This document shows positions 1 to 64,000 of a stretch of DNA of 64,000 nt, piece by piece. The translations under genes were made by a program, and so were the position numbers. Within the stretch, counting starts at the first letter, position 1; each line of letters starts with the position of its first letter. The stretch spans positions 186,001-250,000 of the forward strand of contig NZ_JSYL01000002.1 in NCBI RefSeq assembly GCF_000812865.1. Reading direction: 5' to 3'. This DNA comes from Kaistella jeonii. Its GTDB lineage: Bacteria > Bacteroidota > Bacteroidia > Flavobacteriales > Weeksellaceae. Under the pieces are notes generated by a model. The model had not been told where the DNA came from and ran no database searches. It was given only the letters and a program-made list of their open reading frames with translations.

Positions 1-90
1 ACATATTGGTTCATAATTTCCTGGAAAGAACCTGGTCACGAAACATTTACCCAATATAAAGGCTGGGTTCTGGTAAAAAATAGAGACTAA
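1..90 (+). CDS. C-terminal end of an unidentified protein (partial)
   Basis: Frame 1 is open from the window edge to a TAA at 88-90 and gives 29 residues rich in Trp, Tyr and Lys. A strong hairpin follows 13 bases later, as expected for a gene end. Too little is present to name a family. Confidence 0.6.
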   Translation, partial: TYWFIISWKEPGHETFTQYKGWVLVKNRD

Positions 91-103
91 AAACTGGCAT
101 TAA

Positions 104-135
104 AAAACCTGAATTCTTTTTTGAATTCAGGTTTT
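104..135. terminator. Bidirectional hairpin terminator
   Basis: A perfect 13-bp inverted repeat (104-116 with 123-135, core AACCTGAATTC) encloses a six-T loop. It lies between the end of the partial gene on + and the end of coaE on -, and its A/T arms give a U tract in either direction. Confidence 0.85.
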
Positions 136-156
136 CTTTAAAATTATCTCGAAGGT

Positions 157-783
157 TTATAAAGTTTTTATTTCACTTAAGATCATCATCGTTTCTTCGT
201 GAAGTTCATCTAAACCATCATTATTGTAAATTACAAAATCAGCGAATTTAATTTTGTCTTTTTCCGGCATTTGTTTATTCATCACCGCTTCAACTTCACG
301 ATATGTTTTCTCATCACGATCCATCACTCTTTTAAGGCGACAGTTATCATCTGCTGTCACCAAAATAGATTTGTAGCAACTTTGATTTAATTTTAATTCA
401 AATAAAAGCGCAGTTTCTTTAAATATAAAAGGAGTTTTTTGCTGCGAAACCCATTTTTCAAAATTAATTTTTACTGCCGGATGAATTAAAGAATTCAGTT
501 TTAAACGCAATTCTTCATCATTAAATATAATTTCACCCACATATCTGCGGTTATAAAAACCGTTATCATCGTAAGAATTTTCTCCTAAAAGAGCTTTGAT
601 GTTTTTCTGAAGTTCTGCATCGTCGTTAACGATTGTTTTCGCACGCACATCCGAGTAATAAACAGGAAACCCTGCTTCTTCTATGAATTTTGAGACGGTT
701 GTTTTTCCGGAACCAATTCCGCCGGTAATTCCAATAATTTTTGCGTTTTCCCTGGGTTCGGGTTCGGCTTCTTCTTCTATCAT
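157..783 (-). CDS. coaE: Dephospho-CoA kinase
   Basis: Catalyses the last step of coenzyme A synthesis, ATP-dependent phosphorylation of the 3'-hydroxyl of dephospho-CoA, in the cytoplasm. The 208-residue protein has the P-loop GGIGSGKT at residues 21-28 within the family signature GITGGIGSGKTTV, and matches the usual family length of about 200. The first 14 residues are Glu/Pro-rich and precede the first beta strand, so a slightly later start is possible, but no good internal ATG is seen. The gene lies 21 bp downstream of the hydrolase gene on the same strand, so the two may be co-transcribed, and it ends at the terminator at 104-135. Confidence 0.95.
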   Translation of the reverse strand: MIEEEAEPEPRENAKIIGITGGIGSGKTTVSKFIEEAGFPVYYSDVRAKTIVNDDAELQKNIKALLGENSYDDNGFYNRRYVGEIIFNDEELRLKLNSLIHPAVKINFEKWVSQQKTPFIFKETALLFELKLNQSCYKSILVTADDNCRLKRVMDRDEKTYREVEAVMNKQMPEKDKIKFADFVIYNNDGLDELHEETMMILSEIKTL

Positions 784-804
784 AATTTTATAAGTTGTTC
801 TATT

Positions 805-1671
805 TTAATAACCAAAAACTTCGTTCATGCTAAAAGTTTGGTCTAAGCGAATTCCTTTTTCAGTCATTTTCAAACTCGCCAGTTCGTTGTGTGCATCATG
901 TTCAAAAAACAAAAGGTAATCATTATCAACACATTGCTTCAAAAACTTCGCTTTTTCTTCCATGGTTAAGAGCGGTCGAGTATCGTAACCCATCACATAA
1001 ACCTGAGGAATATGTCCAACAGTCGGAATTAAATCTGCGGCAAAAACAATCGTCTTTTCCTGATATCGAATGACAGGAAGCATCTGTTTTTCGGTGTGTC
1101 CATCCACAAAAATGACATCCATTTTTAAATCTGGAGCGAAACCATAATTTCCATTTTGAGGTGTTGGGAGAAAATTCAATTGACCGCTTTCCTGCATCGG
1201 CAGAATATTCTCCTTCAAAAAACTTGCCTTTTCTCTCGGATTCGGTTCTGTTGCCCATTTCCAATGTTCTTCATTCGACCAAAAATGGGCGTTTTTAAAA
1301 GCAGATCTATAACCGCTTCTGTCGTCATTCCACTCAATCGCACCACCGCAATGGTCAAAATGGAGATGCGTCAAAAAAACATCAGTAATATCATCTTTTA
1401 CAAAACCATATTTTTTCAGGTTTTTATCTAAAGTATCATCGCCCCAAAGAGAGTAATGTCCAAAGAATTTTTCGTCCTGTTTATTTCCCAGACCACAATC
1501 GATGAGGATCAGTTTTTTACCATCTTCCACCAAAAGTGAACGCGTTCCCAATTCAATCAAATTATTTTCATCAGCCGGATTTGTCCGTTGCCAAAGGGTT
1601 TTTGGAACAACACCAAACATGGCACCACCATCTAATTTAAATTTTCCACACTGTATAGGATAGAGTTTCAT
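805..1671 (-). CDS. Metallo-beta-lactamase-fold hydrolase
   Basis: A 288-residue MBL-fold metallo-hydrolase. The zinc motif HxHxDH is intact at His102, His104, Asp106 and His107 (THLHFDHCGG), and further ligand candidates follow in VDGHTEKQM and FEHDAHN. No signal peptide is seen, so it is probably cytoplasmic. Its layout resembles the lactonase/methyl-parathion-hydrolase side of the superfamily, but the substrate cannot be read from the sequence; quorum-quenching lactonase activity is only one possibility. It precedes coaE on the same strand with a 21-bp gap. Confidence 0.8.
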   Translation of the reverse strand: MKLYPIQCGKFKLDGGAMFGVVPKTLWQRTNPADENNLIELGTRSLLVEDGKKLILIDCGLGNKQDEKFFGHYSLWGDDTLDKNLKKYGFVKDDITDVFLTHLHFDHCGGAIEWNDDRSGYRSAFKNAHFWSNEEHWKWATEPNPREKASFLKENILPMQESGQLNFLPTPQNGNYGFAPDLKMDVIFVDGHTEKQMLPVIRYQEKTIVFAADLIPTVGHIPQVYVMGYDTRPLLTMEEKAKFLKQCVDNDYLLFFEHDAHNELASLKMTEKGIRLDQTFSMNEVFGY

Positions 1672-1709
1672 AAAATTTTATCTTTTAAATTCTTATCTAT
1701 TTTTATTTG

Positions 1710-1795
1710 GGCAGCTTTTTCCGCCTTCCGTTCCCGCTATTTTTTTACCAATGCTTTTGCCAACGAAAAAAATGAGCTCCACTCAAGTCGGGCTG
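1710..1795. repeat. GC-rich intergenic repeat, copy A
   Basis: Read on the - strand it starts CAGCCCGACTTGA, continues GGAGCTC and a T-run, and ends with GCGGGA, GGAAGGCGGAAA and CTGCC. The same blocks in the same order occur at 10796-10890 in the other orientation. The centre differs between the copies. It fills most of the 202-bp gap between the MBL gene and ruvB. I take it as a dispersed non-coding element. Confidence 0.75.
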
Positions 1796-1873
1796 TAGAT
1801 TTTCGCGACTTAAAAAAGAGATTTATAAATATAAGTATTTGCTCTTTTCACTTGGCTCTTTTTACTTGGCTCT

Positions 1874-2896
1874 TTAAAACAACTCATCCGGTCTTCTCGG
1901 CATCGTAATATTTAGATGTTTATACGCTTTTTCAGTCACTTCTCTTCCTCTTGGAGTTCGAATAATAAAACCTTCCTGAATCAAAAACGGTTCATAAACC
2001 TCTTCCAAAGTTTCCGGATTTTCTCCGATCGACGTTGCCAATGCAGAAATTCCCACCGGTTTCCCCCGGAAATTTTCAATCATCACACGCATAATTCTAT
2101 TGTCCATATCATCCAACCCGAATTCATCGACGTTCAATGAGTTCAAAGCGAATTTCGTAATATTAATTTCAATTTCACCATTTCCTTTTATCTCAGCAAA
2201 ATCCCGAACTCTTCTCAATAGAGCATTTGCAATTCTGGGCGTTCCACGACTTCTTCTTGCAATTTCCAAAGCAGCATCTTCATAGATTTTAACATCTAAA
2301 ACGCGCGCACTTCTTTCAATGATCATTGATAAAAGTTCAATGGTATAATATTCCAATCGCGACTGAATTCCAAATCTTGCCAACATCGGTTTGGTCAACA
2401 TTCCACTTCTCGTCGTTGCTCCAACCAAAGTAAAAGGGTTTAAACCAATCTGAACACTTCTCGCATTCGGACCACTTTCCAGCATGATGTCGATTTTATA
2501 ATCTTCCATCGCCGAATACAAATATTCTTCTACAATCGGTGAAAGTCTATGGATTTCATCGATAAATAAAACATCATTTTCTTCTAAGTTCGTGAGCAAT
2601 CCGGCCAAACTTCCTGGTTTATCCAAAACAGGACCTGAAGTTATTTTGCAACCAACTCCCAATTCATTCGCAATAATATGTGCTAAAGTCGTTTTTCCCA
2701 ATCCGGGAGGACCGTGTAAAAGAACGTGATCCAATGCGCCACCACGGTTTTTCGCCGCTGCAACAAACACTTCTAAATTATCCAAAGTTTTGCGCTGTCC
2801 GGCAAAATCCTGAAAACTCTGCGGACGGATTTTTTCTTCTAAAATCAATTCATCCTCGGAAAAATTTTCTTGATCGGGATGCAAAAAATCGGTCAT
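1874..2896 (-). CDS. ruvB: Holliday junction branch migration ATPase RuvB
   Basis: The AAA+ motor that with RuvA drives branch migration of Holliday junctions, which RuvC then cuts. The 340 residues match the family length. Walker A is GPPGLGKT (62-69), Walker B ends in DEIH (113-116), and sensor 1 and arginine-finger segments lie in VGATTRSG (158-165) and the following [11 protein letters not shown]. The C-terminal winged helix ends with TPRGRE and MPRRPDELF. It is transcribed alone, from a -7 box at 2911-2918. ruvC lies about 17 kb away and ruvA is not in the window. Confidence 0.97.
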
Positions 2897-2910
2897 TTAA
2901 TAAATTTGTT

Positions 2911-2918
2911 CAAAGATA
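2911..2918 (-). promoter_or_regulatory. -7 promoter box for ruvB
   Basis: TATCTTTG on the - strand matches the Bacteroidota -7 consensus TAnnTTTG, 14 bp upstream of the ruvB ATG. No convincing -33 element is seen. Confidence 0.55.
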
Positions 2919-3039
2919 GAAAATTTTAGAACGGAAATATTCTTCTATTTCTTTAAAATAAAAAAGTCAGAACTTACTTTTTCTCCTTCAATCTCCAAAT
3001 TAATGTAGTAAACACTCGAAATCTAAAAGTCTAATATCG

Positions 3040-3047
3040 TAATTTTG
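3040..3047 (+). promoter_or_regulatory. -7 promoter box for the MFS gene
   Basis: TAATTTTG matches TAnnTTTG. Only six bases separate it from the ATG at 3054, so the transcript would be leaderless or nearly so. Confidence 0.55.
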
Positions 3048-3053
3048 CGCGAT

Positions 3054-4199
3054 ATGTTTTCAACACCTCAAAAGCAAAGAATTGCATTATCATCCTATTT
3101 CTTTTTATCTGGACTTTGTTTTTCTACCTGGGCTTCCAGAATTCCCACCATCAAATCTATTTTTAATCTTACAGAAGGAGATTTAGGAAATCTTCTAATG
3201 ATCATGCCTGCAAGTGCCATTGTTGGAATTCCTCTTTCTGGCTGGTTGGTTGCAAAATATGATAGCAGAATTCCTTTGCAATTAGCGAGTGTACTATTCC
3301 TTTTGTCTTTATTTTCAATCGGTTGGGGATTTTCCTTGATTGGACTTGTAATTTCTCTTGTATTATTCTCAATTGCGCTCCGAATTATTAACGTCGCAAT
3401 TAATACGCAATCACTCTCGATACAGCAAAAATTCAAGAAAAGGATCATGGGAAAATTTCATGGCGTCTGGAGCATTGGTGGTATTGCCGGCGTACTTTTC
3501 TCAACAATTATGCTCAAATATGAAGTCTCGATCTTCTGGCACTTTTTGATGATCATGCTTTTTGGGCTTTTGATAATTATTTGCATGTTTCCTTTCCTCA
3601 TTAAAAATGATAAAGTCAAAACAAGTAATCCTTTCAAATTTCAAAAACCCAGTAAATACATTTCCCTGTTAGGATTCATGGTCTTTTTCGCTGCAGTTTG
3701 TGAGGGCGGAATGTACGACTGGAATGGCGTTTATTTAAAAGAAATCGTAAAACAGGAAGTGTTCACTTATGGGTACTTACTATTCATGGTTTGTATGACG
3801 ATTTCCAGATTAACCATCGATAATTTGATGAGTAGATTTGGCATGCAAAAACTTTTCATTACAAGTTCAATCCTGATCATTTCCGGAGTTCTGATCGCAA
3901 TAGTATTTCCCTTCCTTGTTCCGGTTCTTATTGGATTTTGCATGGTTGGTTTTGGAGTTTCCGGCCTTTTTCCTATGACTTTTATCCTCGCTGGGAAAGC
4001 TAAAAAATATTCAGTTCCCATTGTGATTTCCATTATCAGCACGTATTCTACGGTGGGTATGTTTTTAGGACCACCGATTATTGGTTATCTTGCAAGTGCG
4101 TTTGGATTGCAGAAAGCATTTATCACATTTATTGTCGCGGGAATCATGTTTATTCCACTTTCTAAAATGGTTTTTGATCATTTAAAGAAAACGAACTAA
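3054..4199 (+). CDS. MFS transporter (YbjJ/FucP-like)
   Basis: An inner-membrane major facilitator with about 12 hydrophobic segments over 381 residues. The loop after TM2 carries LVAKYDSR, a degenerate form of the MFS motif. The second half opens with CEGGMYDWNGVYLKE, an acidic segment typical of the sugar-permease/YbjJ group. I start it at ATG 3054 rather than an upstream TTG at 3045, because that TTG lies inside the -7 box. It is a single gene divergent from ruvB. The substrate is unknown; hutI downstream is separated by 221 bp with an inverted repeat. Confidence 0.8.
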   Translation: MFSTPQKQRIALSSYFFLSGLCFSTWASRIPTIKSIFNLTEGDLGNLLMIMPASAIVGIPLSGWLVAKYDSRIPLQLASVLFLLSLFSIGWGFSLIGLVISLVLFSIALRIINVAINTQSLSIQQKFKKRIMGKFHGVWSIGGIAGVLFSTIMLKYEVSIFWHFLMIMLFGLLIIICMFPFLIKNDKVKTSNPFKFQKPSKYISLLGFMVFFAAVCEGGMYDWNGVYLKEIVKQEVFTYGYLLFMVCMTISRLTIDNLMSRFGMQKLFITSSILIISGVLIAIVFPFLVPVLIGFCMVGFGVSGLFPMTFILAGKAKKYSVPIVISIISTYSTVGMFLGPPIIGYLASAFGLQKAFITFIVAGIMFIPLSKMVFDHLKKTN

Positions 4200-4237
4200 A
4201 TTGATGAAAAAATTTACAGCACATTTAATTTTTTAAC

Positions 4238-4370
4238 CACATAAGTCACATAAGTTTTAAGAAAAAATAATCTTAATAAAAAAGTTCACAAAAGATAAAA
4301 ATCAAAGATTTTTAAAACTAATGTGCTCTAATAATTTTAAGAAATGTAATTTGCTAATGTGACTTATGTG
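4238..4370. repeat. Inverted repeat between MFS gene and hutI
   Basis: CACATAAGTCACAT at 4238-4251 is the exact reverse complement of 4357-4370, with AT-rich sequence between. Degenerate relatives occur before paaD (CTTTTGTGACTTTTGTTG near 6890). It may be a dispersed palindromic repeat or a hairpin ending the MFS transcript. Confidence 0.6.
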
Positions 4371-4420
4371 TTTAAATTTCTTTTTGATAAAATCTATACT
4401 GCAATTTTAAAAACAACCTC

Positions 4421-5644
4421 ATGAAATTAATCGGTCCTTTCAAACAAATTGTTACGCTTGCCAATCTTCCGTTGCGTGGAAAACTTTCTGATGATCAACT
4501 CGAAATCATCAATGATAGCGGACTTTTAATTAAAGAGGAGAAAATTGAAACCGCTGCTTCTTTTCAAGATTTAAAGAAACAATTTCCAAATATCGAAATC
4601 GAAAATATTGAAGGGGAACAAATCTGTTTGCCTGCATTTACCGATTCTCATACGCATATTTGTTTTGGTGGAAATCGCGCGAATGATTTTGCTATGCGAA
4701 ACGCTGGAAAAACTTATTTAGAAATCGCAGAAAGTGGCGGCGGAATCTGGAGTTCTGTTCTACATACTAGAGAAGCGAGCGAAGAAGAATTATTAAAAAC
4801 GACTTTAGAAAGAATCAACTTCCTGATTTCACAAGGAATTACGACAATTGAAATAAAATCCGGTTATGGTTTAGATGTTGAAAATGAATTAAAAATGTTA
4901 CGCGTCATTAAAAAAGCACAAACTTTTACAAAAGCGACTTTAGTTCCAACTTGTCTTTCGGCACATTTAAAACCAAGAGATTTTGAAGGAAGTTCAGAAG
5001 AATATCTAAACTATATTATTACTGAAATTTTACCAAAAGTAAAAGAAGAAAATCTCGCAAAAAGAGTTGATATTTTCATTGAAAAATCTGCATTTCTACC
5101 GGAAGAAAGTAAAGCGTTTTTATTAAAAGCAAAAGAATTAGGTTTTGAAATAACCGTTCACGCCGATCAATTCACCTCAGGAAGTTCAAGAATCGCCGTT
5201 GAAGTTGGTGCAAAATCCGCCGATCATTTAGAAGCAACGATTGATGAAGATATTCAATTTTTAGCGAAATCTGAAACGGTGGCAACCGCACTTCCGGGAG
5301 CGAGTTTAGGCTTGGGAGAAAAATTTACACCTGCCAGAAAAATTTTAGATGCTGGTGGAATTTTTGCCATCGCCTCCGATTGGAATCCGGGTTCTGCACC
5401 GATGGGAAATTTGATTACTCAAGCGAGTATTTTAGCAACTTTTGAAAAATTATCTACGGCAGAAGTTTTGGCAGGAATTACTTTCCGGTCGGCCTTTGCG
5501 CTGAGTTTAGAAGATCGCGGAACTTTAGAAAAAGGAAAGAAAGCAGATTTCGTCACTTTTAAAACTGATAATTTCCAGAGTATTCTTTATCACCAGGGAA
5601 GTTTAAAAGCGCAATCTGTTTATATTGACGGCGAAAAAGTTTAA
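4421..5644 (+). CDS. hutI: Imidazolonepropionase
   Basis: Hydrolyses 4-imidazolone-5-propionate to N-formimino-L-glutamate, the third step of histidine degradation, in the cytoplasm. It is an amidohydrolase-fold enzyme of 407 residues, the usual length. The metal motif HxH is at His77 and His79 (TDSHTHICFGG). Later ligand regions are VHADQF and the SDWNPGS segment. The other hut genes (hutH, hutU, hutG) are not in the window. paaB follows after only 36 bp on the same strand, so hutI may head the transcript that includes the phenylacetate genes. Confidence 0.95.
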   Translation: MKLIGPFKQIVTLANLPLRGKLSDDQLEIINDSGLLIKEEKIETAASFQDLKKQFPNIEIENIEGEQICLPAFTDSHTHICFGGNRANDFAMRNAGKTYLEIAESGGGIWSSVLHTREASEEELLKTTLERINFLISQGITTIEIKSGYGLDVENELKMLRVIKKAQTFTKATLVPTCLSAHLKPRDFEGSSEEYLNYIITEILPKVKEENLAKRVDIFIEKSAFLPEESKAFLLKAKELGFEITVHADQFTSGSSRIAVEVGAKSADHLEATIDEDIQFLAKSETVATALPGASLGLGEKFTPARKILDAGGIFAIASDWNPGSAPMGNLITQASILATFEKLSTAEVLAGITFRSAFALSLEDRGTLEKGKKADFVTFKTDNFQSILYHQGSLKAQSVYIDGEKV

Positions 5645-5680
5645 AAAAACCCTTATCTTTAAACCATAAAATTTACAGCA

Positions 5681-5962
5681 ATGAGCAACTTAGATATGTG
5701 GGAAGTTTTTATCCAGACAAAACCCGGACTTTCTCATAAACACGCAGGAATAGTACAAGCTGCAACTGCAGAAATGGCACTGCAAAATGCAAGAGACGTG
5801 TACACCAGAAGAATGGAAGGAACTTCAATTTGGGTCGTTCCAAGTAAATATTTGGTGACCTCTGAAGGAATCGATAAAGAAGCATTTTTCGATCCGGCAG
5901 ATGATAAACTCTATCGCCACCCAACTTTTTACGAAATCCCAAATGATGTGAAAAACATGTAA
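5681..5962 (+). CDS. paaB: Phenylacetyl-CoA epoxidase subunit PaaB
   Basis: Small structural subunit of the PaaABCE multicomponent epoxidase, which forms ring-1,2-epoxyphenylacetyl-CoA. The 93 residues start MSNLDMWEVFIQTKPGLSHK, close to known PaaB proteins, and carry HAGIVQAATAEMALQNARDVYTRR. Upstream is hutI rather than the catalytic gene paaA, which is unusual for the order paaA-paaB-paaC. paaC follows after a 91-bp spacer. Confidence 0.92.
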   Translation: MSNLDMWEVFIQTKPGLSHKHAGIVQAATAEMALQNARDVYTRRMEGTSIWVVPSKYLVTSEGIDKEAFFDPADDKLYRHPTFYEIPNDVKNM

Positions 5963-6053
5963 ATGAAGGATGATGGATGAAGGATGTCAGATGTTTTTGA
6001 CAGCGCCAATCATCCAACACCTAACATCTAACATCAAACACCTAACATTACAA

Positions 6054-6803
6054 ATGAATCCACTTTTTAATTATACTTTAAAATTAGCCGATGATACCTT
6101 GATTTTTGGTCAAAGGTTGGGCGAATTGTGCGGACAGGGTCCCTATCTAGAAGAAGATATCGCCTTGACAAATATCGCTCTAGACTATCTCGGACAGTCC
6201 AATAATTTTTATAAATACACCGCACAAATTCAGGATCTTGGAAAATCAGAAGATGATTTGGCTTTTTTGCGTTTGGAAAAAGAATATCTGAATTGTCAGT
6301 TGACAGAAATCCCGAACGGCGATTATGCACAGACGATTTTGAAGGTTTATTTCTTTTCTGTTTATCAAAAAATTCTTTATTCAGAATTAATGAAAAGCAG
6401 CGATGAACAACTTTCTGCGATTGCGGAAAAATCTTTGAAAGAAGTAAAATACCATTATACGCATACTTCAACCTGGATTAAAATGTTTGCTGGCGGAACT
6501 GAAGAAAGCAAAAACAGAGTTAAAAATGCGGTTGAAAATCTTTGGGAGTATACCGGCGGAATGTTTGCAGAAACTATAGGCGAAGAAGATTTAGCAAAAT
6601 TAGATGTAGTTCCGAACGGAAAAGAAATTCACGAACTATGGACAAAAACTGTTAAAGAAGATTTCCAAAATTTTGGAATAGAAATCCCAGAAAGTGAATT
6701 TATGCAGAAAGGTTCCAGAACTGGTTATCACACCGAATATTTCGGTTTTATTTTATGTGAATTGCAGTTTATGCAGAAAACCTATCCTAACTGCGCGTGG
6801 TAA
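6054..6803 (+). CDS. paaC: Phenylacetyl-CoA epoxidase subunit PaaC
   Basis: Ferritin-like partner subunit that pairs with the catalytic PaaA in the epoxidase. I use the ATG at 6054, giving 249 residues, the length of Escherichia coli PaaC. An upstream in-frame ATG at 5970 would add 28 residues encoded by a low-complexity spacer. The protein starts MNPLFNYTLKLADDTLIFGQ and contains EDIALTNIALDYLGQ and HYTHTSTWIKMFAGGTEES, typical PaaC segments. It ends 128 bp before paaD. Confidence 0.93.
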   Translation: MNPLFNYTLKLADDTLIFGQRLGELCGQGPYLEEDIALTNIALDYLGQSNNFYKYTAQIQDLGKSEDDLAFLRLEKEYLNCQLTEIPNGDYAQTILKVYFFSVYQKILYSELMKSSDEQLSAIAEKSLKEVKYHYTHTSTWIKMFAGGTEESKNRVKNAVENLWEYTGGMFAETIGEEDLAKLDVVPNGKEIHELWTKTVKEDFQNFGIEIPESEFMQKGSRTGYHTEYFGFILCELQFMQKTYPNCAW

Positions 6804-6931
6804 TTTTAGTTGATAGTTGATAAATTATTAATTTTCAGTTTTTGTGAACTTTTCTGAAGCATAATTTTAACTTTAATAATCATAAAACTTTTGTGACTTT
6901 TGTTGTTTAAAATAATTAATTTAAAAATCCC

Positions 6932-7405
6932 GTGGTTAATCAAGCAAACTTATTAGAGATACTTTCCCAAATTCCTGATCCAGAAATTCCGGTTATCAAT
7001 ATCGTGGAACTCGGCATTGTTAGGGAAGCAAAAATGGTTTCCGACAACGAAGTAGAAATCGTGATTACTCCCACTTATTCCGCTTGCCCCGCGATGTTTA
7101 ATATTGAAGAAGATATTATCAAACTCTTTAAGGAAAAAGGAATTCAGGCCAAAGTAATTTCCAGAATTGCCCCAATTTGGACAACCGATTGGATCACCGA
7201 TGAAGCGAGAGAAAAACTTCGCGTTTACGGAATTACACCACCCGAAAAAGGTTCTCATGAAGATCATTTAAATGTTCCGAAAAAATGCCCGAGATGTGGA
7301 TCTGAAAACACCAAACAAATCAGCCGATTTGGTTCTACGCTTTGCAAAGCCAGTTATCAATGTAACGATTGTCTGGAACCTTTTGATTATTTTAAATGTC
7401 ATTGA
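6932..7405 (+). CDS. paaD: Phenylacetate degradation protein PaaD (MIP18 family)
   Basis: PaaD belongs to the MIP18/SufT-like family and is thought to help metal-centre assembly of the epoxidase. The MIP18 domain shows DPEIPVINIVELGIV (16-30) and YSACPAM with Cys52. The C-terminal zinc-ribbon-like part has CPRC (Cys119, Cys122) and CNDC (Cys144, Cys147), plus Cys138 and Cys156. Translation starts at a GTG at 6932; no suitable ATG is present. The protein has 157 residues, near the family norm. Confidence 0.92.
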   Translation: MVNQANLLEILSQIPDPEIPVINIVELGIVREAKMVSDNEVEIVITPTYSACPAMFNIEEDIIKLFKEKGIQAKVISRIAPIWTTDWITDEAREKLRVYGITPPEKGSHEDHLNVPKKCPRCGSENTKQISRFGSTLCKASYQCNDCLEPFDYFKCH

Positions 7406-7488
7406 TATGATTTGAGGATTAGATAATGTGCTAATTTGAGGATTAAAAATCGCTATTCTAAGCATTATTTTTTATATAATTAAAGTTT

Positions 7489-7496
7489 TATCTTTG
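7489..7496 (+). promoter_or_regulatory. -7 promoter box upstream of paaG
   Basis: TATCTTTG matches TAnnTTTG, 75 bp before the paaG ATG, in the 166-bp gap after paaD. It suggests that paaG and the genes after it can be transcribed separately from paaBCD. Confidence 0.45.
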
Positions 7497-7531
7497 TTAG
7501 AATCCTAATAATAAACGGGAAAAACCCACTC

Positions 7532-7571
7532 ACATTAACACATCACCAAATCAACACATCAACACATTAAT
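7532..7571 (+). repeat. Short direct repeats before paaG
   Basis: The 40 bases just upstream of the start codon are built from the unit ACACATCA/ACACATTA repeated four times (CATTAACACATCAC, AATCAACACATCAAC). The strand has almost no G. This could keep the ribosome-binding region unstructured. Confidence 0.5.
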
Positions 7572-8369
7572 ATGTACACACAACTCGAAATAGAATCTCA
7601 CCTGGACGGGAAACTTCAAATCGCTTATTTGAACGACGAAAAAACTTTTAACAGTTTAAATAAAACTTTACTTTCGGAACTACGAACTTTTATTCATGAT
7701 GGAAGTCGTGATGAAAATGTTCGTTGTCTTGCGATCTCAGGTCGTGGAAAAGCTTTCTGTTCCGGACAAAATTTAAAAGACGCGATGTCCTTCAGCGATC
7801 CTGATGAAGATCGGGTAATTCAGAGAATGGTGATCGATTTTTATAATCCTTTGGTAAAAGAAATTGCAAACGCCAGAAAACCGGTAATTTCTTTGGTAAA
7901 CGGTCCTGCTGTAGGAGCTGGAGCGATGTTGGCTTTGATCTGTGATTTTACTTTGGCCACAGAATCTTCTTATTTTTCTCAGGCTTTTGTTAATATTGGA
8001 TTGATTCCAGATACCGGCGGAACTTATTGGTTACCAAAACTTTTGGGAAGACAACAAGCAAACTATCTTGCGTTTACAGGGAAAAAATTATCAGCAACGG
8101 AAGCTAAAAGTTTAGGTTTGATCGCAGATGTTTTTGCAGATGAAAATTTCATGGACAACGCAATGGAAGTTCTGATTCAAATTTCAAATTTACCGACGAA
8201 AGCGATTTCGCTTACCAAAAAAGCGTTCAATGAATCTTACGATAATTCTTTAAATAAACAATTGGATATCGAAGGAATTCTTCAGCAGGAAGCCGCAGAA
8301 TCAGAAGATTTTATGGAGGGAGTTTCTGCATTTCTGGAAAAAAGAAAACCAGAATACAAAGGAAAATAG
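7572..8369 (+). CDS. paaG: 1,2-epoxyphenylacetyl-CoA isomerase (PaaG-like)
   Basis: A crotonase-fold enzyme of 265 residues. PaaG turns the ring epoxide into the oxepin-CoA. The N-terminal half has FCSGQNLKD (62-70) and the oxyanion-hole region NGPAVGAGAMLAL (110-122). The segment NIGLIPDTGGTYWLP with Asp147 matches the catalytic Asp region of PaaG better than the Glu-containing hydratase PaaF. The ending DFMEGVSAFLEKRKPEYKGK is also PaaG-like. A role as a general enoyl-CoA hydratase cannot be excluded. Confidence 0.85.
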   Translation: MYTQLEIESHLDGKLQIAYLNDEKTFNSLNKTLLSELRTFIHDGSRDENVRCLAISGRGKAFCSGQNLKDAMSFSDPDEDRVIQRMVIDFYNPLVKEIANARKPVISLVNGPAVGAGAMLALICDFTLATESSYFSQAFVNIGLIPDTGGTYWLPKLLGRQQANYLAFTGKKLSATEAKSLGLIADVFADENFMDNAMEVLIQISNLPTKAISLTKKAFNESYDNSLNKQLDIEGILQQEAAESEDFMEGVSAFLEKRKPEYKGK

Positions 8370-8380
8370 AACATAGTAGC

Positions 8381-8428
8381 ATGTCGGATGTACAATGTAA
8401 AATGTAAAATACTTTCTACATCCGACAT
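8381..8428. repeat. Palindromic spacer between paaG and paaH
   Basis: ATGTCGGATGTA (8381-8392) is the exact reverse complement of 8417-8428. The loop carries two copies of AATGTAAA, which can pair with CATTTTAC at 8426-8433 as an alternative hairpin. It occupies most of the 83-bp gap. Confidence 0.6.
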
Positions 8429-8452
8429 TTTACTTTTTACAAAAATAGGACA

Positions 8453-9589
8453 ATGAATAAAATTGGAATTATAGGTTCTGGAACCATGGGAATTGGCATT
8501 GCACAAGTCGCAGCCATGAATCAATGTAATGTTTTTCTTTACGATCAAAACGCGGAGCAAACCGAAAAATCTTTAGAAGGACTTCAAAAAGTTTTAACAA
8601 GATTAGTAGAAAAAAATAAAATTGGTTTCGAAGAAAGTGAAAACATTTACAATCGAATCAAATTTTGTACAGAACTTAAAGACTTCAAAGATTGCGATTT
8701 GGTGATCGAAGCCATTATTGAAAACAAAGAAATCAAAACGAAAGTTTTTCAACAATTAGAAGAAATTGTTTCTGAGGACTGTATTATTTCGAGCAATACG
8801 TCTTCGATTTCTATCACTTCCCTTTCTTCAGAATTAAAAAACCCTAAACGTTTTATTGGTATTCATTTTTTCAATCCAGCTCCTTTAATGCCTTTGGTGG
8901 AAGTAATTCCTGGACTTTTAACGGAGAAAAATTTAGCTGAAGAAATTGTTTCTTTAATGAAAAGTTGGGGTAAAATTCCTGTGATTGCGAAAGATGTTCC
9001 CGGATTTATTGTGAACAGAATTGCGCGTCCATTTTATGGAGAAGCTTTAAGAATTGCTGAAGAAAATATTGCAACACCGGAACAGATCGATGATGCGATG
9101 CGAACTTTGGGGAATTTCAAAATGGGACCTTTTGAACTGATGGATTTAATAGGAATTGACGTCAATTTCTCAGTTACAAAAACGGTTTACGCTGATTATT
9201 TTTTCGATCCGAAATACAAGCCGAGTTTGCTTCAACAAAGAATGAGCGAGGCTAAATTACACGGCAGAAAAACAAGAAAAGGTTTTTACGACTATTCAGA
9301 AAACGCCATAAAACCAACTCCTATAAAAGACGAAGAATTGTATCAAGAAATCTTTATGAGGATTTTATCAATGTTAATAAACGAAGCCGTAGAAGCAAAA
9401 CGACTCGGAATTGCAGATGATGAAGCCATAGAATTAGCGATGCAAAAAGGCGTGAATTATCCAAAAGGTTTATTGCAGTGGGGAAAAGAAATTGGTTACC
9501 AAAAAATTTCAGACACGCTTCAAAATCTTTACAACACTTATCAGGAAGAACGTTATCGTCAAAGTCCTTTGTTGCGAAAACTAATCTAA
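8453..9589 (+). CDS. paaH: 3-hydroxyacyl-CoA dehydrogenase (PaaH-like)
   Basis: NAD-dependent oxidation of 3-hydroxyadipyl-CoA to 3-oxoadipyl-CoA is the expected role here. The Rossmann fold starts with GSGTMG at 8-13, and His138 in FIGIHFFNPAPLMPLVEV matches the catalytic region. At 378 residues it is longer than single-domain 3-hydroxybutyryl-CoA dehydrogenases (about 280) because a second C-terminal 3HCDH helical domain is present (about 300-375). It could also act on other hydroxyacyl-CoAs. Confidence 0.88.
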   Translation: MNKIGIIGSGTMGIGIAQVAAMNQCNVFLYDQNAEQTEKSLEGLQKVLTRLVEKNKIGFEESENIYNRIKFCTELKDFKDCDLVIEAIIENKEIKTKVFQQLEEIVSEDCIISSNTSSISITSLSSELKNPKRFIGIHFFNPAPLMPLVEVIPGLLTEKNLAEEIVSLMKSWGKIPVIAKDVPGFIVNRIARPFYGEALRIAEENIATPEQIDDAMRTLGNFKMGPFELMDLIGIDVNFSVTKTVYADYFFDPKYKPSLLQQRMSEAKLHGRKTRKGFYDYSENAIKPTPIKDEELYQEIFMRILSMLINEAVEAKRLGIADDEAIELAMQKGVNYPKGLLQWGKEIGYQKISDTLQNLYNTYQEERYRQSPLLRKLI

Positions 9590-9660
9590 CATCTGGGTAA
9601 ATCTGTGAGCAATAAAATTATCACACCGATTTCACGGATCTGCACAGAAAAAATATAAAC

Positions 9661-10074
9661 ATGACTCCACACGAACTCGCTCAATACATGCTCAATCAAG
9701 ATGCTTTCTCGCAATGGATGGGAATAAAACTCATCGAAATTCGGGAGAAATATTGTCTGATTGAAATGCCTGTAAAACAAGAAATGATCAACGGATTGCG
9801 AACGGTTCACGGTGGCGTTACTTTTTCCCTCGCAGATTCTGCTTTGGCTTTTTCAAGTAATAATACGAATGAAGCCTCCGTTGCGCTACATTGTTCAATG
9901 AATTTTACGAAAGCGATTCGATTGGGTGATATTTTAACCGCAGAAAGTGTTTTGATTTCCGATACCAGAAAAACCGGGGTTTATGATATTTCGATTACAA
10001 ATCAGCATAAAGTTTTGGTGGCGACTTTTCGGGGAACGGTTTATAAAATTGAGAAGAAGGTGACGGATTTGTAG
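9661..10074 (+). CDS. paaI: Hotdog-fold thioesterase PaaI
   Basis: Acyl-CoA thioesterase that releases CoA trapped in dead-end phenylacetate intermediates. The 137 residues carry the hotdog signature VHGGVTFSLADSALA, with HGG at 50-52 and Asp59 corresponding to the catalytic Asp of PaaI. It is the last phenylacetate gene in the block. The 71-bp gap before it contains an imperfect repeat, AATCTGTGAGC with CACGGATCTGCACAG. Confidence 0.9.
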   Translation: MTPHELAQYMLNQDAFSQWMGIKLIEIREKYCLIEMPVKQEMINGLRTVHGGVTFSLADSALAFSSNNTNEASVALHCSMNFTKAIRLGDILTAESVLISDTRKTGVYDISITNQHKVLVATFRGTVYKIEKKVTDL

Positions 10075-10148
10075 ATTTAAGGGCTAGACAACTTAATTAA
10101 CCATCTAATAATCATAGAGATTATAATTTAAAACATATACAAAATGAT

Positions 10149-10179
10149 TTGTTATTTATACCAAATCTTGGTACATTTG
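10149..10179 (+). promoter_or_regulatory. Promoter and operator of the ParDE operon
   Basis: TTG at 10149-10151 and TACATTTG at 10172-10179 are separated by 20 bp, a full Bacteroidota -33/-7 promoter. The palindrome TACCAAATCTTGGTA (10159-10173) sits between them and overlaps the -7 box, 23 bp before the parD ATG. This is the expected place for an autoregulatory ParD site. Confidence 0.7.
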
Positions 10180-10196
10180 TTTTAAATAAAATCGAA

Positions 10197-10445
10197 ATGG
10201 GAAAAAACACATCAATATTACTTGGCGACTATTTTGAAAATTTTGTCAATGAAAAAATTACTTCCGGAAAATTTTCGTCTGTAAGTGAAGTCATTAGAAA
10301 TGCGTTGCGTTTAATGGAGAATGAAGAAAATAAAACGAAGACCTTGATCAACGAACTTAAAATCGGTGAAAAAAGTGGAATCGTCAAAGATTTTGACCGG
10401 AATGAAAATTTAAATAAAATTCACTCCAAACATTTAATCAAATGA
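10197..10445 (+). CDS. parD: ParD-family antitoxin
   Basis: Type II antitoxin: an N-terminal ribbon-helix-helix DNA-binding domain and a C-terminal part that wraps the toxin. The start at 10197 gives 82 residues beginning MGKNTSILLGDYFENFVNEK, followed by GKFSSVSEVIRNALRLMENEE, both typical of ParD. An upstream in-frame start would add residues encoded over the promoter, so I reject it. Its TGA overlaps the parE ATG by four bases (ATGA). It probably represses its own operon through the palindrome at 10159-10173. Confidence 0.9.
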   Translation: MGKNTSILLGDYFENFVNEKITSGKFSSVSEVIRNALRLMENEENKTKTLINELKIGEKSGIVKDFDRNENLNKIHSKHLIK

Positions 10446-10738
10446 TTTTTGAAATAAGTGAGAAAGCAAATGAAGATCTTGAAAACATTTGGTTATACAC
10501 TTATGAAAATTGGTCGCAAGAACAGGCAGACCGCTATTATAATCTTATCCTAAATGAGATTGAATACATCACTGAGAATTTTGAAAGTGGTAAATCATTT
10601 GAACATATTAGAAAAGGTTATCGCTCTACAAAAGTAAAATCTCATCTTATTTTTTACCGAAAATCAAAAAGAGATACTATAGAAATCATCAGAATACTTC
10701 ACCAAAGAATGGATATTGAAAACCGCTTGAATGAATAG
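10442..10738 (+). CDS. parE: ParE/RelE-family toxin
   Basis: A 98-residue toxin of the RelE/ParE fold. It starts MIFEISEKANEDLENIWLYT, has the helix WSQEQADRYYNLILNEIEYI and ends with strands HLIFYRKSKRDTIEIIRILHQRMD. ParE toxins usually inhibit DNA gyrase, but that target is a family expectation. Translation is coupled to parD by the ATGA overlap, and a terminator is found about 240 bp downstream. Confidence 0.9.
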   Translation: MIFEISEKANEDLENIWLYTYENWSQEQADRYYNLILNEIEYITENFESGKSFEHIRKGYRSTKVKSHLIFYRKSKRDTIEIIRILHQRMDIENRLNE

Positions 10739-10795
10739 TAATTTTAAATAATATTTTTTCACGCATAACTCCAAGTTATCTTAAAACCTAATCTG

Positions 10796-10890
10796 CAGCC
10801 CGACTTGAACGGAGCTCTTTTTTATTGTTGTCTGAGCGAAGTCGAAGATAACAATAAAAAAAGCGGGAGTGGAAGGCGGAAATGTCTGCC
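10796..10890. repeat. GC-rich intergenic repeat, copy B
   Basis: Begins CAGCCCGACTTGA, then GGAGCTC; ends GCGGGA, GGAAGGCGGAAA, CTGCC, as in the copy at 1710-1795. Its centre forms a 16-bp stem with one mismatch (TTTTTTATTGTTGTCT against AGATAACAATAAAAAA). It lies in the 321-bp gap after parE, which otherwise holds only the terminator at 10977. Confidence 0.75.
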
Positions 10891-10976
10891 ACAAAAAATG
10901 ATAAATGGACATTCGACTTAGTCAAATGTCTGCCTAAATAGAGAAAATTTTTCCCAGCCAATTTCGAGGAAAATCG

Positions 10977-11006
10977 AACTTCAAAACTATTTTGAAGTTT
11001 TTTTTA
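10977..11006 (+). terminator. Hairpin terminator downstream of parE
   Basis: AACTTCAAAA (10977-10986) pairs with TTTTGAAGTT (10990-10999), followed by a T tract. It ends about 60 bp before the sigma factor gene. Confidence 0.8.
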
Positions 11007-11059
11007 TTTTGATGTAATATATTTCGGAAATTAGTTGTCTTACTTATAGAAACTAAACA

Positions 11060-11572
11060 ATGACCCACGATATTTTTAAAAACACGGTATTCTGTCTCAA
11101 GGATGAGATGTATCGTTTTGCGAAAAGATTCGTGATCAGCAGTGACGAAGCGGAAGATGTTGTGCAGGATCTGATGATGAAATTCTGGCAGAAAAAAGAG
11201 GAGCTCGCAGGTTTTGGGAACTTGAAATCGTACGCGATGAAATCGGTAAAGAATGAATGCCTGAACCGATTGAAACACGAAGACGTAAAAATGGGTTTCG
11301 CAGATTTTCAAAAACACAGAAGTGAAATTCATGAAGTGGAATCGAATAATATGAAAGACCAGATCATCGGTTTTATTAATGAACTTCCAGAGAAACAGAA
11401 AGCGGTGATTCACCTGAAAGATGTAGAGGATTTCGATGTCGTAGAGATTGCAGAAATTCTGGAAATGGAGCAAAATGCAGTTCGCGTAAATCTGATGCGG
11501 GCAAGAACAAAAGTAAAAGAACAAATCCTGAAACTGATGGATTTCGAAAATAGAATGATTGAAAATTTATAA
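11060..11572 (+). CDS. ECF-type RNA polymerase sigma factor
   Basis: A sigma-70 family extracytoplasmic-function factor of 170 residues. Region 2 shows EAEDVVQDLMMKFWQKKEEL, and region 4 has LPEKQKAVIHLKDVEDFDVV and EIAEILEMEQNAVRVNLMRA, the helix-turn-helix that reads the -35 element. The next gene, 11 bp downstream, encodes a single-pass membrane protein that is probably its anti-sigma factor. The signal it answers and its other targets are unknown. Confidence 0.92.
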   Translation: MTHDIFKNTVFCLKDEMYRFAKRFVISSDEAEDVVQDLMMKFWQKKEELAGFGNLKSYAMKSVKNECLNRLKHEDVKMGFADFQKHRSEIHEVESNNMKDQIIGFINELPEKQKAVIHLKDVEDFDVVEIAEILEMEQNAVRVNLMRARTKVKEQILKLMDFENRMIENL

Positions 11573-11583
11573 CAATTATTATC

Positions 11584-12249
11584 ATGGAAAAAGATAGATC
11601 TCAAGATAAATACAAGGAAATCACCCAGGAACTTAAGGAAGAGAAAATGAACTGGGACTTTGAAGATTTTCTGAAAAAAACTGAAGAAAGTGAAAAAATA
11701 ATTCCTCTCGTTAATAAAACGAAAGGCGGTTCTTTCCCGAAAACGTTTTGGATGGCTGCAAGTGTAATTTTTCTTCTATCTATAGGAATTTTCTTTAATT
11801 ATGAAACTAAGAAATCAGTTAAAGAACAGGATAATTTGGTTCAAAATGAAATCCTGAAACAGAAAGATACTTTCCAAAAGGAATCCCAACTGGCAATCAA
11901 CCTCACCAATGATTCTTTAAAAATAAAATCCGACAGCATCATTTCTGACTCTGCTTCTACCGTAGACCAGAATGAGACCGATATTATGAATCAAATTTTA
12001 CCCAAACGAGGTCGAATCAGAAGAGATTCGAGACCGAGATATGCGAAAAATTCAACGCCGACTAAGACTGCATCAAAAACTGAAAACTCTGACTATAAAT
12101 CTAATTACGTAATAATTAATGGTCAGAAAATAGAAAGTGAACAGGAAGCAATTGACTTGACGAAGTATTCCTTCCGAATTCTGTCTGAAAATGTTTCGAA
12201 AACAGTGGCTCAAACCGATGTCCTAAACAACTTTAAAAATGATTACTAA
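11584..12249 (+). CDS. Putative membrane anti-sigma factor
   Basis: 221 residues with a charged cytoplasmic N-terminus (MNWDFEDFLKKTEESE at 22-37), one transmembrane helix at about 55-73 (FWMAASVIFLLSIGIFF) and a polar periplasmic part rich in Ser, Lys and Asp. Position directly after an ECF sigma gene plus this topology supports an anti-sigma role; no zinc-binding anti-sigma HxxxCxxC motif is present, so it is inferred from context. A short conserved-looking segment, YVIINGQKIESEQEAIDL, lies near the C-terminus. Confidence 0.6.
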   Translation: MEKDRSQDKYKEITQELKEEKMNWDFEDFLKKTEESEKIIPLVNKTKGGSFPKTFWMAASVIFLLSIGIFFNYETKKSVKEQDNLVQNEILKQKDTFQKESQLAINLTNDSLKIKSDSIISDSASTVDQNETDIMNQILPKRGRIRRDSRPRYAKNSTPTKTASKTENSDYKSNYVIINGQKIESEQEAIDLTKYSFRILSENVSKTVAQTDVLNNFKNDY

Positions 12250-12260
12250 AATATAATATC

Positions 12261-13526
12261 ATGCAAAAATTACTTATCATATTCGCCCTTTTCTTTTCGC
12301 ATTTCTTTCAAATTAATGCGCAGAAAGATAAACTGGATCAGCTTTTTGAAAAATATCAGGAAGCGGAAGGAGTTACCTCCATCAAGATTGCAAAACCAAT
12401 GTTTAATATGCTCAACAAATTAAATATTGCCGATGACGAACTGTCTCAAATTAAACCTTTGCTCAGTAAAATCAATGGTTTGAAGATCCTGATTGTCGAA
12501 AAACCAAAAGTTTCTGCTAAGCCAGAAGATCAAAAACAGCAATTGCAGTTTCAAAAATTACAGGCCGACATTACAAGTTCTTTGAAAAACATGAAGTACG
12601 AAGAACTCATCACGGTAAATAACAAAGACAATAAAATAAAATTCCTGTCTTCGGATGCTGCGAATGGGATTTTAGATGATCTCTTGCTCAGCATTAATTC
12701 AGAAGGAAATACAATGTTGCTGATGCTGGAAGGGAAAATTTCTATGGATGATGTGAATAACTTAGTCAACGAAGCTCAGAATTCTACGCCGATCAGTTCA
12801 GTTACTTCCCAAAACATCAGTTCAAATGCTAATATGCAGGTTCGGAACGTAGGAAAATTTACAGGCGTTTCAGTTTCAAGCGGAATTAAAGTGAATTTCA
12901 CACAGGGAAATAATCAATCTGTCATTGTGGATACCGATTCAAATTTGCAGAAATATGTTTCCACAGAAGTTCAAAACGGAATCTTAACCATTTCAGTTAA
13001 AAATAAAGACAACAAGAATCTGAATTTCAAAAAGTTATTGGTAACCATTGAGGCGCCTCGACTTTCTTCTGTAAAAGTGAGTTCGGGATCATTGCTCACC
13101 ACATTAAATACCATTAATGAAAATGATTTCGAGACCAAAATTTCTTCCGGCGCCAATCTGAATGCAGATCTAAATATTGCGAACAGTGTGAAAGTGGATA
13201 TCAGTTCCGGTTCCAGTGCGAGAATTGAGGTGAATTCTAAAACCATAGAAGTTGATGGTAGCAGCGGTTCAATGGCCACCATCGAAGGAAATGCAGAAAA
13301 AATCTCCATCGATTTATCAAGTGCAGCGGCTTGTAATGCGCAGAACCTGGTAGCAAAAACTGCAATGGTTCGTGCTTCTTCCGGCGCTACGGTCAAAGTT
13401 CATGCAATTGAAACTTTAAATGCAAATGCAACTTCGGGTGCCTCTATTCGGTACAAAGGAAATCCACAAAATTTCCAGGGAGAAAAATCATCAGTGAGCG
13501 GCGGAAGTGTAAAACCTTTAAATTAA
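12261..13526 (+). CDS. Exported DUF4252 and GIN (DUF2807) domain protein
   Basis: 421 residues with a signal peptide ending at about residue 20 (FFQINA). Residues about 23-165 resemble the adjacent DUF4252 lipoprotein (KLDQLFEKYQEAEGVTSIKI). Residues about 195-405 form a GIN/DUF2807 beta-solenoid with repeated SSG turns (VSVSSGIKVNFTQ, VSSGSLLTT, ISSGANLNADL, ISSGSSARIEV). The domain is common in Bacteroidota cell-envelope proteins of unknown function. It lies 11 bp after the putative anti-sigma gene and 4 bp before the next DUF4252 gene, in one operon. Confidence 0.75.
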   Translation: MQKLLIIFALFFSHFFQINAQKDKLDQLFEKYQEAEGVTSIKIAKPMFNMLNKLNIADDELSQIKPLLSKINGLKILIVEKPKVSAKPEDQKQQLQFQKLQADITSSLKNMKYEELITVNNKDNKIKFLSSDAANGILDDLLLSINSEGNTMLLMLEGKISMDDVNNLVNEAQNSTPISSVTSQNISSNANMQVRNVGKFTGVSVSSGIKVNFTQGNNQSVIVDTDSNLQKYVSTEVQNGILTISVKNKDNKNLNFKKLLVTIEAPRLSSVKVSSGSLLTTLNTINENDFETKISSGANLNADLNIANSVKVDISSGSSARIEVNSKTIEVDGSSGSMATIEGNAEKISIDLSSAAACNAQNLVAKTAMVRASSGATVKVHAIETLNANATSGASIRYKGNPQNFQGEKSSVSGGSVKPLN

Positions 13527-13530
13527 AGTC

Positions 13531-14055
13531 ATGAAAAAATTGTATTCTTTAAGTGCTTTTTTATTACTAATAATTACACTTCAATCCTGTATCGTTTCTC
13601 AAAAACCAAAAATGGATTTCTTTGATCATTCTAATTATGACAACAAAGACGTAAAATTCATAAGTGTAAATGTGCCGATGTTTCTGGCAAAACCCATTGT
13701 AAAAAGAGCTTTGCGTGAAGATGGTGAAAGTGAAGAACTCATTAACCTCATCAAAAAAGTATCAGACATCAAAGTAATGACTGTGGAAAATGGAAACGAA
13801 AATATGGTTTCTGATTACGCAAAATATCTAACCAAAAATAATTACGAAGAATGGATGACGATAAAGAAGGATAAGGAAATCATCAAATTTCAGGCGAAAC
13901 AAAAAGGAGAAGAAATTCGACGATTACTCATCACGATAGCTTCCGAGAAGGATCTGGTTTATGTAGATGTTTCGGGAAAATTTACAGCAGATGATATTTC
14001 GAGAATTATTAACTATTCAGAGAAAAACGATATAAAGAAATTGGTTTCGAAATAA
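13531..14055 (+). CDS. DUF4252 lipoprotein
   Basis: A 174-residue lipoprotein with lipobox LQSC at Cys20. The mature part (VKFISVNVPMFLAKPIVKRAL, VMTVENGNENMVSDYAKYL, DLVYVDVSGKFTADDISRII) matches the DUF4252 family, often found after ECF sigma factors in Bacteroidota. Function is unknown. It is the last gene of the four-gene operon and is followed by a terminator at 14071. Confidence 0.8.
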   Translation: MKKLYSLSAFLLLIITLQSCIVSQKPKMDFFDHSNYDNKDVKFISVNVPMFLAKPIVKRALREDGESEELINLIKKVSDIKVMTVENGNENMVSDYAKYLTKNNYEEWMTIKKDKEIIKFQAKQKGEEIRRLLITIASEKDLVYVDVSGKFTADDISRIINYSEKNDIKKLVSK

Positions 14056-14070
14056 ATGAGATTTCAGTAG

Positions 14071-14106
14071 AAAATAGCCTCAATTTTTTTTGTGGCTATT
14101 TTTATT
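14071..14106 (+). terminator. Terminator of the sigma factor operon
   Basis: AAAATAGCC (14071-14079) pairs with GGCTATTTT (14094-14102), with a partial inner CAA/TTG pairing and further T residues after it. Confidence 0.8.
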
Positions 14107-14358
14107 ATGAGTCGACCCGTCCTTAAGACGAGATGCTTTCCATCCCAATTCTTAATTTCAGCAGTCGCTTTACTCGCAGTTCATAGCGAACTTTTCGTTT
14201 CAAAACAAGAACGAGTTTAGACGATTCAATTATAAAATATAACTAAAATGAGTCAATAAGGGCTAGTTACGACTCCGTTTTAAATTAAATATTGTTCATA
14301 AAAACCAAAAACTTTCATTTTAAAAAAAAATAACTTAATTTCGCACAGAAAGTAAAAG
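14107..14358. other. Non-coding gap before guaB
   Basis: About 250 bp with no credible ORF. It contains a small hairpin (CGTCCTTAAGACG near 14119), moderately GC-rich sequence at 14110-14215 unlike the surrounding AT-rich spacers, and near guaB the box TAATTTCG, one base off the -7 consensus. Confidence 0.4.
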
Positions 14359-15819
14359 ATGTCTATTCACAACAAAATCGTAGAAACTGCCATCACTTTC
14401 GATGACGTTCTCTTAATTCCTTCTTATTCAGAAGTTTTGCCTAATCAGGTTTCCCTAAAATCACGACTTTCCGATAAAATTACGCTCAATGTTCCCATCG
14501 TTTCCGCAGCAATGGATACGGTTACAGAAGCTGAAATGGCAATTGCTTTGGCGAGAGTTGGTGGAATTGGTTTTATACATAAAAATATGCCGATTGAGGA
14601 ACAGGCAACTCAAGTTTACAATGTAAAACGTTCTGAAAACGGGATGATTTCTGATCCTGTGACTTTATCGAAAGATCATACTTTAGCCGAAGCCAAAGAA
14701 TTAATGACGAGATTTAAAATTTCCGGACTTCCTGTAGTTGATGAGACGAATACTTTGATTGGAATTATTACGAATCGTGATGTAAAATATCAGGAAAATT
14801 TAGATTTGAAGGTAGAAGAATTAATGACGAAAGATAAACTCATTACTTCCGATAAAGCCACAAATCTGGATGAAGCCAAAGAAATTCTTTTAAAAAATCG
14901 CGTAGAAAAACTTCCGATCGTCGACAAAGATTTTAAACTAGTTGGTTTAATCACCATCAAAGATATCGACAATCAAATGGAATATCCCAATGCCAATAAA
15001 GATAAAAATGGTCGACTGATCGTTGGAGCTGGCGTGGGAGTTGGTGACGATACCATAGATCGCGTTACCGCTCTGGTAAACGCTGGAGTTGATATCATCG
15101 CCGTAGATTCTGCGCACGGACATTCAAAAGGAGTTCTCGATAAAGTAACAGAAATTAGAAAACATTTTCCAGATCTGGATATTGTTGGTGGTAATATAGT
15201 CACTGCAGAAGCTGCGAAAGATTTAATTGAAGCTGGTGCAAATATTCTAAAAGTTGGTGTTGGTCCAGGTTCGATTTGTACAACCCGCGTTGTAGCTGGT
15301 GTTGGAGTTCCTCAATTGACTGCGATCTATAATGTTTTCGAATATGCTAAAACTAAAAACGTTGCCGTGATTGCCGATGGTGGAATTAAATTATCCGGAG
15401 ATATCGTAAAAGCTTTAGCTTCCGGTGCAAGTGCCGTGATGCTCGGTTCTTTATTAGCCGGAACTGATGAAGCGCCGGGTGAAGAAATTATTTTCCAGGG
15501 GCGAAAATTCAAAGCTTATCAAGGAATGGGCTCACTTTCTGCCATGAGACGCGGTGGAAAAGAAAGATATTTTCAAAGTGAAGCCAAAAAATTTGTTCCT
15601 GAAGGAATTGAAGGCAGAGTTCCGCACAAAGGTAAATTAGAAGAAGTTGTATTCCAGTTAACGGGTGGAATTCGCGCAGGAATGGGTTACTGCGGAACAA
15701 AAGATATCAACACTTTACAAAAAGACGGAAAAATGGTTATGATAACCGGAAGTGGTTTGAAAGAATCTCATCCACATGATGTGATCATTACGCAGGAAGC
15801 TCCGAATTATTCCCTTTAA
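14359..15819 (+). CDS. guaB: Inosine-5'-monophosphate dehydrogenase
   Basis: Oxidises IMP to XMP with NAD, the committed step of guanine nucleotide synthesis. The 486 residues match bacterial GuaB. The (beta/alpha)8 barrel is interrupted by two CBS domains at about 95-205 ([40 protein letters not shown]). The catalytic loop is [11 protein letters not shown] with Cys308, and the flap region contains [11 protein letters not shown] and the later [19 protein letters not shown]. It stands alone between two terminators. Confidence 0.97.
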
Positions 15820-15838
15820 ATAAATAAAATATATAAGG

Positions 15839-15868
15839 CCGACTATTTAAAAACGTCGGTTTTTTTTT
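15839..15868 (+). terminator. Terminator of guaB
   Basis: CCGAC (15839-15843) pairs with GTCGG (15855-15859), followed by nine T residues. The stem is short but the U tract is strong. Confidence 0.65.
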
Positions 15869-15915
15869 CGGATTGCTCAAAATCAGTTTATATTTACGTC
15901 CTACTAAAATCAGCA

Positions 15916-16347
15916 ATGAAGTCTTACTACTTTCTCTTTATTTTTCTGCTTTTCGCAAGTTGCGATGTCATTCCCAATACTCCCAGTTATGGCGGTAATT
16001 CTTCCTCAAATAATGAAGTGCAGGAATTTAGAACTTTAATGGAGAAAGATCAGATCAACAAAACCCGCGTAAATGCTGAAGTTTTAACTTACTTATTGAA
16101 TGATTCAAATCCTGCCGAAAAAAACACAGCAGCAGTTATCGAAAATAACTCGAACTGTAATATCATTGTAAGACTGGTCGGAAAATCTAATAATCAAATC
16201 TACAATCTGCCGATTTCTGCAAACTCCAAAAATCAATTCGTTATTCAAAAAGGCAGTTATACCTTGAGATCAAATATTTGCGCTGCAAAATATTATTCAC
16301 AGAAAAATATTCTGGATCCACTGAGTCTGAAACTTTCTAAAAATTAG
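15916..16347 (+). CDS. Small lipoprotein, DUF6759-like
   Basis: 143 residues with lipobox FASC at Cys16. The mature domain has NNSNCNIIVRL (Cys81), then QKGSYTLRSNICAAKYYS (Cys122). The same pattern, with two conserved cysteines that could form a disulfide, is found in the proteins at 38083-38733 and 39486-40274, so this is a paralogous family. I recall it as DUF6759, restricted to Flavobacteriales; function is unknown. It lacks the N-terminal AHPDD module of the other two. Confidence 0.75.
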   Translation: MKSYYFLFIFLLFASCDVIPNTPSYGGNSSSNNEVQEFRTLMEKDQINKTRVNAEVLTYLLNDSNPAEKNTAAVIENNSNCNIIVRLVGKSNNQIYNLPISANSKNQFVIQKGSYTLRSNICAAKYYSQKNILDPLSLKLSKN

Positions 16348-16454
16348 TCAAAGTTGAATAGAAAAAGTGAAAGCACGGAAAGACCTGCAATTAATATAAC
16401 AGCGGCGAGAGAAACAATTATTTTTCATTTCTGATAAAACTCATATCTGAAAAC

Positions 16455-16485
16455 TTTGAAAATAAATCTAATTCGGATAATTTTG
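16455..16485 (+). promoter_or_regulatory. Promoter of the nirK operon
   Basis: TTTG at 16455-16458 and TAATTTTG at 16478-16485 with 19 bp between form a full Bacteroidota -33/-7 promoter, 33 bp upstream of nirK. I see no FNR/Crp-type palindrome next to it. Confidence 0.7.
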
Positions 16486-16518
16486 TCCTATTAAAAAAAA
16501 ACAGTTAAATATCAATCA

Positions 16519-17556
16519 ATGAAAAACATTCTTACAACCTTTGCACTCGCTCTTTTAGCGCTTCAGGCGTGCAAACAAAATCCGAACGAAACTTCCGCTG
16601 CAAAATCAGAAACCGCTGCAATGGAAATAAAAGTAAGTGGTGAAACTGAAGACCAAAAGCCAGTAAATCCTCCTACAGTTCCTGCACCAGTTGGCGACAG
16701 AGCTGCCAAAAAAGTGATCGTACATTTAGAAGCAACCGAAGAAGTTGGCGAACTTGCGGATGGCGCGACCTACAAATTCTGGACTTTTAACGGAACCGTT
16801 CCGGGATCATTTATCAGAATTAGAGTCGGCGACGAAGTTGAACTTCACTTGAAAAACGCAAGTAACAGTGTGATGCCCCACAATATTGATCTTCACGCCG
16901 TAAACGGTCCAGGTGGAGGTGCAGAAGCTACCAATGTTGCTCCAGGAAAAGAAGCCATCTTTAATTTTAAAGCTTTAAATCCAGGACTTTTTGTTTATCA
17001 TTGTGCTGCAGCTCCGGTTCCATTGCACATTGCTAACGGAATGTATGGTTTAATTTTAGTGGAACCAGAAGGAGGTTTAGCTAAAGTTGACAAAGAATAT
17101 TACATCATGCAGGGTGAATTCTATACGAAAGGAAAAACCGATGATAAAGGTCTACAGGAATTTGACCAGGACAAAGCACTCGACGAAAGACCAACTTATG
17201 TAGTCTTCAACGGTAAGAAAAATGCTTTGATGGGTGAAAAAATGCTTCAGGCAAAAGTGGGCGAAACCGTACGTATTTTCATAGGAAACGCGGGACCAAA
17301 CTTAGTATCTTCATTCCACGTTATCGGGGAAATCTTCGACAAAGTGTATGCAGAAGGTGGAACAAAATATAATGAAAATGTGCAGACCACAGTAATTCCT
17401 GCAGGTGGAGCAGCAATGGTAGAATTCAAAGTAGAGGAACCGGGAGAATATGTGATTGTCGACCACTCTATTTTCAGAGCCTTCAATAAAGGAGCGATCG
17501 GTAAGTTAAAAGTTACGGGAGAGAAAAATCCGAAAGTTTACAATAAAGTACAATAA
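16519..17556 (+). CDS. nirK: Copper-containing nitrite reductase (lipoprotein)
   Basis: Reduces nitrite to nitric oxide. The 345 residues hold two cupredoxin domains after a lipobox (LQAC, Cys18) and a low-complexity linker. All expected ligands are visible: type 1 copper His121, Cys162, His170, Met175; type 2 copper His126, His161 and His316; catalytic Asp124 and His267. It is followed by a SUMF1-like gene and a SCO gene, probably one operon. No nitric oxide reductase gene is in the window. The lipid anchor suggests attachment to a membrane in the periplasm. Confidence 0.95.
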
Positions 17557-17591
17557 TCGAAAATCTTAAATATCAAATAAAAGAAACTGCC

Positions 17592-18434
17592 ATGTCATCA
17601 ATTTTCAAAATATTTCTGTACATCGGCGGTTTCTTTTTTATTCTAATATCCTGCAATAAAAAAGGCACGGAAATTTCTTCAAAAAAAGTTCCTGCTGCTA
17701 TTACTCAGGAAGCCGCAATTCACCCAAACGTGAAAATGATCTCCATTAAAGGCGGAAGTTATTTACCTTTTTACGGGGACAGTTCTCTGGTTAAAGTGGA
17801 TGATTTTCTTTTGGATGAAAGACCAGTAACAAATAAGGAATTCCGTGATTTTGTAATCAAAAATCCGAAATGGAAACGCAGCAACATCAAAACAATTTTT
17901 GCAGACGACACATACTTGAAAAATTGGCAAAATGACGAAACTCTTCCAAAAAATGCTGATCCAGATGCACCAATCACTTTTGTTTCGTGGTTTGCAGCAA
18001 AAGCTTTTGCAAAAAGTGCCGGAAAAAGATTGCCGACTTTAGACGAATGGGAATTTGTAGCAATGGCAGACGAAGAAATTGCAAATGCCCGAAAAAAACC
18101 TACGTATTCTGCTCATCTCATCAATCTTTATAATGAAAAATTAAGAGAGAAAAATAAAGTAATGATTTCAAAACCGAACTTTTACGGCGTTTACAATATG
18201 TTTGATCTGGTTTGGGAATGGACGGACGATTTCAATTCGATCATGTCGACCGCGGATTCCAGAAATGGCGAATTCGATGACAAAGGATTATTTTGTGCTT
18301 CTGCAGCAACAAGCGCAACTGATGTTCTGAACTATGCCTCGTTTATGAGATACGCTTTCAGATCAAGTTTAAAAGCCAATTTCACGGTAGAAAACTTGGG
18401 ATTCAGATGTGCAAAAGACCTTCAAAAAAAATAA
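17592..18434 (+). CDS. SUMF1/FGE-fold lipoprotein (NirV-like)
   Basis: 280 residues, lipobox ISC at Cys21, then a formylglycine-generating-enzyme-like domain (about 50-278): MISIKGGSYLPF, DERPVTNKEFRDFV, ITFVSWFAAKAFAKSAGKRL, PTLDEWEFVA and the ending ENLGFRCAK. The paired cysteines of true formylglycine-generating enzymes are not both present (FMRYAFRSS where the second would lie), so sulfatase activation is unlikely. Its place after nirK matches NirV, a nitrite reductase accessory protein of unclear role. It lies 35 bp after nirK and 1 bp before sco. Confidence 0.75.
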   Translation: MSSIFKIFLYIGGFFFILISCNKKGTEISSKKVPAAITQEAAIHPNVKMISIKGGSYLPFYGDSSLVKVDDFLLDERPVTNKEFRDFVIKNPKWKRSNIKTIFADDTYLKNWQNDETLPKNADPDAPITFVSWFAAKAFAKSAGKRLPTLDEWEFVAMADEEIANARKKPTYSAHLINLYNEKLREKNKVMISKPNFYGVYNMFDLVWEWTDDFNSIMSTADSRNGEFDDKGLFCASAATSATDVLNYASFMRYAFRSSLKANFTVENLGFRCAKDLQKK

Positions 18435-18435
18435 A

Positions 18436-19011
18436 ATGAAAAATTTCATCATACTCATTTTCTCTGTTCTTCTCCTTTTTGCCTGCAAAGACAATTCTGA
18501 AAAACCAGAAGAGATCAAAGCAAAAACAACAGATTCTATTTTCTTATTAGACTCTAAATGGCAAAATCAAGATGGCAAGGAAATTCAGCTGAAAGATTTA
18601 AAAGGTAAAAATTTGGTAGTCGTAATGATTTTCACGAGTTGTCAAACAGCTTGTCCGCTTTTGGTGGCCGATATGAAAAAAGTAGAAGGTAAAATTACGA
18701 AAGACAAACTTAAAAATACTTCAATGGTTCTGATCACCATCGATCCTACCAATGATACTCCGGAAGTTTTGAAAAAATACGCTCAAAAAAGAGATATGTA
18801 TGGCGAACCCTGGGTTTTCCTCCGCAGCGATCTTGAATCAACGCGGGAATTTGCAAATGTTCTGGCGGTGAAATACAAAAAGATCACACCGATTATTTTT
18901 TCTCACTCCAATATAATTTCGATCTTTAATAAAAAGGGCGAAATGGTGAGTCAGGAAGAAGGAACTGTAAATTCTGATGCGATCGCGAAAACAGTAAATG
19001 GTCTGAATTAA
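18436..19011 (+). CDS. SCO1/SenC family copper chaperone lipoprotein
   Basis: 191 residues starting at ATG 18436, just after the stop of the preceding gene; a longer version from 18409 would overlap that gene and spoil the lipobox. Lipobox LLFAC (Cys17). The thioredoxin-like domain has the SCO copper site CQTAC (Cys69, Cys73) and His157 in IIFSHSNIIS. SCO proteins deliver copper to oxidases; here the obvious client is NirK. Confidence 0.88.
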   Translation: MKNFIILIFSVLLLFACKDNSEKPEEIKAKTTDSIFLLDSKWQNQDGKEIQLKDLKGKNLVVVMIFTSCQTACPLLVADMKKVEGKITKDKLKNTSMVLITIDPTNDTPEVLKKYAQKRDMYGEPWVFLRSDLESTREFANVLAVKYKKITPIIFSHSNIISIFNKKGEMVSQEEGTVNSDAIAKTVNGLN

Positions 19012-19033
19012 AATAACACTAAAACAACCATTA

Positions 19034-19067
19034 ATGCCTGCTGAAGAAATTTTGCAGGTATTTTTTT
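19034..19067 (+). terminator. Terminator of the nirK operon
   Basis: ATGCCTGC (19034-19041) pairs with GCAGGTAT (19054-19061, one G-U), followed by seven T residues. Confidence 0.75.
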
Positions 19068-19083
19068 GTGAAAATCTTTTGGT

Positions 19084-20157
19084 TTATTTCCCCAGTTTAT
19101 CTTTAAAATCATCGATTCGAAAATCGGTTAAAGCATTTCCTTTTTCTATTTTTTCTTTAGCGTATAATTTAAAATCATTTTCCGTTTTTTCTAAAAGATA
19201 ATCATAAGGTCCAACCGAAGAAATTAGTTTAACCAAAACTGGCGAAATTTCTAAAGTGATAAATAGCCCCATAATAAAAGCGGCCGCAACTCCTATGATC
19301 GCAGAATTTTTACCCAATTCATCTAAAGCTTGAAGTCTTGCCGCAAAACCGTTGAATTGATCTTCGAAGGTTTCTGTTTTATCTCTTTCCTTTTCGATAT
19401 TGGTGTACACTTTTGAAACTTCTTTGTCCAGATATTCCAGTCGGGGACCAATTTGTTTTTGATAATTTTCCAGATCCTGTCGACGCTGTTCTTTTAATTC
19501 AGCTTTCCTTTTGGCATTTGTTCCATAACCAATTTTTCCACTGGTTAAGCCACTTTGTTTGCCTAAAATTTCTTTCTCTAATTCCACTGAAGCAGAATCA
19601 TAGGATTTTTGATACTCGACAACTTTGTTCTGAATTTGTTTTTTCTCCGTGTCAAATGGACCGGATTGCTGCAAAATCCTGCCGTTCATTTCGGCTTGAA
19701 GCTGGGTTTTATTCTTCTGAATAATGGTGTTCAATTGTTTGTTGACTTCTTTTTCAAATATTTTTAATTCTAAAGGCTTCGAAATAATGATTCCCAAAAA
19801 AGTCGCCAATATCAACCTGGGAATGGCCATCAAAATTTGATTCCACCAAGTCCCCGTTTTTTTGATGGAGGAAACAATATACCGGTCAAGATTGAAGATC
19901 ATTAAACCCCAGAGAATTGCAAATCCACCGGAAGTCCAGATATTATCGAAAATTGTAAACATTGCATACCCCGCAGAAAGCGTCGCAAAAACTGCGGTGA
20001 ACAAAACGATTCCGCCTATTCCCGCAAACTTATTCCATTCGCTCGGTGTTTTTCTTAAAATATGGATGTTGCTTCCGGAACAAATCATCAGAAATTTCTG
20101 AAACCAGTTCATCGAATGAGCGGTTTGAATTACTGGATTTATTTTTTGATTTTTCAT
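19084..20157 (-). CDS. DUF4407 membrane protein
   Basis: 357 residues. Three transmembrane helices near the N-terminus (about 46-68, 74-92, 108-128), a long charged coiled-coil region (about 130-280, including EKEVNKQLNTIIQKNKTQLQ) and a fourth helix at about 284-305 (SAIIGVAAAFIMGLFITLEI). This matches the DUF4407 family, whose function is unknown. It is convergent with the nirK operon and no -7 box is evident upstream. Confidence 0.8.
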   Translation of the reverse strand: MKNQKINPVIQTAHSMNWFQKFLMICSGSNIHILRKTPSEWNKFAGIGGIVLFTAVFATLSAGYAMFTIFDNIWTSGGFAILWGLMIFNLDRYIVSSIKKTGTWWNQILMAIPRLILATFLGIIISKPLELKIFEKEVNKQLNTIIQKNKTQLQAEMNGRILQQSGPFDTEKKQIQNKVVEYQKSYDSASVELEKEILGKQSGLTSGKIGYGTNAKRKAELKEQRRQDLENYQKQIGPRLEYLDKEVSKVYTNIEKERDKTETFEDQFNGFAARLQALDELGKNSAIIGVAAAFIMGLFITLEISPVLVKLISSVGPYDYLLEKTENDFKLYAKEKIEKGNALTDFRIDDFKDKLGK

Positions 20158-20302
20158 CGGTTTAAAAATTAAAACTTTAACTAATCTGTCTTAGAAAACG
20201 CAACAATGTTACAGATAGTATTAGGTTTAGCCAAGTAAATCTTTTGTGTATTATTTGTAAATCAACTTTAAAAAGTAAGTAACTGAAAATTAAAAGATTG
20301 AT

Positions 20303-20857
20303 CTATTTTAAACGATCGGGATTTTGTTTTAGAAAACTATCCCATCCGGTGTAAGATTTATCAAGAGAGATGGTAGCCGAATTAAAATGATGACAAACGG
20401 CAACGGCCAAACCATCGGAAGCATCCAAATATTTGGTGGGAAATTCTTTCAGGTTTAAAAGATGTTTCAGCATACCTGCAACCTGTTCCTTGCTCGCATT
20501 TCCGTTTCCTGTAATCGCCATTTTAATCTTTTTGGGAGAATACTCGGTAATCGGAACATCGCGATAAAGAGACGCTGCCATTGCAACTCCTTGCGCGCGA
20601 CCTAATTTCAGCATCGACTGTACATTTTTTCCAAAGAAAGGAGCTTCTAGCGCAACCTCATCGGGATGAAACTCATCAATTAAAGATAAAGTTCGCTCGA
20701 AAATATATTTCAGCTTGGTTTCGTGATTGGGATATTTCTTTAGAATAAGTTCATGCATAGAAATCATTTCTATTTTGTTTCCTTTCACTGAGATCAATCC
20801 GAAGCCCATAATCGTGGTTCCGGGATCGATTCCTAAAATAATTTTTTCTGTTTGCAC
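20303..20857 (-). CDS. ruvC: Crossover junction endodeoxyribonuclease RuvC
   Basis: Resolves Holliday junctions by symmetrical cuts. The 184 residues carry the four acidic catalytic positions: Asp11 (ILGIDPGTT), Glu72 (ALEAPF), Asp146 and Asp149 (YLDASDGLAVAVCHH). Translation starts at GTG 20857. A -7 box ends only four bases upstream, so the mRNA may be leaderless. ruvB lies far away at 1874-2896. Confidence 0.96.
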   Translation of the reverse strand: MQTEKIILGIDPGTTIMGFGLISVKGNKIEMISMHELILKKYPNHETKLKYIFERTLSLIDEFHPDEVALEAPFFGKNVQSMLKLGRAQGVAMAASLYRDVPITEYSPKKIKMAITGNGNASKEQVAGMLKHLLNLKEFPTKYLDASDGLAVAVCHHFNSATISLDKSYTGWDSFLKQNPDRLK

Positions 20858-20861
20858 GCTG

Positions 20862-20869
20862 CAAAAATA
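20862..20869 (-). promoter_or_regulatory. -7 promoter box for ruvC
   Basis: TATTTTTG on the - strand, four bases before the GTG start of ruvC. Confidence 0.5.
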
Positions 20870-20922
20870 ATCCGTTTAATTTAATAACTTCAGATAAATA
20901 CTTATAATTTAGTATTTTATAT

Positions 20923-20930
20923 TAATTTTG
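20923..20930 (+). promoter_or_regulatory. -7 promoter box for the lipoprotein-M64 operon
   Basis: TAATTTTG, 18 bp before the ATG at 20949. It lies back to back with the ruvC promoter. Confidence 0.55.
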
Positions 20931-20948
20931 TTTAGAAATTATTGCGCT

Positions 20949-21437
20949 ATGGTCCGACTTCTTTCTTTTTGTTACCTGCCTCTGTTAATTTTGATGGGTT
21001 CCTGCAATGTACAAACTGCCGTGCCCAACAATTCTGGCTCAATTCCGAAAGGTGTTGCCCCTGAAAACAGCATTGTTTATCTTTTTTTTGGAATTGAAAA
21101 AACACCGTCTGGCTCTGAAAAAGTAACACATACCGAAACGAGAATAACAAAAGGAATTATTAAGAACACCTCCATTGACAACAAAGAAAATAAGGCAGGA
21201 AATCTCCTGATCACCATGCTCGGAAAAGGTGGAGAAGTTTTGGAAGAAAGAATTATCGAAGATCCGCTCAATCCTGTTCTTGAAGTGTTTGCAGAAGATG
21301 GATTGAGTAAGAATAAAGTCAATTTATCAAAAGCTGAGTTCAGCGTAAGATTTAATCAAAAGGGAGAGATCTCTTCCGTAAAAATCGAAAAAATAACTAC
21401 AACCTCAAAAAACAATTTAATAACCTTAAAACTTTAA
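20949..21437 (+). CDS. Lipoprotein of unknown function
   Basis: 162 residues from ATG 20949; earlier in-frame codons lie in the promoter. Lipobox MGSC at Cys19. The mature part (VYLFFGIEKTPSGSEKVTHT, GKGGEVLEERIIEDPLNPVL, KAEFSVRFNQKGEISSVKIE) looks like a small beta-rich domain that I cannot place in a family. It ends 3 bp before the M64 peptidase gene, so the two are almost certainly co-translated; a partner role on the cell surface is possible. Confidence 0.7.
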   Translation: MVRLLSFCYLPLLILMGSCNVQTAVPNNSGSIPKGVAPENSIVYLFFGIEKTPSGSEKVTHTETRITKGIIKNTSIDNKENKAGNLLITMLGKGGEVLEERIIEDPLNPVLEVFAEDGLSKNKVNLSKAEFSVRFNQKGEISSVKIEKITTTSKNNLITLKL

Positions 21438-21440
21438 CCG

Positions 21441-22802
21441 ATGAAAAAAATTCTACTATTTTTGATGATGAGCCAGTTGTGCTTTTCTCAAGTTTTTGAA
21501 ACCGTCCCAATTATAGAGAACGGACCCAGAGATAAAAGAATCAATATGGTGGTAATCGGAGATGGATTTACTGCGGCGCAACAGGCAAATTTTATCGCAG
21601 ACGCCACTACTCTCGTCAACTACATTTTCGCAAAATCACCTTTTAATCAGTACAAAAACTATTTTAATGTGTACGCGATCAAAGTAATCTCTTTGGAATC
21701 CGGCGTAAAACATCCGGGAACGGCAACTGATGTAACAGAACCTGTATTTCCTGTAAGTAATCCCAATAATTTTTTAGGAACAACCTTCGACGTTGGCGTT
21801 CATCGCTGCGTGTATTCAAACACGACGAATAAAGTAACCGGTGTTTTGGCGAGTAATGTACCTGATTTTGACATTGCATTTGTGTTAGGAAATTCTCCGG
21901 AATATGGCGGTTGCGGCGGAACGTACGCTTTCTTATCCAATCATCCTTCCGCGCCCGAAATTGTAGTGCATGAACTTGGACATTCTTTTGGAAATTTAGC
22001 CGATGAATACTGGTTTTCAGGAACGGGTGAATCTCCAAACAAAACGAAAGACAATAATGCTGCAACCAACAGATGGAAAAACTGGTTGGGAATTAATTCA
22101 ATCGGCATGTTTCCGTATGAGGAAAGTCCGACCTGGTTCAGACCTAATCAAAATTGCGAAATGCGTTATTTAAACCGCGAATTTTGCTCAGTTTGCAAAC
22201 AGCAGTTGATCGAAAGAGTTCATACTTTACAAAATCCGATCGATTCCTTTACACCGAGCAATGCAGCTGCAATTAATCTTACTGCTCCAATAACGTTTAA
22301 TGTAACCGAAATTTTACCGGTCCCAAATACTTTGGCAAATTCCTGGAGTTTAAATGGAACTTCTTTGGCGGAAACATCAAACGCGACCACCATTAATCCT
22401 GCAAGTTTTAATATGGGAAATAACACGGTGCTTTTTTCGGTAGTGGATAACAATAGCTTATTGAAGGTTGACAATCACCCCTCTCTACATGTTGGAACCG
22501 TTTCCTGGACGGTAACTAAAACACTTGCTGCAATTGATGTAAATGCTACGCAAAGAAATTTTACCCTTTATCCAAATCCTGTGAAATCCCAGATTTTTAT
22601 TAAAGATCAAAATAAAAGTTTAAAGAATATCTCAGTAGAGATTCTTGATGCTTCAGGTCGAAGTTTAAGAACTCCGAAAGTAGAACTTTTGAGTTCAGGT
22701 GAAGTTTCTGTAGATGTTGAAGGACTTTTGCCACAAACCTATTTTATCAAAGTGTACGAAAATAAATCTTTGATCTTGACCCAAAAAATCATAAAAGAAT
22801 AA
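21441..22802 (+). CDS. M64-family (IgA peptidase-like) metallopeptidase with T9SS sorting domain
   Basis: 453 residues. Signal peptide about 1-16, then an M64 zinc peptidase domain (GDGFTAAQQANFIADA, later CGGTYAFLSNHP) with VVHELGHSFGNLADEYW, that is His177, Glu178, His181 and the acidic ligand region Asp188/Glu189. The C-terminal 75 residues (FTLYPNPVKSQIFI to LTQKIIKE) are a type A sorting domain, so it should be exported by the type IX system and attached to or released from the surface. Substrate specificity is unknown. Confidence 0.88.
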   Translation: MKKILLFLMMSQLCFSQVFETVPIIENGPRDKRINMVVIGDGFTAAQQANFIADATTLVNYIFAKSPFNQYKNYFNVYAIKVISLESGVKHPGTATDVTEPVFPVSNPNNFLGTTFDVGVHRCVYSNTTNKVTGVLASNVPDFDIAFVLGNSPEYGGCGGTYAFLSNHPSAPEIVVHELGHSFGNLADEYWFSGTGESPNKTKDNNAATNRWKNWLGINSIGMFPYEESPTWFRPNQNCEMRYLNREFCSVCKQQLIERVHTLQNPIDSFTPSNAAAINLTAPITFNVTEILPVPNTLANSWSLNGTSLAETSNATTINPASFNMGNNTVLFSVVDNNSLLKVDNHPSLHVGTVSWTVTKTLAAIDVNATQRNFTLYPNPVKSQIFIKDQNKSLKNISVEILDASGRSLRTPKVELLSSGEVSVDVEGLLPQTYFIKVYENKSLILTQKIIKE

Positions 22803-22821
22803 ATTTATTTTTTAATTCATA

Positions 22822-22857
22822 AAAATCCGGATCCTTATGGAATTCCGGATTTTTTTA
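22822..22857 (+). terminator. Terminator after the M64 peptidase gene
   Basis: AAAAATCCGGA (22822-22832) pairs exactly with TCCGGATTTTT (22845-22855), then more T. Confidence 0.85.
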
Positions 22858-22934
22858 TTTAAACTTTATTTGCAATCATTGGATATTTAACAAACATTTA
22901 TAATTTTCAGTATCAATACATTAAAGAATAGTAT

Positions 22935-22942
22935 TAAATTTG
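22935..22942 (+). promoter_or_regulatory. -7 promoter box for the M16 peptidase gene
   Basis: TAAATTTG matches TAnnTTTG, 20 bp before the ATG at 22963. Confidence 0.55.
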
Positions 22943-22962
22943 GTCATATTAAAAATAAAAAC

Positions 22963-25695
22963 ATGAAAAAACTTCTACTGGGTCTAAGTTTAATGGGAAC
23001 ATTCGCACTTTCCAATTTTACGTTTGCTCAAAAAACCGAAAATCCGAAATTTGTCGGAAACATTGAAGGAATAAAAGAATATTCTTTAACCAACGGAATG
23101 AGAGTTTTGTTGATTCCAGACGGTTCACAGAGCAATATGGTCGTTAACATTATTTACCATGTAGGTTCCAAAGATGAAGGTTATGGAGAAAAAGGAATGG
23201 CGCATTTGCTGGAACACATGCTTTTTAAAAGCACGAAAAACCTGGGTGATATTAAGAAACAATTATCCGACAAAGGCGGTGCTGCAAACGGAACCACTTA
23301 TTATGACCGAACCAATTATTACGAAATTTTTCCTTCTAATGATGAGAATCTGAAGTGGGCAATTAATATGGAAGCCGATCGAATGATCAACGCGACCATT
23401 TTGCAAACCGACTTAGACAAAGAATTTTCTGTGGTTAGAAATGAATTTGAGATCGGGGAAAACAATCCTTCCGGCGTTTTGATGGAAAAGGTATTTTCTA
23501 CGGCGTACATGTGGCATAATTACGGAAATTCTACGATTGGAAGCAAAGAGGATATCGAACGTGTAAAAGCAAATACGCTCCGAAAATTTTACGAAAAATA
23601 TTATCAACCCGATAACGCAACCTTGATCATTGCGGGCAAATTTGATGAAAACAATGCTTTAAAATATATTGCGGAAAATTTTTCAAACTTACCAAAACCA
23701 ACCAGAGAATTGGGCGGAACTTACACCGTTGAACCACCACAAGACGGAGAAAAAACGGTAGTTCTGAATCGCGCCGGAGAAAGTAAACTGGTTGCCGCAG
23801 CTTATCATACTTCCGCTTACGCGGATAAAGATTTTGCAGCTTTGGCGGCTCTCAGCGAAATTTTAACAGGAAATCCTTCCGGATATTTATATAAAAGTTT
23901 GGTAGAAACACAAAAAGTTTCTGCGATCTGGGCTTATTCTCCGGAATCAAGAGATCCAGGCATGATGTATTTTAACTTTGATGTCCCTAAAGACAAAAAT
24001 TTAGACGTCACTGAAAAATTGGTAAAAACTGAATTAGATAAAATCGCCACTACTAATTATACAGAAGAGGATTTAGCTCGCGCAAAATCTAAACTCGTAA
24101 AACAGATCGCAGACACCAAAAATAATACCATCGGTTATGCGATCTCCCTGACGGAAATTGTCGGAGCAGGGAATTACAAACTGGCATTTTTATATCGCGA
24201 CAATGTAGAAAAATTAACACTTGCCGACATTAAAAATGTGGCGCAGAAATATTTTAAAAGCAACAACAGAACAATTGGGCTTTTTGTTCCAAGTGCGAAT
24301 GAAATGCGGGTGAAACCTTCAGAGTATTTACCCAGTCAAATCGCCTCTTTAACCTCCAATTATAAGGGAAAAGATTTAGAAAAAGAAGCTGCACCGTTTG
24401 AAGCTTCTATTGCGAATCTGAAGAAAAATGTAACAGAAGGCGTTCTTTCCAATGGAATGAAATATGGTCTCATCAATAAAGAAGTGAAAGGTGATAAAGT
24501 AATGGCTACTTTTAAGTTTCTACTCGGAAACGAAAAAGATCTGGCCGGCAAAAATACCATTGGTGACTTAACTGCAGATCTGTTAAAAGCAGGAACCAAG
24601 ACCAAAACAAAAGAACAGATTCAGGATAAACTTGATCAATTAAAATCATCTATTGACACAAGAATTAGCGGACAGAACTTATTTATTAGTTTGTCAACTT
24701 ACAAAAATAATTATCCGGAAGTGATGGATATTTTAAAAGATATGTTGGCTAATTCTACTTTTCCACAAAATGAATTAACGAAAACGATATCAGAATATAC
24801 CACTGCTTTAGAAGGTCAACTAAAGGACCCACAAGCACTTGCGCAAAATGAACTGCAACGTTTAGCAATGCCATATCCAAAAGAAAGCGTTTTTTACACC
24901 GCATCTTTACAGGAAGAAATTGATAATACCAGAAAAGTCACCCGCGATCAAATCGTAAATTTCTACGAAAACATTATGGGAGCAAACACCGGCTTCGGAA
25001 CGGTTCTAGGAAATCTTGATCCGAAAATTGCAGCTTCTTCCTTAGAAAACACTTTCGGAAAATGGAATGCAAAATCGAAATACACCGAAATAAAACCTAC
25101 CTATTTTGATACTAAAAAAATTGATAAAAATTTCTTGACGCCTGACAAAGAAAATGCCATGGCTTTAGGAACAGAAAGTTTCAAAATGGATCAAAAGAGT
25201 GCAGATTATCCAGCGTTACTTTTGGCAAATGAAATATTGGGAAGTGGCGGATTTTTATCGGCAAGATTACCGATGAGACTGCGTGAAAAAGAAGGAATAA
25301 GTTACGGAGTTGGTTCATTTTTAAATGTCCCTGTTTCCAATGATGTAGCTTCCTGGGGATTTTATGCTTTATTAAATCCGACAAAAAGAGATGCGGTAGA
25401 AAGTGCGGTGAAAGATGAAGTAAGCAAAGCTTTGAAAGACGGTTTTACTGCAGATGAAGTTACGACCAATAAAAAGAGTTACGCCAACATTCAGAAAACC
25501 ATGTTGGGAATGGATAATACGCTGATCAATCTGGTTAATAAAAAATTACAGTACGGCGTTTCTCTAGATGAATATGACGCTTTAAATTCTAAGATCGCCA
25601 ATTTAAAACAAGAGGAAGTAAATGCGGCACTGAGAAAATATCTGACTTTAGATCGTTTGACTTCTGTGTATGCAGGGGATTTCAATAAGAAGTAG
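22963..25695 (+). CDS. M16 family zinc metallopeptidase
   Basis: 910 residues with a signal peptide (about 1-22, ending TFA). The first M16 domain has the inverted zinc motif HLLEH (His81, Glu84, His85) and a downstream Glu region VVRNEFEIGENNPSG. The second half (about 480-905) is a second pair of M16 domains with no HxxEH, as usual for the partner half. This is the single-chain pitrilysin-like form common in Bacteroidota, probably a periplasmic peptide-degrading enzyme. It is a single-gene unit between two terminators. Confidence 0.92.
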   Translation: MKKLLLGLSLMGTFALSNFTFAQKTENPKFVGNIEGIKEYSLTNGMRVLLIPDGSQSNMVVNIIYHVGSKDEGYGEKGMAHLLEHMLFKSTKNLGDIKKQLSDKGGAANGTTYYDRTNYYEIFPSNDENLKWAINMEADRMINATILQTDLDKEFSVVRNEFEIGENNPSGVLMEKVFSTAYMWHNYGNSTIGSKEDIERVKANTLRKFYEKYYQPDNATLIIAGKFDENNALKYIAENFSNLPKPTRELGGTYTVEPPQDGEKTVVLNRAGESKLVAAAYHTSAYADKDFAALAALSEILTGNPSGYLYKSLVETQKVSAIWAYSPESRDPGMMYFNFDVPKDKNLDVTEKLVKTELDKIATTNYTEEDLARAKSKLVKQIADTKNNTIGYAISLTEIVGAGNYKLAFLYRDNVEKLTLADIKNVAQKYFKSNNRTIGLFVPSANEMRVKPSEYLPSQIASLTSNYKGKDLEKEAAPFEASIANLKKNVTEGVLSNGMKYGLINKEVKGDKVMATFKFLLGNEKDLAGKNTIGDLTADLLKAGTKTKTKEQIQDKLDQLKSSIDTRISGQNLFISLSTYKNNYPEVMDILKDMLANSTFPQNELTKTISEYTTALEGQLKDPQALAQNELQRLAMPYPKESVFYTASLQEEIDNTRKVTRDQIVNFYENIMGANTGFGTVLGNLDPKIAASSLENTFGKWNAKSKYTEIKPTYFDTKKIDKNFLTPDKENAMALGTESFKMDQKSADYPALLLANEILGSGGFLSARLPMRLREKEGISYGVGSFLNVPVSNDVASWGFYALLNPTKRDAVESAVKDEVSKALKDGFTADEVTTNKKSYANIQKTMLGMDNTLINLVNKKLQYGVSLDEYDALNSKIANLKQEEVNAALRKYLTLDRLTSVYAGDFNKK

Positions 25696-25716
25696 GACAA
25701 AAATTAAAGTTTGATT

Positions 25717-25748
25717 AATCCGGTTCAAAAATGCGCCGGATTTTTTTT
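25717..25748 (+). terminator. Terminator after the M16 peptidase gene
   Basis: AATCCGG (25717-25723) pairs with CCGGATT (25736-25742), followed by a T tract. Confidence 0.8.
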
Positions 25749-25827
25749 GGGAAATTTCTCTGTAAAAAAGGGGAAATCTTTTTAACTTTAAACAATACGT
25801 GATGTCAAATAAAAAATCTTCTGTCTT

Positions 25828-28776
25828 ATGAAAAAATTGTCAACTCTTTTCTCGTTTTTGCTGTTTTCAAATTTGTTTTTCGCTCAAATTCCCATCTTAG
25901 AAATTGCTTCGAAAAATGGAGATTATAAAATGAATAACGAGGTAATTCTTCAAAGTTTGAATTATGACATTAAGATCACGGGAAATATTTCTACCACCGT
26001 TGCAACAATGGTTTTTAAAAATAATTCCAGCAGAATATTAGAAGGCAGAATAACATTTCCTTTGCCGGAAAACGTTTCCGTAAGTGGTTACGCTTTAGAT
26101 ATTAACGGAAAATTACGCAATGCAGTTCCCGTTGAAAAAGCCAGGGCGAAAGAAGTTTTTGAAAGTATTGAGAAAAGAAGCGTTGATCCCGGAATTTTGG
26201 AAAAAGTAGAGGGAAATAATTTTCGGACGCGTATTTATCCCGTTCTCGCCAATGGAGAAAGAACCGTTCAAATTACTTATAATCAAGAATTAAAAAAATC
26301 GGGAAATAATCTCGAGTATTTTTTACCGCTGGATTATAAAGCTCCTATTCCTCTTTTTAGTTTAAAAACTACGGTTTTTGAAAACAGCACAATGCCACAA
26401 TTAGAAGAAAGACCCGATGGAAGTTTTGATTTTAAAAAGAATGGAAATGTTTGGGTTGCCGAAACTAAAAGATCTAATTATAAAACGACAGAAAACCTGC
26501 GAATTAATCTTCCTCAAAATAATGAAGAAAATTCTGTTTTGATGCAGAAAGCGAGTGACGATCAATTTTATTTTTTAGCAAATGTTCCCGTGACGGCTTC
26601 TTCAATTTCAAAAAAAATTCCGCAGACGATCGGCATTATTTGGGATAATTCTTTGAGTGGTTTAAAACGCGATCACGAAAAAGAATTTGAATTACTGGAG
26701 GAATATTTTAAAGTGGCAAAAAATATCAATGTCAAATTAGCACTTCTCAGCAATGAATTTGAAGAAAGCAAAAGCTTTAAAATTACTAATGGAAACTGGG
26801 CGGAATTAAAAACTTTTTTAAAAACTCTAACCTACGATGGAGGAACAGACTTCGGAGAAATAAAGAATCTGAATGTGGAGGAATATGTTCTCTTTTCTGA
26901 TGGACTCTCTACTTTTGGTGATTTAAATCTAACTTTAAACAAACCCGTTTATACCATCATTTCTTCGCCGAAAGCTAACTTCAGTCAGATGAAATTCATC
27001 AGTTTAAAAACAGGTGGTGAACTTTTAAATATCAATCAAAATTTACCTGCGCAGGAAGTAAAAAAATTACTTTTCCAAAATCTAAAATTTCTGGGTATTA
27101 AACCTGGTTCGGATGTGAGTGAAGTTTATCCACAACTTCCACAAACTATTAATAATAACGTGGTATTGACCGGGATTTCAAATCAGGGAAAAACTTCAAT
27201 CACTTTACTTTTCGGCTTTGGAAATAAGGTTTCTCAAGAAATAGTAATCACCATTAACGCTGAAAACCAAAGCACCAAAGACTGGGATATTTCGAAATTT
27301 TGGGCACAAAAAAAGATTTCTGAACTGGAGCTTTTTGGAGAGAAAAATAAAGAAGATATTGAGGATTTAGGTAAACAGTTTGGTATCGCCACCAATAACA
27401 CGAGTTTAATTGTCTTAGAAAATGTACAGGATTATGCACGTTACGAAATTTTTCCACCTGCAGAATTGCGGGCAGAATATGATCAAATCATAAAAGGAAA
27501 CCGAGATCAAAGAGATGCCCGAATGACGAATTTGATGGAGAAAGCGGAACTGATGACGGAAGATCTGAAAAAATGGTGGAATACTGATTTTAAAAGTTCG
27601 AAAAAATATCCAAAACCGTTGGATCGTCAAAATCAAGCGCCATCAGTCAATAATTCTGAAGTTCACACCGAATTATCCGGTCAGGTTCAGGGCGTTCAAA
27701 TTCGTGGAAATAATTCTGCAGAGCGGACTCAAGATATTCAGGAAGTAGTCACAGTTAGAGGAATTAGTTCAGCCAGTAATAAAAGCAGGAGTGACGATGA
27801 AGTCAGTAATAACAAATCCGCTGAAATAGAAAACATCGCAAAAGGAAAGATCACTACCATCGATGTGAAATCTGATCAGGAATACATGAAGTTTTTTGAC
27901 AAATTAAATTCTGCAGAAAGTATTTATTCGCAATATTTGGTGCAAAGAGAAAATTATATTCAAACACCGACTTTCTATTTTGATGTGGCAAATCTGCTCT
28001 TGCAAAAAAATAATGGAAAATTAGGTTTAAAGGTTTTGAGTTCAATTGCGGATCTGGATCTTGAAAATGAAGAATTGTACAAACTCCTGATTTACAAATT
28101 AAAAGAACAGAATATCAATGACAAACAAGTCTGGATCGCTAAAAAAATTATGGAGTGGCGACCGATGGATCCTCACAGTTACCGCGATTATGCATTAGCA
28201 CTGGAAGATGAGGGGAAACCACAGGAAGCTTTGAATAATCTTTACAAAATTTTGAATAGATCGTACACGCAGGAACTCGCAAACCGAGATAATGGAATAG
28301 AAGAAACCATCATCATGGAATTAAATGAATTGGTCTCCAGAAACGGCAATAAACTCGATCTAAGTAAAATTAATCCAAAATTAATAACAGATCTACCTGT
28401 CAATATTCGCGTCGTTCTGAACTGGAATAAAGACAATACCGATATTGATCTTTGGGTGACCGATCCGAACGGGGAAAAATGCATGTATTCTAATAAAAAA
28501 ACGGCGCTCGGCGGAAGATTGAGCGATGATTTCACGGGAGGATTCGGACCGGAACAATTTTTATTAAAGAAAGCCATCAAAGGAAAATATAAAATAGAAA
28601 CCAATTTCTATGGAGAAAACCAGGTGACTTTGAGTGGACCAACTGCGATCTTAGCGGAGATCTATCTTAATTACGCTACCGGAAAACAGGAAAGAAAACT
28701 CGTTATTTTTCAAAATCAGAAAAAATCAAAAGAAGGAAACGGCGATGGCGTTTTGATTGGAGAGTTCGAATTTTAA
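25828..28776 (+). CDS. Exported VIT-domain protein with C-terminal DUF2135-like domain
   Basis: 982 residues, signal peptide about 1-20. A VIT domain covers about 30-150 (GRITFPLPENVSVSGYALDI, VPVEKARAKEVFES). A von Willebrand A-like region follows at about 265-390 (PQTIGIIWDNSLSG, YVLFSDGLSTFGD), with a degenerate metal site. At about 610-645 there is LSGQVQGVQIRG and EVVTVRGISS, resembling the plug region of TonB receptors. A helical, TPR-like stretch follows, and about 857-960 resembles DUF2135 (NIRVVLNWNKDNTDIDLWVT). Function unknown; it probably acts in the periplasm or on the envelope. Confidence 0.78.
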   Translation: MKKLSTLFSFLLFSNLFFAQIPILEIASKNGDYKMNNEVILQSLNYDIKITGNISTTVATMVFKNNSSRILEGRITFPLPENVSVSGYALDINGKLRNAVPVEKARAKEVFESIEKRSVDPGILEKVEGNNFRTRIYPVLANGERTVQITYNQELKKSGNNLEYFLPLDYKAPIPLFSLKTTVFENSTMPQLEERPDGSFDFKKNGNVWVAETKRSNYKTTENLRINLPQNNEENSVLMQKASDDQFYFLANVPVTASSISKKIPQTIGIIWDNSLSGLKRDHEKEFELLEEYFKVAKNINVKLALLSNEFEESKSFKITNGNWAELKTFLKTLTYDGGTDFGEIKNLNVEEYVLFSDGLSTFGDLNLTLNKPVYTIISSPKANFSQMKFISLKTGGELLNINQNLPAQEVKKLLFQNLKFLGIKPGSDVSEVYPQLPQTINNNVVLTGISNQGKTSITLLFGFGNKVSQEIVITINAENQSTKDWDISKFWAQKKISELELFGEKNKEDIEDLGKQFGIATNNTSLIVLENVQDYARYEIFPPAELRAEYDQIIKGNRDQRDARMTNLMEKAELMTEDLKKWWNTDFKSSKKYPKPLDRQNQAPSVNNSEVHTELSGQVQGVQIRGNNSAERTQDIQEVVTVRGISSASNKSRSDDEVSNNKSAEIENIAKGKITTIDVKSDQEYMKFFDKLNSAESIYSQYLVQRENYIQTPTFYFDVANLLLQKNNGKLGLKVLSSIADLDLENEELYKLLIYKLKEQNINDKQVWIAKKIMEWRPMDPHSYRDYALALEDEGKPQEALNNLYKILNRSYTQELANRDNGIEETIIMELNELVSRNGNKLDLSKINPKLITDLPVNIRVVLNWNKDNTDIDLWVTDPNGEKCMYSNKKTALGGRLSDDFTGGFGPEQFLLKKAIKGKYKIETNFYGENQVTLSGPTAILAEIYLNYATGKQERKLVIFQNQKKSKEGNGDGVLIGEFEF

Positions 28777-28889
28777 TTTTTTTTCCATCGAGAAATTTAC
28801 TATTGTTAAACTAAGTTAAATCTTACTATTCCTCTGAAATTGGAATGTTTTGTGCACTAATAAAGGAAATAACATTAAATAATATTACA

Positions 28890-29333
28890 ATGGAAAACGA
28901 CAAAGTAGTTAGCTTATTAAACGATTTACTGACCAAAAATTACGACGCTGAAAAAGGATATAAAGAAGTTGCTGAAAAAATTGAGCACACTTCTCTGAAA
29001 TCTTATTTTGATGCTCAAGCTCAAAACAGATATGATTTCGGACATCAGATCAAAGCATTAATTTCTAAATATGGTGGCGAACCGCACAAAGGAACAAGTA
29101 TTGTGGGAGATCTGCACAGAACCTGGATCGCAATCAGAGACGCATTTACAGATGGAGACAATGCGATCTACGCAGAAGCAATTCGTGGTGAAGAAGCATT
29201 TTCCGCAGAGTACGGAGACATGTTAACCAAAGAAGTTTTACCACAAGATGTAAAAGATATGGTTCAAACTCAGAAAAATTCGGTGGACAAAGCCTTAGCA
29301 TCATTAAAAGTGATGGATGGTTTTCAATCTTAA
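28890..29333 (+). CDS. DUF2383 ferritin-like protein (PA2169 family)
   Basis: 147 residues from ATG 28890. An upstream in-frame start at 28845 would add 15 residues with no resemblance to the family. The four-helix protein has NDLLTKNYDAEKGYKEVAEK, YFDAQAQNRYDFGHQIKALI and RGEEAFSAEYGDML, with regularly spaced Glu and His residues as in ferritin-like folds. Such proteins are often stress-related; no activity can be assigned. Confidence 0.85.
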   Translation: MENDKVVSLLNDLLTKNYDAEKGYKEVAEKIEHTSLKSYFDAQAQNRYDFGHQIKALISKYGGEPHKGTSIVGDLHRTWIAIRDAFTDGDNAIYAEAIRGEEAFSAEYGDMLTKEVLPQDVKDMVQTQKNSVDKALASLKVMDGFQS

Positions 29334-29353
29334 GAACTTTCAGAGATAGTATT

Positions 29354-29390
29354 AAAAAATGGTTTCGGCAGTGCTGAAACCATTTTTTTT
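29354..29390. terminator. Bidirectional terminator
   Basis: AAAAAATGGTTTC (29354-29366) pairs with GAAACCATTTTTT (29376-29388). It serves the DUF2383 gene on + and the convergent hydrolase gene on -. Confidence 0.88.
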
Positions 29391-29408
29391 GGAATGAAAA
29401 GAAATCTA

Positions 29409-30545
29409 TTACAGCGAAGAAAGTGGCTTCAACATTTCCGTCCGCAACTCAACTACTTTGTTTTGAGCTGAATCTGTAATCTTTTTTATTTCTTTATGAG
29501 GATTAAAAATCGCATTTTTTCCTATCGCCTCATTAGCAATATTGGACAAAATAATGACTGAGGTTTTAGTTTCGGGATAATAAATATTGAGCGACGGCGC
29601 ACCTTTTACATAACCTGAATGAAAATAAGAACGAGGTGCAGTATTAATCATAATTCCGAAACCATATTCCATTTTTCCAAAAACCGGATGATTTCTATCC
29701 GCTGATTTTTCAGTCATTTTTTTTAAAGTTTCCGGCTTCAGAATTTGGCCGCCATATAGTTTGGTATTCCAGAGATGAAGATCAGAAACGGTGGTCAATA
29801 TTCCGCCGGCAGGAACGGAGATTTCTTTGTTGGCAAGACGTTTCGGCATATTTACAATTTCCTGAAATTTTTTGGAATTCCCTAAGAAAGCTCCTGCAAG
29901 ATGATTTCCCTGCGATAAATTAGCAGTAGAAGAATTGGTCATTCCAACTTTTTTAAAAAGTTCGAGCGCGTTTTCATCGTAAGATTTCCCTGAAACTTTT
30001 TCAATAATTTCGCCCAACAGCCGATATCCTTTGTTAGAATAATGAAATTTTTCTCCGGGTTTTGAAAGCAATCCATTTCCAGAATCACTGATTCCTGAGG
30101 TATGATTTAATAAATTCTTAATGCTGATATTTTCAAAGCCGTTTTTTTCAAAGCCTTTCAGATATTTTGAAACTTTATCTTCTGTGTTAAGTTGGACTTG
30201 ATCTTCCTGAAGCAATATTAGAACCGCGGTAAATTGTTTACTGATGGAGGCAATTGCAAAAACCGAATTGCTATCGAGTTTAGCCTTATCCTTAAAATTT
30301 TGAAATCCTTCACTTTTTTGATATAACATATTTTCACCTTTCAGAACTGCCACAGAACCGTTGAAATGATACTTGGAAAAGACAGAATCAATTTTATCTT
30401 TCAATATACTTTTTTCGAACTGATTGACGGCATTTTCAACAATAACTTCGGGAGAAATTGGTTGCGCCGCAAATTTTTCCTTTTCAGATTTACAGGAAAT
30501 AATGAAGAGCAGAAAAGCAAAATATAGAATTTTTTTTGAATTCAT
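29409..30545 (-). CDS. Serine hydrolase, class C beta-lactamase/PBP-like lipoprotein
   Basis: 378 residues from ATG 30545; the ATG at 30557 would lie only five bases from the -7 box, so I prefer the shorter form. Lipobox IISC (Cys18). The beta-lactamase-related domain has the SxxK motif SISK (Ser100 to Lys103), the YxN motif YSN in KFHYSNKGY, and HSGYVKG near the C-terminus in place of KTG. Likely a D-aminopeptidase or esterase-like enzyme; true beta-lactamase activity is not implied. Confidence 0.85.
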   Translation of the reverse strand: MNSKKILYFAFLLFIISCKSEKEKFAAQPISPEVIVENAVNQFEKSILKDKIDSVFSKYHFNGSVAVLKGENMLYQKSEGFQNFKDKAKLDSNSVFAIASISKQFTAVLILLQEDQVQLNTEDKVSKYLKGFEKNGFENISIKNLLNHTSGISDSGNGLLSKPGEKFHYSNKGYRLLGEIIEKVSGKSYDENALELFKKVGMTNSSTANLSQGNHLAGAFLGNSKKFQEIVNMPKRLANKEISVPAGGILTTVSDLHLWNTKLYGGQILKPETLKKMTEKSADRNHPVFGKMEYGFGIMINTAPRSYFHSGYVKGAPSLNIYYPETKTSVIILSNIANEAIGKNAIFNPHKEIKKITDSAQNKVVELRTEMLKPLSSL

Positions 30546-30562
30546 AAAAACCGGCATTTTTT

Positions 30563-30570
30563 CAAATATA
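30563..30570 (-). promoter_or_regulatory. -7 promoter box for the serine hydrolase gene
   Basis: TATATTTG on the - strand, 17 bp before the chosen ATG at 30545; it decides the start choice. Confidence 0.5.
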
Positions 30571-30611
30571 AAAAAAAGAATATTGAAGCACAGACTTTTC
30601 TAAATTTTACA

Positions 30612-30645
30612 CAAAAAAAAGTCTCAAAGAAATATTGAGACTTTT
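30612..30645. terminator. Terminator after the secreted protein gene
   Basis: AAAAGTCTCAA (30617-30627) pairs with TTGAGACTTTT (30635-30645). On the - strand a run of T follows, ending the transcript of 30669-31166. Confidence 0.82.
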
Positions 30646-30668
30646 CAAATTTTACAAAAAAATTTTAA

Positions 30669-31166
30669 TTAATTCTTCTTACCGACATATTGAACACCCG
30701 CCAAAACCTTTGCTACGTCAATTTTTGCTCCTTTTGAATTCATGGAAATATCCTTCGTTTTTATTCCATTTTTTCCGACAGAGATATTGCTGTAATCTGA
30801 TTGTGACATGCCCAGACAATTGGTTTTGTTATTCAGGGAAATACTGATTTCGCTGTCCTCGGTTTTGTAAGCGATGCACCCTAACTTTACCGCATATCCA
30901 AAAGCAGTCTGTGGAGGAATACTATATACTTCGGCATCTTCAGTTTTTGTATTGGCTACGGCATAAATTCTACTGTTTCCTAATAAATTAGAGATCCAGA
31001 TCACATTTTTCTTCACCGGATCTTTTGTAATTACGAGATCTTTTGTAGCGGCATCCCGAATTTTGTCCGGTGCCAGAAAAGCCGATTGCGTATAAGTTCC
31101 AAGAATCGATTGCGCATAAATTATGCTGGAAGAAGCAATCATTAAAAATACCGCTAACTTTTTCAT
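30669..31166 (-). CDS. Small secreted protein of unknown function
   Basis: 165 residues with a signal peptide cut after about residue 18 (SSSIIYA). The mature chain (DLVITKDPVKKNVIWISNLL, AEVYSIPPQTAFGYAVKLGC, NNKTNCLGMSQSDYS) contains two cysteines that may pair. It looks like a small beta-rich exported protein; I do not recognise the family. It is followed by a good terminator and is transcribed alone. Confidence 0.65.
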   Translation of the reverse strand: MKKLAVFLMIASSSIIYAQSILGTYTQSAFLAPDKIRDAATKDLVITKDPVKKNVIWISNLLGNSRIYAVANTKTEDAEVYSIPPQTAFGYAVKLGCIAYKTEDSEISISLNNKTNCLGMSQSDYSNISVGKNGIKTKDISMNSKGAKIDVAKVLAGVQYVGKKN

Positions 31167-31316
31167 ATTAATTTTTTATAAAGTTACTAAAATTTGAAGA
31201 TACCGTCCAATGCATAGTAACAAGATCATAAAAAATAAATTTATTTTAAATAATCCATTAAAAATTTTTCAAACTGTGATTATTTTTTAGGATCTACCCC
31301 TGCATTTTTTTAAACT

Positions 31317-31715
31317 TTACAAGGCTTCTGAACCTGCACTTGCAACCGCATGATCATTTTCAACAGAACTTCCGCTTACTCCAATCGCGCCAATAATTTC
31401 ACCTTCAGCATTTTTAATTGGAATTCCGCCCGGGAAAGTAATTAAACCACCGTTGGAATGTTCGATGTTGTAAAGCGAACCTCCGGGTTGAGAAAGATTT
31501 CCGATCTCCCCGGAATTCATATCAAAAAATCTTGCTGTTTTTGCTTTCTTAATTGAGATATCCAATGATCCTAACCAAGCGCCGTCCATTCTTGCGAAAG
31601 CAACTAAGTTTGCGCCACCGTCGACTACGGCGATATTCATTTTACATTCGATTGATCTGGCTTTTTCCTGTGCTGCTGAAATCAATTTTTCAGCTTGCGA
31701 TAACGTAATATTCAT
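31317..31715 (-). CDS. GlcG/HbpS family heme-binding-like protein
   Basis: 132 residues of the GlcG/HbpS (DUF336) family: [40 protein letters not shown], then GGIPI and [20 protein letters not shown]. No signal peptide is present, so it is cytoplasmic. Members bind heme or act as small accessory proteins; the role here is unknown. The metallothionein-like gene lies 114 bp upstream on the same strand. Confidence 0.85.
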
Positions 31716-31760
31716 TTACTAAATTTTTTATTTGTTTAAATTTTTGCTTTTAAAAAGTAT

Positions 31761-31796
31761 AAAAAAGACCCTCAAACCTTTAAAAATTTGATGGCC
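31761..31796 (-). terminator. Terminator after the metallothionein-like gene
   Basis: On the - strand GGCCATCAAA pairs with TTTGAGGGTC (one mismatch, one G-U) and is followed by six T. Confidence 0.65.
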
Positions 31797-31829
31797 CTAT
31801 ATATTAATTATTGTTGTTCTCTCAATGAC

Positions 31830-31937
31830 CTACTTTTCGCACGTACAGCCTTTGCAAGTACAATTGGTACACGTACATTTTTTACAGTCTCCTGATTTGC
31901 AAGATTCGCAGTTGCAGGTACAATTCGTATTTTCCAT
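31830..31937 (-). CDS. Metallothionein-like Cys-rich peptide
   Basis: 35 residues from ATG 31937, with 11 cysteines at 6, 8, 10, 13, 18, 21, 23, 26, 28, 31 and 33, in CxC and CxxC arrangements (CTCNCESC, CKKCTCTNCTCKGCTC), otherwise Thr, Lys, Glu and Ser. There are no aromatic residues. This is a metal-thiolate cluster composition, so a role in binding zinc, copper or cadmium is likely. A longer reading from 32075 would add a hydrophobic segment that I regard as untranslated. The gene is very short and is easily missed by gene finders. Confidence 0.75.
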   Translation of the reverse strand: MENTNCTCNCESCKSGDCKKCTCTNCTCKGCTCEK

Positions 31938-32040
31938 AATTTCTATTAAATTAATATTGACGTAAATGTAAAAAATGATTTTCAAAGGAAGATCGTAATT
32001 ATCTGATTTAACGAAAATTAACGTCATTGAAAAAATTAAT

Positions 32041-32079
32041 AAAAAAAACCGTGTCAAGATTTTGAAATTTGACACGGTT
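32041..32079 (-). terminator. Terminator of icmF
   Basis: AACCGTGTCAA (32047-32057) pairs with TTGACACGGTT (32069-32079). The A-run at 32041-32048 gives a U tract on the - strand. Confidence 0.88.
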
Positions 32080-32109
32080 GGTAAATAAATGAAGATTTAA
32101 ATAATTGAT

Positions 32110-35100
32110 CTACATATTTCTTCGATACATTCCGCCCACTTCAAATAAAGCATTGGTGATTTGTCCGAGTGAACAGTATTTCACGGCTTCCATCATTTTT
32201 GCAAATAAATTTTCCTGATTGATGGCGGAAGTCTGTAGATCTTTCAAAATCCCGTCGCTTTTATCAGCGTGAGATTTCTGGAAGTTTTCTAAATTTTTAA
32301 TTTGAACCTGCTTTTCTTCTTCCGTCGAACGAATAACTTCACCGGGACGAACCGTTGGTGAACCATCTTTTCCTAAGAAGGTATTCACGCCGATAATCGG
32401 AAATTCTCCGGTGTGTTTCAGCATTTCGTAATGCATACTTTCCTCCTGAATTTTTGAACGTTGATACATGGTTTCCATCGCACCAAGAACGCCGCCTCTT
32501 TCAGTGATTCTGTCGAATTCGGTATAAACTGAATCCTCTACTAAATCTGTTAATTCTTCAATAATAAATGAGCCTTGCAACGGATTTTCGTTTTTTGCTA
32601 AACCTAATTCCTTATTAATGATGAGCTGAATTGCCATTGCTCTACGAACTGAATCTTCAGTCGGAGTCGTGATTGCCTCATCATAAGCATTGGTATGAAG
32701 CGAATTACAGTTATCATAAATCGCATACAATGCCTGCAATGTCGTTCTGATATCATTAAAGTCAATTTCCTGCGCATGCAAAGATCTTCCGGAGGTTTGA
32801 ATATGATATTTCAACATTTGAGATCTTTCGTTGGCGTGGTATTTCAATTTCATTGCTTTTGCCCAGATTCTACGCGCTACTCTACCAATTACAGCATATT
32901 CCGGATCCAGTCCATTAGAAAAGAAGAAAGATAAATTCGGTGCGAAATCATTGATATTCATTCCGCGGCTCAAATAATATTCTACGTACGTGAATCCATT
33001 TGCCAAAGTAAATGCCAACTGAGAAATCGGATTTGCCCCCGCTTCTGCAATGTGATACCCGGAAATTGAAACTGAATAAAAATTTCTCACTTTCTCATCA
33101 ATGAAATATTGCTGAACATCGCCCATTAATCTTAAAGCAAATTCAGTTGAAAAAATACAGGTATTTTGTGCCTGATCTTCCTTTAATATATCTGCCTGAA
33201 CCGTTCCACGAACATTTGCGATGGTTTCTGCTTTAATTTTATTGTAGACTTCGGCATCAATTACTTCATCACCTGTAATTCCTAATAATTTTAAACCTAA
33301 ACCATTATTTCCTTTTGGAAGTTCGCCTTCGTAAGCTGGTCTTTTTAAACCTTGATCATCAAATTTGACTTTTAATTTTGCCTCAACTCCGTCCCAAAGA
33401 TTATTTTCTGATAAATATTTTTCTACATTCTGATCGATGGCCGCATTCATGAAAAAGGCGAGCAACATTGGAGCTGGACCATTAATCGTCATTGAAACAG
33501 AAGTCATCGCATTCACCAAATCAAAACCTGAATACAACTTTTTCGCATCATCTAATGTTGCGATAGAAACTCCGGCATTTCCGATCTTCCCATAAATATC
33601 CGGTGGTAAAGCGGGATCTTGTCCGTATAAAGTCACTGAATCAAAAGCGGTTGACAAACGTTTTGCGTCCATATCTGCGGAAACATAATGGAATCTACGA
33701 TTCGTTCTTTCCGGTCCGCCTTCTCCGGCAAACATTCTTGTTGGATCTTCACCCGTTCTTTTAAAAGGAAATAATCCTGCCGTGTAAGGAAATTGTCCCG
33801 GAACATTTTCCTGACCTTTCCAACGTAACAGATCACCCCAATCCTGAAATTTCGGTAAAGAAAGTTTTGGAATTTTTAAATGGGATAAAGATTCATATTT
33901 CGTTTCTACTTTGATTTCTTTTCCACGCACGAAGTAAGAATAAGCATCTCCGGACATTTCTTCTTTGAAATGTTTCCAGCCTTTTAGAAAAGCGATATTT
34001 TCTTCAGAGAGTTCCTTTTTAGTTTTGAGGAAAACTTTTTCCAGTTTATCGGTTGTGTGCTGATCGTCGGTGATCAAAACTCTTGCGCCTTCTAACAAAT
34101 ACATTTTCTTTGCGATCAAAGCCTGATTTTCTACTTCTTTATCATAAGCGTGATTGCTTTCTACGATTTCAGAAAGGTATCGCACCCGTTTTGGTGGAAT
34201 TACGGTAGTGTCTTCAGAAATATTCTGTTCCACAAATTCTTGAAACTTCGGTGAATTTTCACCAACAGTCTCAACTAATTTTTCGTTGACTTTGTTAATT
34301 AAAGCATTGTATAATTCGGTGGTTCCGTAATCATTGAACTGACTGGCTTTCGTAAAGAAAACCGGCATTTCTTCCAAAGGTTTATCAAATGCCGTGTGAT
34401 TTCTCTGATAGGTTTTACGAACTGCCTGCAACGCATCTAAAGCGCCACGTTTATCCGATTTATTTAAAGCGATCAGATCTGCATAATCCAGCATGTCAAT
34501 TTTTTCCAGCTGCGTGGATGCACCATATTCAGGCGTCATAACATACATGGAAACATCTGCAATATCAGTAATTTCGGAACCCGATTGTCCAATTCCGGAA
34601 GTTTCCAAAATGATAACATCAGGTTTAGCTAATTTTAAAATATTTAAAGCCGAATGAATATATGGGGAAACAGAAACGTTATTCTCCCGAGTTGCCATTG
34701 AACGCATGTAAACACGCGGATCATTAATGGAATTCATTCGAATTCTATCACCTAACAAAGCTCCACCTGTTTTCTTTTTGGAAGGATCTACAGAAACAAT
34801 GGCAATTTTCTGCTCCGGATTGGAACGTAAAAATCGGCGAACCAGTTCATCCGTTAAAGAAGATTTTCCAGCTCCACCCGTTCCGGTGATTCCGATAATT
34901 GGAATTTTAGAATCTTTTGCTTGTTCGTCAATTGCTTTTACGAGATCAGGTTTTTCATCAGAGAAATTTTCTACGGCTGAAATTACTTCTGCGATTGATT
35001 TTGAATCTTCAAATTTAATTTTGTCCAAATCTGAAACTTGGATATGTTCTCCAGTGGCAAAATCAGATTTCTGTACCAGATCATTGATCATTCCCTGTAA

Positions 35101-35490
35101 TCCCATTTCGCGGCCATCATCTGGCGAATAAATACGATCGATCCCGTACTCCATTAATTCTCTGATTTCTTCCGGAAGAATTACTCCACCACCACCACCA
35201 AAAATCTTAATTTGAGGTGCACCTTTTTCGCGCAGAAGATCGTAGATATACTTGAAATATTCGTTGTGACCACCTTGGTAAGAAGTTAAGGCGATCGCAT
35301 TTGCATCTTCCTGAATCGCGCAATCCACCACTTCTTCCGCAGATTTATCGTGGCCAAGATGAATAACTTCGGCTCCTGTCGCCTGAATCATTCTTCTCAT
35401 AATATTAATAGCAGCGTCGTGTCCATCAAATAAAGAAGCGGCGGTTACGACTCTCACTTTATTTTTCGGCGTATATTTTTCTTGATTCAT
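32110..35490 (-). CDS. icmF: Fused acyl-CoA mutase and G-protein chaperone (IcmF)
   Basis: 1126 residues in the IcmF order: B12-binding domain (about 10-145, cobalamin motif Asp22/His24 in LFDGHDAA), G3E-type MeaB-like GTPase (about 195-420, P-loop GTGGAGKS at 202-209) and mutase barrel (about 570-1126, [20 protein letters not shown] and the substrate region after it). IcmF interconverts isobutyryl-CoA and n-butyryl-CoA using adenosylcobalamin; the fused GTPase loads and protects the cofactor. Genome annotations often call it methylmalonyl-CoA mutase, which the domain order argues against. It may support branched-chain amino acid and fatty acid metabolism. Monocistronic, with its own promoter and terminator. 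Confidence 0.93.
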
Positions 35491-35510
35491 AATATAATTT
35501 CGGTTGTCTT

Positions 35511-35518
35511 CAAAGATA
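35511..35518 (-). promoter_or_regulatory. -7 promoter box for icmF
   Basis: TATCTTTG on the - strand, 20 bp upstream of the icmF ATG. Confidence 0.55.
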
Positions 35519-35640
35519 ATGAATTAAATAAAATTTTAAAAGTTATCTTAAACAATTGAATGAAAGACCGTTAAAATAAAATATTCTTTTCCAGGTTTAA
35601 CAGAAAATCAATTTAAAGCCAGGGATTATTTAATTTTCGA

Positions 35641-35648
35641 TATTTTTG
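35641..35648 (+). promoter_or_regulatory. -7 promoter box for the small membrane protein gene
   Basis: TATTTTTG, 13 bp before the ATG at 35662. Confidence 0.5.
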
Positions 35649-35661
35649 CCAAAATTTAAGA

Positions 35662-35994
35662 ATGAAAAGAGCACTCCTTTATTTAACAGGTGGAACCGCA
35701 GTCAGTTTTTTATTGAATTACTTTCTCTTGGGAAGTCAAGGCTGGGAACTGGATCTGTATTACGGATTTGCGTTTGGTTCTGCGTGGGGAATGGCTTATT
35801 TTCTGGATGATCCAAAATTTACATTGCCTCAAAAACTGGGAATTTCTTTTCTTGGAATGGGCTTGTTAGTCCTGATCGGATTTTTGCTTTTCGGTCTGGA
35901 ACTCGCTGTACCTTCAGTCATTAAATTCTCCATGGTTTTCGTTGCGTACTATTTGATCGCAAGCTTCAAACCTTCAAAATCACTGCGGAATTAG
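35662..35994 (+). CDS. Small integral membrane protein of unknown function
   Basis: 110 residues with four hydrophobic stretches (about 5-22, 32-48, 55-78 and 85-104) and very few charges, so an inner-membrane protein. It starts MKRALLYLTGGTAVSFLLNY and ends FKPSKSLRN, a basic cytoplasmic tail. No family recognised. It precedes rplM by 174 bp, but a separate promoter is present for rplM. Confidence 0.65.
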   Translation: MKRALLYLTGGTAVSFLLNYFLLGSQGWELDLYYGFAFGSAWGMAYFLDDPKFTLPQKLGISFLGMGLLVLIGFLLFGLELAVPSVIKFSMVFVAYYLIASFKPSKSLRN

Positions 35995-36111
35995 GCAATT
36001 TATCGTGCTATTAACCATTAAGATAGAGAACGATCACAACTTCTAAGATTTTCTTTTCCAAATGATTGCAATAAATATTGGCAAAAGGTTTTCAGATAGA
36101 AAAATATTTCA

Positions 36112-36119
36112 TAGCTTTG
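36112..36119 (+). promoter_or_regulatory. -7 promoter box for the rplM-rpsI operon
   Basis: TAGCTTTG matches TAnnTTTG, 49 bp upstream of the GTG start of rplM. Confidence 0.6.
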
Positions 36120-36168
36120 CACACCCTTTTTAAGGGAAAAATTATGTTTAATCGTAAACGAAAAAAGT

Positions 36169-36624
36169 GTGAATACATTAAGTTACAAAACCGTCTCAGC
36201 TAACAAAGCTACTGCAAATAAAGAATGGGTTGTGGTAGACGCTGAAGGACAACCTTTAGGAAGATTAGCTTCTAAGGTTGCAAAGATTTTGAGAGGTAAG
36301 CACAAAACGAATTTCACCCCTCACGCAGATTGCGGAGACAATGTGATCGTTTTGAATGCTGGAAAGATTACTCTTTCCGGAAACAAGTGGGCTGACAAAA
36401 CTTACATTTGGCATACTGGTTATCCAGGTGGTCAAAAGTCAATGACTGCGCTCGAACTTCAAAAGAAAGATTCTTTGAAAGTATTGGAAAAATCTGTAAA
36501 AGGAATGATCCCAAAAACTAAATTAGGGAATCAATTGTTCAAGAACCTTTATTTATATGAAGGAACAGAACATAAACATGAAGCTCAGCAGCCGAAAGTA
36601 ATTAATATTAACGAATTCAAATAA
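36169..36624 (+). CDS. rplM: 50S ribosomal protein L13
   Basis: An early-assembling large-subunit protein. 151 residues starting at GTG 36169, giving MNTLSYKTVSANKAT, as in other Bacteroidota L13. WVVVDAEGQPLGRLASKVAK, KHKTNFTPHADCGDNVIVLN and ALELQKKDSLKVLEKSVKGM are family segments. The C-terminus carries a short His-containing extension. It forms an operon with rpsI 5 bp downstream. Confidence 0.97.
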   Translation: MNTLSYKTVSANKATANKEWVVVDAEGQPLGRLASKVAKILRGKHKTNFTPHADCGDNVIVLNAGKITLSGNKWADKTYIWHTGYPGGQKSMTALELQKKDSLKVLEKSVKGMIPKTKLGNQLFKNLYLYEGTEHKHEAQQPKVININEFK

Positions 36625-36629
36625 TTAAT

Positions 36630-37016
36630 ATGTCAATAGTTCATAAAATCGGAAGAAGAAAAACTTCTGTTGCAAGAGTTTACGTGAGACCAGGTTCTGG
36701 TGCGATCACGATAAACAAAAAGGATTCTAAGGAATACTTCGGAACTGACGTTTTGGTTTACAAAGTGAATCAGGCATTTTTGTTAACAGAAACAGTAGGT
36801 CAATATGACGTAACTGTGAATGTTTTCGGTGGTGGAATTACAGGTCAGGCTGAAGCAATCAGACTCGCTATTTCTAGAGCTATGTGCGAAATCAATGAAG
36901 AAAACCGTTTGCTTTTGAAGCCACACGGATTGCTTACGAGAGACGCAAGAATGGTAGAAAGAAAGAAACCAGGTCAGAAAAAAGCAAGAAAGAAATTCCA
37001 GTTCTCAAAACGTTAA
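36630..37016 (+). CDS. rpsI: 30S ribosomal protein S9
   Basis: 128 residues, the usual length. IGRRKTSVARVYVRPGSGAI and the conserved basic tail ending KARKKFQFSKR, which reaches the P-site tRNA, are intact. It follows rplM by 5 bp, the standard L13-S9 pairing. Confidence 0.98.
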   Translation: MSIVHKIGRRKTSVARVYVRPGSGAITINKKDSKEYFGTDVLVYKVNQAFLLTETVGQYDVTVNVFGGGITGQAEAIRLAISRAMCEINEENRLLLKPHGLLTRDARMVERKKPGQKKARKKFQFSKR

Positions 37017-37112
37017 TATTCAACGTGAGATTTGGAGAACAGAGATCAGAGAATTTATTTTCTTATTTCAATTCTTTTTACAAAAATTTATTTTTAATCA
37101 CAAAATGCCCCG

Positions 37113-37181
37113 TTAGTTTAGCACCCAAACATTTCTCCCATCAAAGAAATCGTTGATTGCATAAAGCGGCACGTAAACTAA
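37113..37181 (+). promoter_or_regulatory. Candidate structured leader of rpsB
   Basis: TTAGTTTA (37113-37120) is the exact complement of TAAACTAA (37174-37181), enclosing a second hairpin ATCAA (37140-37144) with TTGAT (37153-37157). The fold ends 15 bp before the rpsB ATG, where a ribosomal-protein autoregulatory leader would be expected. This is a hand-drawn fold. Confidence 0.4.
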
Positions 37182-37196
37182 AAACAAAAAAGAGAC

Positions 37197-37979
37197 ATGG
37201 CAAAAGCAAATGTTAAAGACCTTTTAGAGGCAGGAGTACACTTTGGTCACATGACCAGAAAGTGGAATCCAAATATGGCTCCATACATTTTTATGGAGAA
37301 AAACGGTATTCACATCGTAGACTTACATAAAACGGCAGTGAAATTAGATGAAGCTTGTACAGCTTTAGAAAAAATCACTTCTGCAGGTAAAAAAGTTCTT
37401 TTCGTAGCGACTAAAAAGCAAGCGAAAGAAGTTGTAGCGAAATATGCAGCTGAACTTAATATGCCTTATATTACTGAAAGATGGCCAGGAGGAATGTTAA
37501 CAAACTTTGTTACCATCCGTAAAGCTGTTAAGAAAATGAACCACATTGATAAAATGAAGAAAGATGGTACTTTCGAAACTTTATCTAAAAAAGAAAGACT
37601 ACAGGTTGATCGTCAAAGAGCAAACCTGGAGAAAAATTTAGGTTCAATTTCTGACATGGTGCGTCTTCCATCAGCATTATTTATTGTTGATATTATGAAA
37701 GAACATATCGCTGTAACTGAGGCTAAAAAATTGGGTATTCCAATTTTTGCGATCGTTGATACAAACTCTGATCCAAGAAAAGTAGAATATGTAATTCCTG
37801 GAAATGATGATGCATCTAAATCTATCGATATGTTGTTGAGCGTTGTTTCAGCTTCTATCAAAGATGGTTTGTCTCAAAGAAAAGCAGATAAAGAAAAATC
37901 TAAAGAAGAAGGAGAAAAAGTTTCAGCTGATGCTGATGCTGATTTCGATTCTGAAACTCCTGCAACTGCAGCAGAATAA
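37197..37979 (+). CDS. rpsB: 30S ribosomal protein S2
   Basis: 260 residues. It opens with KDLLEAGVHFGHMTRKWNPN and carries ITERWPGGMLTNFVTIRK and PIFAIVDTNSDPRKVEYVIP, all S2 signatures. The acidic tail after residue 225 (EGEKVSADADADFDSETP) is a lineage-specific extension. The elongation factor gene tsf, which commonly follows rpsB, is absent; a strong terminator comes instead. Confidence 0.98.
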   Translation: MAKANVKDLLEAGVHFGHMTRKWNPNMAPYIFMEKNGIHIVDLHKTAVKLDEACTALEKITSAGKKVLFVATKKQAKEVVAKYAAELNMPYITERWPGGMLTNFVTIRKAVKKMNHIDKMKKDGTFETLSKKERLQVDRQRANLEKNLGSISDMVRLPSALFIVDIMKEHIAVTEAKKLGIPIFAIVDTNSDPRKVEYVIPGNDDASKSIDMLLSVVSASIKDGLSQRKADKEKSKEEGEKVSADADADFDSETPATAAE

Positions 37980-37997
37980 GATTTTATCTTCAAATAT

Positions 37998-38031
37998 AAA
38001 AAGGTTCAGAATTACTTCTGAACCTTTTTTT
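37998..38031. terminator. Terminator of rpsB (bidirectional)
   Basis: AAAAAGGTTCAGAA (37998-38011) pairs exactly with 38016-38029, with T and A tracts on both sides; it can also serve the convergent gene ending at 38083. Confidence 0.9.
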
Positions 38032-38082
38032 GTGACTTGTTTTTGTGCCTTGTTTTTGGTAAGTAAAAGGGTTTACTTTCTA

Positions 38083-38733
38083 TTAATAAGAAGCACCATT
38101 TTTATTTTGCGCATAAGTTGTACTCAGAAAATTAACCACTGGTTTATTTAGAATGACCAACATATTCTTAGCGATCGATTTGGTAGAGGTATAAAAGGCA
38201 TCACAAACATTACTTCTCAATTGATAATCGCCTTTTTTAATGACCACCGAATTTTCGCCATGAGCCGGAACCGCTAAATTGTAAAATTCTTTACCTTGAA
38301 TTCTCACGATCATATTACAGTCCGAATTATTTTGCATCAAAAGAATTGCCTCTTTATTTGTAACATCGTTTTCGAAAAGCTGATTTAATAATTTCACCGT
38401 TTTCTCTTCGTGCTTTTTGGAATTTTCTGAGAGGAGTTTTTTAAATTCTTCTACTTCATTATTATCTTTTTGCTGCATAACAGCTTTCGGAATTTCGATA
38501 TAGGATGGTTTTAAATTGAATGCTTTCTGCTGATCGGGCTTCATCCAAGCCGCATTTTTAAGTGCGATCAGTTTCGATTTCAATACCGTTCTTCTGCCAT
38601 CATCCGGATGTGCCGTTTTCAGGAAACTTTCGATTTCCTTGATGTTTTTGCTGTTTAAAATATCTTTATTTTTTTTCTGTGCTGAAAGTGACAGACTCGT
38701 AACTACAGTGAGTGTAAAAATAATTTTTTTCAT
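38083..38733 (-). CDS. Exported DUF6759-like protein
   Basis: 216 residues with a signal peptide (about 1-18, SLSLSA). An N-terminal module, ILNSKNIKEIESFLKTAHPD followed by RRTVLKSKL, is shared with the protein at 39486-40274. The C-terminal domain has NNSDCNMIVRIQG (Cys139) and IKKGDYQLRSNVCDAFYTS (Cys177), as in the lipoprotein at 15916-16347. Function unknown. It starts 18 bp after trmB, so the two are probably co-transcribed. Confidence 0.75.
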   Translation of the reverse strand: MKKIIFTLTVVTSLSLSAQKKNKDILNSKNIKEIESFLKTAHPDDGRRTVLKSKLIALKNAAWMKPDQQKAFNLKPSYIEIPKAVMQQKDNNEVEEFKKLLSENSKKHEEKTVKLLNQLFENDVTNKEAILLMQNNSDCNMIVRIQGKEFYNLAVPAHGENSVVIKKGDYQLRSNVCDAFYTSTKSIAKNMLVILNKPVVNFLSTTYAQNKNGASY

Positions 38734-38751
38734 TAATGCTCTAACGGGAAA

Positions 38752-39426
38752 TTATAATTTAAATTTGATATAGGTGATCGTTTTTCCTTTTGACTCGAAT
38801 AAAGTTTCGTAATACGTTTTAATTTCTCTTAACAATGGAGTTTCCGGATCGAATTCTGGTGCTCCATAAATATCATGATTAGCAAACAGAATTTCCCGAT
38901 TTTGACCTTGAAGCAGACCTAAAGTGTAACCATGCAGAAATTCAGAATCAGTTTTCAAGTGCATGATGCCGTCTTTTTTTAAGATTTTCTGATACCTTTC
39001 CAGAAATTCAGGATGCGTCATTCGGTGTTTCGTTCTTCGGTATTTAATTTGCGGATCGGGGAAAGTGATCCAAATTTCATCGACCTCATCAGTTTCAAAA
39101 AAGTTGTCTACCAATTCAATTTGAGTTCGCAGAAATGCAACGTTGGTTAGATTTTTCTCAATAGCTTCTTTGGCACCGAACCAAAATCTTGCTCCTTTGA
39201 TATCAATTCCAATAAAATTTTTCTCTGGGAACGCTTTTGCCAAACCTATGGAATACTCTCCTTTTCCGCAACCCAATTCCAAAACAATTGGATTATCATT
39301 TTTAAAGACTTCACTACGCCACTTTCCTTTTATATTAAAGCCTTCGACTGCTTCAGCTCTGGTTGGTTGAAAAACATTGGGAAGCGTTTTATTTTCGTCG
39401 AATCTTTTTTGTTTATTTTTACCCAT
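38752..39426 (-). CDS. trmB: tRNA (guanine-N7-)-methyltransferase
   Basis: Makes m7G at position 46 of tRNA. 224 residues with the SAM-binding motif LELGCGKGEYS at 49-59 and the family segment ITFPDPQIKYRRTKHRMTHP at 120-139. It lies between two genes of the DUF6759-like family on the same strand. Confidence 0.95.
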   Translation of the reverse strand: MGKNKQKRFDENKTLPNVFQPTRAEAVEGFNIKGKWRSEVFKNDNPIVLELGCGKGEYSIGLAKAFPEKNFIGIDIKGARFWFGAKEAIEKNLTNVAFLRTQIELVDNFFETDEVDEIWITFPDPQIKYRRTKHRMTHPEFLERYQKILKKDGIMHLKTDSEFLHGYTLGLLQGQNREILFANHDIYGAPEFDPETPLLREIKTYYETLFESKGKTITYIKFKL

Positions 39427-39485
39427 TTCTTATTCAGAAACGCACAATTTTTGAGTTTGCACGCTTTTCTATTTTTTAATTAAAA

Positions 39486-40274
39486 TTATTTTGCAGGAGA
39501 ATCACCTAATGCAACCATGATCGCCTTTTGAACGGTCTTTTGAGAAGCATACTGCGCTCCACAAACCAGACTGGAGAAAAGATAATCACCTTTTGAAACT
39601 ACAATTGTATTTTGTGCATGCGCCGGAACTGCTAAACGATATTTCATATTTCCCACACCTTCGATTCTCATAATGAGATTACAGTCGGATCGATTTTCAA
39701 TCATTACAATACTTTCCTTGCTTTCTGGATTATTATCAAAAAGTGAATTGAGGATTTTTACCGTATTATTTTTATGTTCGATGGGACTTACAGATAATAA
39801 CATCTTAAACTCCTCAACTTCGGTATCTACAGAATTGCCAAAAGTTGTTGCGTTATTGGGTACAGATTCACTGCCATAAACGGTCGTGATATAAGTGATA
39901 GAACTTCCATCTTTCTTTCGTAATTCTTCTTTGAATTTAGCAATTTGCTTCTGGCGAATTATTTCATTCAGCTCCTCGAAACTGATCCGTGTAGAAGATC
40001 GTTTCCGCAACAAGACAATTTTTTCCTGAAAATCTTTTACCCTTTGATCTCCAACATGCGCAGTTCTGATGTATTCTTTCAGCATCTTCACCAGTTTGGG
40101 TTTCAATACAGTCCGTTTCGGATCGTCGGGATGAGCATCTCTTAAATAGGCATCAATCTCATAAATATTGGTACTGTTAAGAATATTGGAGTAATCTTTA
40201 CTCTTCTTCTGCGCAGAAAGATTAGAAAATGACAAGAGGATTAAAAGAAAGAAAATATTTTTAAATGAAAACAT
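39486..40274 (-). CDS. Exported DUF6759-like protein, longer paralogue
   Basis: 262 residues from ATG 40274, which puts the signal peptide (MFSFKNIFFLLILLSFSNLS) at the N-terminus; an earlier ATG adds 12 residues. The first module ILNSTNIYEIDAYLRDAHPD and RTVLKPKLV matches the protein at 38083-38733. A charged helical linker follows, then the conserved domain with NRSDCNLIMRIEG (Cys198) and VSKGDYLFSSLVCGAQYASQ (Cys238). Function unknown. Confidence 0.72.
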   Translation of the reverse strand: MFSFKNIFFLLILLSFSNLSAQKKSKDYSNILNSTNIYEIDAYLRDAHPDDPKRTVLKPKLVKMLKEYIRTAHVGDQRVKDFQEKIVLLRKRSSTRISFEELNEIIRQKQIAKFKEELRKKDGSSITYITTVYGSESVPNNATTFGNSVDTEVEEFKMLLSVSPIEHKNNTVKILNSLFDNNPESKESIVMIENRSDCNLIMRIEGVGNMKYRLAVPAHAQNTIVVSKGDYLFSSLVCGAQYASQKTVQKAIMVALGDSPAK

Positions 40275-40404
40275 TTGACTTAGTATTTTTACAGCATAAC
40301 TGCTATTCATTCGATTCTAATTTAGAATTAAATTATTGATAAACAGTTATGTTAGCGAAATTAAAAAAAAATATTGAAAATCATATTAGTTAAGAAATTA
40401 TTCC

Positions 40405-41193
40405 TTATTTAAAATCCATCAAATGAGAGTTTTTTAATCTTCGCTGATAAATCGGCAGATATTTCTCAATATAAATAGCGACCGCTTCATAATTATTCGC
40501 TTGAATGTAAGGATACAGATTATCGGAAGTATAGATAAACTGCAGGAAATTATCAATCAGAGGCGCAGGAATTTTTAGATTCGTAAAATATTCAGTACCA
40601 TAATAATTCTTGATACCAGTAATGGTAGCATTCATTTTTTCATATTGGCTAGCTCGTTCCTTCTTTTTGCGTTCGCCAGAAAGAATGTCATAAATACTGT
40701 CTAAACCAAATGTTAATCCGCCACCAGAAAGTCCAGCGACAGGGAGTTGGGTCGGCGTTCCGTCTCCTTTCGGAGAAGGAAGACCAAGCATTTTTTGCAG
40801 TGCTAAAGTTTTCTCCCCAGTTTTTAAGGAGCTTACGTCCTTTCGAAGATTTCCTGTAGGTCTGAATCTGCTAATAACTACTTCCTGAATATCGTAATAA
40901 GCAACTTTCAGCTCAACAAAGTTATTGATGTTTTGAATATTTTCTGCGGTAACTGTTACATCTTTTCGATCAGTAATGATAGAAGTGAATCGGATAACAT
41001 CACCCACTTTAGCAGGAATTTTAAATGCACCAAAATAGTCGGTATAGACTGTTTTTTGATCCGTAATATTGGTGACATATACCTGATTAAGGTAATACAC
41101 AGAATTATCTCTGATGATAATATCCCCGGAAAAGAATTGGGCATGAACTTCTGTTAAAAGAAATAAAGTGGCGAGCAGAAAAAGTTTCTTCAT
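40405..41193 (-). CDS. Exported carboxypeptidase-like regulatory domain protein
   Basis: 262 residues from ATG 41193, 8 bp from a -7 box. Signal peptide about 1-18 (LLTEVHA). The N-terminal part is a CarboxypepD_reg-like beta sandwich (YYLNQVYVTNITDQKTVYTD, FGAFKIPAKVGDVIRFTS), then a charged region and a helical C-terminus. Such proteins are common in Flavobacteriia, and function is not established. It is not a TonB receptor, as no plug or barrel follows. Confidence 0.7.
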   Translation of the reverse strand: MKKLFLLATLFLLTEVHAQFFSGDIIIRDNSVYYLNQVYVTNITDQKTVYTDYFGAFKIPAKVGDVIRFTSIITDRKDVTVTAENIQNINNFVELKVAYYDIQEVVISRFRPTGNLRKDVSSLKTGEKTLALQKMLGLPSPKGDGTPTQLPVAGLSGGGLTFGLDSIYDILSGERKKKERASQYEKMNATITGIKNYYGTEYFTNLKIPAPLIDNFLQFIYTSDNLYPYIQANNYEAVAIYIEKYLPIYQRRLKNSHLMDFK

Positions 41194-41201
41194 ATAGAGC
41201 G

Positions 41202-41209
41202 CAAAAATA
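41202..41209 (-). promoter_or_regulatory. -7 promoter box
   Basis: TATTTTTG on the - strand, 8 bp from ATG 41193; it supports that start over an upstream ATG at 41226. Confidence 0.5.
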
Positions 41210-41319
41210 ATTGAATTTTCGCACAAATACGTTAATTTGGGTAAAAATCGGTGGTTAAAGTTTGGTTAAATAGTACCAAATACTGTTAAATATAAATTAA
41301 AAAAAATTCCATAAACAGC

Positions 41320-41350
41320 AAAAAAAATCCCCAGAAAATTCTGGGGATTT
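41320..41350 (-). terminator. Terminator of the secreted metalloprotease gene
   Basis: AAATCCCCAGAA (41325-41336) pairs exactly with TTCTGGGGATTT (41339-41350); the A-run before it gives a U tract on -. Confidence 0.9.
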
Positions 41351-41369
41351 CAATATTTAGAAAAAATTA

Positions 41370-44321
41370 TTATTTCTTAATAAATTTCACTTGGCTTACT
41401 TCACCACCGTTATCAACAGCAATGACATAAACTCCTTTTACTAATTGTGAAACCTGCACTTTATTGTTAATTATTTTTCCTTTTGCAACAACTTGACCAG
41501 CCATATTGACAATCGTGTAAGTTGCTTTGTCGGAAACTTTAGTAATATTTAACAAATCAATTGCTGGATTTGGATAAACTTGAGCAGACTGCACAGTAGC
41601 TGCATTTACTCCAAGGGTTGGAGAGATCAGAACCGCATAATCTTCTACTTCACCGTAAGTATAAGTACCGCAAGGTGTTGCTTGAGGAGTACTAAATCTT
41701 AAAGCTACTCTCATTCCAACTGTTTTACTACCAGAGTAAGCCGCTGCTGGAACAGAGAAAGTTTCGGTAACCGGTGTTGTTTTATCTGCAACTGTAGCCA
41801 TTACGACCTCGTTCGCATCAAAAGTTCCACTTCTATCAAAATCAATCCATACAGTAACAGCATCATTCCATTGCGTAGAAGGCCACGCTTTTGTTACGGA
41901 AATCGTATTATTGGTTGTTCCTTTCGCCAATTTCACCAATCTTGTAGGATCTGCTGAATAATTGGTATAATTAGAGGCACCAGAAGTACTGTTTACTCCT
42001 GCAGCACCTTCCGCATTAATTGATACATTAGAAATATACTCATCATTTGAATTTGTAGAAGTCAGTGTACAATAAGCGATCATTGATGTCGTAAAATTAA
42101 CAGTTGCGGAATAAGCACCGGTTGTACCAGTACAAACTGCTGCAACTTGCACATTATATGCAGTACCTTCTTCTAAACCTGTAATAGCATAAGAATTTGT
42201 TGCTACTGCTACTTCAGTCCACGTAGCATCTGTTGCTTTTTTGTATCTTACGATATAAGTTGCAGATGCAATTGGATCCCAAGAAACTGTTGCACCAACT
42301 GTCGTAATTGAAGATGCGGCAAGACCTGCAGGAGCAGTTCCGTCACAAGCAACAAGAGCAGAAACTGTTACTGGAGCTACTGCATAAAATACGTTACCAA
42401 TTGCAGAAATTCTAATCTTTAAGGCTGTATTTGTTGGCAAAGAAGCAAAACTGAAATCTTCTGACCCATCATTTAGGGTAGATGCAGATAAAACAGTCCA
42501 TGATGTTCCATTGTCCATCGTATAGTCAATCTTTACATTTGCTACATTAAAAGGAGCTGCATTAGTTCCTACCACATCCCAAGTTAATGGTCCTGGAGCG
42601 TTGTTATACACTTTCGTAGAAGTAATTTTGAAAGGTCCATTAGCACTAACAGTTACTTTCTGTAAAGCTTGTTGCGTTTGTCTTTGCTTTGGATCTGCGG
42701 GAGTATCTCTTACGGTAACTCTGTAATTAGAAGCTCTTGCTACAGAAGAAACTGCTTCCCAACCGTTTGGATTACTTAATACTCCAGACATTACCGTTGC
42801 AAATTTTGGGAAATAGCGTATCGGACTTGCTGTTCCAGTAATTGATCGGAAACTTGCACCAGAAGTTGTAGTTCCTAAATTAGTTTTTGAGATTGCAACC
42901 GTTGCATTGTCAACTTCTTCCCAAGTGTAAGTCATTGGATTGCCATCCGGATCCGTTGCCTCAGCTGTTAATACAAAAGCAGTTCCTTTCGGAATAGTAA
43001 CATCAGGCATTGGCGTAATAACCGCTGGATTATTAGCAACTGGCACTTCAATATCACACGTTTTAGATATTAAATTCGTTTGAACCTGGATGATAGAATT
43101 GATATGGAAATAAGCATCTGAATGTGCTTGTACATCTGTATTCGCTCCTGTAATCCCAGCATAACCCATAATCGTAGATCCAGAACCTGGTTCTACATTT
43201 TGACCTGTACCTTCCAGACCTTGAGAAAAAGTATGATTTGCTCCTAATTGATGACCCATTTCGTGGGCAACATAATCAATATCAAAGTTATCTCCCTGTG
43301 GAATTCCATCTGCAGGAGAAGTGATACCTGATCCTTTCCCGTTGTTAGTAGGAATACCAGTTCCATTTAAGGTAGGGCTTATACAAACACAACCAATACA
43401 ACCTGCATTTCCACCACCTCCGAAAGCACCGAACATATGACCAATGTCGTAATTACCTTCTCCTGCTACAGCAGTAATAGCTTTTTGAGTTTCTAAATTC
43501 CATGCTGCAGGAACGCCAGTTGGTGTTGCAGTTGTAAATGGATCTGTCGCAGCATTGGTATAAATTAAAGCAGGGAAATCCTGAAGAATCACATGAAGAC
43601 CAAAGTCCATTTCGAAAACACCATTGCAACGGGTTATTGTAGCATTAATTTGAGTCAACGCTCCGGCAACACCACCAAAATAAGTAGTATATTCTCCATT
43701 TGTAGTCATTGCAAGACGCATTGTTCTGTATTTTTTGTCAGAAGCTTTGCTAAAATCCGAGGGATTATTGTTAAAACTTTTACCAGACATGTATAATTTA
43801 TCAATTTGCTGCTTCGTTAAAGGAGCTTCAGATGTTGAACAAACAAAAGCTTTGTCAGCTTCAGATTTGTTTGTTTTTGGATGAACTCCGTAAACAGACT
43901 TGTCTTTATTTTGAGGCTCGATAAATTCATATTTTCCATTTCTCACTACCATCGATTGAAAATCGTTTGGAGCAACAGAAAAACGAATATGAGCAGTTGG
44001 ATCATCGATACCTACTCCTACATAAGAGCCTAACTGGTAACGGTCTGCCAAACTTTTTACAACTACGGGCGCACTGTACACGGCAAATCTTTCAATTTTA
44101 CCATCTAACGTAGGGATTTTAATTTCAACTGGAACCGAATTTTTTCCGGTTTCTTGCGCTTTGGCAAGTGTAGATCTCATCGTTGCAAGATCTAGTGAAT
44201 AATAACTTGTGACATTAGATGTCGCGCGGATTCTGTCACCTTGCATTGAGGTCGGGCTCCATTGTGCAAAAGCAGCCGTAGTCATCAATCCGCAAAGCAA
44301 AGAAGTAAAAATTTTCTTCAT
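41370..44321 (-). CDS. Secreted reprolysin-like metalloprotease with T9SS sorting domain
   Basis: 983 residues. Signal peptide about 1-20 (MTTAAFAQ). A propeptide precedes a metzincin domain (about 200-430) with HEMGHQLGANH, zinc ligands His353, His357, His363, catalytic Glu354 and a Met-turn at IMGYAG (Met386). Then come beta-sandwich domains, a fibronectin type III domain (about 665-755), a GEVED-type domain (about 760-900, ending in CGTYTYGEVEDYAVL) and a type A sorting domain (VYPNPAIDLLNIT to SQVKFIKK). Expected to be exported by the type IX system. Its own promoter and terminator flank it. Confidence 0.92.
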   Translation of the reverse strand: MKKIFTSLLCGLMTTAAFAQWSPTSMQGDRIRATSNVTSYYSLDLATMRSTLAKAQETGKNSVPVEIKIPTLDGKIERFAVYSAPVVVKSLADRYQLGSYVGVGIDDPTAHIRFSVAPNDFQSMVVRNGKYEFIEPQNKDKSVYGVHPKTNKSEADKAFVCSTSEAPLTKQQIDKLYMSGKSFNNNPSDFSKASDKKYRTMRLAMTTNGEYTTYFGGVAGALTQINATITRCNGVFEMDFGLHVILQDFPALIYTNAATDPFTTATPTGVPAAWNLETQKAITAVAGEGNYDIGHMFGAFGGGGNAGCIGCVCISPTLNGTGIPTNNGKGSGITSPADGIPQGDNFDIDYVAHEMGHQLGANHTFSQGLEGTGQNVEPGSGSTIMGYAGITGANTDVQAHSDAYFHINSIIQVQTNLISKTCDIEVPVANNPAVITPMPDVTIPKGTAFVLTAEATDPDGNPMTYTWEEVDNATVAISKTNLGTTTSGASFRSITGTASPIRYFPKFATVMSGVLSNPNGWEAVSSVARASNYRVTVRDTPADPKQRQTQQALQKVTVSANGPFKITSTKVYNNAPGPLTWDVVGTNAAPFNVANVKIDYTMDNGTSWTVLSASTLNDGSEDFSFASLPTNTALKIRISAIGNVFYAVAPVTVSALVACDGTAPAGLAASSITTVGATVSWDPIASATYIVRYKKATDATWTEVAVATNSYAITGLEEGTAYNVQVAAVCTGTTGAYSATVNFTTSMIAYCTLTSTNSNDEYISNVSINAEGAAGVNSTSGASNYTNYSADPTRLVKLAKGTTNNTISVTKAWPSTQWNDAVTVWIDFDRSGTFDANEVVMATVADKTTPVTETFSVPAAAYSGSKTVGMRVALRFSTPQATPCGTYTYGEVEDYAVLISPTLGVNAATVQSAQVYPNPAIDLLNITKVSDKATYTIVNMAGQVVAKGKIINNKVQVSQLVKGVYVIAVDNGGEVSQVKFIKK

Positions 44322-44347
44322 AAGATTAATTTATTAAAATTGTTTCC

Positions 44348-44377
44348 CAAAAGTAGATTTTTTTCCCTTCTAATCAA
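44348..44377 (-). promoter_or_regulatory. Promoter of the metalloprotease gene
   Basis: On the - strand TTG (44377-44375) and TACTTTTG (44355-44348) are 19 bp apart, a full Bacteroidota -33/-7 pair, 26 bp before the ATG at 44321. Confidence 0.7.
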
Positions 44378-44525
44378 AATAAAAATGTTAAACTTTCTTG
44401 TATTTTTTAAAAAATAAGACAAGTCATAAGAACTATTAATAGCTTATTTATATCGATATCACCGAAAATTTATAGAATATCTAAATGAACAAAAAAGATT
44501 AAGAAAATAATTGTAAAATAACAGC

Positions 44526-44548
44526 GAAAAAAATATCAATAAGATATT
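44526..44548 (-). terminator. Possible weak terminator
   Basis: AATATC (44532-44537) pairs with GATATT (44543-44548); on - a T tract follows. The stem is AT-only, so it is a weak candidate for the end of the rlmD operon. Confidence 0.35.
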
Positions 44549-44571
44549 CATTGCATAGTATGCGTATTCTT

Positions 44572-45234
44572 TTAAAAGTGATAGGCAATATTCCAGGAAA
44601 AGCCCATATTGAATTTCGCCGAACTTTTACCAAAGCCCGGAACGATCATCGGTTTAATTTCATCCTGCGTAGTTGAATACACTAAATATTTAGGCTGTAC
44701 ATTGATATCAATATAAAAAGGAGATTCAAAAAGTTGAACTCTTCCACCAATGGTTGCTTCGATCCAGTAAGAACTTTGAGAAGAGGGCGGGAAAGCTATA
44801 GAAGTTGCGCTTCCACCAAATCCACGAACGGGAACTGCTTTATATTCCTGCTTGTAAAATGAAGCTCCCACTTTTCCGCCCGCGTAGAAACCGTTCAGTT
44901 CATTTTCCCGATCATTCGCCAACATATAAAAAGCTCCTAATTTCAAAAAAGGACCATTTGCAGAAGCATCATATCCATTTTTCTGGTAAATATTTTTTTC
45001 AAAACCTACATCAGCCACGGCATGAATATTTTTGGTAATTCGGGACGAAACAAATCCCTGAAAAAGTTTACGATCAGAGAATGCTCCAATTCCCGCATTC
45101 AAAAGATCAAAACCAACCATAAAATTGGGTTGATATTTCCATTTTGTCTTTAAAGTATCCTGGTCTTTTTTTTGTGCAAAACCAAAGGAAAACAAGAGGC
45201 TAAAAAAGAAGGTAAAAATGAGTTTTTGATTCAT
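44572..45234 (-). CDS. Outer-membrane beta-barrel-like protein (DUF6048 family)
   Basis: 220 residues from ATG 45234; signal peptide about 1-20 (LLFSFGFAQ). The chain alternates strands and aromatic residues (YQPNFMVGFDLLNAGIGAFS, GFYAGGKVGASFYKQEYKAV, YWIEATIGGRVQLFE) and ends with an aromatic residue, SWNIAYHF, as outer-membrane barrels do. Position after rlmD and a DUF6452 gene matches what I recall for the DUF6048 family. Its start overlaps the end of the preceding gene by 35 bp. Confidence 0.7.
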   Translation of the reverse strand: MNQKLIFTFFFSLLFSFGFAQKKDQDTLKTKWKYQPNFMVGFDLLNAGIGAFSDRKLFQGFVSSRITKNIHAVADVGFEKNIYQKNGYDASANGPFLKLGAFYMLANDRENELNGFYAGGKVGASFYKQEYKAVPVRGFGGSATSIAFPPSSQSSYWIEATIGGRVQLFESPFYIDINVQPKYLVYSTTQDEIKPMIVPGFGKSSAKFNMGFSWNIAYHF

Positions 45235-45676
45235 CGGTAATTTGGTTTTGATTCTGTTCAACAGCTAAGACAGGGTTCGGAACGTCTAGAACTGAAGTCA
45301 CATTTTCATATATTCTTTTAACTCCACACGCAGGAGAAACGTACTGCGATTTCGTGGTATAATTAATTTTAATTTCAGAAGTTACCGCCTTTTTTGTGAT
45401 GCCCACATAAATTTTGGTAAAAGGAACATCATCAACCCGCAACGGGATTAGTACAGAATCAACTTTAGATTTTGCCACCACCGAAATCGGACCATTTCCG
45501 TAATCTACATTCACGTAAAGCGAATCCATCGTTTTCAGCTTGCCTGTAGACTGGGTTTTAAATCTCAGTTTCATTCTTGGAGTTGCTTCACCGCCGAGAC
45601 AAATATCATCATCACTTCCGCAGGAAAAGAGGGAAATTAAAAAGATCGATATCCAGAATATTTTAAGAAATTTCAT
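45200..45676 (-). CDS. DUF6452-family lipoprotein
   Basis: 158 residues; lipobox LFSC (Cys19). The mature part has CLGGEATPRMKLRFKTQSTG, SLYVNVDYGNGPISVVAKSK and a Cys near 119. The family (recalled as DUF6452) sits with rlmD and a DUF6048 gene in many Bacteroidota, and its function is unknown. Its 3' end overlaps the next gene by 35 bp in another frame. A -7 box lies only four bases upstream of the ATG. Confidence 0.72.
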   Translation of the reverse strand: MKFLKIFWISIFLISLFSCGSDDDICLGGEATPRMKLRFKTQSTGKLKTMDSLYVNVDYGNGPISVVAKSKVDSVLIPLRVDDVPFTKIYVGITKKAVTSEIKINYTTKSQYVSPACGVKRIYENVTSVLDVPNPVLAVEQNQNQITDESKTHFYLLF

Positions 45677-45680
45677 GAAA

Positions 45681-45688
45681 CAAATGTA
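45681..45688 (-). promoter_or_regulatory. -7 box directly before the DUF6452 gene
   Basis: TACATTTG on the - strand, four bases before the ATG and just after the rlmD stop; would give a leaderless message if used. Confidence 0.4.
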
Positions 45689-45692
45689 GAAT

Positions 45693-47102
45693 TTAAATTT
45701 TTACCAAAAGTGCAATATTTTCTACGTGATGCGTTTGTGGAAACATATCGACCGGAAGAATTTTCACCAATTTATACTGTTCTTTCATCAAAGCCAGATC
45801 TCTCGCTTGTGTGGCAGAATTACAACTTACATAAACAATTTTCTCCGGAGCCAGTTTTAGAATTTGCTCCACTACTTTTTGATGCATTCCGTCTCTTGGT
45901 GGATCAGTGATCAATACATCAGCTCTTGGATGATTTTCTAAAAATTCATCGTTAAAAATAGCTTTCATATCACCACAATAAAAAGTACAGTTATCTAAAC
46001 CATTTAATTTAGCGTGTTCTTTTGCAGCTTCAATCGCCTCGGGAACGGATTCTATTCCAATAACCTGTTTCGCATTTCTGGCAACATATTGCGCAATCGT
46101 TCCAGTTCCGGTATATAAATCGTAAACAACTTCATGGCCTTTTAAATCAGCAAATTCTAAAGTTTTACGGTATAATTCTAGTGCTTGTTTGTAATTCGTC
46201 TGGAAAAAAGATTTCGGTCCGATCTTGAATCGCAGACCATCCATTTCTTCCATGATAAATCCTTCACCGAAATAAGTCTGAACATCCTGATCGTAAATTG
46301 AATCATTTTGTTTTGAATTGATACAGTAAACCAACGTTTTGATCTGCGGGAATTTTTCCAGTAAGAAATCAAATAATTTCGTGCGGTTTGCCTCATCTTT
46401 CCGATACAGCTGAAACAAAACCATCCATTCTCCTTTGGAATTCTGACGAAGCATTAAAGTTCGAAGAAATCCCTTTTGTTCTTTAACATCGAAAAATTCA
46501 AACCCATTATTGATCGCATAATCTCTCACTGCAAGTCGAATAGAATTAGAAGGTTCTTCTTGCAACCAACATTCTTTCAGATCAAGAATCTTGCTCCACA
46601 TTCCGGGAATATGAAAACCTAAAGCATCACGATTACCAAAATTTTCCTCAGAACTGATCTCATATTGCGTTAACCAACGTGCGTTGGAAAAAGAAAATTC
46701 CATTTTATTGCGGTAAAAATACTGCTCTTCACTTCCGAGAATCGGTAATGTTTCGAAATCTTCTAAACCGCCAATTCTTTTAATATTATTAAAAACTTCG
46801 TCCTGTTTAATATCAAGTTGTTTTTCATAAGAAAGATTTTGCCATTTGCAACCGCCGCAAACTCCGAAGTGAATACATTTTGGCTCTACTCTGAAAGGCG
46901 ACTTTTCTAAAATCTCTATCATTTCAGCTTCAAAATAATTTGATTTCGATTTCTTCACGCGTACATTGACCAGATCGCCAGGAACTGCGCCGGAAACCAG
47001 AACGGTTTTCCCTTCCTCCGTTCTTCCTACTGCAATACCTTTTGATCCTGCTGAAACCAATCTAATATTTTCTAAAACGATATTTTGCTTTTTTCTTCTC
47101 AT
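45693..47102 (-). CDS. rlmD: 23S rRNA (uracil-C5)-methyltransferase, RlmD/TrmA family
   Basis: 469 residues. A TRAM domain occupies about 3-62. The Fe-S cluster cysteines are CIHFGVCGGC (Cys76, Cys82, Cys85) with Cys178 in LKECWLQ. The Rossmann methyltransferase domain has VVYDLYTGTGTIAQYVA, VLITDPPRDGMHQKV and the catalytic cysteine in VYVSCNSATQARDL. It methylates uracil in 23S rRNA; which uracil (1939 or another) cannot be read here. First gene of an apparent three-gene operon. Confidence 0.93.
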   Translation of the reverse strand: MRRKKQNIVLENIRLVSAGSKGIAVGRTEEGKTVLVSGAVPGDLVNVRVKKSKSNYFEAEMIEILEKSPFRVEPKCIHFGVCGGCKWQNLSYEKQLDIKQDEVFNNIKRIGGLEDFETLPILGSEEQYFYRNKMEFSFSNARWLTQYEISSEENFGNRDALGFHIPGMWSKILDLKECWLQEEPSNSIRLAVRDYAINNGFEFFDVKEQKGFLRTLMLRQNSKGEWMVLFQLYRKDEANRTKLFDFLLEKFPQIKTLVYCINSKQNDSIYDQDVQTYFGEGFIMEEMDGLRFKIGPKSFFQTNYKQALELYRKTLEFADLKGHEVVYDLYTGTGTIAQYVARNAKQVIGIESVPEAIEAAKEHAKLNGLDNCTFYCGDMKAIFNDEFLENHPRADVLITDPPRDGMHQKVVEQILKLAPEKIVYVSCNSATQARDLALMKEQYKLVKILPVDMFPQTHHVENIALLVKI

Positions 47103-47119
47103 GGAAATTTTAATGGTGG

Positions 47120-47127
47120 CAAAAGTA
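47120..47127 (-). promoter_or_regulatory. -7 promoter box for rlmD
   Basis: TACTTTTG on the - strand, 17 bp before the rlmD ATG. Confidence 0.55.
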
Positions 47128-47140
47128 AGGTTTTAAAATA

Positions 47141-47163
47141 AAAAAAAGACGATAAATCGCCTT
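47141..47163 (-). terminator. Terminator of the small membrane protein gene
   Basis: AAGACGAT (47146-47153) pairs with ATCGCCTT (47156-47163, one G-U); T tract on -. The loop is very short. Confidence 0.6.
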
Positions 47164-47233
47164 CTCTTTCAAATTAAGTGTTTAAAGAAACTCTTTAATA
47201 TTTTGAATCCTATCGATTTAGAAAACTTTCACC

Positions 47234-47536
47234 TCAAGCCTGGACAAAATATTTCGGCCGGCTTCGCAGATAAAATAAACCTGTAATTCCACCTGAAATC
47301 AAAAACCCTAAAGTCCAGAGATATTTCCCCGGAATGTTGTTTCTGAAAACATCAGATATTAAAACAAGAGCGACAAGAAAACTGCACAGAAAAGCGATAT
47401 ACGTCAGAAATTTTCCGGCTGCGAGTGGAATTCCAAAAGATGTCAGATCGAATGACACTGTAAAAACGGTAAAAATTGCACCAAATAAGGCAAGCGGAAT
47501 CAAAATGTTTGCTGGAATAAGTAGTTTTGTTTTCAT
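47234..47536 (-). CDS. Small membrane protein of unknown function
   Basis: 100 residues with three hydrophobic helices (about 5-28, 38-60, 70-90) and a basic ending RSRPKYFVQA. No family recognised. It is a single-gene unit with a -7 box at 47550-47557 that overlaps the terminator of the TlpA-like gene. Confidence 0.65.
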   Translation of the reverse strand: MKTKLLIPANILIPLALFGAIFTVFTVSFDLTSFGIPLAAGKFLTYIAFLCSFLVALVLISDVFRNNIPGKYLWTLGFLISGGITGLFYLRSRPKYFVQA

Positions 47537-47549
47537 AGTAGAATTTCAT

Positions 47550-47557
47550 CAAATATA
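47550..47557 (-). promoter_or_regulatory. -7 promoter box for the small membrane protein gene
   Basis: TATATTTG on the - strand, 13 bp before the ATG at 47536. Confidence 0.5.
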
Positions 47558-47592
47558 AAAAAAATTCCTGACAGAAAAATCTGTCAGGAATT
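47557..47592 (-). terminator. Terminator of the TlpA-like gene
   Basis: AATTCCTGACAGA (47563-47575) pairs exactly with TCTGTCAGGAATT (47580-47592); T tract on -. Confidence 0.88.
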
Positions 47593-47610
47593 ATATGATT
47601 GATGAAATTT

Positions 47611-49134
47611 TTATTTCGCTGGAGCAGGTTGTGGAGCCTGCTGCTGTTGAGCCTGTGGTTGTGGCGCTAATAAATCATTTTGCAATTGTGCTTGTGGTTG
47701 CGCAGTCGGCGCTTTCAAACCAGAAACTTTATCTAATGCCGTGATCAATTCAGGATCTCCTAAATTATTAAAGAATCTGCTTGCAATTTTTCCATCTTTA
47801 TCTAAAACAACGAAAGAAGGAAGTTTGAAACCATAAAGTCCTAGATCTTTCGCAACCTGAGAATTTAATCCACCATCAGCATAAGCATTATTTCCAGGAA
47901 GTCCTTTCAACATTGCATTGCTGGTTTTGATGAACTGATCTTTGGTATCATCGAAATTCACATAAGTGAAATCCATTTTTGATTTGTAGAAATTAGCAAC
48001 TTCTTTCAAAACAGGAATGGTAGCTTCAGAAATATAAGGATTCCAGGAAGCGTAAAACATTACCAATGTTGGTTTTCCTTTAACATCTGCAAGTTTAAAA
48101 TCGCTGCCATCTTGCTTGATCAATTTTGCAGTTGGAACCGCTTCTCCGATTTTCGGTCCGCTAATCACAAACTGAAGATGCTCTAAATCTTTTTTGATCC
48201 CGGCGTCTTTGATCTTATCTTTAATGGTGTTTGCGACGGCAGCAGCATGTTCTGCAGTCATTCCCGGCGCAAGATCACCACCAATAACATATGCTAAAAG
48301 ATAATCTTTGGTAATTTGTGACAGGTCTTTTTTCGTATCTAAAAATCTAGAAAACATAGAAGAAGGAAGTTCGCCTTCTTTTTTGTTAGTCGTACTAAAT
48401 GTTTGAATTTCCGGACTTAATTTTCCTAAAAGATAATTTCTGTAAATAGGCTGCTCTTTTAATAATCGGTCGCTGTCGCCCTCCAATTTTTTTACAGCAT
48501 CTTTGAATTTCTGAGAAGGTTTGTAAGCAACGTCCTGTGCAGCTTGTGCATGATTCGTTTCGTACTGATTCATCAATCCTAAGATACTTGCATTCAATTC
48601 GTCTTTTTTCCATTTTACAACTTCGCTGTCCGCTGAAGTATTCTTTGCAGAAGCATCGATATTTTTTTCAATGTCAGTTTTGATTTTGTCAGCTTCTTTC
48701 AAAAAATTAGCTTCATCTTTCGCAACCAGTTCTCCTACATTAATTTTAGCAGCGTAAGTCTGAATGAACTTTTGAACTTCCAAAAGAAAATCGTTGTTCT
48801 TTTTTGCATCACCAGTAATGGTAAATTGATTTGGGAAATTCTCAGCTTTTCCGGAAATATTAAATGTCTGACCACCTTTCAGATAAACCATAGCAGTTTT
48901 TCCGGCGTACGACATAATGTACATTCCGTCTTTCGGTGCATCGAAACTTCCGGAAAAACTTCCTTTCGCGTCAACACCCATATTTACAAGCGGTAAAGTT
49001 GCAACACCTGAAGCTTCTACAAATTCGATTCTTTCTAATGGAGAACCGCCTGCAAAATTACCTTTTACTTCTACTTTTTTTGAACATGATATCGTGGCAA
49101 TAGCAACGAAAAGCATCAACAAATAATTTTTCAT
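47611..49134 (-). CDS. TlpA-like thioredoxin-fold lipoprotein lacking CxxC
   Basis: 507 residues, lipobox ISC (Cys17). An N-terminal DUF4369-like beta domain (about 20-110), a helical middle and a C-terminal thioredoxin/TlpA fold (about 325-475) with GKPTLVMFYASWNPYISEAT and the cis-Pro loop KLPSFVVLDKDG (Pro439). Where active TlpA proteins have WCxxC this one has WNPYI (364-368), and Cys17 is the only cysteine in the whole protein. A Gln/Pro/Ala-rich tail ends it. Disulfide exchange is impossible, so it is probably a binding or scaffold protein on the envelope. Confidence 0.85.
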   Translation of the reverse strand: MKNYLLMLFVAIATISCSKKVEVKGNFAGGSPLERIEFVEASGVATLPLVNMGVDAKGSFSGSFDAPKDGMYIMSYAGKTAMVYLKGGQTFNISGKAENFPNQFTITGDAKKNNDFLLEVQKFIQTYAAKINVGELVAKDEANFLKEADKIKTDIEKNIDASAKNTSADSEVVKWKKDELNASILGLMNQYETNHAQAAQDVAYKPSQKFKDAVKKLEGDSDRLLKEQPIYRNYLLGKLSPEIQTFSTTNKKEGELPSSMFSRFLDTKKDLSQITKDYLLAYVIGGDLAPGMTAEHAAAVANTIKDKIKDAGIKKDLEHLQFVISGPKIGEAVPTAKLIKQDGSDFKLADVKGKPTLVMFYASWNPYISEATIPVLKEVANFYKSKMDFTYVNFDDTKDQFIKTSNAMLKGLPGNNAYADGGLNSQVAKDLGLYGFKLPSFVVLDKDGKIASRFFNNLGDPELITALDKVSGLKAPTAQPQAQLQNDLLAPQPQAQQQQAPQPAPAK

Positions 49135-49154
49135 CTTTTAAATTTAAATTTCCG

Positions 49155-49162
49155 CAAAAATA
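49155..49162 (-). promoter_or_regulatory. -7 promoter box for the TlpA-like gene
   Basis: TATTTTTG on the - strand, 20 bp before the ATG at 49134. Confidence 0.5.
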
Positions 49163-49312
49163 GGTGTTTTATTTTGAATGTATCCCCTATCAATTCACAA
49201 AAAAACGTTAAGATTTACTGCAATTCAAATGATTCAATGCATTTTAATTTGAAAATAAGAATAAACTTTAAAAGCTGTAAATCTTTGAAGATCTATGATT
49301 CTCTTTGAATTT

Positions 49313-49795
49313 CTACTCTTTATGTAATAATTTTAAAAGTGCCACTTTGTCTAAGAATTGAAAATACCTCGACTGAGCCTGAAAATTTTCATCAAAAAAA
49401 ATAAAAGCGGGCAAAGAAAATGGTTTATTTTTTCTACTCGCGAGCAGTAACGGAAGTTCGTGAACGGGATTTAATTTTTTGACTCTTTTATTGGTAAAGG
49501 TTTGATTTCCGAAGACAAAGCTTTCCTTGGTTTCAACATTCATTTTCACAGCGTAATACTCTTCGTTTAAAACTTTGATCACTGCTGTATCCTGAAAAGT
49601 TGTGCGCTCCATTTCTTTACAGTACATGCACCAATCAGCATAAAAATTCACAAACACTTTCTTCGGTTTTAATAATAAAGAATCGTTCAGCTGTGTAAAA
49701 TTTAACCAATGAACTTTCTCGGCGAATTTTTGCGAGCAAGCAAGATTTCCACCAAAGAGAAAAAACAATATTATTAAACAAGCTGAACGATTCAA
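49313..49795 (-). CDS. Exported thioredoxin-family protein
   Basis: 160 residues with a signal peptide or lipobox at the N-terminus (FGGNLAC, Cys20). The thioredoxin fold contains KVFVNFYADWCMYCKEMERT with the redox pair Cys56 and Cys59 (CMYC), followed by a DUF255/DsbD-gamma-like arrangement (TFQDTAVIKVLNEEYYAVKM) and the cis-Pro in FSLPAFIFFDEN. It follows the TonB receptor gene by 13 bp, so the two form an operon and it may reduce or fold the receptor's cysteines. Confidence 0.85.
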   Translation of the reverse strand: MNRSACLIILFFLFGGNLACSQKFAEKVHWLNFTQLNDSLLLKPKKVFVNFYADWCMYCKEMERTTFQDTAVIKVLNEEYYAVKMNVETKESFVFGNQTFTNKRVKKLNPVHELPLLLASRKNKPFSLPAFIFFDENFQAQSRYFQFLDKVALLKLLHKE

Positions 49796-49808
49796 ACCAA
49801 AAAAAAAT

Positions 49809-52118
49809 TTATATAGATTTTATACGTATTCCTAAAAACAAAGTTCGGGGCATATTCGGTCCGTAAATAAAGTTGCTGTCCCGGTTTTTACCCGTGTCAA
49901 AAGTCTTCTGATAGGAATCAAAAATATTTTTCATTCCACCAAATATTTCAATTCCGGATTTAATTTTAGGGAAATTGAAAGTATGACCAGCGCGAAACCC
50001 TAAATCTGTAAAAGATTTCGCGTTGAAATATTCATCAACATCCTGTCCTGTTCCTTCGGCCGCAACGTGAGCAAGAACCATTTTACCCGTGAAAACTCCA
50101 TTGGCACTAATGTTCCAGTTTTTATTTGGATTGTAAGTGATCGTTGCATAACCGTAATTATTTGGTGTACGCAAAAATTCTCTTCTCGGCTCTAAACCTT
50201 CGACATTTGAAACCGGAGTTTTAAACTGACTTTTTTGAAAAGTAAATCCGCCATCCAGCTGCACCACATAATCAAAATTTGCACGCGCTTCGATGGTAAT
50301 TCCTTTAACAACAGCTTCATCGCCATTTCTTTTTTCAAAAATATCTCCGAATTCATCTTTGCCTAAAGGAAACTGGAAAAAAGCATCTTTCAATCTCGTG
50401 TAAAAACCTTCAACAGTAAATCCTGCGATAAAATGTTCCGTCGCTTTATCATAATTGACAGAACCTGTGAAACTATTCGATCTTTCCTCTTTTAAATTTG
50501 GAGACAAAGAAATTCTGGAAACTCCACCTCCTGCAAAAGCGATATGCAAATCGGTATCAAAAGCTTGTGGTGCGCGAAAACCTGTTCCCCATCCCGCTCT
50601 GAACTGAGTATTTGCAAGTCCTTTGTAAAGCAGAGAAATTCTAGGACTAAAAATCGCATGATTGACCAAATTGTGTTTATCTAATCGAAATCCGGTGAGG
50701 AAATTTAAGGTTGGCGTAATGTCCCAATCATTCTGAACGTAAGCTCCAAAATTTTTCGTGGTTTGATCGATCTCATATCTGTACGTTGGGATTTCATCGA
50801 AGACTTTATCGTAAACATATTCTGCACCGGCGGTTAAAACAGAACTTCCGACAATGAATTTTTCAAATTTATTATTGAACTGAACTCCACCTTGATGCGT
50901 AATTACGTCGGAAGTGCCATAAGGAGGATTTGCAAAAAAGGCTGCCAATTCGTCGGGATCGTCGGGATTAATTCCTGTATAATGTTTACGGTCAGTTTTC
51001 TGGCCGCCGTAGAAAAAACTTAATGAATTTTTATTATCATTAAAACCGATGGTATAGTCTGCACTTCCCATCAAAATATTATGCGTTCTTTCTTCTGACT
51101 GTTTTGCCAAATAAGCTGGTTTATCTACAATTTCACCACCAAATCTGTATTCGTTGATGCTGCTTAAACTTAACTCCAATTTTTGATTCATGGCAGGTTT
51201 AAAGAAAAAATTTGCACCAAAAGTATTGTCTTTCAGCTCAGGAAGTTCGGAATAGTTGTCACCATTTGCATCGTACTGTCCTCTGTTTCTGTTGTTCACA
51301 AATAAACTGACGCCCATGTTCCGGTCTTCATTGACAAAGGAGGCATTTCCAGTGATGATATTATCGGTTGTTTTGCCTTTTATACTTTGGAGCGTATTTG
51401 TAAAACTATAATTATTACCATCGGGAATTTTCGTAATTACATTCACCGTTCCACCAATTGCACTTGATCCATAAAGTGCCGAAACTCCACCACGAACGAC
51501 TTCTATCCGATCAATCATGTTGGTAGGAATCTGTTCCATTCCGTACAATCCCATCAAAGGACTAAAAATTGGTCGGCTGTTAATCAGAATTTGGGAATAA
51601 CCACCTTGCAATCCATTAATTCTTAACTGCGTATAATTACACGTTTGACAATCGGTTTCTACCCTTAATCCCGGCTGATATTTTAAACCCTCAGATAATG
51701 TAGTTGCAACTACCTGATCTAAAGTTTTACTGTTAATGAGATTTACGATCACGGCAGAATTTGTTTTTCTTTTCGGAGTTCGGGTTCCGGTAATAACAAC
51801 CTGTTCTATTGAATGTAATTCAGAAATTAAATCAAAATCTAAAGTCGTCGTTTGATTTTCTTTAATAGTGAAAGGTTTTATATTTTTTTTGTACCCATCT
51901 GAAGAAATTACTGCTTGATAATTTCCTATGGGAAGATTATCCATTTCATAATTACCTACTGAATCTGTAACTTTTGAGTAAGATGTTTTTAAAATACTAA
52001 CTGAAATATCGGATATAGTTTTTTGTTTAGAACTTACGGCTCCAGCTAAACTTCCCGTTTGTGCAGAGAGTTGCAATGTACATAACAGTACTAAAATGAG
52101 TGTAGATATTTGCTTCAT
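49809..52118 (-). CDS. TonB-dependent outer-membrane receptor
   Basis: 769 residues: signal peptide about 1-20, carboxypeptidase-like regulatory domain (about 22-97), TonB-box-like IEQVVITGTR (104-113), plug (about 115-235) and beta barrel ending in LFLGIRIKS. The plug has DCQTCNYTQLRINGLQGGYS, with Cys157 and Cys160, a CxxC also seen in heme/iron-type receptors of Bacteroidota. The substrate is not provable; iron, heme or copper are candidates. An adjacent thioredoxin gene and a DtxR-like palindrome upstream fit metal-related regulation. Confidence 0.88.
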   Translation of the reverse strand: MKQISTLILVLLCTLQLSAQTGSLAGAVSSKQKTISDISVSILKTSYSKVTDSVGNYEMDNLPIGNYQAVISSDGYKKNIKPFTIKENQTTTLDFDLISELHSIEQVVITGTRTPKRKTNSAVIVNLINSKTLDQVVATTLSEGLKYQPGLRVETDCQTCNYTQLRINGLQGGYSQILINSRPIFSPLMGLYGMEQIPTNMIDRIEVVRGGVSALYGSSAIGGTVNVITKIPDGNNYSFTNTLQSIKGKTTDNIITGNASFVNEDRNMGVSLFVNNRNRGQYDANGDNYSELPELKDNTFGANFFFKPAMNQKLELSLSSINEYRFGGEIVDKPAYLAKQSEERTHNILMGSADYTIGFNDNKNSLSFFYGGQKTDRKHYTGINPDDPDELAAFFANPPYGTSDVITHQGGVQFNNKFEKFIVGSSVLTAGAEYVYDKVFDEIPTYRYEIDQTTKNFGAYVQNDWDITPTLNFLTGFRLDKHNLVNHAIFSPRISLLYKGLANTQFRAGWGTGFRAPQAFDTDLHIAFAGGGVSRISLSPNLKEERSNSFTGSVNYDKATEHFIAGFTVEGFYTRLKDAFFQFPLGKDEFGDIFEKRNGDEAVVKGITIEARANFDYVVQLDGGFTFQKSQFKTPVSNVEGLEPRREFLRTPNNYGYATITYNPNKNWNISANGVFTGKMVLAHVAAEGTGQDVDEYFNAKSFTDLGFRAGHTFNFPKIKSGIEIFGGMKNIFDSYQKTFDTGKNRDSNFIYGPNMPRTLFLGIRIKSI

Positions 52119-52133
52119 AAATTATTGTATGGG

Positions 52134-52141
52134 CAAATATA
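52134..52141 (-). promoter_or_regulatory. -7 promoter box for the TonB receptor operon
   Basis: TATATTTG on the - strand, 15 bp before the ATG at 52118. Confidence 0.55.
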
Positions 52142-52169
52142 GAAAAAAGTTTTTGTAATAAAACATAAT

Positions 52170-52189
52170 TTGTTAGATTAGTCTAACAA
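52170..52189. promoter_or_regulatory. DtxR/MntR-like palindromic operator
   Basis: TTGTTAGATTAGTCTAACAA is a perfect 8-4-8 palindrome, 28 bp upstream of the -7 box of the TonB receptor operon, beside its expected -33 region. The TTAG/CTAA layout resembles known DtxR-family iron boxes. The regulator is inferred. Confidence 0.55.
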
Positions 52190-52332
52190 TTTTAATAAAT
52201 AATTTATATATACATCATATCTAATTCATTTACAATTAATTATTAATGGAGAAAATCTTTAAGAAAAGGAAAATAGTGTGATTATATTGATAAGATTAAA
52301 ATAAATGATTACAATTAATCTAAAATTTAGAA

Positions 52333-52366
52333 CAAAAAAAATCGCCTTCTGTTAAAAAGACGATTT
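52333..52366 (-). terminator. Terminator of sdhB
   Basis: AAATCGCCTT (52339-52348) pairs with AAGACGATTT (52357-52366, one G-U); a T tract follows on -. Confidence 0.8.
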
Positions 52367-52388
52367 GATTTATTAGGTAAATAATATT

Positions 52389-53156
52389 TTATTCTTTCTC
52401 GATATTGGCTACTGCAAATTCTCGGTTCAATCTTGCGATTACTTCGAGCGTAATTCCTTTCGGACATTCTACTTCGCAAGCACCTGTATTAGAGCAGTTT
52501 CCGAAACCTTCTTCGTCCATTGCTTTCACCATATTTAAAACTCTTCTTTTCGCTTCTACTCTACCTTGAGGAAGTAGTGCATACTGAGAAACTTTTGCTC
52601 CTACAAATAACATGGCAGAACCATTTTTACAAGTGGCAACACAAGCTCCACAACCGATGCAAGCTGCTGCATCCATCGCTTTATCAGCATCTTCTTTCGG
52701 AACTAAAATTGAATTTGCATCGGTAGTATGTCCAGACGTATTTATAGAAATAAATCCACCTGCAGCCATCACTCGATCAAAAGAACTTCTGTCTACCACC
52801 AAATCTTTGATTACTGGAAAAGCAGCACTTCTCCAAGGTTCGATATGAATGGTTTCGCCATCTTTGAACATTCTCATGTGAAGTTGGCAAGTTGTGATTC
52901 CTGTATCTGGACCGTGAGGTCTTCCGTTTATATATAGCGAACACATTCCGCAAATTCCTTCGCGACAATCGTGGTCAAAAGCGATTGATTCTTTCCCTTC
53001 GTTGATCAATTGCTCATTAAGCATGTCCAACATTTCCAAGAATGATGAATCCGTGGAGACATCGGAAATTTTGTGGGTTTCGAATTGACCTTTTGTTTTA
53101 TTATTTTTCTGTCTCCAAATTTTTAGAGTCAGGTTTAATCCTTTTTGTGTACTCAT
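52389..53156 (-). CDS. sdhB: Succinate dehydrogenase/fumarate reductase iron-sulfur subunit
   Basis: 255 residues. [2Fe-2S] ligands are Cys64, Cys69, Cys72 and Cys90 ([10 protein letters not shown] and TTC). The ferredoxin-like half has [11 protein letters not shown] (Cys166, 169, 172, 176) and [11 protein letters not shown] (Cys221, 227, 231) for the [4Fe-4S] and [3Fe-4S] clusters. It transfers electrons from SdhA to the membrane cytochrome. Last gene of sdhCAB, 23 bp after sdhA. Confidence 0.97.
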
Positions 53157-53179
53157 TTTCTTATTTACTTTTTTGGAGA

Positions 53180-55192
53180 TTATTTATAACTTCTTGTTTT
53201 AACTTCGATGTTTTCATAAATCAAATCTTCCTTATGTAAAACCTCTTGCTTAATGTCTGGTCCTTGATATTCCCACGAAGAAACAAATTTGTAATGTTCA
53301 TCATCTCTTTTGGCTTCACCTTCAGGTGTTGAGTGATCCCAGCGGAAATGCCCACCACAAGATTCTTCTCTGTTCAAAGCATCGATTGCCATCAATTGAC
53401 CCAATTCTAAAAAGTCAGCTACTCTAAAAGCTTTTTCTAATTCAGGATTCAAACTATTTGCGTCACCGATAACTTTTACATTTTTCCAGAAATCATTTCT
53501 AACTTCTTCAATTTCCTGAATTGCCTCTCTCAAACCTTCAGGAGTTCTTCCCATTCCTACTTTATTCCACATAATGTGTCCCAATAGTTTGTGGAAGTGA
53601 TCTACAGAATGCGTTCCGTTATTATTTAAAAAGAAATCAACTTTTTCCTGAACTCCTTTTTCAGCCACATCAAAATCAGCACCGTTCGTCGGAATTGCAC
53701 CTGTTGTAATATCTGCAGCAAGATAATCTGCAATGGTATAAGGAAGTACAAAATAACCATCTGCCAAACCTTGCATCAAAGCCGAAGCACCTAATCTGTT
53801 TGCACCGTGATCGGAGAAATTAGCTTCACCAATCACAAAACATCCTGGAATGGTTGACTGTAAATTGTAATCTACCCAAACTCCACCCATCGTGTAATGA
53901 ACTGCAGGATAAATCTTCATCGGAGTTACGTAAGGATTTTCGCCTGTAATTTTTTCATACATCACGAAAAGATTTCCGTATTTTTCTTCGATCCAAGCTT
54001 TTCCTAAATCACTAATTTGTTGTTCAGTAGGATTGTGAATATTTTGTTCAAGAGCGGCCTCTTTTCCTTTTTTAATGATTTCGGTAGAGAAATCAAGGAA
54101 AACCCCTTCCTGAGTATCATTATTTTCGATTCCGTAACCTGCGTCACATCTTTCTTTAGCTGCTCTCGAAGCAACATCACGCGGAACAAGATTTCCAAAA
54201 GCTGGATATCTTCTTTCCAAATAATAATCACGATTTTCTGGAGTAATGCTTTCTGCTTTCAATTTGCCTTCCCGAATTGCTACTGCATCTTCAATATTTT
54301 TAGGAACCCAGATTCTACCGGAATTTCTTAAAGATTCTGACATTAAAGTCAGTTTCGATTGTGCTGTACCGTGAACTGGAATACAAGTTGGGTGAATTTG
54401 CACATAACAAGGATTTGCGAAATAGGCTCCTTTTTTATGAATTTTCCACGCGGCGGAAACATTTGAACCCATTGCATTAGTAGAAAGAAAATAAACATTT
54501 CCGTAACCACCGGAAGCGATAACAACTGCATGTGCAGAATGTCTTTCAATTTCTCCGGTCACTAAATTTCTTGCGATAATTCCTCTTGCTTTTCCGTCTA
54601 CGATTACTAAATCAAGCATTTCGTGACGGTTATACATTTTTATTCTTCCTTTTCCGATTTGGCGACTCATTGCAGAATAAGCCCCCAGTAAAAGCTGTTG
54701 TCCGGTTTGACCTTTTGCATAAAAAGTTCTTTTTACCTGAACCCCACCGAAAGATCGGTTATCTAATTGTCCGCCGTAATCTCTTCCGAACGGAACACCT
54801 TGGGAAACACACTGGTCAATAATACTTCCGGAAACTTCTGCCAATCGATAAACATTACCTTCTCTAGAACGATAATCACCACCTTTTACGGTATCGTAAA
54901 ACAATCTATAGGTAGAATCACCATCTCCCTGATAATTTTTCGCGGCATTTATTCCACCTTGAGCAGCGATTGAATGCGCTCTTCTAGGAGAATCTTGATA
55001 GCAAAATGCTTTTACATTGTAGCCTTGCTCGGCTAAAGTTGCAGCGGCAGAACCTCCTGCTAAACCTGTTCCAACAACTATAATATCGATTTTATCTCGA
55101 TTGTTGGGTGAAACAAGGTTCATGTGATTTTTATGATTTGTCCATTTGTCCGCGATAGGGCCAGCTGGAATTTTTGAATCTAATTTGCTCAT
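53180..55192 (-). CDS. sdhA: Succinate dehydrogenase/fumarate reductase flavoprotein subunit
   Basis: 670 residues. The FAD-binding start is [20 protein letters not shown], followed by the covalent-flavin histidine region [14 protein letters not shown]. The C-terminal part has the family segments [12 protein letters not shown] and [14 protein letters not shown]. It oxidises succinate to fumarate in the TCA cycle. The order sdhC-sdhA-sdhB is the b558-type arrangement of Bacteroidota and epsilonproteobacteria. Confidence 0.97.
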
Positions 55193-55293
55193 TTTCAGAA
55201 ATTTTGAATTTTTATTATACTCCCGAATTTCAAAATAAAAATTTGAGATCGTGAATACTTCGTATTTTAAACTTTAATATAAAATCTAAAATC

Positions 55294-55959
55294 CTATTGA
55301 GTTAAAAAATGATATAATGCAATGAAAATAAATCCTGCAGGAATAAGGATAGAATACCAAGTTCCTACAGCTTTAATGATAGGTGTGTATTTCGGATGTC
55401 TTGCACCGATCGACTGAAACGATGATTGAAAACCGTGCGCTAAATGCAGTCCTAATAAAACAAAAGCAACCACATAAATCACTACTCTCCATAAATCTGC
55501 AAATTTTTCATGAATTTCTGGCCAGAATCTCGCTTCGTCCGGTGTGTTTCCTTCAATATATTTGAAGTTCATCTCATGCCACCAAAAATCATAAAAGTGA
55601 AGGCCTAAAAAAGCCAAAACAACCAATCCTGAAATGATCATGTTACGCGACATCCATGTAGAATTCGCAGCACCATTGTTCATATCGTATTTAATTGGTC
55701 TTGCACTTCTGTTTTTAAGCTCAAGAACAAATCCCATCACAAAGTGAAAAACAACTGCAAAACCTAGAATAGGCTGCATTAAAAACTGAATCAACGGATT
55801 ATACCCCATAAATTCTGAAGCCGAATTGTAAGGACCATCTTTTCCAAAAACTGAAAGTAGGTTGACCGAAAGGTGGATGATAAGGAATATGAGCAAAAAC
55901 ATTGCAGACAATGCCATTGCGTACTTTCTACCAATAGTAGAACTTGTGTATCCTGCCAT
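55294..55959 (-). CDS. sdhC: Succinate dehydrogenase cytochrome b558 subunit
   Basis: 221 residues with five transmembrane helices; heme-ligand histidine candidates lie in LIFLIIHLSVN, VFHFVMGF, LGLHFYDFWWH and LLGLHLAHGFQS. It anchors the SdhAB pair in the inner membrane and passes electrons to menaquinone. First gene of the operon, with sdhA 101 bp downstream. Confidence 0.93.
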   Translation of the reverse strand: MAGYTSSTIGRKYAMALSAMFLLIFLIIHLSVNLLSVFGKDGPYNSASEFMGYNPLIQFLMQPILGFAVVFHFVMGFVLELKNRSARPIKYDMNNGAANSTWMSRNMIISGLVVLAFLGLHFYDFWWHEMNFKYIEGNTPDEARFWPEIHEKFADLWRVVIYVVAFVLLGLHLAHGFQSSFQSIGARHPKYTPIIKAVGTWYSILIPAGFIFIALYHFLTQ

Positions 55960-55985
55960 AATTAATATTTATATTTGAATTTTCA

Positions 55986-55993
55986 CAAAGTTA
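55986..55993 (-). promoter_or_regulatory. -7 promoter box for the sdhCAB operon
   Basis: TAACTTTG on the - strand, 26 bp before the sdhC ATG. Confidence 0.55.
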
Positions 55994-56124
55994 AAAAAAT
56001 GTTAAGCTATTTGGAGATGAGAAAAGTCACAATCTTTTAGTTTGTAATACTTCTAAATAACAAGCTTTAATATCAAGTAGTTCAAAAGCTAATTCATAAT
56101 TAAGAATATTTTTGATTGAGAGAA

Positions 56125-57894
56125 CTACTTTAAATTATACTTTACTCCATTAATATTGACCTGATGAACTGACTTTGGAATTTGAACAATTTCAAAATTT
56201 TTGGTTCTTCTTGATGTTAAATAAGGCTCAATCACATATTGCTCAATTTTTTCCGGATTTGAATTTTCACGCATAATAAACTGAACTTTATTATTACTTT
56301 TTACCGAAATAACAGCTTCTTTAAAATATTGATGAGCTAAAATCTCATCGATCTGATTCGCTTTAAAATTTAAAACCAAACGTAAAGCGATAAACGTCAA
56401 AACAAAATAAGTTACTCGAAGAAGATTTTTAACATTGAATTTTAAAATCGCAAATCTTAATAAATAGATGATAATAAAAGACACGAAAACTTCTAAAAGC
56501 GTCAACGGAATAATTTTATAAAAAGCAAAATCAATATCTGCGAAAAAATGAATTACTTTCAAAGTGTAAGTTACGCAGAAATCATAAATCAAATTTAAGA
56601 AAGTGAATTGCAAAGAAAATGCAGTCAGCAAAGTCATTAACAAAGCAAAAATAATCAAAATCTCTGAAAAAGGAATTACTACTAAGTTCGCAATAATTGA
56701 AATAAAAGAATACTGGTGAAAATAATAGATCACCAAAGGAAGTGTCGCCAACTGTGCCGAAATACTAATCGAAACGATATTCATAAAAAAATTCTGAAAA
56801 TTATTTTTAGGTTTCGGTAAATATTTCAAAATAGGTTGGTTAAACCAAAATATTCCCAAAACCGCCAGAAAACTTAATTGAAAACCCACATCAAAAAGTT
56901 GATTGGTATCCGTAATTAAAATTGCGAGCCCCGCGATTGCCATGGAATGTAGCAAATCTGTTTTTCTTTGCAATAAAATAAAAGTGTAATAAGCAGAAAT
57001 CATCACGCAACTCCGAACTACAGAACTCCCGTAATCAATAAATATGGCAAAACTCCAAATCAATAAAAGTGAAATTACAATTTTGTAATTCCTTAGTTTA
57101 GGTGGAAAAATAGGATTCAAAACAAGTAAAATCAACCAAAAAATAATCGCCATGTGAGAACCAGAAATCGCTAAAATATGTACTAAACCAGATTTGCTGA
57201 AATCCCGAACAATTTCTTTATCCATTTCTGTCCGGTCGGCGAGAATAATTCCTTTCGTAAATTCCCGACTGGCTTTATTTAAATTTGTAGCGTCAATTTT
57301 AATTAAAGTTTCTAAGCGCTTCTGACGTATTTTCTCCGGAAAAGAAAGATCATCCCGTTTACTTGATTGAAAAGAATTGGGCAAATAACTTTGAAAATAA
57401 ATATCTTTTCTCGCTAAATATCTTCCGTAATCAAACTGAAAATCGCTGTACGGTTTTTCAATTTTGTTGATATAAACTTCGGCTTTGTAATAATGAAGAT
57501 AATCGAATTCTTTTTCGTCTTTAGGAATTGATAAAACACTTTTAAAAGATTCATTACCCTTCCAAGCTTCAATTTCATAACGACGGCTTTTTTGATTAGA
57601 ATTTAGTTTTTTTGTGATCTTAAAAATAATATTCTCCTTACTCTTCAATTCTGGAAGTTTCGGTTTTTGCGAATTCAGAGAGTGTGCGAAAATTCCCAAA
57701 GAGAAAAACAAAATGAAGAGCGAAAGATGGCGCAATTGATAATAGTAAAATCTCTTTACTAAAAAAACGAAGAGCGTAAAAAAGCTGAATCCTACAAAGA
57801 GGTAAACGAATTCACTTTCCATGCTGAAAAAATCCTGAAAGAAAATTCCAAGAATAAAACAAATAGAAAGGATAAATAGTGGTTGTTTTTGCAA
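56125..57894 (-). CDS. comEC: ComEC/Rec2-family membrane protein
   Basis: 589 residues with many hydrophobic helices. An N-terminal DUF4131-like region (about 20-190) is followed by the Competence domain, with GLVHILAISGSHMAIIFWLI at about residues 231-250. No HxHxDH metallo-beta-lactamase motif follows, unlike full-length ComEC, so the nuclease-like domain is missing. In competent bacteria ComEC forms the DNA channel in the inner membrane; natural competence here is not shown. It ends the lpxB-comEC pair (52-bp gap). Confidence 0.85.
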   Translation of the reverse strand: MQKQPLFILSICFILGIFFQDFFSMESEFVYLFVGFSFFTLFVFLVKRFYYYQLRHLSLFILFFSLGIFAHSLNSQKPKLPELKSKENIIFKITKKLNSNQKSRRYEIEAWKGNESFKSVLSIPKDEKEFDYLHYYKAEVYINKIEKPYSDFQFDYGRYLARKDIYFQSYLPNSFQSSKRDDLSFPEKIRQKRLETLIKIDATNLNKASREFTKGIILADRTEMDKEIVRDFSKSGLVHILAISGSHMAIIFWLILLVLNPIFPPKLRNYKIVISLLLIWSFAIFIDYGSSVVRSCVMISAYYTFILLQRKTDLLHSMAIAGLAILITDTNQLFDVGFQLSFLAVLGIFWFNQPILKYLPKPKNNFQNFFMNIVSISISAQLATLPLVIYYFHQYSFISIIANLVVIPFSEILIIFALLMTLLTAFSLQFTFLNLIYDFCVTYTLKVIHFFADIDFAFYKIIPLTLLEVFVSFIIIYLLRFAILKFNVKNLLRVTYFVLTFIALRLVLNFKANQIDEILAHQYFKEAVISVKSNNKVQFIMRENSNPEKIEQYVIEPYLTSRRTKNFEIVQIPKSVHQVNINGVKYNLK

Positions 57895-57946
57895 TGGTGT
57901 TTTCGTGTAAAATTATCAACTTCAACTGATAAAATCACGCGTGAAA

Positions 57947-59053
57947 TCACCCTTTTACAATAATATCTGCAGCGTGGTCGCTTGCTCCTTTTCCGCCCAG
58001 TTTTTTTCGTAAAAGTTCAAAATCCTGCAACATCTTATCTCTGGATTTTCCTTCTAAAATTAATTGCAATTCTTTCACTAAATTCTTAGTGTTGAGATCA
58101 CTTTGAATCAATTCAGTCACAACTTCCTGATCCATAATTAAATTAACCAAAGAAATATACTTGATGTTTTTAACAACTCTTTTCCCGATTTCATAGGAGA
58201 TTCGGCTACTTCTGTAACAAACTACTTCGGGAATATTAAGCAAAGCTGTTTCCAAAGTTGCTGTTCCTGAAGTAACTAACGCCGCTTTCGAACATCTCAA
58301 TAAATCGTAGGTTTTATTGGAAACGAAATGCACATTTTCATCAACATATTTCTGATAAAATTCTTTCGGTAAACTTGGCGCTCCTGCAATTACAAACTGA
58401 TATTCTTTAAAATATGGACGAACCGAAAGCATCAATTCTAACATTTTCGTCACTTCCTGTTCACGAGAACCTGGTAAAAGTGCGATAATTTCCTTTTCGT
58501 TTAAATTATTATCAGATTTAAATTTCTGAATATTTATTTCCTTTAAATCTGAAATCGCATCTAATAAAGGATGTCCTGTGAAATGCGCATCAACGTGGTG
58601 TTTTTTGTAAAAGTCTTTTTCAAAAGGTAAGATCACCAACATTTCGTCTACAAATTTTCTAATTTTTTCCACTCTGCCTTCTTTCCAGGCCCACAGTTGC
58701 GGCGAAATATAATAGATAATTCTAATTCCCAAATTTTTTCCAAATTCAGCAATCCTTAAATTAAATCCAGGATAATCAACCAAAATTAAAACATCAGGTT
58801 TGTAATTCTGAATATCTTCTTTGCAAAATCTAATGTTTTTTAGAATTGTTCCCAAATTCTTGGCAACTTCCAGAAATCCCATGAACGCTAAATCCCGATA
58901 ATGTTTCACGGGCGGAAATCCCGCAACTTCAGTCATTAAATCTCCACCCCAGAAACGAAATTCTGCAGTTGGATCTTTTTTCAAAATCGACTTCATTAAA
59001 TTTGAAGCGTGCAGATCTCCAGAGGCTTCTCCTGCGATGATATAATATTTCAA
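57947..59053 (-). CDS. lpxB: Lipid-A-disaccharide synthase
   Basis: Joins UDP-2,3-diacylglucosamine and lipid X into the lipid A disaccharide. 368 residues with AGEASGDLHASNLMKSI at 7-23, the pattern YISPQLWAWKEGRVEKIRKF and the donor-side LLPGSREQEVTKML. It sits in the lpx family GT19 by these motifs. Followed by comEC on the same strand. Confidence 0.95.
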   Translation of the reverse strand: MKYYIIAGEASGDLHASNLMKSILKKDPTAEFRFWGGDLMTEVAGFPPVKHYRDLAFMGFLEVAKNLGTILKNIRFCKEDIQNYKPDVLILVDYPGFNLRIAEFGKNLGIRIIYYISPQLWAWKEGRVEKIRKFVDEMLVILPFEKDFYKKHHVDAHFTGHPLLDAISDLKEINIQKFKSDNNLNEKEIIALLPGSREQEVTKMLELMLSVRPYFKEYQFVIAGAPSLPKEFYQKYVDENVHFVSNKTYDLLRCSKAALVTSGTATLETALLNIPEVVCYRSSRISYEIGKRVVKNIKYISLVNLIMDQEVVTELIQSDLNTKNLVKELQLILEGKSRDKMLQDFELLRKKLGGKGASDHAADIIVKG

Positions 59054-59122
59054 TTGATATTTTGAATTTAAATTTTAGTTTTAGGATCTTTCAACCATCA
59101 AATTAAAACCGATTATTTACCT

Positions 59123-59140
59123 TAATTTTGTTCAAAGATA
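59123..59140. promoter_or_regulatory. Overlapping divergent -7 boxes
   Basis: TAATTTTG at 59123-59130 (+, toward the DUF2480 gene at 59151) and TATCTTTG at 59140-59133 (-, toward lpxB at 59053) lie two bases apart, so the two polymerases could not bind at the same time. Confidence 0.5.
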
Positions 59141-59150
59141 AAATAAAAAA

Positions 59151-59657
59151 ATGTCTGATTTAGAAATAAAAAATAAAATAGCCGAAAGCGGATTGGTCAA
59201 TTTTGATCTCTCCCAATTGGTGCCAAAAGGAAAAAGAATAGGTATCGATTTAAAAGATTTCCTTTTCGAAGAACTGATTTTAAAAGAAAAAGATTTCAGA
59301 GAAAAAATTGCGAACATTAATGCAGAAGAATATAAAGATGCTTATATCTACATTTATAATTCTGCAGATGCAATCGTTCCACTTTGGGCCTATTTTCTTC
59401 TCACCGCAAAACTGACCGAAACTTCAAAAAAGATAGTATTTGGAAATCGCGAAGATTTAGAAGTTCTCTTGATGCACAATGCTGTTCAAACCTACGATTT
59501 TACAGAAATGATTGGTAAGCGGGTTTTGGTCAAAGGATGTTCCGACGAATCAATTCCAGAGAACGCTTATATTGAATTGGTTGAACAGTTAAAACCGCTC
59601 GTAAAATCACTAATGTTTGGTGAAGCTTGTTCGAATGTTCCCATCTTTAAAAATTAA
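59151..59657 (+). CDS. DUF2480 family protein
   Basis: 168 residues with no signal peptide. The segments LVPKGKRIGIDLKDFLFEEL and YIYNSADAIVPLWAYFLLTA match what I recall of the DUF2480 family of Bacteroidota; function unknown. Its 5' end is divergent from lpxB, with overlapping -7 boxes. Confidence 0.75.
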   Translation: MSDLEIKNKIAESGLVNFDLSQLVPKGKRIGIDLKDFLFEELILKEKDFREKIANINAEEYKDAYIYIYNSADAIVPLWAYFLLTAKLTETSKKIVFGNREDLEVLLMHNAVQTYDFTEMIGKRVLVKGCSDESIPENAYIELVEQLKPLVKSLMFGEACSNVPIFKN

Positions 59658-59751
59658 AGTTTAACATTTATTTAAGTTTTTGGGAAAAATATTAGGACTA
59701 ATTATTGATAACTTTGATTGTCATATATCATTAACTTAAAAATAAAACACT

Positions 59752-60420
59752 ATGAGCTTACTCGATTTAATCACAGGCAGCACAGGAAACCAAGTTGCTT
59801 CTGATGCTGAAAACAAATTCGGAATCAGCAACACGCAGGTTATCGCTTTATTGGCAGTAGCCGCACCACTTGTTATTTCTTACTTAAGAAAAAAATCACA
59901 AGACAGTCCTGCAGATGCAGAAGCATTAAATACAGCGCTTGACAAAGATCACGACGGAAGTATCTTGAACGATCCTTCTCAGGCAGCAGATCGGCAGCAA
60001 GAAGGAAGTTCAATTTTAGATCATGTTTTTGGAGAGCAAAAATCAACCGTAGAAAATCAACTTTCGCAGAATACCGGGATTTCAATGGATAAGATCGGAC
60101 CAATTTTGGCAATGTTGGCTCCTGTCATTATGGGATTTATTGGTAAGGAAAAGCAATCGAACGGCATAACTTCCGGCGGTGGTTTAGGAGATTTACTTGG
60201 CGGAATTTTGGGCAACGCAAGCAGCCAGGTTCAGCAGCAACAATCGCAAGGCGGCTCAAATCCTATAACTGATATTTTAGGAAGTGTTCTTGGTGGCGCG
60301 AACCAAAGTTCAGGCGGTGGTCTCGGAGGAATTCTTGAAAGCGTTCTTGGTGGTGGCCAACAAAACCAGGAGCAAGGCGGTTTAGGTACACTTTTAGGCG
60401 GTCTCTTCGGCGGAAAATAA
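59752..60420 (+). CDS. DUF937-containing protein
   Basis: 222 residues. DUF937 segments: FGISNTQVIALLAVAAPLVI, HDGSILNDPSQAAD and NTGISMDKIGPILAMLAPVI. The C-terminal third is low-complexity Gly/Gln/Ser with repeated GGLGGIL and LGSVLGG units. Such proteins may self-assemble, but no function is established. It shares a bidirectional terminator with the convergent THX gene. Confidence 0.8.
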   Translation: MSLLDLITGSTGNQVASDAENKFGISNTQVIALLAVAAPLVISYLRKKSQDSPADAEALNTALDKDHDGSILNDPSQAADRQQEGSSILDHVFGEQKSTVENQLSQNTGISMDKIGPILAMLAPVIMGFIGKEKQSNGITSGGGLGDLLGGILGNASSQVQQQQSQGGSNPITDILGSVLGGANQSSGGGLGGILESVLGGGQQNQEQGGLGTLLGGLFGGK

Positions 60421-60440
60421 TTCTACAAAAATCAAATCAT

Positions 60441-60474
60441 AAAAAAAACCGAGGATTAATCTTCGGTTTTTTTT
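60441..60474. terminator. Bidirectional terminator
   Basis: ACCGA (60448-60452) pairs with TCGGT (60463-60467) within long A and T tracts, with an inner GATT/AATC stem. It serves the DUF937 gene on + and THX on -. Confidence 0.78.
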
Positions 60475-60478
60475 ATAT

Positions 60479-60751
60479 CTACTCTTTAGTTTTCACCTCT
60501 TCGGTGTCTTCTTTTTTATCTGCTTTCGGTTTTGCAGCAACTTTCGGTTTTTTTTCTAATTCTGCATTTTCAGTTTTCTCTACTGGAGAAGCGACTACTT
60601 TTTTCACTTTCTCTTTCGGCGCTTTTTTATCATTTTCATCTAATACTTTAACTGGGATGTCTATGACAGAACTGGCTTTTCTTGGTCTTTTGTTACCGTA
60701 GCTTCCCGCTGTAATTTTTCCTTTTCTTGATTTTTTGTCTCCTTTTCCCAT
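60479..60751 (-). CDS. 30S ribosomal protein THX with long tail
   Basis: The first 27 residues, MGKGDKKSRKGKITAGSYGN followed by KRPRKAS, match bTHX, a short basic protein that stabilises the head of the small ribosomal subunit. At 90 residues it is far longer than the roughly 25-30-residue Thermus protein. The added part (about 30-90) is Lys/Glu/Val-rich low complexity. Transcribed alone on the - strand. Confidence 0.8.
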   Translation of the reverse strand: MGKGDKKSRKGKITAGSYGNKRPRKASSVIDIPVKVLDENDKKAPKEKVKKVVASPVEKTENAELEKKPKVAAKPKADKKEDTEEVKTKE

Positions 60752-60833
60752 AATTAATTATTTTTAATGTATTGATTATATCAAAGTTAAAATAATAATT
60801 TGGCAAGCACTTCTTAAATAATCATAAAGTTTT

Positions 60834-60950
60834 GGGCGTGACCCTTTCCAGCGCTTATAATTATGCCGTAAATACTTCCAGCCGCGCGGGTCGGGCTTTC
60901 CATTACAATTCCTCATTCCACTTTGTTCCATTCCGGGATTTCCATTGCAA
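60834..60950. repeat. GC-rich palindromic intergenic element
   Basis: GGGCGTGACCC at 60834-60844 and GGGTCGGGCTTTCC at 60888-60901 can pair through GACCC/GGGTC, followed by CCATTCCGGGATTTCC. It is the GC-richest stretch of the 366-bp gap between THX and aspS, where I see no gene. I recall similar elements scattered in Flavobacteriales genomes. Confidence 0.6.
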
Positions 60951-61051
60951 ATGTGAAACATTCATCGAATCAGCCTCAAAAAAACAGATAGAGATAATCC
61001 CTCACGCAGGGAATCGCTGAAAAATCACTTCTAAAAATCATCCAAAAAACT

Positions 61052-61059
61052 TATCTTTG
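61052..61059 (+). promoter_or_regulatory. -7 promoter box for aspS
   Basis: TATCTTTG, 58 bp before the ATG at 61118. Confidence 0.55.
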
Positions 61060-61117
61060 CACCTGAAATTTCAGAGTAAATCTCAATTTCAATTTTAACT
61101 TCTAATATCTGAAAATT

Positions 61118-62872
61118 ATGTTTCGTACGCACACCAACGGAGAATTAAACTCCCAAAATATTGATCAAAAAGTCACCCTTTCCGGCTGGGTTCAAACCAT
61201 TCGGGACAAAGGTTTTATGATGTGGATCGATCTTCGCGACCGGTACGGAATTACGCAATTGGTATTTGATGCAGACAGATCTTCAAAAGAATTACTGGAA
61301 TCTGCTGGAAAATTAGGACGCGAATTTGTGATTCAAATTGAAGGAAAAGTAATTGAACGACAAAGTAAAAATCCTAAAATCGCCACCGGAAATATCGAAA
61401 TTTTAGTGGAGAAACTGACCATTTTGAACGCCTCAGAAGTTCCACCATTTACCATTGAAGACCAAACTGATGGTGGCGAAGAACTTCGTATGAAATACAG
61501 ATATTTAGATATTCGTCGTAATCCGGTAAAAGACAAATTGATCTTCCGTCACAAAATGGCGCAGAAAGTCCGCAACTATTTATCAGAACAAAATTTTATT
61601 GAAGTTGAAACTCCGGTTCTTATTAAATCAACTCCGGAGGGAGCGAGAGATTTCGTTGTTCCAAGTCGTATGAATCCGGGACAATTTTATGCATTGCCAC
61701 AATCTCCACAAACATTCAAACAGTTGTTAATGATCGGTGGAATGGACCGTTATTTTCAGATTGTAAAATGTTTCCGTGATGAAGATTTAAGAGCCGACCG
61801 CCAACCGGAATTTACACAGATCGATTGTGAAATGGCATTTGTTGAGCAGGAAGATGTTTTGGAGATCTTCGAAGGAATGACCGCAACTTTATTGAAAGAT
61901 ATTGCCGGAAAAGAATTCGGGAAATTCCCAAGAATGACTTTCGCCGATGCGATGAAAAAATACGGAAACGATAAACCGGACATCAGATTCGGGATGGAAT
62001 TCGTGGAAGTAAACGAATTGGTGAAAGGAAAAGATTTCAAAATATTCGACGAGGCAGAATTGGTGGTAGGAATCAATGTAGAAGGTTGTGCAGAATATAC
62101 GAGAAAACAAATCGACGAATTGATCGATTGGGTAAAACGTCCGCAAGTTGGCGCAAACGGAATGATTTGGATCAAATTCCAAAACGATGGTGTTGTTACT
62201 TCTTCCGTCAATAAATTTTACAACGAAGAAGACTTAAAGAAAATAACAGAAAAATTCGGCGCGAAAGCAGGAGATTTAATTTTCCTAATGTCCGGAAACG
62301 AAAATAAAGTAAGAACTCAACTTTCCGCTTTAAGAATGGAATTGGGGAACAGATTAGGATTAAGAAATCCAAAAGAATTCGCACCACTTTGGGTAATCGA
62401 TTTCCCATTATTAGAATGGGATGAAGAAACTAACCGTTATCACGCAATGCACCATCCGTTTACTGCACCAAAACCGGAAGATGTTCATTTATTAGAAACC
62501 GATCCAGGAAAAGCAAGAGCAAACGCTTACGATTTAATTCTAAACGGAAATGAAATTGGTGGTGGTTCAGTAAGAATTTTCGATAAAGATTTACAGGCGA
62601 AAATGTTTAATCTTTTAGGATTCACCAAAGAAGATGCAGAAGCACAATTCGGATTCTTGATGAATGCATTCCAATATGGCGCACCTCCTCACGCAGGTTT
62701 GGCTTTAGGTTTTGATAGATTGGTTGCAATTCTTGATGGAAATGAAGTGATCAGAGATTACATCGCTTTCCCAAAAAATAATTCAGGACGGGATGTTATG
62801 ATTGATGCGCCGAGTTCGATTGCGGATGAGCAGTTAGATGAATTGGAGTTGAAATTGAATTTAAAAGCATAA
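61118..62872 (+). CDS. aspS: Aspartyl-tRNA synthetase
   Basis: Charges tRNA(Asp). 584 residues of the bacterial class IIb type: anticodon-binding OB fold (about 15-100, [20 protein letters not shown]), catalytic core with motif 2 around [19 protein letters not shown], the bacteria-specific GAD-type insertion (about 275-425) and motif 3 in [14 protein letters not shown] single-gene unit followed by a terminator. Confidence 0.97.
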
Positions 62873-62877
62873 ATTAG

Positions 62878-62906
62878 AAGCGAGGAAATTTTTCTTCGCT
62901 TTTTTA
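62878..62906 (+). terminator. Terminator of aspS
   Basis: AAGCGA (62878-62883) pairs with TCGCTT (62896-62901), followed by a T tract. Confidence 0.75.
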
Positions 62907-62916
62907 TTTTAAGAAA

Positions 62917-63200
62917 TTACAATCCTAACAATTTGTAAAGTTCTTCCTTTTTATTAACAGAAACAGATATCGATTTTCCGTTCAGTAATTCCACCATATT
63001 TCCGTGAATGCTTCTTACAAAATCAAGATTCAAGATAAAAGAACGCTGAATTCTAAAGAATTTTTTGTTTTGTAAAACCTCTTCCATTGAATTAAGTGTC
63101 ATTTGGGTTGAATAGTTTTGCGATGCTGTATTAACATTCAAATAATCGCCTTGCGCTTCGATGTATAAAATTTCTAACAACAAAATTTTGATGATTTTTC
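62917..63200 (-). pseudogene. LytTR DNA-binding domain fragment of a response regulator
   Basis: The - strand frame from about 63200 to 62917 encodes a LytTR domain: EILYIEAQGDYLNVNTASQN, RIQRSFILNLDFVRSIHGNM and the ending NKKEELYKLLGL. The only start-like codon is a TTG at 63183 and there is no start signal. It is out of frame by one base with the receiver fragment upstream and lacks the usual linker, so it looks like the 3' part of a broken gene. Confidence 0.7.
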
Positions 63201-63437
63201 CTAAATAAAAACCGGCGGATTTTCTAGTGTTCGTAGAAAATCCAACCCATTTATTTTTGGCATTTCAATATCACTGAAAACAAGGTCTACCGGATTTTCT
63301 TGAAGAAAAGCTAAAGCTGTCACCGGGTTTTCAAAAATTCCCAGAATATTAAGATACGAAACTTCTTTGGCAAATGATTCTACAAGGTCTCTTCCAAGTG
63401 GTTCGTCATCGATAATGATACAATTTATTTTCTCCAT
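63201..63437 (-). pseudogene. Truncated receiver domain of a LytTR response regulator
   Basis: 78 residues: Asp10 and Asp11 of the acidic pocket (CIIIDDEP), phospho-acceptor Asp56 (LVFSDIEMP), then a stop right after ENPPVFI. A full receiver would continue through the Thr/Ser, the Lys-Pro motif and helix 5, about 40 more residues. The ATG overlaps the stop of the kinase gene (TAATG), so the pair was built as an operon. Confidence 0.75.
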
Positions 63438-64000
63438 TATTTGATTAAATTGATTATTAACTCCACTTTAAAAATATTTTTTGAACTTAGAATTTCTAAC
63501 TGAAAATCATTCGGATATAAAAGCTGAAGGCGTTTTTTTACATTTTCAATTCCGATTCCACCGTGAATATTTTCTTTTTTGTATTCTTCAAAATCATTTT
63601 TGATTACAAAAATAAAATTCCCGTTTTCAACTTTTATTTTAAGATTTAAAAAAGCTGATTCTTTTGATTTTAAACCATATTTAAAAGCATTTTCTATAAA
63701 AGTGAAAGTCAAAAGTGGGGCAATCTTTAAATTCTTACAATCTGTTTCAGTTGGAAACTCATAATTAATTTTCCTATCCGCAGAATAACGCATTTTTTCG
63801 AGCTCAAAATAGTTTTTAACAAATTCTACTTCTTTCCAAAGTTCTACTTTTTCACTGTTCGATTCGTACAAAGTATAACTCATTGTATCGGAAAGATTAA
63901 GAATCACGTCTGGAACAGCATTGTCTTTTTTAAGACTTAAACTGTATAAATTATTCAAAGTATTAAAAAGAAAATGTGGATTGAGTTGAGATTTCAAAAA
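63437..64000 (-). CDS. LytS-type sensor histidine kinase (partial at window end)
   Basis: The C-terminal 188 or so residues of a His_kinase-family (PF06580) sensor; the frame is open to the window edge, so the N-terminus and its membrane helices are outside. It has the phospho-acceptor motif SQLNPHFLFNTLNNLYSL, the N-box FIENAFKYGL and the glycine-rich GGIGIENVKKRLQLLYP. These kinases act with LytTR regulators, and the regulator gene overlaps it by one base. Confidence 0.9.
   Translation of the reverse strand, partial: FLKSQLNPHFLFNTLNNLYSLSLKKDNAVPDVILNLSDTMSYTLYESNSEKVELWKEVEFVKNYFELEKMRYSADRKINYEFPTETDCKNLKIAPLLTFTFIENAFKYGLKSKESAFLNLKIKVENGNFIFVIKNDFEEYKKENIHGGIGIENVKKRLQLLYPNDFQLEILSSKNIFKVELIINLIK

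Follow-up and report, generated by a model that had tools for sequence, protein, structure and literature searches.

Near one end of the window (the whole 64,000-nt stretch of Kaistella jeonii DNA that was analysed), a gene for a LytTR-family response regulator lies in two pieces beside the gene of a sensor kinase. Is this a broken gene, an error of the assembly, or a pair of parts still in use? The split gene occupies 521 nt of the minus strand (63437-62917 in the ORF list of all frames), and its parts and neighbours are listed in Table 1. A sequence-only reading had placed the end of the receiver after ENPPVFI and the restart of the LytTR domain 17 bp further on in another frame. The ORFs in all frames agreed with every one of these coordinates: the ORF from the TTG at 63183 to 62917 encodes 88 aa, begins 17 nt past the receiver stop and differs from the receiver frame by one. 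The similarity to LytTR begins slightly upstream of this TTG, right at the junction (GKIIKIL), and in the third frame stops occur throughout these 521 nt. In the Pfam search of the window, the Response_reg match (50.3 bits) covers only model positions 2-66 of 111, and the LytTR match (PF04397, 69.0 bits) covers positions 10-97 of 98. The receiver remnant keeps the acidic pocket and the phospho-acceptor Asp (IIDDE, SDIEMP); the half with the Thr and Lys is gone.

Table 1. Features of the split regulator locus and its neighbours in the window
Feature	Position	Strand	Evidence
aspS, convergent neighbour, one flank of the apparently acquired operon	61118..62872	+	ORFs, comparison
3′ remnant: LytTR DNA-binding domain, frame differs from that of the receiver, open from junction to stop; possible TTG start 63183	62917..63201	-	ORFs, Pfam
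Deletion junction ...PPVFI / GKIIKIL...	63193..63210	-	orthologue alignment, repeat search
5′ remnant: truncated receiver, 78 aa, ends PPVFI + stop TAG 63203-63201	63201..63437	-	ORFs, alignment, Pfam
LytS-like sensor histidine kinase (His_kinase PF06580), 3′ part in the window	63437..64000	-	Pfam, ORF

Close orthologues were collected by a scan of species genomes: Epilithonimonas bovis DSM 19482 (L068), E. lactis (L069), Chryseobacterium sp. FH1 (L070), E. xixisoli (L071) and the Go_Inlet MAG (L072/L075). In the first four, all of the Epilithonimonas group, the regulator is one uninterrupted protein of 234 aa. When the window copy was aligned with the orthologues, one clean gap of exactly 184 nt (61 codons and 1 base) was observed between PPVFI and GKIIKIL. 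These 184 nt are present in all five close orthologues, and the similarity is good on either side of the gap; the receiver part of the window copy is 97% identical in amino acids to that of E. bovis. The E. bovis locus matches the window in the order of its genes (CPBP, kinase, regulator, convergent aspS) and in the kinase-regulator overlap, whereas the window copy lacks the 184 nt and is split over two frames. To place the lost residues, we aligned the intact orthologue with solved receivers such as 2qv0 and used general knowledge of the receiver fold. The gap covers the end of receiver strand 4 with the conserved Thr region, alpha4, the Lys-Pro strand (DYLVKPV), alpha5 and the linker, and it reaches into the first residues of the LytTR domain. 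The receiver of the intact orthologue resembles those of 2qv0 (MrkE) and 6m8o; in the window, this domain ends after its first two thirds. The earlier estimate of 60-70 missing residues, with receiver helix 5, the Lys-Pro motif and the linker among them, fits this alignment.

We also surveyed 320 genomes of the family, which gave 49 strong matches (E at most about 1e-68). No internal stop was found in 48 of the 49, the sole exception being the MAG copy with a TAA, and the split form occurred in none of them. The deletion plus frameshift proposed from the sequence is thus what the comparison with relatives returned, the intact gene and the deleted bases both having been found there. From the alignment, chance cannot account for two neighbouring fragments in different frames whose sequences match consecutive parts of a single 234-aa orthologue. 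Compared with a LytTR-family response regulator, the locus lacks a complete receiver (Asp pocket, Thr/Ser and Lys), since the Thr and the Lys-Pro segment lie within the missing 184 nt, and it lacks a single frame for both domains, since a stop follows PPVFI. It does have a LytTR DNA-binding domain, though in the other frame, and its operon supplies a cognate kinase. The marks of a pseudogene of such a regulator are present as well: relatives carry intact orthologues, and the window copy has a disabling lesion.

How old is the break? At codons unanimous among the relatives, the remnants carry 12 synonymous and 4 nonsynonymous changes specific to the window, a count that the restriction to unanimous codons biases somewhat towards constrained sites. 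Under neutrality, where 75-83% of changes are expected to be nonsynonymous, 4 or fewer of 16 has a P value of about 5e-7 to 4e-5. No further stop or indel was found in the remnants. Because the changes are mostly synonymous and there is no other lesion, selection acted on the gene along most of the branch and the break came late, so the loss appears to be recent. Relaxed selection was detected neither in the remnants nor in the kinase; the dN/dS of the kinase is about 0.10-0.12, similar to the values between relatives. This lack of measurable relaxation in the kinase speaks against the pseudogene reading. Moreover, purifying selection on the remnants also fits an assembly error or fragments that are still in use.

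An assembly error, in which the genome carries the intact gene and the 184 nt were lost in assembly, is unlikely. The assembly is a draft of 35 contigs and the fragments show no extra decay, as such an error would have it. However, the contig measures 808 kb and the junction sits 249 kb into it. No repeat that would explain slippage or collapse, or of a length relevant to assembly, was found at the breakpoints: there is none at the exact join, and the only 7-nt word nearby does not match it. In addition, the lost segment is present nowhere else: a search of the whole assembly returned nothing closer than a paralogue at 34%.

Use of the fragments as two parts is less probable still. Here the LytTR fragment would be reinitiated at TTG 63183 and bind DNA as a regulator without a receiver, or the half receiver would act by itself. 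In favour of this, little of the LytTR domain is missing, no stop interrupts its frame, and the 17-nt spacing from stop to TTG would allow coupling. LytTR regulators that lack a receiver are known from the LytTR Regulatory Systems (LRS), for example in Streptococcus mutans (PMC6193735), and the 3′ fragment is likewise a LytTR domain without a receiver. In LRS, however, the partner of the regulator is a membrane protein encoded by an adjacent gene and not a response-regulator remnant, whereas the neighbours of the window fragment are a histidine kinase gene and aspS. Furthermore, the fragment goes back to a deletion in a single genome and has no counterpart in any relative, its LytTR domain has lost its first residues, and translation would have to start at a TTG. 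The further idea that the deletion freed a reinitiated regulator acting without phosphorylation, so that the acquired two-component system would be rewired and not lost, is highly improbable. Programmed or transcriptional slippage fusing both frames into one shortened protein is also highly improbable; in its favour is a T5 run just ahead of the stop (GGTTTTTATTTAG, reverse strand). There is no tandem slippery heptamer, and a -1 site was sought by eye with no convincing candidate. Even a fused product would lack alpha4, the Lys strand and alpha5, and the relatives need no frame shift.

The kinase is a complete ORF of about 386 aa that continues beyond the end of the window (L064:2941-4101), with a PF06580 match of 84.2 bits. 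Its stop and the regulator start share one base (TAATG), likewise in relatives. Both the intactness of the kinase and this overlap had been read correctly from the window. The same reading suggested a search for other LytTR regulators in the genome, and two further LytTR proteins and one further LytS-like kinase were found. This second kinase (C2:740394) and one intact LytTR regulator (C2:742828) are near neighbours and presumably form a pair; the other LytTR protein (C1:220311) has no kinase directly beside it. That the window kinase would have lost its partner is plausible, although the genome also encodes these two proteins, only one of which has a kinase of its own close by.

The sequence-only reading had missed the probable acquisition of the operon and the lesions in other species. 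The CPBP-kinase-regulator operon, apparently acquired, spans window 62917-64000 and L064:2421-4951. The window, E. bovis, Chryseobacterium sp. FH1 and E. xixisoli share the arrangement recQ, CPBP protease, kinase, regulator, aspS. The window aspS is up to 90% identical to that of congeners and 78-79% identical to those of the Epilithonimonas genomes tested, and the window genome belongs to a different genus from Epilithonimonas. Against the Epilithonimonas set, dS is 0.43-0.76 for the three operon genes (both fragments of the regulator included), whereas it is 1.15-2.0 for aspS and recQ compared with the same genomes. In the kinase tree, the window kinase is nested in the Epilithonimonas clade (support 99/97). 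A close copy of the operon was found in none of 35 congeners. In the congener G030 and in G017, aspS and recQ are direct neighbours separated by about 130 nt, and the operon is absent. Because the dS of the operon is low relative to its flanks, the kinase tree is discordant and aspS and recQ adjoin without the operon in G030, the operon very probably came from an Epilithonimonas-like donor and entered between aspS and recQ. The simplest reading would be recombination through the conserved flanks, and the direction of transfer is likewise inferred. The most similar congener copies (G033 and G009) have receivers only 46-52% identical and lie at other loci. In G033 (L065:679-12000), the distant copy lies between a putative IS110-type transposase gene and a very large helicase/methylase-like gene, as it might on a mobile element. 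In G009 (L066:2-4311), a distant kinase-regulator pair directly follows a putative lantibiotic dehydratase gene. Our search of the literature found nothing specific to a CPBP-kinase-LytTR operon.

The window is not the only place where this operon is damaged. In E. xixisoli (L071 about 3160-3240), a 5-nt deletion frameshifts the CPBP gene. In the Go_Inlet MAG (L072 about 441; same as L181, G289), the regulator has an in-frame TAA, which may be a sequence error at 7x coverage. The MAG contig ends inside the operon. Thus, three of the six close operon copies carry a single lesion, different in each; these lesions suggest that the operon is dispensable to its hosts, although the copies are few.

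Taken together, the feature is very likely the gene of a LytTR-family response regulator that recently became a pseudogene, disabled by one internal 184-nt deletion and frameshift in an operon that was probably acquired and seems non-essential. The CPBP protease, kinase and regulator genes would have arrived by recombination between aspS and recQ. A single deletion took the second half of the receiver, starting at the end of strand 4, together with the linker and the beginning of the LytTR domain, and left the remainder of that domain out of frame. The expected product would be an unstable 78-aa half receiver; the regulator would have lost its function, and the intact membrane kinase would be left without a cognate regulator to phosphorylate. 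The event itself is ordinary pseudogenisation. For annotation, the regulator gene of this strain is to be marked as a pseudogene and its kinase as an orphan. More broadly, the CPBP-kinase-LytTR operon seems to be mobile between genera of the Chryseobacterium group, and the single, different lesions in several hosts suggest that its benefit depends on the host.
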